From: a virus
IMG/VR virus record: IMGVR_UViG_3300030943_000180
Coordinates: 1 to 22,803 of that record
Length of the DNA stretch: 22,803 bases
Direction: 5' to 3' (one strand)
A program made the position numbers and the translations under genes. The notes beneath the pieces were generated by a model. It ran no database searches, was not told where the DNA came from, and saw only the letters and a list, made by a program, of their open reading frames with translations. Below, piece by piece: positions 1 through 22,803 of the stretch; within the stretch, counting starts at the first letter, position 1, and every line of letters begins with the position of its first letter.

Positions 1-299
1 ATGGCTTCGACAAAGGATTTATTGCCTTCCTCACCATAGGGAAGCTGCTGGGTGGCATCTTCAATAGCCTTGCCAACCAATGTCGCGCGCTTGCTTTCGT
101 TCAATTCTTTTTGTGCCTGCAGCAGGCTATCCAGGGCCTTGCCCAGGTCGGCTTCTGTGCCCACGCCGAGCTTTACGCGCATGCTCTCTTCTAGGCGCTT
201 AAGCTGGGCATCGCCCATTTTTTCAAGCGCGTCGCGGTTAATACCTTCAAAAAGTTCAGGATGCTCTTTGAGCATCTTCAAGAGTTCTTCCAGGTTCAT
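1..299 (-). CDS. Possible nested scaffold protein, in-frame internal start inside the protease gene
   Basis: Met302 of the protease frame is preceded by GGAGGACGAA directly before ATG, a near-ideal Shine-Dalgarno site within coding sequence. The product starting there is predicted to be acidic, helical and rich in Leu, Glu and Lys (segments such as LEELLKMLKEHPELFEG), typical of scaffold or delta domains. In phage lambda, scaffold Nu3 is made from an in-frame start inside protease gene C; that precedent is established, but its use here is inference. The C-terminus lies outside the window. Confidence 0.5.
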   Translation of the reverse strand, partial: MNLEELLKMLKEHPELFEGINRDALEKMGDAQLKRLEESMRVKLGVGTEADLGKALDSLLQAQKELNESKRATLVGKAIEDATQQLPYGEEGNKSFVEA

Positions 300-1202
300 T
301 TCGTCCTCCGGTTTTTGGTTGATTGATTCGGTTAATTCCGCCGCGTTGGAAAACGACGGGTCGCCCACCAGGTCAGCGCCGGTGAACGAACACCAGGTCA
401 CTTCCTCGATGAGGGTCTTGCCTTCTTTGGCAGATTTGGCGTCATAAGCGCCCCGGACTGATCCGCCGGGCAGAACGCCAGCCTCCATCAGCGCAAGCAC
501 GTCACGGCCTTTGCTGGTCTCGATGAGATTGCCCTCGATGTCGAGCCGCTCACCGTTCCAGTGCAAGGTATCCCAGACAACCACGGTCTCCAGGAATTGA
601 GGGCGCTTGTTGCCTTTTTCGGTTGGATGTTCCACTTCACCTGTCAAGATCTTCAGCCGTCCCTGCCCGGCGCTCTCATGCAGATGGTTTTTCCATTCCA
701 AAACCGCTGATTCGAGAACGCTCTTTGAGTATCGGCGATGATTGCCATTGAGCTTGTCCGCTTCCATCAGGCCATTGATGCGGATGCGGCGGGTCTTATC
801 TTCGGCCTTCGCCTCAAGCAGTTGAACCTGCGCCGGTATGATGCTTTCTTCGAGGCGCTTGCCCTTGTGCTTACTACCTTCGCGACTTTCGGCCATGGTT
901 TTATCGGCATATTTCATTTCGATGATTTTCCACTGGTCGCGGGTTGAAAACAGGTAACTTTCGCCTGACTTTTGAAAGTCAACCTGGTAATACTCATCTT
1001 CATTGAGCGGATCGCGTTTGGATGTGCCATCCACCCATAGCCTGGCATAGACCACCACATGATCGTCGAAGACTTCCTCGATGTTGTATTGCCAGGCACC
1101 GGTCATGTTCGGCTGCGGGAATTGCAAATAAAACGCTTTCCGGATGGACTGCCAGACATAATCAATCGAGCCTTTTACATATTCTTCCAATTTTTTTGAC
1201 AT
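1..1202 (-). CDS. Prohead (capsid maturation) protease, T4 gp21 / S80-like, C-terminus cut by window edge
   Basis: Four hundred codons are visible before the left edge; the start ATG at 1202 follows an AGGAG ribosome site. Residues about 139-255 carry the gp21-type serine protease pattern: GEVEHP with the likely catalytic His192, a beta-strand segment, then PGGSVRG with the likely nucleophile Ser248. Such enzymes digest the internal scaffold and trim capsid proteins during head maturation. Two things are unusual. About 130 residues precede the protease domain and match nothing I recognise. After residue 300 the sequence becomes a charged helix-rich, scaffold-like region with an internal ribosome site and ATG at 299. 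The gene follows the terminase by 10 bases, with no portal gene between them. The assignment rests on motifs only; the order after the terminase supports it. Confidence 0.75.
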   Translation of the reverse strand, partial: MSKKLEEYVKGSIDYVWQSIRKAFYLQFPQPNMTGAWQYNIEEVFDDHVVVYARLWVDGTSKRDPLNEDEYYQVDFQKSGESYLFSTRDQWKIIEMKYADKTMAESREGSKHKGKRLEESIIPAQVQLLEAKAEDKTRRIRINGLMEADKLNGNHRRYSKSVLESAVLEWKNHLHESAGQGRLKILTGEVEHPTEKGNKRPQFLETVVVWDTLHWNGERLDIEGNLIETSKGRDVLALMEAGVLPGGSVRGAYDAKSAKEGKTLIEEVTWCSFTGADLVGDPSFSNAAELTESINQKPEDEMNLEELLKMLKEHPELFEGINRDALEKMGDAQLKRLEESMRVKLGVGTEADLGKALDSLLQAQKELNESKRATLVGKAIEDATQQLPYGEEGNKSFVEA

Positions 1203-1212
1203 GGGCTGCTCC

Positions 1213-2802
1213 TCACAAGCCTGCATAGGAACTGAAAATTTCTTCCGAACTGACGACCACAGGCGGGCTGCTGGCCGGTTTCTTGCCGTCTGGATCAGCC
1301 TCATCCGCGATCATCTGCACCGATCCGCTGATAAAGTCGATCATGTCATCGTGCGGGCCCTTCGGGAAAGCCGCGGCCTGGCGGATCAGGCGCTTATTCC
1401 AGGCGCCACGCAGCAGGAAAACATGCTTATTCTTGGCGCGCCGTCGCCAGCCCCGCGCCCGCGAAACTTTGTCGCCTTTGGGAACCACGGCCATGATTTC
1501 CTTGTCAACCAGGGCAGCATCTTTCAGGAATTGTTTGAGCACCAACACCTGAAATGCCACATCTTCGAAGCCCCAGATCGTGCCAGCTTCGCGATCTGAG
1601 AGCATGCGCTCACGCACCTCAGGCAGGAAGACCTCTTCAAGATCGCGTTCGTCGATTACGTCGCGGATATACAGGTTCTCACCAGCGAGCGCCACTGCGC
1701 CGGTGGCGTTGAAATCGCTGGTTTCACTGGCGCCCAGGGCCAGGTCGATATAAGAGAACCATTGCAGACCTTCTGGACATTTATCGACGATCTTGAAATC
1801 GTCGTCATCCAAAAACCCACCGATCGCCAAACGCGGCATCTGCTGATACTGCGAAATAAACTCAAAATCTTCGATGTTGGCGGAAATTGTGCGCAGCTTT
1901 TTCGCATCATGTTTTTTTGGCCAAAGTGGCTCACCAGGTTGACGACCCATCTGGTCCCCGCCCATCGGAATGAAGATGCCACGCAGCAGGTTTTCGCGGT
2001 ATTGCTCCTGGGTAGTCGGGTAATCTTTTTCATCCAGGGCCAGGGCCGGGAGAAATACGACATCCCATTGGTCTGCTTCTTCATCATTGACAGAATCAGC
2101 CAGCAGTACCCCGGCGATATCTTCCTGATCCCAGCGTGTCAGGATCACAATGATGGCCGCGTTGTCTTCCTGGCGGGTATAAAAACTGGACCGGTACCAG
2201 GTAACCAGCTTTTTGCGATTGGATTCGGATGCGGCTTCATCGCGGTTTTTAAACGGATCATCCAGGATGATCAGGTGGCCGCCTTTCCCGACCAGGGCGC
2301 CGCCCACACCAGCGCTGACCATCCCGCCGCTGTGATTCTCCAGGGCCCAGGCTGCCGCTGAGTGTTTGTCTTCATTGATCTCAACCGGCAGCTCCCGGCT
2401 TGAGCGACTGCCGAAAAGGTTCTTATAGCGTTCACCTTCGATCAGATCGCGAACCTTGCCACTGTGTTCAGTCGCCAGATCTGCGCCATAGGATGCCAGA
2501 ATGATGCGTAACTCGGGATTTTTACCGAGCACCCAGGCAGGAAATTTCTGAGAACATGAACTAGACTTCCAATATCGCGGAGGCATAAAGACCATCAAAC
2601 GGCTGATGCCATGCTGCCCGCCGGATAGCACATAATCGGCGACCTGCTCCAGCTTGCCAGCCAAAAACTGCAGGTGCTGCGCGTCGGTTGGGTACTTCTT
2701 ATCTACATAGCCGCAAAAATCCAGGAAGTGGCGCCGCGCCTTTTCGCGCTTGACCCTTTCCTGCACACCGCTGCCGGGGATAAAGCCACTATTCTGCGGC
2801 AT
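1213..2802 (-). CDS. terL: Terminase large subunit (DNA-packaging ATPase and nuclease)
   Basis: This 529-residue protein drives DNA into the prohead and cuts the concatemer. The ATPase half shows PPRYWKSS at the Walker A position (Lys79), LIILDDPF as Walker B (Asp181-Asp182) and LTRWDQED as coupling motif (around 222). The RNase H-like nuclease half shows YIDLALG (Asp353), a Glu in WGFEDVAF and the terminal HDD (484-486). Length and motif order fit the TIGR01630 / Terminase_6C type. The start at 2802 is preferred because GGGAGG lies 8 bases upstream; the ATG at 2835 has no such site. The start overlaps the preceding gene by 14 bases. The oddity is Walker A: the family usually reads PPRHGKS, and here Trp replaces the glycine before the catalytic lysine. 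Confidence 0.95.
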   Translation of the reverse strand: MPQNSGFIPGSGVQERVKREKARRHFLDFCGYVDKKYPTDAQHLQFLAGKLEQVADYVLSGGQHGISRLMVFMPPRYWKSSSCSQKFPAWVLGKNPELRIILASYGADLATEHSGKVRDLIEGERYKNLFGSRSSRELPVEINEDKHSAAAWALENHSGGMVSAGVGGALVGKGGHLIILDDPFKNRDEAASESNRKKLVTWYRSSFYTRQEDNAAIIVILTRWDQEDIAGVLLADSVNDEEADQWDVVFLPALALDEKDYPTTQEQYRENLLRGIFIPMGGDQMGRQPGEPLWPKKHDAKKLRTISANIEDFEFISQYQQMPRLAIGGFLDDDDFKIVDKCPEGLQWFSYIDLALGASETSDFNATGAVALAGENLYIRDVIDERDLEEVFLPEVRERMLSDREAGTIWGFEDVAFQVLVLKQFLKDAALVDKEIMAVVPKGDKVSRARGWRRRAKNKHVFLLRGAWNKRLIRQAAAFPKGPHDDMIDFISGSVQMIADEADPDGKKPASSPPVVVSSEEIFSSYAGL

Positions 2803-3481
2803 GCTGATCGCCTCCCAGGGCTGAAAGCTCATCATCGCTCAGCTCGGACAGATCCGCCTTGCCATCATCGCGGATACGCTTGAGCAGGTCCTTGGCCGCA
2901 TAAGCATCCAGGGCATCCAGCTCGGCATCGCTCAGGTCACCCAGATCCTGGGCTGCGCTGTTGGTGTTTACGTCCAGTTTCGGGTTCGGCATGTCGCGCG
3001 TAAGTTCGACAAAGAGACGCTGCTGAGCAGCCGCCTTATAATCTTTTTGCGACGCGCCCCAGCCGATGGCTTCAAATACGCCCGGGCGGAATTGCATCAA
3101 CTGCTCTCCCTGTAGATCCGCGATCATCTGATCGATTGGGTATTGCTTGCGCCATTCGGCAATACGTCGGTCGCTGCTCAAGCCAAGCACCTGGCGGGAA
3201 AATTCGTCCTGAGTGGCTGGCTGGCGTTTGTCTTTCGGGATACTGGCCCAGGCAACAAATGCGGCAATTCGCCAGGGCACACCAGCTTCCATCATCCGGT
3301 GATATTGTTCAAAGTAGGCTGGTACTTTATCCACACCCAGAGCCAACTTGGAAGCCAAAGAACGTTCCTGGATTTCTGCAGCAGATAGCGCGATTGAGCC
3401 TTCACCGCCCTCAGCAGCTCCCTGCACGGTTTGGGCAAAGCCTTCCAGTTCCATCTGGGTGATCAGCCGTATGCGTGACAT
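2789..3481 (-). CDS. Probable terminase small subunit (DNA-recognition partner of TerL)
   Basis: The protein has 230 residues and lies directly before the large terminase, overlapping it by 14 bases, the usual place for a small subunit. Residues about 55-120 look like a helical DNA-binding domain: segments such as GVPWRIAAFVAWASIP, then TQDEFSRQVLGLSSDRRIAEWRKQYP, resemble the helix-turn-helix of terminase small subunits of the phBC6A51 type. The last 60 residues are acidic with two similar stretches, DLSDAELDAL and ELSDDELSAL, a possible TerL- or portal-docking tail. The start at 3481 follows an AAGG-rich site. I recognise the family by context more than by sequence, so an unrelated DNA-binding protein is possible. 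Confidence 0.6.
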   Translation of the reverse strand: MSRIRLITQMELEGFAQTVQGAAEGGEGSIALSAAEIQERSLASKLALGVDKVPAYFEQYHRMMEAGVPWRIAAFVAWASIPKDKRQPATQDEFSRQVLGLSSDRRIAEWRKQYPIDQMIADLQGEQLMQFRPGVFEAIGWGASQKDYKAAAQQRLFVELTRDMPNPKLDVNTNSAAQDLGDLSDAELDALDAYAAKDLLKRIRDDGKADLSELSDDELSALGGDQHAAE

Positions 3482-3892
3482 TTAACCAACCTTTTTACGT
3501 GGTGAGCCACCACTTCCGCTTGATGCTCTGACCCAGGTATCATGATTGTTAATAGAGATCGTCAATTCATCGATCTTATTGACCATTTGGGCAAGAACCT
3601 CGTTGCTACGCGTGTCGTTCATCAACCACTGGGCTTGCATGCTTGCCAGGAAGCTTTGCCATTGCGCATCACGCTGTTTGGCTTGTTCAGCTTCCCAGAT
3701 GCGTTGTTTTTCGCGCTCAGCGATCCGGGCAACGTCTTGTTTCTCACGCTCTGCTGCTCGAACTGCATCCTGCTTTTCAATCCACGCATTTTGCTCTCGC
3801 CAAAGTTTATAGAACCCGCCAGCGATTGCGGCCGTCGTTAAAATCAATATTCCGATCAAGCTATATTGCACCCACAACTCCGCTGGCGGCAT
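3482..3892 (-). CDS. Membrane-anchored coiled-coil protein of the late operon, function unknown
   Basis: The 136-residue product has one N-terminal membrane segment (residues about 9-28, rich in Ile, Leu and Ala), then a charged coiled coil. Its core contains two near-identical AEREKQ units (DAVRAAEREKQ and DVARIAEREKQ). The tail is short, basic and Gly/Ser rich (SSGSGGSPRKKVG). A single membrane anchor followed by a coiled coil next to a holin-like gene resembles an inner-membrane spanin, or a small holin accessory. Its position immediately after the holin-like/pilin gene (8-base gap, AGGTGA ribosome site) suggests a role in lysis or envelope. This is inference from layout; no family is recognised. 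Confidence 0.7.
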   Translation of the reverse strand: MPPAELWVQYSLIGILILTTAAIAGGFYKLWREQNAWIEKQDAVRAAEREKQDVARIAEREKQRIWEAEQAKQRDAQWQSFLASMQAQWLMNDTRSNEVLAQMVNKIDELTISINNHDTWVRASSGSGGSPRKKVG

Positions 3893-3900
3893 CGGATCAC

Positions 3901-4356
3901 CTACAGGGAAGCGTTGATTGTGCTAAAAATATTGCTGATCAGCGGTCCCATGAAGGTCAGCGCAGCCAGGACCACTACCGCAACCAAAACCAGGATCAGC
4001 GCATACTCAACCATGCCCTGGCCTTTCGAGATAGCCAGGCGGGCTTTAGCGGCTGCCGTGGGTTTGAATACCTGATGCACCGTGTAATTGATACCAAGGA
4101 CCAGCAGGTAGATCTGCACCATTGCGGCCAGACCAGCCTGATCGCAGACGATTTGCGTTGTGAAGAGGTGGATGCAAACACCGCCATAAATAGCCGCCAC
4201 AATTGCAGCCAGCACTACAGCCATAATCTCGCGTTTCTTGAGGTCTGAGAGTGCGTCGTACCAGCCTGAAAGACCAGGAAACCAGTCGAACAGGATCGCA
4301 GTCAATCCTGCCAGGAGATACGCCAAAAACTCAGGGGTAACAGAAAGATTGAACAT
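3901..4356 (-). CDS. Fusion of a holin-like multi-TM domain with a Flp-type prepilin segment
   Basis: The protein has 151 residues. Residues 1-98 hold three hydrophobic segments (about 10-27, 45-65, 76-96) resembling small phage holins. Residues 108-151 are a complete Flp/type IVb prepilin signature: KG, cut site after Gly112, then QGMVEY with Glu at +5 and Tyr at +6, followed by a hydrophobic helix and a short NIFSTINASL tail. Flp pilins are cut by TadV/CpaA-type prepilin peptidases at exactly G-x4-E-Y. The mature 39-residue piece would match short Chloroflexi Flp pilins. The reading frame is continuous, the ribosome site AAGGAG precedes the ATG, and it is the first gene after the late promoter. 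Either it is a phage-made pilin subunit carried on a holin-like anchor, or the pilin helix serves as a fourth membrane helix of a holin. Confidence 0.75.
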   Translation of the reverse strand: MFNLSVTPEFLAYLLAGLTAILFDWFPGLSGWYDALSDLKKREIMAVVLAAIVAAIYGGVCIHLFTTQIVCDQAGLAAMVQIYLLVLGINYTVHQVFKPTAAAKARLAISKGQGMVEYALILVLVAVVVLAALTFMGPLISNIFSTINASL

Positions 4357-4519
4357 ACAAAGCTCCTTTTTACAAACAACGAGCGCCCGGCACCAAATAG
4401 GTGCCGGGCGCTCAACTCCGGGATGGCCAATGCGATTTAATCGGCCTGCTTATGTTGGGGACTGGCTGAGGGGGCAGCCAATCCCCGATGGTGAGGGTCG
4501 TAAGGGTTCGGCCCTTACA
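4357..4519 (-). promoter_or_regulatory. Structured 5' leader of the late operon with three hairpins
   Basis: Between the predicted late transcription start (about 4519) and the first late gene lie about 160 noncoding bases containing three stems. Hairpin 1 is 4500-4518 (7 bp, GTAAGGG/CCCTTAC). Hairpin 2 is 4457-4486 (12 bp with one G-U pair on the minus-strand RNA, 6-base loop). Hairpin 3 is 4381-4413 (14 bp perfect, 5-base loop). Three stable stems in tandem suggest an RNA regulatory element such as a put-like antitermination site, an attenuator or an RNase-resistant leader. No known riboswitch class was recognised. Confidence 0.6.
4381..4413 (-). terminator. Perfect 14-bp GC-rich hairpin just upstream of the first late gene; attenuator-like
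   Basis: GAGCGCCCGGCACC is followed after five bases by its exact complement. On the minus-strand RNA the stem is followed by GUUGUUUGU, a weak U-rich stretch, then the ribosome site AAGGAG and ATG at 4356. It could act as a leaky terminator or attenuator before the late genes, or stabilise the mRNA 5' end. The U tract is imperfect, so termination is uncertain. Confidence 0.5.
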
Positions 4520-4525
4520 CATTAA

Positions 4526-4553
4526 ATTTTAACAGGGTTGAGTCAAATGTCAA
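4526..4553 (-). promoter_or_regulatory. Sigma70-type late promoter
   Basis: On the minus strand a perfect -35 TTGACA (4548-4553) is followed after 16 bases by TAAAAT (4526-4531), five of six matches to the -10 consensus. The surrounding 90 bases are strongly AT rich. It lies between the terminator at 4611-4630 and the three-hairpin leader, and so gives the structural genes their own transcription start. Confidence 0.75.
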
Positions 4554-4605
4554 TAGTTAATATTATTATGTTATTTATTAACTTTATCTACTATATTAAT
4601 TTAAA

Positions 4606-4630
4606 GAAAAACACCCTGCTAACAGGGCGT
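4606..4630 (-). terminator. Rho-independent terminator ending the middle operon
   Basis: On the minus strand ACGCCCTG, loop TTAG, CAGGGTGT forms an 8-bp stem with one G-U pair and is followed by TTTTT. It lies 10 bases after the last gene of the middle operon. On the plus strand the same sequence has an A-C mismatch in the stem but is followed by TTTTTT, so weak bidirectional activity is possible. Confidence 0.85.
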
Positions 4631-4639
4631 TTTTTGTCT

Positions 4640-4852
4640 TTAGTGTATAGTTTCCCGGGCGTGCTTGTTCCAGGCCGCGCGCGCCCATTCTCCCAGGATG
4701 GAATATGCCAGTTCGCGGCGCTGCTCTGGGGTCCAATCTGCGATGATATTTTCCACCATCACCTGATCAGGGACCCAGCGTTCGCGCTTGTGGGTGGCTG
4801 GTGGTGTATCCCTGGCGGGCTTGCCTTTGCCGCCAATGTAATGATGAGTCAT
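4640..4852 (-). CDS. Small protein of unknown function, last gene of the middle operon
   Basis: The 70-residue product begins MTHHYIGGKGKP and has a basic N-terminal part, then a helical stretch (WTPEQRRELAYSILGEWARAAWNKH). The start at 4852 overlaps the stop of the DUF5131 gene as ATGA, with AGGTGA upstream, so translation is probably coupled. No domain is recognised; the small size and high charge would suit a phage accessory or DNA-binding protein. The gene ends 10 bases before the terminator. Confidence 0.65.
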   Translation of the reverse strand: MTHHYIGGKGKPARDTPPATHKRERWVPDQVMVENIIADWTPEQRRELAYSILGEWARAAWNKHARETIH

Positions 4853-5783
4853 TTGATCACCTGCCGCCACCTGGTTCGATCCAGTTCATGACCGGCTAAA
4901 GCCTTGCCAATCTTTACCATCATGACATCATCAACCAACTGCGGTTTGTTCTTGAAAGTCTGAATGCCTACTCTGACCAGGTCATTCACCGGCCGCCATT
5001 CACCCCATTGCTTGAAAAAAAATGGAATATCCTGGATATAGGCAAAGTCGCGCGCGGCCCTGGCCCAATCCGGGTTCATCGGCCTGGCTTTATTCCCGCT
5101 TTCTCCGCCACAGATCAGCCAGTTCAAGAAGTTCCAGTTTCCTTTGCCCCAATCCACCATGCCCAGCGCCGGTTCATAGGAAACCAGCGTGCGAAAGCCC
5201 AATTGACTGATCACCTGCAGGGGCTGCCTGCGCTCATCAGCCCGTTTTTGATTTTCCACGCTGGTACCGATGATAATATTCTGCGGGGCATAACCGGTGC
5301 TGATAAGGGGATGACCGTTGCTCGTAACATACTGGCTCAGCCATTGCGCTGCCCAGTCAATGCGTTTGGTCAGCACTACAAAATCAATATAGTTTCTGGT
5401 GGCCATGACATCAAAAACAGCCTTGATGTGGCGAGAATCTTGCCATTCTCCCAACAAATCAATCATGTCGCAAATAAAGAGTATGGGTCTGGAACGACCA
5501 TTCTTAAATGGTCCCCGTGGCCGGAAATTACGCAATCGTTCAAGTTCCTTGGTATCCAGGTAATTGGTCACCTTCTCAAGATTTTGAACTGTGTAAGACA
5601 ATCCTGTGCCCAGGCGTACGTTGAAAGTGCTGGCCCAACAATTGGCGCAGCCTTCAGATAATTTTACACAGGCGTGACCGGTCCTGATCGCCTTATTACC
5701 ACCTGTCAGGGGATACGGTCATACTCAGCCCTGATCGGGTTACTGATGTAATCCGCCCATTCAATTTTCGTTTTAGTCGGCAT
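4849..5783 (-). CDS. DUF5131 / phage Gp37-Gp68 three-Cys protein, interrupted by one frameshift
   Basis: Translation starts at the ATG at 5783 (GGAGA ribosome site, TAATG overlap with the preceding stop) and gives MPTKTKIEWADY...NPIRAEYDRIP, then stops at TGA 5706-5708. In the -1 frame, from the CCCC at 5709-5712, the protein continues for 286 residues. It includes the family's three-cysteine motif (CVKLSEGCANC, C-x6-C-x2-C) and the later signatures TKRIDWAAQW, CGGESG, ARPM and FFFKQWGE. Together this is an ordinary-length Gp37_Gp68 (pfam07505/DUF5131) protein of about 311 residues. The three Cys resemble a radical-SAM-type iron-sulfur site, but family function is unknown. The break may be a lost C in a run, a real inactivating mutation, or -1 recoding at CCC-TGA. 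A TTG at 5601 would give a Cys-less shorter product and is unlikely to be the real start. Confidence 0.85.
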
Positions 5784-6424
5784 TAGATTTTCTCCATAAG
5801 CTTAAATTCGATCACCCATACCCAGGGATTGAAATCCCAACCATAGCCGCGGCCAAAGTTGATTTCATCCCATAAAACGCTATACACTTTTTTAGCTGAC
5901 TTTCCATAATGTCTATCTTGGGGAGCCCTCGTATCTACAAAATAATAACCTTCGTTGTCTATTTGCAGACCTTCAGCTATCGCGTCTGATTCGCTGATTT
6001 TCTGTACACACTGCACGCGAATATCTATGATTTCGAGCATGATACGACTGGCCACGCGTGGCATAAACATTGATGATTTCCAGGGTCTCGACAACTTAAA
6101 ATCTTCTGCGCTCAAATCGGCAGCGTAAACAATGGCATTACTCGGAATGAAAATATCATCATCTTTCGAGCCAGCTTCAGGATGCGGTTGCCATGTCTCT
6201 TTCACCCAAATATGATCGCCAATCCAACCGTATGGGCATTTGCGTTCCTGGCTCCAATCCTGATCATTTTTCACACACCAGGCCCAATAATAGGGTTCAA
6301 AGAAGTTCTGACACTGCTTCCAACCGGTTGGTTGTGGCTTGATAATGCGCCGGGTCTGCGTTTTCATGCCAGCGAGCAGGGCCTTGACCATTTCAGCCTT
6401 GAATAATAACGGTGTCTCTTTCAT
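5783..6424 (-). CDS. ASCH-like (PUA-fold) phage protein
   Basis: The 213-residue protein opens with LLFKAEMVKALLAGMKTQTR, the typical beginning of phage ASCH-like proteins. It continues with GWIGDHIWVKETW, with FMPRVASRIMLEIIDIRVQ, and a C-terminal GYGWDFNPWVWVIEF strand. ASCH folds resemble PUA RNA-binding domains and are thought to bind RNA or nucleotides; the precise substrate of the phage members is unknown. The start at 6424 follows AAAGGAG. The stop overlaps the next gene (DUF5131) by one base (TAATG). My recollection is that ASCH-like genes and Gp37/Gp68 genes often sit together in phages, so a joint role in RNA or nucleotide modification is plausible but unproven. Confidence 0.75.
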   Translation of the reverse strand: MKETPLLFKAEMVKALLAGMKTQTRRIIKPQPTGWKQCQNFFEPYYWAWCVKNDQDWSQERKCPYGWIGDHIWVKETWQPHPEAGSKDDDIFIPSNAIVYAADLSAEDFKLSRPWKSSMFMPRVASRIMLEIIDIRVQCVQKISESDAIAEGLQIDNEGYYFVDTRAPQDRHYGKSAKKVYSVLWDEINFGRGYGWDFNPWVWVIEFKLMEKI

Positions 6425-6436
6425 AATGATCTCCTT

Positions 6437-6700
6437 TCACTCAAATGCCACGTGCGCAGCGTATCTACGTGGCTTAGTTTCATTCCAATCGATCGATCCG
6501 CCGCAAATCGAGCAGCGGATCCCAGTTACCCGGCCAATAATGACCGCGATCACATCCACTTGTTCGGGCATATCCTGACCATAATCAATCGCTTGGCGAA
6601 ATAGTTCCATGATCTCAACCCCGTCATCGATGCGCATTCGACCCAGGATATGTTTGCGTGGACATGACTTGAACCCAATCGTTTCTCCGTCTCGGTTCAT
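6437..6700 (-). CDS. Small protein with a CxxC pair, function unknown
   Basis: The product is 87 residues when started at the ATG at 6700, which overlaps the previous stop as ATGA and has AGGCGG upstream; a longer frame from 6805 lacks such support. It contains one SCPRKH segment near the N-terminus and CSICGG near the C-terminus. Together these might bind one zinc ion (Cys, His, Cys, Cys). The middle is an acidic helical stretch (IDDGVEIMELFRQAIDYGQDM). No family is recognised. It lies between an unknown 176-residue gene and the ASCH-like gene in the same operon. Confidence 0.6.
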   Translation of the reverse strand: MNRDGETIGFKSCPRKHILGRMRIDDGVEIMELFRQAIDYGQDMPEQVDVIAVIIGRVTGIRCSICGGSIDWNETKPRRYAAHVAFE

Positions 6701-7227
6701 ATCGCCGCCTGATTTAACATCCATGATGCCCATCCACACACAATTACACTGGCCCTGGGCAGCCAGGCAGCAGCCCGGATCGGGATCTCGATGCCTTCGC
6801 AGCATCCGTGTAATGTCATCTGCTCCGGAATGTTTTTGGAGCTGCCTGGTACAAATGCGGCGCCTGGGAATGCATCATAACGGGCCCAATATGTATCTGC
6901 TGCGTCCTGGATAATGGCGCTCAAGCGTTCACGGCCTGTGCGGCGCCAGAAAATTGCGGCGACCAGCTCGCTCTCGTCACCGGTCCAGCCCTGCGGCCGC
7001 AGCCGGATCGCGTCACGGTAGGGGTAATAAATCTCCAGTTTATGGCGTTGGATGGTTTTGCCCTCGCAGCTCTCGCCAAAGTCCAGAATCCAATCCTGGC
7101 TTTGTAAGGGCACGAACTGGGCAACTATATCCGCCAGATCGACCGGTGCGCCGATACGCAGCACTTGTAGATATTGCAGCCCTTTTTCATACTCGAATCT
7201 ATTCTCAAGTAGGGTGTACTCGCTCAT
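6697..7227 (-). CDS. Protein of unknown function, operon member
   Basis: The 176-residue product starts at the ATG at 7227 (AGGAGG four bases upstream, ATGA overlap with the previous stop). It has a mixed alpha/beta composition with several Trp residues and no membrane segment. The last 30 residues (around SVIVCGWASWMLNQAAI) are moderately hydrophobic. I recognise no motif. The tight coupling to its neighbours on both sides suggests it is translated with them. Confidence 0.65.
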   Translation of the reverse strand: MSEYTLLENRFEYEKGLQYLQVLRIGAPVDLADIVAQFVPLQSQDWILDFGESCEGKTIQRHKLEIYYPYRDAIRLRPQGWTGDESELVAAIFWRRTGRERLSAIIQDAADTYWARYDAFPGAAFVPGSSKNIPEQMTLHGCCEGIEIPIRAAAWLPRASVIVCGWASWMLNQAAI

Positions 7228-7478
7228 GAGTCCTCCTTTTCCGTGCCAATCCATAGATGACCGGGCAAGATATAACGTGCCGTCTTGACCGTCACAACGT
7301 CGACCTGTAACTGTAGTGGCGCAAGGCTTGCGCCATCCGCGGGCATCGCCGTGGGGTGAACCACGCAGAAGGTTGGCACCTGCCCGTATTTTTTTCGGAA
7401 ATAGTCCGCAGCCTTGATGACCTTTTGTACAAGACTTAACTTCGGATCATTGTCAAACCACATCATTCCGGTATTCAT
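7224..7478 (-). CDS. Short conserved-looking protein of unknown function
   Basis: The 84-residue product reads MNTGMMWFDND near the start, then VIKAADYFRKKYGQVPTFCVVHPT and ends with RYILPGHLWIGTE. It looks like a compact alpha/beta fold. From memory, short proteins of this pattern occur as hypothetical genes in Chloroflexi genomes and mobile elements; I cannot confirm this here. AAAGGAG precedes the ATG at 7478, and the start overlaps the upstream stop as ATGA. Confidence 0.65.
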   Translation of the reverse strand: MNTGMMWFDNDPKLSLVQKVIKAADYFRKKYGQVPTFCVVHPTAMPADGASLAPLQLQVDVVTVKTARYILPGHLWIGTEKEDS

Positions 7479-8173
7479 TTTTGCTCCTTTGCGGCCAATT
7501 CAACGGGGATTAGCTTGCCAGTGTGCGCCTGTTTATGGATAGGACACTTCCCAGCGTGACCGCTGTACTGGTTTCTATTCAGCGTCTCAAAGCCACACTC
7601 GCATCGCCATAATGTCGCTGGTTTCGCTGCTACCACGCTGACAGGCACGCTTAGCGGCGCTTCCAGCGTCTTTGAGCGTCGCTTTCCGCTCGTTTCAGCA
7701 GGTTTCAGCGTCGCTGGTTTCGCTTCAGCGACACCCAGCGAAATCAGCGACTTGTCAACGATGCCTACAAGCGCAATTGAGACATCCATCGCTGACGCCC
7801 ACAAGATCGAGAGCAGCATGCGCAAGATATTAAATCCTGCCAGTACACGCGCATCCATCAGCACATAGTTCACTGGTCCAATCAACAATGGCGACATGAT
7901 CAGCAATCCGTAGAAGCCAAATCTTGCATACTTCTCCCTGTTCTTGCCAGTGATGCTTGGCAGCCTGGTGGCCACGTAAGCCAGGCTTAGGTTGATGGTC
8001 AGCCCTGCGAAAAGACCACCGATCTGACCCAATGGAACGCGCAAGACACCAAAGTCCAAAACACCTGCGCCGCCATCCATCAAAGCCCCCGCGCGCATAT
8101 ATTGCGTTGCCTGGTATAAGGCTGCCATGTAAAGCAGCACACTGCTGATTTGCAAACTCCGATTTTTCGCCAT
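7475..8173 (-). CDS. Four-TM membrane protein with a cytoplasmic zinc-finger-like tail
   Basis: The 232-residue protein has four hydrophobic segments (about 7-26, 48-71, 85-106, 113-140), then a Pro/Ala/Lys linker containing AKPATL twice. The tail reads WRCECGFETLNRNQYSGHAGKCPIHKQAH, which could hold zinc through Cys and His residues. If the tail is cytoplasmic it could touch DNA or the FtsK-like motor encoded just upstream (TAA and ATG adjacent, GGAGG ribosome site). Membrane anchoring plus a nucleic-acid-type finger suggests a membrane component of a DNA-transfer apparatus; this is inference. A 15-bp direct repeat lies under the linker. Confidence 0.7.
   Translation of the reverse strand: MAKNRSLQISSVLLYMAALYQATQYMRAGALMDGGAGVLDFGVLRVPLGQIGGLFAGLTINLSLAYVATRLPSITGKNREKYARFGFYGLLIMSPLLIGPVNYVLMDARVLAGFNILRMLLSILWASAMDVSIALVGIVDKSLISLGVAEAKPATLKPAETSGKRRSKTLEAPLSVPVSVVAAKPATLWRCECGFETLNRNQYSGHAGKCPIHKQAHTGKLIPVELAAKEQK
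7614..7724. repeat. 15-bp direct repeat in the linker of the four-TM protein gene
   Basis: GTCGCTGGTTTCGCT occurs at 7614-7628 and again at 7710-7724, 96 bases apart and therefore in frame. The DNA repeat encodes the two AKPAT stretches of the linker, so an internal duplication of a flexible spacer is the simplest reading. Confidence 0.6.
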
Positions 8174-9520
8174 TTAGGCCTCCACCACCCCATTACCGTC
8201 CAGACCGGCCTGGGCGCCCAGACCCGTCACGACCGCGTCCAGACCGTCCAGACCGGTCTGGACATCCATTTTTATGGTCAAACAGAGCGCATTGTCCTGA
8301 TCGGGCCGCACTTCAGCCAGGCCGCGCTGCTGCCAATCGGCCCGCACCCGCCGGGCAGCACGTTCGCCGAGACCATACTGCTGCAGAGCAGGCATGGTCA
8401 TACGTCCCCGGTAATTCGCCCAAACAAATTCGGCGATCCGCTTTTCGGTATCCGTTAGACCATTAGAGTCAGTACGCACCAACAGCGCCTTGGGCACAAA
8501 ATAGGTCTGGATGGTTTCCCATCGATTAGTCATAGCCCGGCCAGGCAGCACCAGACGTTCGGCGCCGGTCTTGCCCAACACTACATCAGAAATACGCTCG
8601 TTTGCCACACGCAGGCAGATCCGGGTTGTCATTTGCTCGCGAACCGGTCCAACGATGTCCTTGCTGAAATCCTGCCCGGCCAGTATCAGCCGGATCCCGA
8701 ATTTCGCCGCGCGCCAGGCCACCTGTGTCGCGGCATTGGCAAACGAACCACGTACGCCACCTGTGCCAAGCACCGTGCCGTTGAACTCATCCAGAACGAC
8801 CAGGACTGGCTGCAGGGGTTCTATGCTGCTCTCTTGCGCCCACTCGTTGTATTCATCTAGTCCGTCCGGAGAATTCCCCGCCTGGTCGTACAGCTTTGCG
8901 CGTTCGTTAATCAACTCTTGTACCCGGCCAATCACATGCAGGCAGCTTTCCAGGGTCTTGCCCACAGGGCAGATCAGCGCAGGATCCTGCTCAAATTTCG
9001 TAAACGTCCGCCCATCCGGGTCAGCCAGCGCAAGCTGCCAGCCTTCATCGCGCGCCTGGAGAGCCATGAGCCTGAGAAAATTAGACTTACCAAACTGGGT
9101 AATGCCAGCCACCAGTGTGTGATTGATTTCGCCATAGCCAATTTCAACTGCCTGGCCGCGCATATCCACACCTAACTGCATCACGCCGCGTCTCCATCCA
9201 TGGAATTCGACCAACTTGGGCAACTGGGGTTTCTGCGACAACAGAATTCCATAGCGCAGCCCGGTATGATTGCCCAGGAAGACCGGCATGCCGCGCAAAC
9301 TCGACGATAAATGATGCGCCGCGGCCTCATATGGTTCAAACTTTGGCAGCCGCCTGTCATCCAGGACAGCAAACAACCAGACCGCGCCCTGATCTGTGCG
9401 TGTCATTACCCAGCGTTCAATCAATGCCGGATCCGTTCCGGTGCGACTGCCAAGTACAGCTTCAACGATCCGCACAACTCGCTGCGCCTTTTCCATGTAA
9501 TTATTCTGAATTGCTAACAT
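8174..9520 (-). CDS. FtsK/SpoIIIE (TraB-like) DNA translocase
   Basis: The 448-residue protein has a P-loop motor: Walker A GITQFGKS (139-146), LALADPDG after it, Walker B PVLVVLDEF (Asp244-Glu245), then a GQDFSKD segment and arginines typical of hexameric FtsK/HerA motors. Residues about 355-420 look like a winged helix (FVWANYRGRMTMPALQQYGL then RRVRADWQQRGLAEV), as in the FtsK gamma or TraB C-terminal DNA-reading domain. It lacks the N-terminal membrane helices of chromosomal FtsK. FtsK-type proteins move double-stranded DNA; TraB moves it between cells in Streptomyces plasmids. Flanking membrane and lipoprotein genes could supply the membrane part. The start overlaps the upstream stop as TAATG with GAGGAG before it. 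The tail contains QTGLDGLD/QAGLDG repeats. Confidence 0.85.
   Translation of the reverse strand: MLAIQNNYMEKAQRVVRIVEAVLGSRTGTDPALIERWVMTRTDQGAVWLFAVLDDRRLPKFEPYEAAAHHLSSSLRGMPVFLGNHTGLRYGILLSQKPQLPKLVEFHGWRRGVMQLGVDMRGQAVEIGYGEINHTLVAGITQFGKSNFLRLMALQARDEGWQLALADPDGRTFTKFEQDPALICPVGKTLESCLHVIGRVQELINERAKLYDQAGNSPDGLDEYNEWAQESSIEPLQPVLVVLDEFNGTVLGTGGVRGSFANAATQVAWRAAKFGIRLILAGQDFSKDIVGPVREQMTTRICLRVANERISDVVLGKTGAERLVLPGRAMTNRWETIQTYFVPKALLVRTDSNGLTDTEKRIAEFVWANYRGRMTMPALQQYGLGERAARRVRADWQQRGLAEVRPDQDNALCLTIKMDVQTGLDGLDAVVTGLGAQAGLDGNGVVEA
8198..8263. repeat. Repeated GTCCAGACC half-sites including an 18-bp perfect palindrome
   Basis: Half-sites occur at 8198-8206, 8216-8224 (GCCCAGACC), 8237-8245 and 8246-8254. 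Inverted copies occur at 8207-8215 (imperfect) and 8255-8263. The pair 8246-8263 is the exact palindrome GTCCAGACCGGTCTGGAC. The array lies under the last codons of the FtsK-like gene and encodes its GLDG-type tail. It may be only a codon duplication, or a protein-binding site embedded in the gene. Confidence 0.6.
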
Positions 9521-10584
9521 TAGAGCTCCTCGCCGAGCTTTGTCTCGGCTTCATCGACCCATCCACGCACCTGCCCAGGTTCCATGACTTCGATGGCGGG
9601 TCGCGAAGTGGTGTTAAATGTCTGCGCCATTAAGCCAAATCCCTGTTTTTGAGCCTGTTGTGGTAAGGCATTGATCGCTTCAACGGCTTGCGCGCGCCGC
9701 GTAGTGCCTTCCTGCAGCTCCGGCGTCGCCATTTGTGGCGCTGAAATGCCATTACGATCCATCGTCAGGACCGGTGAGAACATCCGGTCAGGGACGATAA
9801 ACTGCTTTCTACCATGATTAAATATCACCACACCAGGCATCATGCCGTTTTCATCGCGATCAATGGTCCCCACCTGGCTTTTGCGAATCGTCACAAAGAT
9901 AAAGGCTGCCACGGCCACCACGGCAATCAACCAGGGCCCCCAGGCGATCACGCCATTTGTCATCCGTTCACGGCTGGCTGCCAGTTCTGCACTTTCAGCC
10001 TGCGCCTTGACCGCCGTCTGTTGCGCCTGGACAAATGGGGCCTGCTCGGTCTTGTAATCTGCGGTAGCCGTTTCACGCGCTGCGATCGTGGCAGTCAGAC
10101 CCAATACTGCCTGCTGTGTCTCCGTATCCTGGGCTTCTGCCGTGCGGGTAGACTCAACTGCCATCCTCTGTGCTGTACCAGTCGCCATCACATAGGCCTG
10201 TTGGGTTTCCGCAACATGCGCCTCAGCTGTAGCAGTATCAGCTGCCACTTGAGCCGCCACAGTCACCTTCCATACCTGCTGGGTTGCCCCGTCAGCACGG
10301 GCCGTACCCTGCAAGTTTTCTCGATGTGCTTCCATTGTGGCCGTTGCATTCAGCACCTGTTGAGTCAATGTCAGGATGGCACCTAATGCAACTTCCGTCC
10401 GCTGGTTTTGTGTCTGCGTCATGTCATCGAACATTTTCTGCTCTAAATATCCAGCTGCAACCGACTTAATCTCAGGTGTAGCCGTCGCAGTTTTGCGAGT
10501 GGCTGCCGTGTTCGCATCTGGCATATTGCATGACATCAACGTCATCATCCAGAAGAGCAATAAACCGACTAACTGTTTTTTCAT
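9520..10584 (-). CDS. Lipoprotein with Thr/Ala coiled coil and a second membrane anchor
   Basis: The 354-residue protein begins with a lipoprotein signal (basic MKK, hydrophobic core, lipobox LMSC with Cys19). Residues about 25-205 form a long Thr/Ala/Gln-rich helical region with repeated units such as TAEAHVAETQQA and TAEAQDTETQQA, lacking other cysteines. A membrane segment at about 212-233 is followed by basic residues, and a 120-residue polar domain (MMPGVVIFNHGRKQFIVPDR) then probably lies inside the cell. A lipid-anchored outer part joined through the membrane to a cytoplasmic domain would suit an envelope-spanning partner of the FtsK-like motor encoded next. No family is recognised. 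The start at 10584 follows AGGAG; the stop overlaps the FtsK-like start. Confidence 0.75.
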   Translation of the reverse strand: MKKQLVGLLLFWMMTLMSCNMPDANTAATRKTATATPEIKSVAAGYLEQKMFDDMTQTQNQRTEVALGAILTLTQQVLNATATMEAHRENLQGTARADGATQQVWKVTVAAQVAADTATAEAHVAETQQAYVMATGTAQRMAVESTRTAEAQDTETQQAVLGLTATIAARETATADYKTEQAPFVQAQQTAVKAQAESAELAASRERMTNGVIAWGPWLIAVVAVAAFIFVTIRKSQVGTIDRDENGMMPGVVIFNHGRKQFIVPDRMFSPVLTMDRNGISAPQMATPELQEGTTRRAQAVEAINALPQQAQKQGFGLMAQTFNTTSRPAIEVMEPGQVRGWVDEAETKLGEEL

Positions 10585-10593
10585 AGCTCGCTC

Positions 10594-11046
10594 CTAGAAA
10601 TCAATATTCAGATCATCATCCACCGGCGCGCTGGTGCTGCTTGTCCGTTTTCCGTTGTTATTTGCTGCCATCATCTGCTGCATCATCATCATGCGCATCA
10701 GATCAGCATCATTCACCTGGCGCGGACCGCGCTCCTGGCCCTGCCACTGCGCATTTGGTCCGCTGCGCCAGGCGCGTTTTCCATTGCGCCGCTTCCACCA
10801 TTGCCGTACCCAGGCTACACCGGCAGTGGCAATGGCAACTGCCACAATTCCGATGATAGTTTTAAGCGCCCAACCGCTAACCTGGCCGCCGATCACTTCA
10901 GCCATAGGAAGCTGCCCGGCGGCAGCTTGCGCATTCACCTGAGCCGCAGCGACATCCACTTGCCCGGCGCTCCATATCCCGAAAGCAAAAACGGCCATGA
11001 CCGCTAATAACAATCCGAACAGTGCCATATCTGTTTGAGTTTTCAT
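10594..11046 (-). CDS. Two-TM membrane protein with basic and Met-rich cytoplasmic tail
   Basis: The 150-residue protein has a first hydrophobic segment at 8-27 that could be a signal anchor, a short Ala/Gln-rich loop, and a second at about 60-80. After this comes a strongly basic stretch (RQWWKRRNGKRAWRSG) and a tail containing LMRMMMMQQMMAANNN and an acidic end (VDDDLNIDF). Topology predicts a small outer loop and a cytoplasmic tail. It is the first gene after the repeat array at 11059-11109, whose last palindrome abuts the ribosome site GGAG. Together with the lipoprotein, motor and four-TM genes it forms an envelope gene set. The function is unknown. Confidence 0.7.
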   Translation of the reverse strand: MKTQTDMALFGLLLAVMAVFAFGIWSAGQVDVAAAQVNAQAAAGQLPMAEVIGGQVSGWALKTIIGIVAVAIATAGVAWVRQWWKRRNGKRAWRSGPNAQWQGQERGPRQVNDADLMRMMMMQQMMAANNNGKRTSSTSAPVDDDLNIDF

Positions 11047-11387
11047 ATTTCTCCAAAAAGTGAAGGTCGACCTTCACTAGTGAAGGTTGCACACCTCGCG
11101 ACCTTCACTTTTCCAGAAAACAGCCGTTTTCCTATACAATAAAAATCTAAAATATATATACTTACTGGATAGGGATGTTCACTAACACTCACTTTTAGGG
11201 TTTTTAGCCCTGTTTTTGCCAGTTTTCCCATGTTTTTCATCCAGGGTCGGCCATTTTTGAAGCTTGAATCGGACCTTCCACTCCTAAAGTGAAAGAGTGA
11301 AGATCTCATCACCCCTTGGGCGGGTTGAAAAATTATTTTTAAAATCACGTTTTCGGGCATTAGACTTTCACTCCTTCACTAATTCGG
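11047..11387. other. Gene-poor spacer rich in GTGAA/TTCAC motifs (possible origin or control region)
   Basis: Between the helicase stop and the two-TM gene lie 341 bases, AT rich in the middle (runs such as TATATATATTTT near 11150-11160). Besides the array at 11059-11109, related motifs recur: TTCACT at 11178-11183 and ACTCACTTT just after, AAGTGAAAGAGTGAAG at about 11287-11302, and ACTTTCACTCCTTCACT at about 11364-11380. Such clustered short repeats beside primase and helicase genes suit a replication origin or a regulator-bound promoter. A 105-codon frame (11043-11360) crosses it but uses codons unlike its neighbours and is probably not a gene. Confidence 0.5.
11059..11109. repeat. Four-box AGTGAAGGT inverted-repeat array
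   Basis: AGTGAAGGT occurs at 11059-11067 and 11079-11087, and its complement ACCTTCACT at 11070-11078 and 11101-11109. Boxes one and two form the palindrome AGTGAAGGTCGACCTTCACT. Boxes two and three also form an uninterrupted palindrome, and boxes three and four a stem with a 13-base loop. On the minus-strand RNA the boxes can pair in mutually exclusive ways, and the last stem is followed by TTTTT before the ribosome site. This could be an operator array or an attenuator. Confidence 0.7.
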
Positions 11388-13208
11388 CTATTTGGTTGTG
11401 TAATAGGTTGGTAAATCGTGCTGTACCAGACGCTTGGAAGTCTCGGGGTCATTTAAATTGATCTTTATCGGTCGTTTTTCAGATCCACGCTCCAGCCATT
11501 TCACGCCCCAGCGTTCGGTCAGCGCTTTCACGCGTTCGAGATCCCGATTCATGTCGATATACATCGTGCCTTTATATTCATCGATGCCATCTGTCGCGCG
11601 CCAGGTGCGCAGTTGCAGAAATTTATCCATGATGCCCGAAACGCCACGGCTGGTCATTTTCCCGCCGGTCTTGCGGCCGGTCTTCTGATCGACGCGTTCT
11701 TCTTCATCGTCATCGCCCATGCGGTGGTTCATATCATCGGTGACTATGTTGGTTGCGAAAGCAATATCCTTAAGATACAGCCGGTTTTCGTCGTTCACGT
11801 TGGCAGAGACCGGACCCCAGGCCCAGGCCTTGAGAATGCCTTCCACAATGCGGGCGGTTTTTGTGGCGTAGCGCTCAGTTTGGGACCTTTCGTTATATTC
11901 ACGCATGAACATCTTCATCTGTTCTTTTACATCCGGATCGCTGATGATGCTCATGAGCGGTCCGCTGACCTGGCTGAGCCGCGCTTCCAGGGTGTAATCT
12001 GTCTGGGTTTCATCGATGTGAATCGATTCCTGTGCATTGAACAGGCGGTAAGTAGTCCATAGATTGCGGATTTCGGCTGTAATTTCGCCATAATTGGGAG
12101 GCAGGTGCCGTGGGATGCGCGGATGCGGCGCCATGGGTACCATTTCCATTGTCAGGCAGCGCGATTCTATGGCCTTATCATCGAACCCCTTCCGGGTCGC
12201 GATCACCTTGGGGCCGAACACGTTGTACATCTCAATTTCCATGTTCCCGTCTGCCGTTTTTTTCATCTTAGAAATGCCTTCATCCCGTTCAGTGCCGCCG
12301 TTCAGGATTTTGGCAATGATGCTGGCTTCATCGCTCTGGCCGAAGTCCGCTTCATTCAGGATCAATGTGCCTTTGTAGAAATCCAGGAAGTGATACAGAC
12401 TGGCAGCGCTTGACCCGCCGGTGACATAGATCGGCCGGTAGCAGATCAGGCCAATCGCCTTCAAAAAGCGGGTCTTGCCCGTTCCATAGTCGCCCAGGGC
12501 GCGCATATAAGATGTTTCCATAAAAGCATCAGCAAAATAAGTGAAGCCTACATACTGCGGTGATAATTCTTCGAAAAAATCATTGCTGCCGAAATCAAAA
12601 TACTTGTAAATATGCCCTTTTGTGATGGCCAGCAGCTCCTTTTCGGGCAGCGGTTTCTCATAGATTTCGGTGGGCATGCGCACGCCATTTTTGATCAGAA
12701 TAGAGTTCGGCCAGATAGGCGCCAGGGTTCTGCCTTCGATGGTGATCTTTTCCACGTGCGGATCTACGCGGCCATCCGGGTAACGCACAGCGAACCAGGT
12801 GGCCACCTTGATCGGGTCAAAAACCAATTCGAGCAGATGACCCTGCACCCATCCGCCTGTGATCCGGTCTGGCTCAACATCCGATTCGGTCTTGGTGCCT
12901 TTTTTCTCACCACTCTTTAGCAGGCCGCGCAGATCGGCGACGGTTGAACCGGCTTTTTTGGCGACCCGCCGCAGGTAGAATTCCCGGTCTTTCTCATCCA
13001 GCTCGCGCAGCAGGTCAACCAGGCGATAAATGCCGAGGCGCTTGTCCTCATCGGGCATCTGGCCGACCTGTTCGGATACTGCAATGATCAGGGGCTTGGA
13101 TAATCCAAGCAGCGCCCGGATGCGGATCTTTTGGTCATCTTCCGGTATGCCGCCTGTCTGCCATGCCTGGAGCAGCAGATTTGCGTCAACTTTCCCTGGT
13201 TCACTCAT
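11388..13208 (-). CDS. Replicative helicase-like ATPase (primase partner)
   Basis: The 606-residue protein starts at the ATG at 13208 (GGAGAG upstream, 8-base overlap with the primase); a longer frame from 13376 has no ribosome support. Residues about 50-100 (LDEKDREFYLRRVAKKAGSTVADL) look like the stretch that follows TOPRIM in DnaG, so primase and helicase may have split within an ancestral protein. The ATPase core has Walker A GDYGTGKT (239-246), Walker B LILNEADF (282-289) and a later arginine-containing ESRCLTMEM segment. The C-terminal third is charged, with a possible DNA-binding part. D5-like or phage superfamily-3-type helicases have this plan, but the exact family is uncertain. It lies just upstream of the repeat-rich spacer at 11047-11387. 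Confidence 0.8.
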   Translation of the reverse strand: MSEPGKVDANLLLQAWQTGGIPEDDQKIRIRALLGLSKPLIIAVSEQVGQMPDEDKRLGIYRLVDLLRELDEKDREFYLRRVAKKAGSTVADLRGLLKSGEKKGTKTESDVEPDRITGGWVQGHLLELVFDPIKVATWFAVRYPDGRVDPHVEKITIEGRTLAPIWPNSILIKNGVRMPTEIYEKPLPEKELLAITKGHIYKYFDFGSNDFFEELSPQYVGFTYFADAFMETSYMRALGDYGTGKTRFLKAIGLICYRPIYVTGGSSAASLYHFLDFYKGTLILNEADFGQSDEASIIAKILNGGTERDEGISKMKKTADGNMEIEMYNVFGPKVIATRKGFDDKAIESRCLTMEMVPMAPHPRIPRHLPPNYGEITAEIRNLWTTYRLFNAQESIHIDETQTDYTLEARLSQVSGPLMSIISDPDVKEQMKMFMREYNERSQTERYATKTARIVEGILKAWAWGPVSANVNDENRLYLKDIAFATNIVTDDMNHRMGDDDEEERVDQKTGRKTGGKMTSRGVSGIMDKFLQLRTWRATDGIDEYKGTMYIDMNRDLERVKALTERWGVKWLERGSEKRPIKINLNDPETSKRLVQHDLPTYYTTK

Positions 13209-14370
13209 CGGTGTTCTCTCCGTCTTTCTGTGTTTCGGCCAGGTCTTCCACCTCTTCGACCTCGGCAATGATTTGCCCCTCACCCGGTTCCATATCTGAC
13301 CAATCCACCAGCCGCACCAATGGCCCAATCGCCTGTGCCACGCGTTCGCGTTTGGCGCGGCCGGTGGGATCGTCATCGAGCAGCAGGTATTTTTTCTTGT
13401 GACTCTTGAGCCTGGCTTTTAGGCTTTGAATTCCTTCATCCTCCGCATGCACACCACAAAGAGCCACAGCGGCCAGGCCCCAGACCCCAAAGGTTTCAGC
13501 ATCTGCAGGACCTTCGACAATGACACAATCTTCGGCATCCGCCCGATAAACATGGTTAAAGTAGGGTTGGCGCACTCCGGCAAGACATTTGGGCACGTTG
13601 TAAGATTTGATTTCCTTGGTTTTGCCTTCTGCATCCTCGAAGGTGTCGTAGCCGGGCAGGTTGCGCCTGGTGAAATAGATCGTCCTGCCTGCCCATTGGT
13701 GGGCATAGATGATCCCTGGACGGCCCATAAGGCCCGATACCTGGCCCCACTGTACCCAGTCGTGCTCGCTGACATCCACGTTGTACTTTTTTGACCAGGC
13801 AGCCACGTCGCCGCGGTAGCCCAACACACCAACAGCAGCAGGCGAAGCCGGATCAATTTCATACATTCCCAACTGTCCGCGCATCTCGTTATATTGCGCG
13901 TCAGTCTTTCGACCGCTGAAGCCCATGCCGCTTATACGGATGACCTCATCGCTGAAGCCACGCTTGCGTAGATAGTCGAGCGCGACCTCATCTTCCCATA
14001 ACCATTTCACAAACAACTGTTGTGAAATTTCGAAGATGGAAAGCTTCAGCCGGTGGGCCTTGACCGCCTGGTCATCCATCTTGCCCCAGCCCGGGCGATC
14101 CAACCCGGCCCGGTCCGCCAGCCATTCAACCGCTGAGCGGAATTCCCAGCCTTTTTCTTTTTCAACCAGGGTGACAACGTCGCCGTTCCAGCCTTTCTCC
14201 GCCCAAAAAAAGTTTTGCTTCGCGGTATTGATCACCAGGCCACCCGTGTGTGGTACCCGGCGATATTTTCCAGAATCGCGCTCGAACTTATGCCCGAGAT
14301 CCTTGACCACATCTTCGATCGGATTGGCGCGCTTGATGTCATCGACTGCATCTTCAAAATTGTTCCACAT
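13201..14370 (-). CDS. DnaG-like primase with TOPRIM domain but no zinc-ligand cysteines
   Basis: The 389-residue protein primes phage DNA replication. Residues about 15-85 align by pattern with the DnaG CHC2 zinc domain (…VPHTGG…KQNFFWAEKGWNGDVVTLVEK…WLADRAG), yet every Cys expected there is gone, leaving only the His. A DnaG-like core follows (YLRKRGFSDEVIRISGMGFS, then GRTIYFTRRNLPG). The TOPRIM domain has VEGPADA (Glu286) and the acidic LLLDDDPTG (332-337). The ATG at 14370 follows GGAGAG; a GTG at 14394 would place that site inside the gene. It overlaps the helicase by 8 bases, so the two are probably co-translated and act together at the fork. Confidence 0.9.
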   Translation of the reverse strand: MWNNFEDAVDDIKRANPIEDVVKDLGHKFERDSGKYRRVPHTGGLVINTAKQNFFWAEKGWNGDVVTLVEKEKGWEFRSAVEWLADRAGLDRPGWGKMDDQAVKAHRLKLSIFEISQQLFVKWLWEDEVALDYLRKRGFSDEVIRISGMGFSGRKTDAQYNEMRGQLGMYEIDPASPAAVGVLGYRGDVAAWSKKYNVDVSEHDWVQWGQVSGLMGRPGIIYAHQWAGRTIYFTRRNLPGYDTFEDAEGKTKEIKSYNVPKCLAGVRQPYFNHVYRADAEDCVIVEGPADAETFGVWGLAAVALCGVHAEDEGIQSLKARLKSHKKKYLLLDDDPTGRAKRERVAQAIGPLVRLVDWSDMEPGEGQIIAEVEEVEDLAETQKDGENTDE

Positions 14371-14675
14371 CGTTGCTCTCCATAGGTTTTTCACCCGTTT
14401 TTCTGGATTTTTTCTGAGTATTCGAGCACTGCCGCCTCTGGCCGGGTTTGGAATCGGCGGAAATTTCGCCGCCGACCCCTCCCCCCCTACCGTTCCACTT
14501 ATGCGACATAAGATATGTGCTCTAACACCCTGATAAACTACTCAAATGCCCTGATCTGCCTGTCTTATGTCGCATAATGATTACTTATGTACCGCCTGTT
14601 CCTTTTTGTGGAGCGCTCGCGCCCATGGCCCATTGCGCAGTGTAATGGTGAAGTTTGGGAACTTTTCTACTACTG
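14371..14675. other. Intergenic control region before the primase
   Basis: This 305-base gap holds no credible gene. It contains two copies of the 15-bp palindrome CTTATG-N3-CATAAG (14498-14512, 14564-14578), a half-site at 14584, and a 7-bp stem around AAATTT at 14454-14475. No clear -35/-10 pair was found on the minus strand. It is the longest gap inside the main operon and sits at the start of the replication genes. Confidence 0.6.
14498..14590. repeat. Repeated CTTATG-N3-CATAAG palindrome (operator or recombination-type site)
   Basis: CTTATGCGACATAAG (14498-14512) is a perfect palindrome with a 3-base centre. CTTATGTCGCATAAT (14564-14578) is the same site in inverse orientation with one end base changed. 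A further CTTATGT half-site starts at 14584, 20 bases from the second copy. The pattern fits a dimeric regulator operator; arms around a short spacer would also fit a recombinase site. Confidence 0.65.
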
Positions 14676-14936
14676 TTATATAGTTGACAACGCGCGCCCA
14701 AGACGCTCTACAAGATTGTTGGCACGTTCCACTGCCTGGTTGTCATCGCATGCAGTTATCTTGAGGCTCTTGCCATTAACCATATGAACCGTGTACCTGG
14801 TCATCCGACCTGCCCGTCTACGCCCAGAAGAACGCCTGATGTAAGACCCATCCCGTGATGTGCATATGCGCTGCGCCAGAACCTGCTCTATGCGTTCGCC
14901 CAGGTCAGTCGGTAGTGTGAACATATTGTCTGTCAT
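14676..14936 (-). CDS. Small basic protein of unknown function
   Basis: The 86-residue product is Arg rich in the middle (YIRRSSGRRRAGRMTRYTVHM), followed by a short beta-alpha stretch (GKSLKITACDDNQAVERANNLVERLG). It could bind nucleic acid through the Arg patch. AAGGAG precedes the ATG at 14936, which overlaps the Mom-like gene stop as ATGA. No family is recognised. It is the last gene before the palindrome-bearing gap. Confidence 0.65.
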   Translation of the reverse strand: MTDNMFTLPTDLGERIEQVLAQRICTSRDGSYIRRSSGRRRAGRMTRYTVHMVNGKSLKITACDDNQAVERANNLVERLGRALSTI

Positions 14937-15586
14937 GCCATCATCTCCTTGAAAGTAAGTTGATTGCGTTTGGCCCTGATTCGCTGACTTCGACTATTCA
15001 TCTCAGCCAGGCATTGAATGTACGCATCCTGTTGATCTGTCAATCCGGGGATGACCTTCATATAGGTAACCTTGCCATCGTCATTCTTGTGTGAATACTT
15101 AAAACGGCTGGCCATGTAAATCCAACCAGAGTGATATTTCGTATCGCAGTAAGACATGATGCAGCGAATTTGATAAGGGAATGCACAATCAACAGGTGGT
15201 GCTTGCATCAGGTAGTCAAATCCAATCCGCTTCATACTTTCGCGAATGACCAGGCTTGCAGCGTGTGGAACATACTCAGATCCATCTCTCTGAATGCTTG
15301 GCGATAACCACACACGCGCCAGGTTCAGGATCTCCCAACGATCAAAGCGCGCTTTGCGCGCTTGCACATCCTGATAGCTGCCATAGGTAAGTTTGCCTGT
15401 ATAACAGCGCGTGGCTTGCGGCCTGCCGTAGATCAAGCAGCCCACCGGTTCAGCACTCAGCCAAACAATATAAGCAAATGGTCGGCAACGTGGATCTACT
15501 GCTGTATGCCGGTAATGGTGCAAGATGACCTGTTCCTGTGCCCACTTCAACTGCTCTTTGTTGGCAGGTTCAATAATCAGGTTCAT
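14933..15586 (-). CDS. Mom-like DNA-modifying acetyltransferase-fold protein
   Basis: The 217-residue protein has the pattern of Mu Mom relatives: PVGCLIYGRPQA (residues 47-58), then EILNLARVWL (86-94, the RLWI segment of Mom), and SYCDTKYHSGWIYMASRFKY (145-164), matching the SYADTxxxHxGxIYxAxxFxY signature. Mom converts adenine in DNA to a carbamoylmethyl derivative and so blocks host restriction. The substrate here is not proven. The ATG at 15586 is preferred because it overlaps the upstream stop as ATGA; a frame from 15643 is open but less supported. A zinc-ribbon gene lies two genes upstream, recalling the com-mom pair of Mu. It could instead be another GNAT-like DNA or protein modifier. 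Confidence 0.75.
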   Translation of the reverse strand: MNLIIEPANKEQLKWAQEQVILHHYRHTAVDPRCRPFAYIVWLSAEPVGCLIYGRPQATRCYTGKLTYGSYQDVQARKARFDRWEILNLARVWLSPSIQRDGSEYVPHAASLVIRESMKRIGFDYLMQAPPVDCAFPYQIRCIMSYCDTKYHSGWIYMASRFKYSHKNDDGKVTYMKVIPGLTDQQDAYIQCLAEMNSRSQRIRAKRNQLTFKEMMA

Positions 15587-15987
15587 TGCTTTGCCTGTTC
15601 CTTTTTCCAATTCCACCAGCCAAACCAATTCGTTTCCCGCCACTTCATGCTTGCTGCTGTTTCTCGCAGCTTCTCACGCAAACCGTGCATTGTTTCAGGA
15701 TCCCAACCATATTGCCAAAACACATCATCCATCAGCGCATCACAATCCAGTTTTCCGCCCGCGGTATAAATCTCCAGGCTTAATCCCAGCGCTGTCTGAA
15801 TACTCTGGGCCGTCATCAACTTGCGGTACTTATGACCACCATTCTCGGCCATGACCGTCATAGCCATTAGCATCAGGCCTTGCATGTCAGATGCTACCCA
15901 GTGCATTTGTAAGCCGTACTTTACAGCCGCCTGCACGTACTTGTTGACGCTCGCTGTCACCCACACATAATCTTCAGTGTTAGGCAT
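15583..15987 (-). CDS. Trp-rich protein of unknown function, upstream of the Mom-like gene
   Basis: The 134-residue product starts at 15987 (GAGGAG 8 bases upstream). It is mostly helical, with many Met and Trp residues (LQMHWVASDMQGLMLMAMTVMAEN; ending NWFGWWNWKKEQAKQ). No transmembrane segment is clear. It is flanked by a zinc-ribbon gene (8-base overlap) and the Mom-like gene (ATGA overlap), so it is co-translated with both and may be an accessory factor of DNA modification. No motif of known function is seen. Confidence 0.65.
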   Translation of the reverse strand: MPNTEDYVWVTASVNKYVQAAVKYGLQMHWVASDMQGLMLMAMTVMAENGGHKYRKLMTAQSIQTALGLSLEIYTAGGKLDCDALMDDVFWQYGWDPETMHGLREKLRETAASMKWRETNWFGWWNWKKEQAKQ

Positions 15988-16309
15988 GATCTTGCTCCTC
16001 GTTTCCACCACCTACATCACCAAAAGATGGATTAGCCAAAGTAACGCTTGTAGTGCTTTCGAGAACGACGTCTGAAAACCCGCAATATTCACAACTGACC
16101 CGGGTGGCAGATATAAGAACACCATCCACTAAATCTTCCCTAATGAAAGATTCTGATAGTTCCCCGCCGCAACTCGGGCAACAATCATAATTAGTGCATT
16201 GAGGGCAGGCCCACTCTTTGACCGCGGGATCTATGCCAATTTCCATCCAGCCATCATCATGACCAGGCTCAACGCTTTCGTTACTCTTTCCGCATAAAAC
16301 GCAGTTCAT
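15980..16309 (-). CDS. Zinc-ribbon protein with four Cys pairs
   Basis: The 109-residue product starts at 16309 (AAGGAG upstream, ATGA overlap with the preceding stop). It contains CVLC at residues 3-6, then CPQC, CPSC and CEYC, enough for two zinc ions. The middle part is acidic and the tail polar. Mu Com is a small zinc-finger RNA-binding activator of mom translation; this one is longer and separated from the Mom-like gene by one gene, so a matching role is only a hypothesis. Other zinc ribbons bind DNA or proteins. Confidence 0.7.
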   Translation of the reverse strand: MNCVLCGKSNESVEPGHDDGWMEIGIDPAVKEWACPQCTNYDCCPSCGGELSESFIREDLVDGVLISATRVSCEYCGFSDVVLESTTSVTLANPSFGDVGGGNEEQDHA

Positions 16310-16662
16310 AGCGTCTCCTTCAGAAAGCTGAGATAAATGCGCTCTTCCTTCTGTTTTGGCGGGCGACATGGATAGGTTCCGCTTTGTTCGATCAGCTTGT
16401 ATTGCTTGCCGAGGCCATGGATAACGGACTCAGCAACGCCCATAGCCTTGCCCTGCTCAGCCCAAACGCGGATCCTTATCACGGAACTGGGGGCATCAGC
16501 TGGTTCCGCGTCCAATTGCAGCCACACCTGAATCTTGCTGTCCCAAAGGTAGCCCGCATCCATAAGGCGCTGGTAAACTGCAGTTTGGTCGCCTCGAACC
16601 GGAAGGTTTAGTTCCCAGCATTTATCAAGTGCGGATGAGTATTTCACTGTCTTTTTTGGCAT
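16306..16662 (-). CDS. Protein of unknown function with a possible phage-type repeat fold
   Basis: The 118-residue product (AGGAGG five bases before the ATG at 16662) has VRGDQTAVYQRLMDAGYLWDSKIQVWLQLD near the start and YPCRPPKQKEERIYLSFLK near the end, around an alpha/beta middle (VIRIRVWAEQGKAMGVAESVIHGL). The pattern looks compact and conserved, and from memory similar small proteins occur in Chloroflexi and cyanobacterial elements. No function is known to me. It overlaps the zinc-ribbon gene by four bases. Confidence 0.65.
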   Translation of the reverse strand: MPKKTVKYSSALDKCWELNLPVRGDQTAVYQRLMDAGYLWDSKIQVWLQLDAEPADAPSSVIRIRVWAEQGKAMGVAESVIHGLGKQYKLIEQSGTYPCRPPKQKEERIYLSFLKETL

Positions 16663-16671
16663 GGTTTCCTC

Positions 16672-17550
16672 CTAATACTTTTTAGCCAGTTTATTGAGTT
16701 CATCACGATAGGATTTTTCCTTTTTGGCGATCGCCTCCCAGATATCCTCGTCGATCAGTTCCCATATCTGATCACGGACTAAATCTGCCAGGGTGGCAGG
16801 CTCGACTGCATCCAGTTCCCAGGACGATTCGCCGAACTTCAGAAAATAATTTTCATAGCGCGAATCAGAGTCCTTTGCCGGATTTTCAGGTGGGTTCCAC
16901 ATTTGCACCTGGTCGTAATTCAATGCCAGGCGATGAACCTCGAAGGGATAGCCATCTCGGGTGAACAGCTCAAAGCGCTCTCGAATATCACGGGTCATAT
17001 CGATCCCTGACGGGTCGTGATCGCCGAGATAGATAATGTGGAGTTCCAGGCCATTCCGACCAGCTCGCGCCAGCCGCTTTGATGCCTCATACATGGCGCT
17101 CGATGACGAATAGCCTTTGTTGGCAGTAAAGCGCACGTCCATTTCAGAGCAAACCGGCAGTAATATGCCGCTCAAGGCGTCCTTCTCGACAAACACTTCA
17201 CAATAACTGCTCTGCCCATCCCAACGGTCCATCTTGAATGAGGCAGCAGCACTTTGTAGAATGTCCTTTGGTGTATCCCAATGAGAATTCACAACGCTTT
17301 CACGCCCACGGTCTTCGATCATGCCCCAGTCGAGCAAACCTGCCAAACGAGCATTCGAGACCATGTCGCCGGTGCGCTTATAGCTTTTGACGCTGTTTTC
17401 GATGAAATCACGCGCCACGAGTTGGTAGTACAACTGGCGCAATGACAAACGATAGCCCTGGCCCCGATATTCTTCCAGGATGGAATTGCAGATATCCACC
17501 AGCTTCAGGGAAGCCGTGTTGAACTTGTGATCCAAAAACTTCTCTTTCAT
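16672..17550 (-). CDS. TOPRIM-domain protein, Spo11/topoisomerase-VI-A-like pattern
   Basis: The 292-residue protein has an N-terminal winged-helix-like region with SLRQLYYQLVARDF followed by a conserved RTGDMVSNARLAGLLDWGMI. A TOPRIM-type half follows: VFVEKDAL (Glu at about 122, Asp at 124) and IYLGDHDPSGIDMT (the DxDxxG-like acidic centre, about residues 173-186). The winged helix plus TOPRIM order resembles the A subunit of topoisomerase VI and Spo11, but no catalytic Tyr position was firmly identified. Phage members of this type have no established role. It could act in DNA breakage, replication or repair with the ATPase gene upstream. The start at 17550 overlaps the preceding stop as ATGA. 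Confidence 0.75.
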   Translation of the reverse strand: MKEKFLDHKFNTASLKLVDICNSILEEYRGQGYRLSLRQLYYQLVARDFIENSVKSYKRTGDMVSNARLAGLLDWGMIEDRGRESVVNSHWDTPKDILQSAAASFKMDRWDGQSSYCEVFVEKDALSGILLPVCSEMDVRFTANKGYSSSSAMYEASKRLARAGRNGLELHIIYLGDHDPSGIDMTRDIRERFELFTRDGYPFEVHRLALNYDQVQMWNPPENPAKDSDSRYENYFLKFGESSWELDAVEPATLADLVRDQIWELIDEDIWEAIAKKEKSYRDELNKLAKKY

Positions 17551-17942
17551 TTCGCTGCCTTTTCCTTTCGGCGAATCTCCCGCCCTAGCGTCTGAATCAT
17601 CGTTTTATTTGCGTTATGCTCCTGGGCATAATCAAGCGCAGCGCGAAACATATCCAGCGAGTAATATTGCGCCATCAAATGGGCATAATCTGCCCCGCTG
17701 CCCACTATCCTTTTGACTTCGGCAAAATTGACCCCCGGATGTTTCGCTTTTAATTTTCTTTCTTCGATGCGGCTTATCCTGGATTTAAGCAGTTTCGCCA
17801 GCGTCTTATAGTCGCGCTCAATCGCGATTTTCAGAGCCCCATTCAGCACATCCAAATCATCGATAAAATCCAGGCTGCTTCTGGCATCTTTTACAGAAGT
17901 GTTCACAATATTGCTTATCTCGTTCTTCTTTATGCTTTCCAT
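17547..17942 (-). CDS. Helical protein of unknown function between ATPase and TOPRIM genes
   Basis: The 131-residue product starts at 17942 (AAGGA seven bases upstream, 13-base overlap with the ATPase gene). It is lysine rich and almost entirely helical (DFIDDLDVLNGALKIAIERD; TLAKLLKSRISRIEERKL), with no Cys and no membrane segment. A loop with GVNFAEVKRIVGSGADYAHL lies in the middle. Its position between an ATPase and a TOPRIM protein suggests an adaptor or DNA-binding subunit. No family is recognised. Confidence 0.65.
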   Translation of the reverse strand: MESIKKNEISNIVNTSVKDARSSLDFIDDLDVLNGALKIAIERDYKTLAKLLKSRISRIEERKLKAKHPGVNFAEVKRIVGSGADYAHLMAQYYSLDMFRAALDYAQEHNANKTMIQTLGREIRRKEKAAK

Positions 17943-18532
17943 TCTGCCATCCTTGCTTCGATCAAAACGCCATCGATTACATCTTTCATAGCAATAAAGA
18001 TCCCGCATAGCGGCCTTTGCCAGTTATCCAGCACCTCTTGTATGCCAAGTTCCGATATGGTTTGATCCTTTTCAGGAAGGTGCTCAGCGCGGGCCTTCAG
18101 CCGAACCATGAAACATGAATGCATGCCGTGCTCAATCAAGAAATCCGGACCCATCTCTTTCATCGTTGTAAAAATAGTTGGGCAGTCAATAAATTCTCGA
18201 AAGATTGGCAGGTATTCATCAATCTGAGCCACATCAAGGAGGATGGTAGTTTTTGGGGCCCGGCGATAAAGTTTTTGATTTGCAGCGCTTGGGCTGTAAC
18301 CATCATTGATCAAGGTTGGAGTGTGGACAAGAGATTTCATTATCTTGATGATTTCCGTTTTACCGGTTCCACGATCACCCAGGATTTGCAGGTTAATAAT
18401 CCGGTTGGATAAATAGCGGACATGGGTGCTCATCGCATAGGCCGCCAGCAGGTCGTAATTGTTCTTGTTCTCAAGCCAGACAGATTGACAAATGTATTTG
18501 CGAACGGTCTCAAAAACATCCTTTGTTTCCAT
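17930..18532 (-). CDS. Small AAA+/helicase-type ATPase
   Basis: The 200-residue protein has Walker A GDRGTGKTEI (about 52-60) and a hydrophobic strand TTILLDVAQID (about 95-105) at the Walker B place, where the usual DE pair is weak. An arginine-bearing stretch MVRLKARAE lies in the second half. The order resembles the ATPase core of the helicase encoded at 11388-13208 (GDYGTGKT, then LILNEADF), so the two may be distant paralogs. It is shorter than a full replicative helicase, and may load or remodel protein on DNA for the TOPRIM protein or recombinase beside it. It starts at 18532 with AGGAG seven bases upstream, right after the integrase stop. Confidence 0.75.
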   Translation of the reverse strand: METKDVFETVRKYICQSVWLENKNNYDLLAAYAMSTHVRYLSNRIINLQILGDRGTGKTEIIKIMKSLVHTPTLINDGYSPSAANQKLYRRAPKTTILLDVAQIDEYLPIFREFIDCPTIFTTMKEMGPDFLIEHGMHSCFMVRLKARAEHLPEKDQTISELGIQEVLDNWQRPLCGIFIAMKDVIDGVLIEARMAEWKA

Positions 18533-18534
18533 CT

Positions 18535-19452
18535 CTACGCTCCTACCGCCAGCTCAAGGTCCCGTTGACCGGGTTTGGCATAGCGGGCTGTTGTTGAAAT
18601 ACGGGCATGGCGGGCTAAACGCTGGACAACCGTCAGCGGGACAGATTGACCGTCTCGGCGATATTTCCCGTCCAGGGTGCGCTTACAGAACGTGTGCCGA
18701 AATCGATGGGGTGTCAAATTTGCAATTCCACAGCTTTGCCCCAGTGATTTCACCAGGCGCTGAATCTGGCGGCCAGTGAGCTGCTGGCTGCCCTTGCCCA
18801 CAAAGAGCAGGCCATCTGCGGCGCCACGTACCGCAAGCCAGGCTTGCAGATCGGTAACAGCCTCATGATTGAGCGGGATCTCCGCAAACGTTCCGCCTTT
18901 TCCATCGCGAATTTTTACGGCGCCCTTACGCTCACTCATCAGTAGAGCAGAGACGCGCAAATTCACTACTTCGCTTTCCCGCAGACCGGCAAAAACCATC
19001 AATGCCACCATGGCCCGATTTCGAATTGCCTGCACCCGCCAAGCCTCAGTGGCTGCCGCGTTGATTTGGTGCTCAAGTGTGCGCAGGACCTTGTTGAATT
19101 CGTTGTCATCCAACCACAAGATCGGAGCCTCGCGCACATCCGCCGGGCGAATGCCTTCGAATGGATCGGCAGCCACGTGGCCAGCGCGCAACGCCCAGGT
19201 ACAGAAAACCCGCAGTGAAGCGCGGCGCCGGTTCCAGGTCGATCCTTCCACGCCCTCAGCGTGGATCGATGCTTCACGCCAGGCGCGCAGATCCCGGCCA
19301 GTGAGCAGGGCGGGTTCGAAATCCTGATCCGCAACCTGCACGAACCAGTTAGCATAGATTTCCACATCACTGCGGTATGCATCGATGGTCAACTTGGATC
19401 TGCCTTCCCGTTCGAGCCAGTCGGTAAATTCAATGATCCAATGCGTGCTCAT
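18535..19452 (-). CDS. Tyrosine recombinase (phage integrase family)
   Basis: The 305-residue protein has an N-terminal SAM-like core-binding domain (about 1-90) and a catalytic domain with all expected residues: Arg158 in AGLRESEV, Lys185 in GKGG, His249 and Arg252 in HRFRHTF, His282 in LARHARIS and nucleophile Tyr291 in RYAKPG. Such enzymes integrate or excise phage DNA or resolve multimers. It resembles XerC/D in size and lacks an obvious arm-binding domain. It lies inside the leftward operon rather than at an element end. The start at 19452 overlaps the previous stop as ATGA with GGGAGG upstream. Confidence 0.95.
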   Translation of the reverse strand: MSTHWIIEFTDWLEREGRSKLTIDAYRSDVEIYANWFVQVADQDFEPALLTGRDLRAWREASIHAEGVEGSTWNRRRASLRVFCTWALRAGHVAADPFEGIRPADVREAPILWLDDNEFNKVLRTLEHQINAAATEAWRVQAIRNRAMVALMVFAGLRESEVVNLRVSALLMSERKGAVKIRDGKGGTFAEIPLNHEAVTDLQAWLAVRGAADGLLFVGKGSQQLTGRQIQRLVKSLGQSCGIANLTPHRFRHTFCKRTLDGKYRRDGQSVPLTVVQRLARHARISTTARYAKPGQRDLELAVGA

Positions 19453-19706
19453 TTCGCCTCCCGGGTGATGACTTCCATGAACCGGCTGACTTCCTGCCAG
19501 GTCACTGTGTTTTCATTCATCAAGAACTCGGAAATCTTGCTCCAATCCTTTTCATCGATCCCGGCGATCAGCCAGGTGATGTCTTCGCAATGTTTGCTGA
19601 TCTTCTTAAGCACACGCTGGCCAGCGGCAGAGAGTCTGGGTGTGGTGGAACGCGCGTGGGTCGCAAACAAGGATGCGGCGCCGCTAGGGTAGGTATCTTG
19701 TCGCAT
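19449..19706 (-). CDS. Small helical protein upstream of the integrase, function unknown
   Basis: The 85-residue product has a basic, Ser/Thr-rich N-terminal part followed by a helical half (KKISKHCEDITWLIAGIDE and WQEVSRFMEVITREAK). It could be an excisionase-like or regulatory partner of the recombinase because its stop overlaps the integrase start, but no winged-helix signature is evident. A weak CGGAG-type ribosome site precedes the ATG at 19706. The function is unknown. Confidence 0.6.
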   Translation of the reverse strand: MRQDTYPSGAASLFATHARSTTPRLSAAGQRVLKKISKHCEDITWLIAGIDEKDWSKISEFLMNENTVTWQEVSRFMEVITREAK

Positions 19707-19708
19707 GG

Positions 19709-20017
19709 TTATTCACTCCGTTTGACAGGATGGTGCCGGATACCGATAAGAAAACTCCAGAGCCGTTCTGCTTCGCTGCCTTCGATGCTAATTACCCGGC
19801 TGACTGCAACCACGCCTTGAAAATCGCCGTCATTGCCGCTGATGATCTTGTCTTCAACCGATGTCATCGTCAGATCCAGAACTGCATCAGCGTGTACTAT
19901 CTGCTTGACCCCAGGTTCTTCAGAAAAATCTATGTCGTGCGCCGGTGTGAATATCGCGTCTGTAACCTGGTCAAGGTTGATTACTCTATTCAAACTTGCG
20001 ATCAGAATCGATTTCAT
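19709..20017 (-). CDS. Protein of unknown function with a small beta-rich pattern
   Basis: The 102-residue product begins MKSILIASLNRVINLDQVT and contains acidic and beta-type stretches (VLDLTMTSVEDKIISG, VVAVSRVISIEGSEAERLW). GGAGG lies eight bases before the ATG at 20017. It follows the three-TM gene directly and precedes the 85-residue gene by two bases. No domain is recognised. Confidence 0.6.
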   Translation of the reverse strand: MKSILIASLNRVINLDQVTDAIFTPAHDIDFSEEPGVKQIVHADAVLDLTMTSVEDKIISGNDGDFQGVVAVSRVISIEGSEAERLWSFLIGIRHHPVKRSE

Positions 20018-20536
20018 TTATTCACCCTCCACTTTGCGGGCTTCCGCTAATTTGATGCTGGCTTCTTTGACTGCCAGCGCCATCAGACCGATTTTGCGGT
20101 CATCTAACTTGCCTTCCAGGAGTGCCTTGATGCTGCGTTCAACCTGTGCGAGCAGCATGCTGGCCTCATCGATCAGAGATCTGGCCGCATACGGCAGCGC
20201 TTTGCGGCGTGGGCGTGCCGCTTCTTTGGCAGCTTGTTCACGCTGTTTTTGATCCCGCTGGATGTCGCCGATAATCATCATGAAACCGCTGGCCACAAAT
20301 GCCAAACTTACGAGCACGGCAGCCTTCCATGAAACGATTGCGACCAGAAGCAGCGTGACTGCATTCCCAATCGCCACCAGGATGGCCGTATACCCGTTTT
20401 TCTTTTCGCCCAACTTGCCTACCCAGGCGTTATACAGGTACGAAAAAACCGCCAGCATGATCAGATCCGCCACGCAAATCACCAGCAAAATGCGCCCGTC
20501 TTGTGCGAAACCATTGAGAAACTGTCCCATATCCAT
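20018..20536 (-). CDS. Three-TM membrane protein with a basic coiled tail
   Basis: The 172-residue protein starts at 20536 (AGGGA upstream, one-base TAATG overlap with a 20-codon leader). Three hydrophobic segments lie at about 16-36, 47-68 and 70-90, then a charged helical tail (QRDQKQREQAAKEAARPRRK followed by ASMLLAQVERSIKALLEGK). The protein is probably an inner-membrane anchor with its tail in the cytoplasm. Candidate roles are superinfection exclusion or a membrane anchor for other operon proteins, but no family is recognised. A longer frame from 20650 has no good ribosome site. Confidence 0.7.
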   Translation of the reverse strand: MDMGQFLNGFAQDGRILLVICVADLIMLAVFSYLYNAWVGKLGEKKNGYTAILVAIGNAVTLLLVAIVSWKAAVLVSLAFVASGFMMIIGDIQRDQKQREQAAKEAARPRRKALPYAARSLIDEASMLLAQVERSIKALLEGKLDDRKIGLMALAVKEASIKLAEARKVEGE

Positions 20537-20598
20537 TAGAAATTCCCTTTTTGAGCTATGCTGATATGGGAGATATCCAGCCTTAACATATCTTTCAT
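20536..20598 (-). CDS. Possible 20-residue leader peptide
   Basis: ATG at 20598 follows AAAGGAAAAAGAC and opens a 20-codon frame (MKDMLRLDISHISIAQKGNF) whose TAA overlaps the next ATG as TAATG. The good ribosome site and the exact coupling suggest a translated leader that feeds ribosomes to the three-TM gene. The length is too short to prove coding by composition. Confidence 0.4.
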   Translation of the reverse strand: MKDMLRLDISHISIAQKGNF

Positions 20599-20646
20599 GT
20601 CTTTTTCCTTTCGATGCGTCCCAGCGGGACCGCGATAAGGTTCTGG

Positions 20647-20850
20647 TCAACCGGCGTCAACCGGTTGTAGTTGTGCCAGGCTGAGGGCGAAACTGCGTTC
20701 AATCTCAGCCTGGTTTCTTGAAATTTCTTCAAGAAGTAAATCCGCCAGCAAGTCGAAAGCGGCTTCAAAGGCTGTCCTTTTTATCGACGACGGCAGCGGT
20801 GTAAAGCGCACGGTCAACTCCAGTGTGTACTGCCTGCGCTTGTGGTTCAC
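20647..20850 (-). CDS. Small protein of unknown function (GTG start)
   Basis: The 67-residue product starts at a GTG at 20850, nine bases after the stop of the preceding gene, with no strong ribosome site, so it probably depends on re-initiation. It has a basic beginning (NHKRRQYTLELTVRFTPLP) and a helical acidic end (AFDLLADLLLEEISRNQAEIE). The sequence looks protein-like but matches no family I know. Confidence 0.55.
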   Translation of the reverse strand: MNHKRRQYTLELTVRFTPLPSSIKRTAFEAAFDLLADLLLEEISRNQAEIERSFALSLAQLQPVDAG

Positions 20851-20859
20851 GGAATCGAA

Positions 20860-21051
20860 CTATTCGTTGATCGGCTTCAGCACGGCCTGTTCAGGTTCGT
20901 CAGTCAGCTTGTTTTCAGCCTTCAGTCGCCCATATTCGGCATCTACCCACACCTTGAACTGGGCACCCTGCTTGCGCTGCTCCACCGCGCAGATCTGCTT
21001 GAACTTTCGGAATGTCTCCGGATCGACCGGCACTGTTTCATAATCTTTCAT
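20860..21051 (-). CDS. Small possibly ribbon-helix-helix-like protein at the operon start
   Basis: The 63-residue product begins MKDYETVPVDPETFRKFKQI, a strand then helix pattern seen in small ribbon-helix-helix DNA-binding proteins, and ends with a charged tail. AAGGAGC lies seven bases before the ATG at 21051. It is the first gene of the leftward operon next to a divergent promoter region, a fitting place for an autoregulator, though this is inference. Confidence 0.6.
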   Translation of the reverse strand: MKDYETVPVDPETFRKFKQICAVEQRKQGAQFKVWVDAEYGRLKAENKLTDEPEQAVLKPINE

Positions 21052-21101
21052 TCTCTTGCTCCTTCCGCGTTATAATTATTTAGAACTTTCAATCCACTCA
21101 A
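21047..21101. promoter_or_regulatory. Divergent promoter region between leftward operon and rightward small gene
   Basis: A perfect -10 TATAAT lies on the plus strand at 21071-21076, 37 bases before the ATG at 21113, with only a weak -35 (TTCATT, 21047-21052). On the minus strand TTGAGT (21096-21101) and AT-rich DNA could serve the gene at 21051, but no good -10 was seen. The leftward gene may instead be read from the promoter at 22715-22742. Confidence 0.4.
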
Positions 21102-21112
21102 GGGAGAAAACC

Positions 21113-21412
21113 ATGGATCTGACTGATTTCATTTATGAACAAGAGCGGCACCCACAAATCATTTCGCTGCTCTTGCGTGACGGTGTTGTGCTTTCTGGCC
21201 GATTTGCTACGCCTGACCGGCCCTCCGTGACTATCGGAGCCTGGAAGTATTCGAATGTCATCGTGCTCAAGTCTGTCATCATTGCTCGGGTCGGCGGCGA
21301 TGTTGCCAAACTGCCAGAATTGATTGTTCCCCAGGGTGAAGTTGTCGCCTGGGGAACTGGCAAACTCACCCCTGCTTCTCTTCATCCCGCAGAACCGTCA
21401 TCCGAAAAGTAG
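21113..21412 (+). CDS. Small rightward protein, possibly Sm-like beta barrel, paralog of the 21644 gene
   Basis: The 99-residue product starts at 21113 after AAGGGAG. An N-terminal helix (LTDFIYEQERHPQIISLLL) is followed by beta-type stretches: RDGVVLSGRF, then VIVLKSVIIARVGG, and a final strand ending VVAWGTGKL. The DG...SGRF pattern resembles the Sm1 motif of Lsm/Hfq-like RNA-binding barrels, but I cannot prove that fold. The rightward protein at 21644 has the same plan (VLMGGAVVTGEI ... ILAWGSGKI), so the pair are paralogs. The gene runs against the prevailing strand and overlaps the leftward 77-residue gene by 47 bases at their 3' ends. Confidence 0.65.
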   Translation: MDLTDFIYEQERHPQIISLLLRDGVVLSGRFATPDRPSVTIGAWKYSNVIVLKSVIIARVGGDVAKLPELIVPQGEVVAWGTGKLTPASLHPAEPSSEK

Positions 21413-21599
21413 ACCCGTTAGACAGCAATGCCGTGATTTCCTTCACCCGAGTCGGTCCTACTGAGCCGTGCTCGCCCTCGATGCGCATCAAGAAGAAACC
21501 TTCTGCTTCGCCCTGGGGCAGGACTGACTCCAACAGCCAGCGCGTGCCGTTGCACTGGTTTTGTGTGATTACGTTTGCTTCCTGTACCTTTTTTCCCAT
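21366..21599 (-). CDS. Small leftward protein between two rightward paralogs
   Basis: The 77-residue product starts at 21599 with AAGGAGC upstream. It has mixed beta-type stretches (GTRWLLESVLPQGEAEGFFL, TFRMTVLRDEEKQG) and no recognised domain. Its last 15 codons overlap the 3' end of the rightward gene at 21113-21412, and its 5' end sits 44 bases from the start of the rightward gene at 21644. It is probably read from the leftward promoter near 22730 or a local promoter not seen. Confidence 0.6.
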   Translation of the reverse strand: MGKKVQEANVITQNQCNGTRWLLESVLPQGEAEGFFLMRIEGEHGSVGPTRVKEITALLSNGSTFRMTVLRDEEKQG

Positions 21600-21643
21600 T
21601 TCATTGCTCCTTTTTTTGAATTGATCTAACCTGGAGAAACCAC

Positions 21644-21934
21644 GTGCAAAAAAATGACATCTTTTTTGAACTTAAGCAATTTCTCAAAAACTCCCAAGAC
21701 TTTTCAACTGTTCACTTCGTGCTGATGGGCGGCGCCGTGGTCACCGGAGAAATTATTAAAAATGATGATCCTGACGGTGATCCTGAATATTTAGTAACGA
21801 CTTCCATCCTGCTTCAGCGAGCAATCGTGTATGGTCTTGTGGGGACGATCACCACTATTGAATTGCTCGATCTTCCATTTCAAAATATTTTGGCTTGGGG
21901 TTCTGGCAAAATTTCTTCTGGCCAGGCTGATTAG
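21644..21934 (+). CDS. Small rightward protein, paralog of the 21113 gene (GTG start)
   Basis: The 96-residue product starts at a GTG at 21644 after CTGGAGAAACC. It shares plan and end motif with the 21113-21412 product: a helix (DIFFELKQFLKNSQDF), beta strands (VHFVLMGGAVVTGEI), a variable loop, then a strand with LAWGSGKI. An Sm-like barrel is possible. No separate promoter is seen, so it may be read from the plus-strand promoter at 21071. The stops of this gene and of the leftward 161-residue gene overlap by four bases (TTAG). Confidence 0.65.
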   Translation: MQKNDIFFELKQFLKNSQDFSTVHFVLMGGAVVTGEIIKNDDPDGDPEYLVTTSILLQRAIVYGLVGTITTIELLDLPFQNILAWGSGKISSGQAD

Positions 21935-22416
21935 CACACCCAGTCTGGAACATCATTCAGAAACTTGCAGCCCAGCAGCCACATAATGTCAGTGATCGGC
22001 AGATCCAGATCACCGAAAACCATTTCCATTCTCTTGCGCCCGTTAGCAGATAAGCGCCGGTTTTGGTGTGCAATGCGTTGATTGGCTGATTCCATGTCTG
22101 GTTCTTCTTTCGACGCCGCCTGGTCTTCGGCAATAGCTACTCCCTGCATAAATGCATCGATCGCGCCATCATCAACAATGACAGCAAACCCTCTCGCAGT
22201 CCGGATAGTTCGCAGACCAAGATTGTCCTGGCAGATATTTGAAATGGTCCGTATCTGATGCTCACACGATTCCAATTTATTAAAAGCTTCAGTGAGATCA
22301 TTGAAATAAATAACTCTCACAGGAGAGTCATTCTCAATCTCCAGGTGAATCAAATGGCTGTAATAAGTTGAAAGGTTTTGGATATATCGCGCGATCCTGA
22401 CCGTTTGTGTTTCCAT
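21931..22416 (-). CDS. Unknown early protein
   Basis: The 161-residue product starts at 22416 with AAAGGAG nine bases upstream. It has a helical first part (IARYIQNLSTYYSHLIHLEI), a beta-type centre (GLRTIRTARGFAVIVDDGAI), then a polar linker and a helical end (MVFGDLDLPITDIMWLLGCK). No motif of known function is seen. It follows a zinc-ribbon gene by 13 bases and is probably transcribed from the promoter at 22715-22742. Confidence 0.65.
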   Translation of the reverse strand: METQTVRIARYIQNLSTYYSHLIHLEIENDSPVRVIYFNDLTEAFNKLESCEHQIRTISNICQDNLGLRTIRTARGFAVIVDDGAIDAFMQGVAIAEDQAASKEEPDMESANQRIAHQNRRLSANGRKRMEMVFGDLDLPITDIMWLLGCKFLNDVPDWVC

Positions 22417-22429
22417 CTCATATGCTCCT

Positions 22430-22654
22430 TTACCGTGCAGCCACTGAAAACTTGACATCCTGGTAATACCCATCCACCAGGGTCGTGCGGACAATTGAAG
22501 TTACCGGCCTGAAATGCTCGTACCGCGCGCCACAGCAACGCAGGCAGTCATGACCGCGGCCAGCAGCCACACCAGCCGCGCTGACCAGGTTGTGGCACTT
22601 CGGGCACTCGTACTTCTTTTCGGTTTGGATCTTGATTTTGATTCTTCGTGCCAT
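22430..22654 (-). CDS. Small zinc-ribbon protein, first gene after the early promoter
   Basis: The 74-residue product starts at 22654 (AAGGAGC upstream). It is basic at the N-terminus (MARRIKIKIQTEKKYE) and has CPKC followed about 20 residues later by CLRCC, a four-Cys zinc ribbon. It is the first gene downstream of a strong leftward promoter with operator repeats, so it is an early gene. It may bind nucleic acid as a regulator or host-takeover factor; nothing more specific is visible. Confidence 0.7.
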   Translation of the reverse strand: MARRIKIKIQTEKKYECPKCHNLVSAAGVAAGRGHDCLRCCGARYEHFRPVTSIVRTTLVDGYYQDVKFSVAAR

Positions 22655-22675
22655 TGGTTGCTCCTTCTTACAATA

Positions 22676-22753
22676 TTCAATTCATTAAACATTTTCGTTC
22701 AATTCATTAAACACATTATAACTATTTATAACTATTTGTCAATACATTAAACA
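22676..22753. repeat. Three direct repeats TTCAATTCATTAAACA-like around the early promoter (operators)
   Basis: TTCAATTCATTAAACA occurs at 22676-22691 and 22698-22713, 22 bp apart. A third copy, GTCAATACATTAAACA at 22738-22753, has two changes and overlaps the -35. The spacing follows about two and four helical turns, and the copies surround the promoter at 22715-22742, which points to a repressor or activator array. Two further ATAACTATTT units lie between. Confidence 0.65.
22715..22742 (-). promoter_or_regulatory. Strong leftward early promoter
   Basis: On the minus strand -35 TTGACA (22737-22742) and -10 TATAAT (22715-22720) both match consensus, separated by 16 bases. The start site would be near 22708, giving a 54-base leader to the zinc-ribbon gene at 22654. 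The operator-like repeats overlap the -35 and lie around the start site. Confidence 0.75.
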
Positions 22754-22776
22754 ATAAGTATCGGAGACTGAACGCC

Positions 22777-22803
22777 TTGTGTGTGAGAATGTTCAATATG
22801 GAA
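22777..22803 (+). CDS. Possible start of a rightward gene, cut by window edge
   Basis: CGGAGA lies nine bases before a TTG at 22777, which opens a frame (LCVRMFNME) to the edge; an in-frame ATG follows at 22789. A rightward gene divergent from the early promoter would be the expected site of a repressor gene. The evidence is only a possible ribosome site and nine codons. Confidence 0.15.

Follow-up and report, generated by a model that had tools for sequence, protein, structure and literature searches.

Flp pilins are cleaved at the motif G-x4-E-Y, and class I holins, such as lambda S, span the membrane three times with the N terminus out and the C terminus in. Genes for Flp family type IVb pilins have been classed as virulence-factor homologues in Vibrio harveyi prophages (PMC12482185). 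Phage inhibitors of type IV pilus assembly, i.e., Tip/Gp05, Aqs1, and Zip, target PilB or PilZ (PMC11656802, PMC11436027). Here, we describe a phage gene whose product joins a holin-like membrane domain to a complete Flp prepilin segment. Its C-terminal 41 residues resemble the Flp/Fap pilins of type IVb (Tad) systems (PF04964) in the processing site, Glu5, Tyr6, hydrophobic helix, and short tail. Unlike those pilins, the protein has a 112-residue leader with several transmembrane (TM) segments, and its gene belongs to a late phage operon near which no tad genes were recognized. The resemblance to class I holins lies in size, three hydrophobic helices, predicted topology, and a late cassette that includes a one-TM coiled-coil gene, whereas the lack of a significant holin-profile match or of an endolysin gene beside the fusion in the window, together with the extra Flp helix, sets the protein apart from phage holins. 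As in the Vibrio harveyi prophages, a phage carries an Flp gene, but no holin fusion was reported there and the host phylum is different (PMC12482185). The protein might also shut off or alter the host pilus, as do Tip/Gp05, Aqs1, and Zip, none of which is a prepilin. Open-access papers, searched for phage-encoded pilins and pilins in lysis cassettes, yielded no holin-prepilin fusion, and none was found in PHROGs or among GenBank phages.

The window, i.e., the whole stretch of 22,803 nucleotides that was analyzed, is a linear 22.8-kb IMG/VR record, possibly a fragment. It encodes a terminase large subunit, a head maturation protease (Table 1), an integrase, and, in its early region, a Mom-like DNA modification protein (14933-15643, minus strand; PF25680, E 4e-8), which together identify it as a tailed phage. 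An FtsK/SpoIIIE-like ATPase is encoded at 8174-9520 (minus strand), and a multi-TM gene follows it immediately (7475-8173). No PF01478 prepilin peptidase occurs in the 22.8-kb record, and no Tad family was recognized among the scanned proteins of this possibly fragmentary sequence. The putative small terminase gene has no PHROG match. The open reading frame singled out in an earlier note on this DNA is real and lies on the minus strand, which that note had not given. The fusion protein is identical in contigs from two other samples, with 99.98-100% identity in DNA, and the three related contigs share 99.93-100% DNA identity. An assembly chimera was rejected because the same DNA was recovered in independent samples, and host contamination because the gene sits beside those for TerL, the protease, the integrase, and other phage proteins. 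Its placement at the head of the late operon, also put forward in the earlier note, agrees with the promoter and terminator upstream and with the closely following gene and the terminase genes downstream. The promoter was one of five promoter-like sites in the scanned region, against 0.8 expected. The order of promoter and 15-pair hairpin ahead of the first late gene (4553..4380, minus strand) recalls lambda pR'-tR' before the lysis genes and may reflect late antitermination.

Table 1. Features of the fusion gene and its neighborhood (positions in the window).
Feature	Position	Strand	Basis
Fusion gene, 151 aa: holin-like three-TM domain, linker, and complete Flp prepilin segment	4356..3901	minus	ORF with ATG start; Flp_Fap and host-Flp profiles
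Holin-like three-TM domain, residues 1-102	4051..4356	minus	Standalone homologues end here; hydropathy
Basic linker AKARLAISKG, residues 103-112, ending at Gly112, predicted to be position -1 for prepilin peptidase	4021..4050	minus	Sequence; alignment to PDB Tad pilins
Predicted mature Flp pilin, residues 113-151 (QGMVEYALILVLVAVVVLAALTFMGPLISNIFSTINASL), 39 residues, Glu +5, Tyr +6	3904..4020	minus	Flp profiles; register alignment
Ribosome-binding site of the fusion gene, AAGGAGC (core AAGGAG)	4362..4368	minus	Sequence
Terminator-like hairpin, 15 pairs, between the sigma-70-like promoter and the fusion gene	4380..4414	minus	
Sigma-70-like promoter TTGACA-16-TAAAAT, 11/12, 5' of the fusion gene	4526..4553	minus	Promoter scan
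Bidirectional terminator-like hairpin closing the upstream (early) genes	4607..4634	both directions	
Next gene, 136 aa, one TM helix and charged coiled coil (spanin- or antiholin-like position)	3482..3892	minus	Starts 8 bases after the fusion stop
Small terminase-like (TerS-like) gene	2789..3481	minus	Predicted from its place ahead of TerL and its occurrence in relatives
Terminase large subunit (TerL)	1213..2835	minus	phrog_38, E 1.6e-88
Head maturation protease, runs off the window	3..1304	minus	phrog_207, E 2.2e-20

The Flp pilin segment comprises residues 111-151 (KGQGMVEYALILVLVAVVVLAALTFMGPLISNIFSTINASL), and the residues around its processing site are K111-G112/Q113-G114-M115-V116-E117-Y118. 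In alignments to solved mature Tad pilins (PDB 8u1k and 8u2b), V116 corresponds to residue 4 and E117 to residue 5, so Gly112 occupies the -1 position, Glu and Tyr follow at +5 and +6, and the predicted cut falls between G112 and Q113. The signature read from the letters in the earlier note, with Gly112 and the same Glu and Tyr, is therefore borne out. The Pfam model Flp_Fap (PF04964) matches the fusion protein with an E value of 2e-6 and 27.9 bits, under its gathering cut-off of 32.2, whereas a profile made exclusively of host Flp pilins from Anaerolineae gives 74.7 bits (E 1.3e-22). The second-best score of that host profile among all ORFs of the window has an E value of 0.36, a gap that places the match far beyond chance. 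The C-terminal helix, on whose likeness to pilins the original proposal had turned, is thus recognized by both profiles. A search for the exact back-translated degenerate motif gave one hit in the window and none in 100 shuffles. Two sister fusions described below score 40.6 bits (L021, above the Pfam cut-off) and 31.3 bits (L033) with PF04964. The short, mostly hydrophilic leader typical of Flp is absent, its place being taken by 112 residues with three hydrophobic segments.

The N-terminal domain also exists on its own. A 56%-identical protein at the same slot before the terminase in the viral contig L152 ends in LLFKPASRR, where the linker and Flp would begin; its gene is followed by a TM gene and, next, by genes that by eye look terminase- and portal-like. 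A second standalone homologue (L151, 30%) comes from a genome of the class Anaerolineae, where it follows genes for a spike-like protein and a one-TM coiled-coil protein, the latter weakly matching an Rz-like spanin family (phrog_89, E 0.0075). The Flp part is therefore an add-on. Genes of the one-TM coiled-coil type adjoin the holin-like gene in relatives, as they do here. Lysine and arginine counts per loop are 0, 3, 0, and then 4 in the linker region, and the predicted topology is N-out/C-in, which would put the cut site on the cytoplasmic side and orient the Flp helix correctly. An AF2 model of the fusion, of low confidence (pLDDT 60), has helices at residues 8-25, 39-65, 73-86, and 99-150. 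The domain fits the description of a holin as a small protein with two to four TM helices (by hydropathy and by AF2 helices of low to moderate confidence). No Pfam or PHROG holin profile significantly matches the N-terminal domains of the window fusion or its relatives, the weak PHROG holin scores being those of L021 (E 0.17) and L033 (E 0.34). Thus, the holin-type domain of the original proposal stands by position and topology and finds no counterpart among holin profiles; we call it holin-like from its size, helix number, predicted topology, and position. In the window, L033, and L021, the fusion gene has no endolysin gene beside it; the unfused relatives of L005 and L009, at the same slot, lie near GH25 and M23 endolysin genes, respectively.

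Relatives were gathered by a motif scan of viral contigs followed by ORF extraction, and such scans favor sequences that retain the motif. Three more fusions of a multi-TM domain to Flp were found (L033, L021, and L029, i.e., four with the window); the earlier note had thought the fusion worth looking for in other Anaerolineae phages. Gly -1, Glu +5, and Tyr +6 are retained in 4/4 multi-TM fusions, with none keeping the helix without these positions, and also in L039. The TerL of L033 is 67% identical to that of the window. Its N-terminal domain is related (38%, E 1e-21) to a free-standing L005 protein at the same slot, whose gene is followed by a one-TM gene and then by a GH25 endolysin gene. 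That of L021 is related to a free-standing L009 protein (38%, E 4e-15), followed by a one-TM gene and then an M23 peptidase gene, and to a protein in the Anaerolineales MAG L034 (E 2e-14). Domains with and without the Flp tail thus pair up as the window with L152 and L151, L033 with L005, and L021 with L009 and L034. By hhalign, similarity was not detected between the N-terminal domain of the window and the other two holin-like families or between those two, so the three are treated as separate. Family members retrieved on the strength of their N-terminal domain and read through carry either the whole tail or none, with no degenerate remnant. The linker of L033 is acidic. An AF2 model of L021 with eight relatives (pLDDT 69.5) has three helices, a site-bearing linker, and a separate Flp helix, and its fold comparison against viral and PDB libraries returned nothing below E 0.001. 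The fusion appears to have been made at least twice more in related viruses, and it therefore probably does something.

Flp was also found in frame with other N-terminal parts. In L039, that part consists of one TM and a soluble stretch; TadG-like (weak Pfam Tad match), TadE-like (by eye, with no Pfam match), and Flp-bearing genes lie at 6111-8126 near an opposite-strand phage terminase. In L043 (7698-8126), a Zn-finger-like soluble part is joined to Flp with Ala at -1 among head genes, and translation might instead begin immediately ahead of the Flp part. The L043 operon starts with holin-like, coiled-coil, and GH25 genes, about 7 kb upstream of Flp. The L033 and L043 phages, otherwise different, carry the same Flp lineage and have in common a membrane protein with a GGDEF-like stretch recognized by eye (L119:2950-3555, L120:6223-6810). 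Pattern matches in L015, L022, L030, and L031 were dropped as chance or doubtful. Among the matches listed for 396 Anaerolineae-class genomes, none was a full-length fusion, and long reading frames that surround Flp in Anaerolineae genomes had seemed to be fusions but proved to be upstream noise or C-terminally extended pilins. A phylum-wide search with a two-sequence alignment (A7), run without a positive control, gave no match anywhere.

Flp occurs as a separate gene in further phages. In L037, a one-TM coiled-coil gene, a free Flp gene, and a free holin-like gene follow one another, and in L054 and L055 Flp comes directly before a GH25 endolysin gene. In the L054 and L055 genes (6001-6147 and 745-891, respectively), an in-frame TGA takes the exact place of the -1 glycine codon (AAA TGA CAG GGG), and it does so identically in two samples; TGA ends other genes of these phages and therefore reads as a stop here. 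Flp lies among tail genes in L024, L040, and L032 and before TerL in L028. Downstream of tail genes, L050 (5974-6742) and L051 (5977-6756) have Flp followed by a TadE pseudopilin gene, the TadE proteins scoring 47.1 and 36.9 bits, above the Pfam cut-off. Such free-standing Flp genes, some with TadE, point to a phage use of Flp that is independent of the holin part. The phage Flp module has no match in PHROGs and none among GenBank phages, where the BLAST low-complexity filter may hide some.

The host is presumed to belong to the class Anaerolineae, from two MAG contigs with related phages and from Flp similarity. Genomes of this class frequently have the parts that the phage would need, with Flp in 142/199 and the prepilin peptidase PF01478 in 51/60. 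The reading we put first, tentatively, is a late phage prepilin polyprotein that would be cut by the host peptidase and whose Flp would then engage the host Tad machinery. The holin-like three-helix domain would act as a very long leader, and the K-G112/Q113 site would lie on the cytoplasmic membrane face, within reach of a host Tad or type IV prepilin peptidase. Cleavage by this enzyme, which we consider probable, would split the fusion product into an Flp pilin of 39 residues and an ordinary holin-like protein whose size matches that of its relatives. The Flp segment, freed or uncut, would engage the Tad/Flp machinery and most likely compete with the host pilin, so that pili would be blocked or altered late in infection, while the released holin-like domain would take part in lysis. 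That the host pilus rather than lysis timing is the target is our guess; pilus interference is slightly favored by the retention of Glu5 and Tyr6, the Flp genes without holin fusions, and the TadE partners. The membrane-embedded glutamate is kept even though a mere anchor would not need one, and Flp alone or with TadE in other phages argues for a pilin role. Against a prepilin, the 112-residue multi-TM leader is unlike the usual short leaders, and the acidic L033 linker, the Ala at -1 in L043, and the stop codon at -1 in L054/L055 do not fit. Without a peptidase of its own or a recognized Tad gene, the phage also depends on an inferred host. What the sequences themselves establish is the module, its register, a complete N-terminal domain, and the recurrence in other phages. 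More doubtful is the wider proposition that Chloroflexota phages repeatedly fused a holin to a prepilin and that host peptidase cuts the polyprotein, tying lysis to the pilus machinery.

Lysis control is the main rival, given that Flp was fused repeatedly to holin-like domains and lies beside lysis genes in L037 and L054, two findings that fit a lysis role as well as a prepilin or better. Flp would then serve the holin as a fourth helix with an inhibitory or targeting role; uncut, it would hold the holin inactive or at the Tad machinery until peptidase cleavage or depolarization frees it, and a host membrane enzyme would have become part of the phage lysis clock. The tail is carried by members of three holin-like families whose unfused relatives sit in cassettes with GH25 or M23 endolysins, and the separate Flp adjoins a holin-like gene or a GH25 endolysin gene. 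We nevertheless regard this alternative as rather unlikely: Flp is also paired with TadE, a constitutive peptidase would be a poor timer, and the fusion genes of the window, L033, and L021 have no endolysin gene as a neighbor. A purely lytic role is further at odds with L043, where Flp stands among head genes far from the phage's own lysis cassette.

Comparison of the Flp codons between phages gave dS values of 1.1-2.8 or saturated and dN values of 0.11-0.35. The module is under purifying selection between phages, some of which may date from its time in hosts. Among themselves, the tails of the window, L021, L033, and L043 share 75-85% identity, compared with 68-82% to the nearest host Flp (n=54), the window segment reaching 78% with the nearest sampled Anaerolineae Flp. 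As these tails resemble each other at least as much as they do host pilins, they look like a phage-borne lineage that moved between N-terminal domains. The L029 tail, 88% identical to a host Flp, looks like a separate acquisition. These data bear on a simpler alternative, in which the Flp segment was co-opted as a mere extra membrane helix with no link to pilus machinery. Abundant host Flp pilins would be an easy source of TM helices, and the AF2 model of the fusion has a single long C-terminal helix; however, dN lies far below dS, and the processing-site residues persist in all four multi-TM fusions despite unrelated N-terminal domains (partly an effect of ascertainment), which makes this explanation improbable. 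Least likely of all is a functionless recombination accident that fused a host flp in frame to a neighboring phage gene, as the host-like L029 tail and the decay evident from the L054/L055 stop codon might suggest, because late cassettes show the arrangement in members of three or more holin-like families, saturated dS goes with low dN, and the same gene is found in three samples.

If cleavage of the prepilin polyprotein is real, the fusion would be a viral polyprotein processed by a host prepilin peptidase, and it would link late or lysis genes directly to the pilus, an organelle to which some phages adsorb. It also points to a wider, apparently little-noticed habit of Chloroflexota phages, and perhaps of others, of carrying their own Flp and TadE in late operons.
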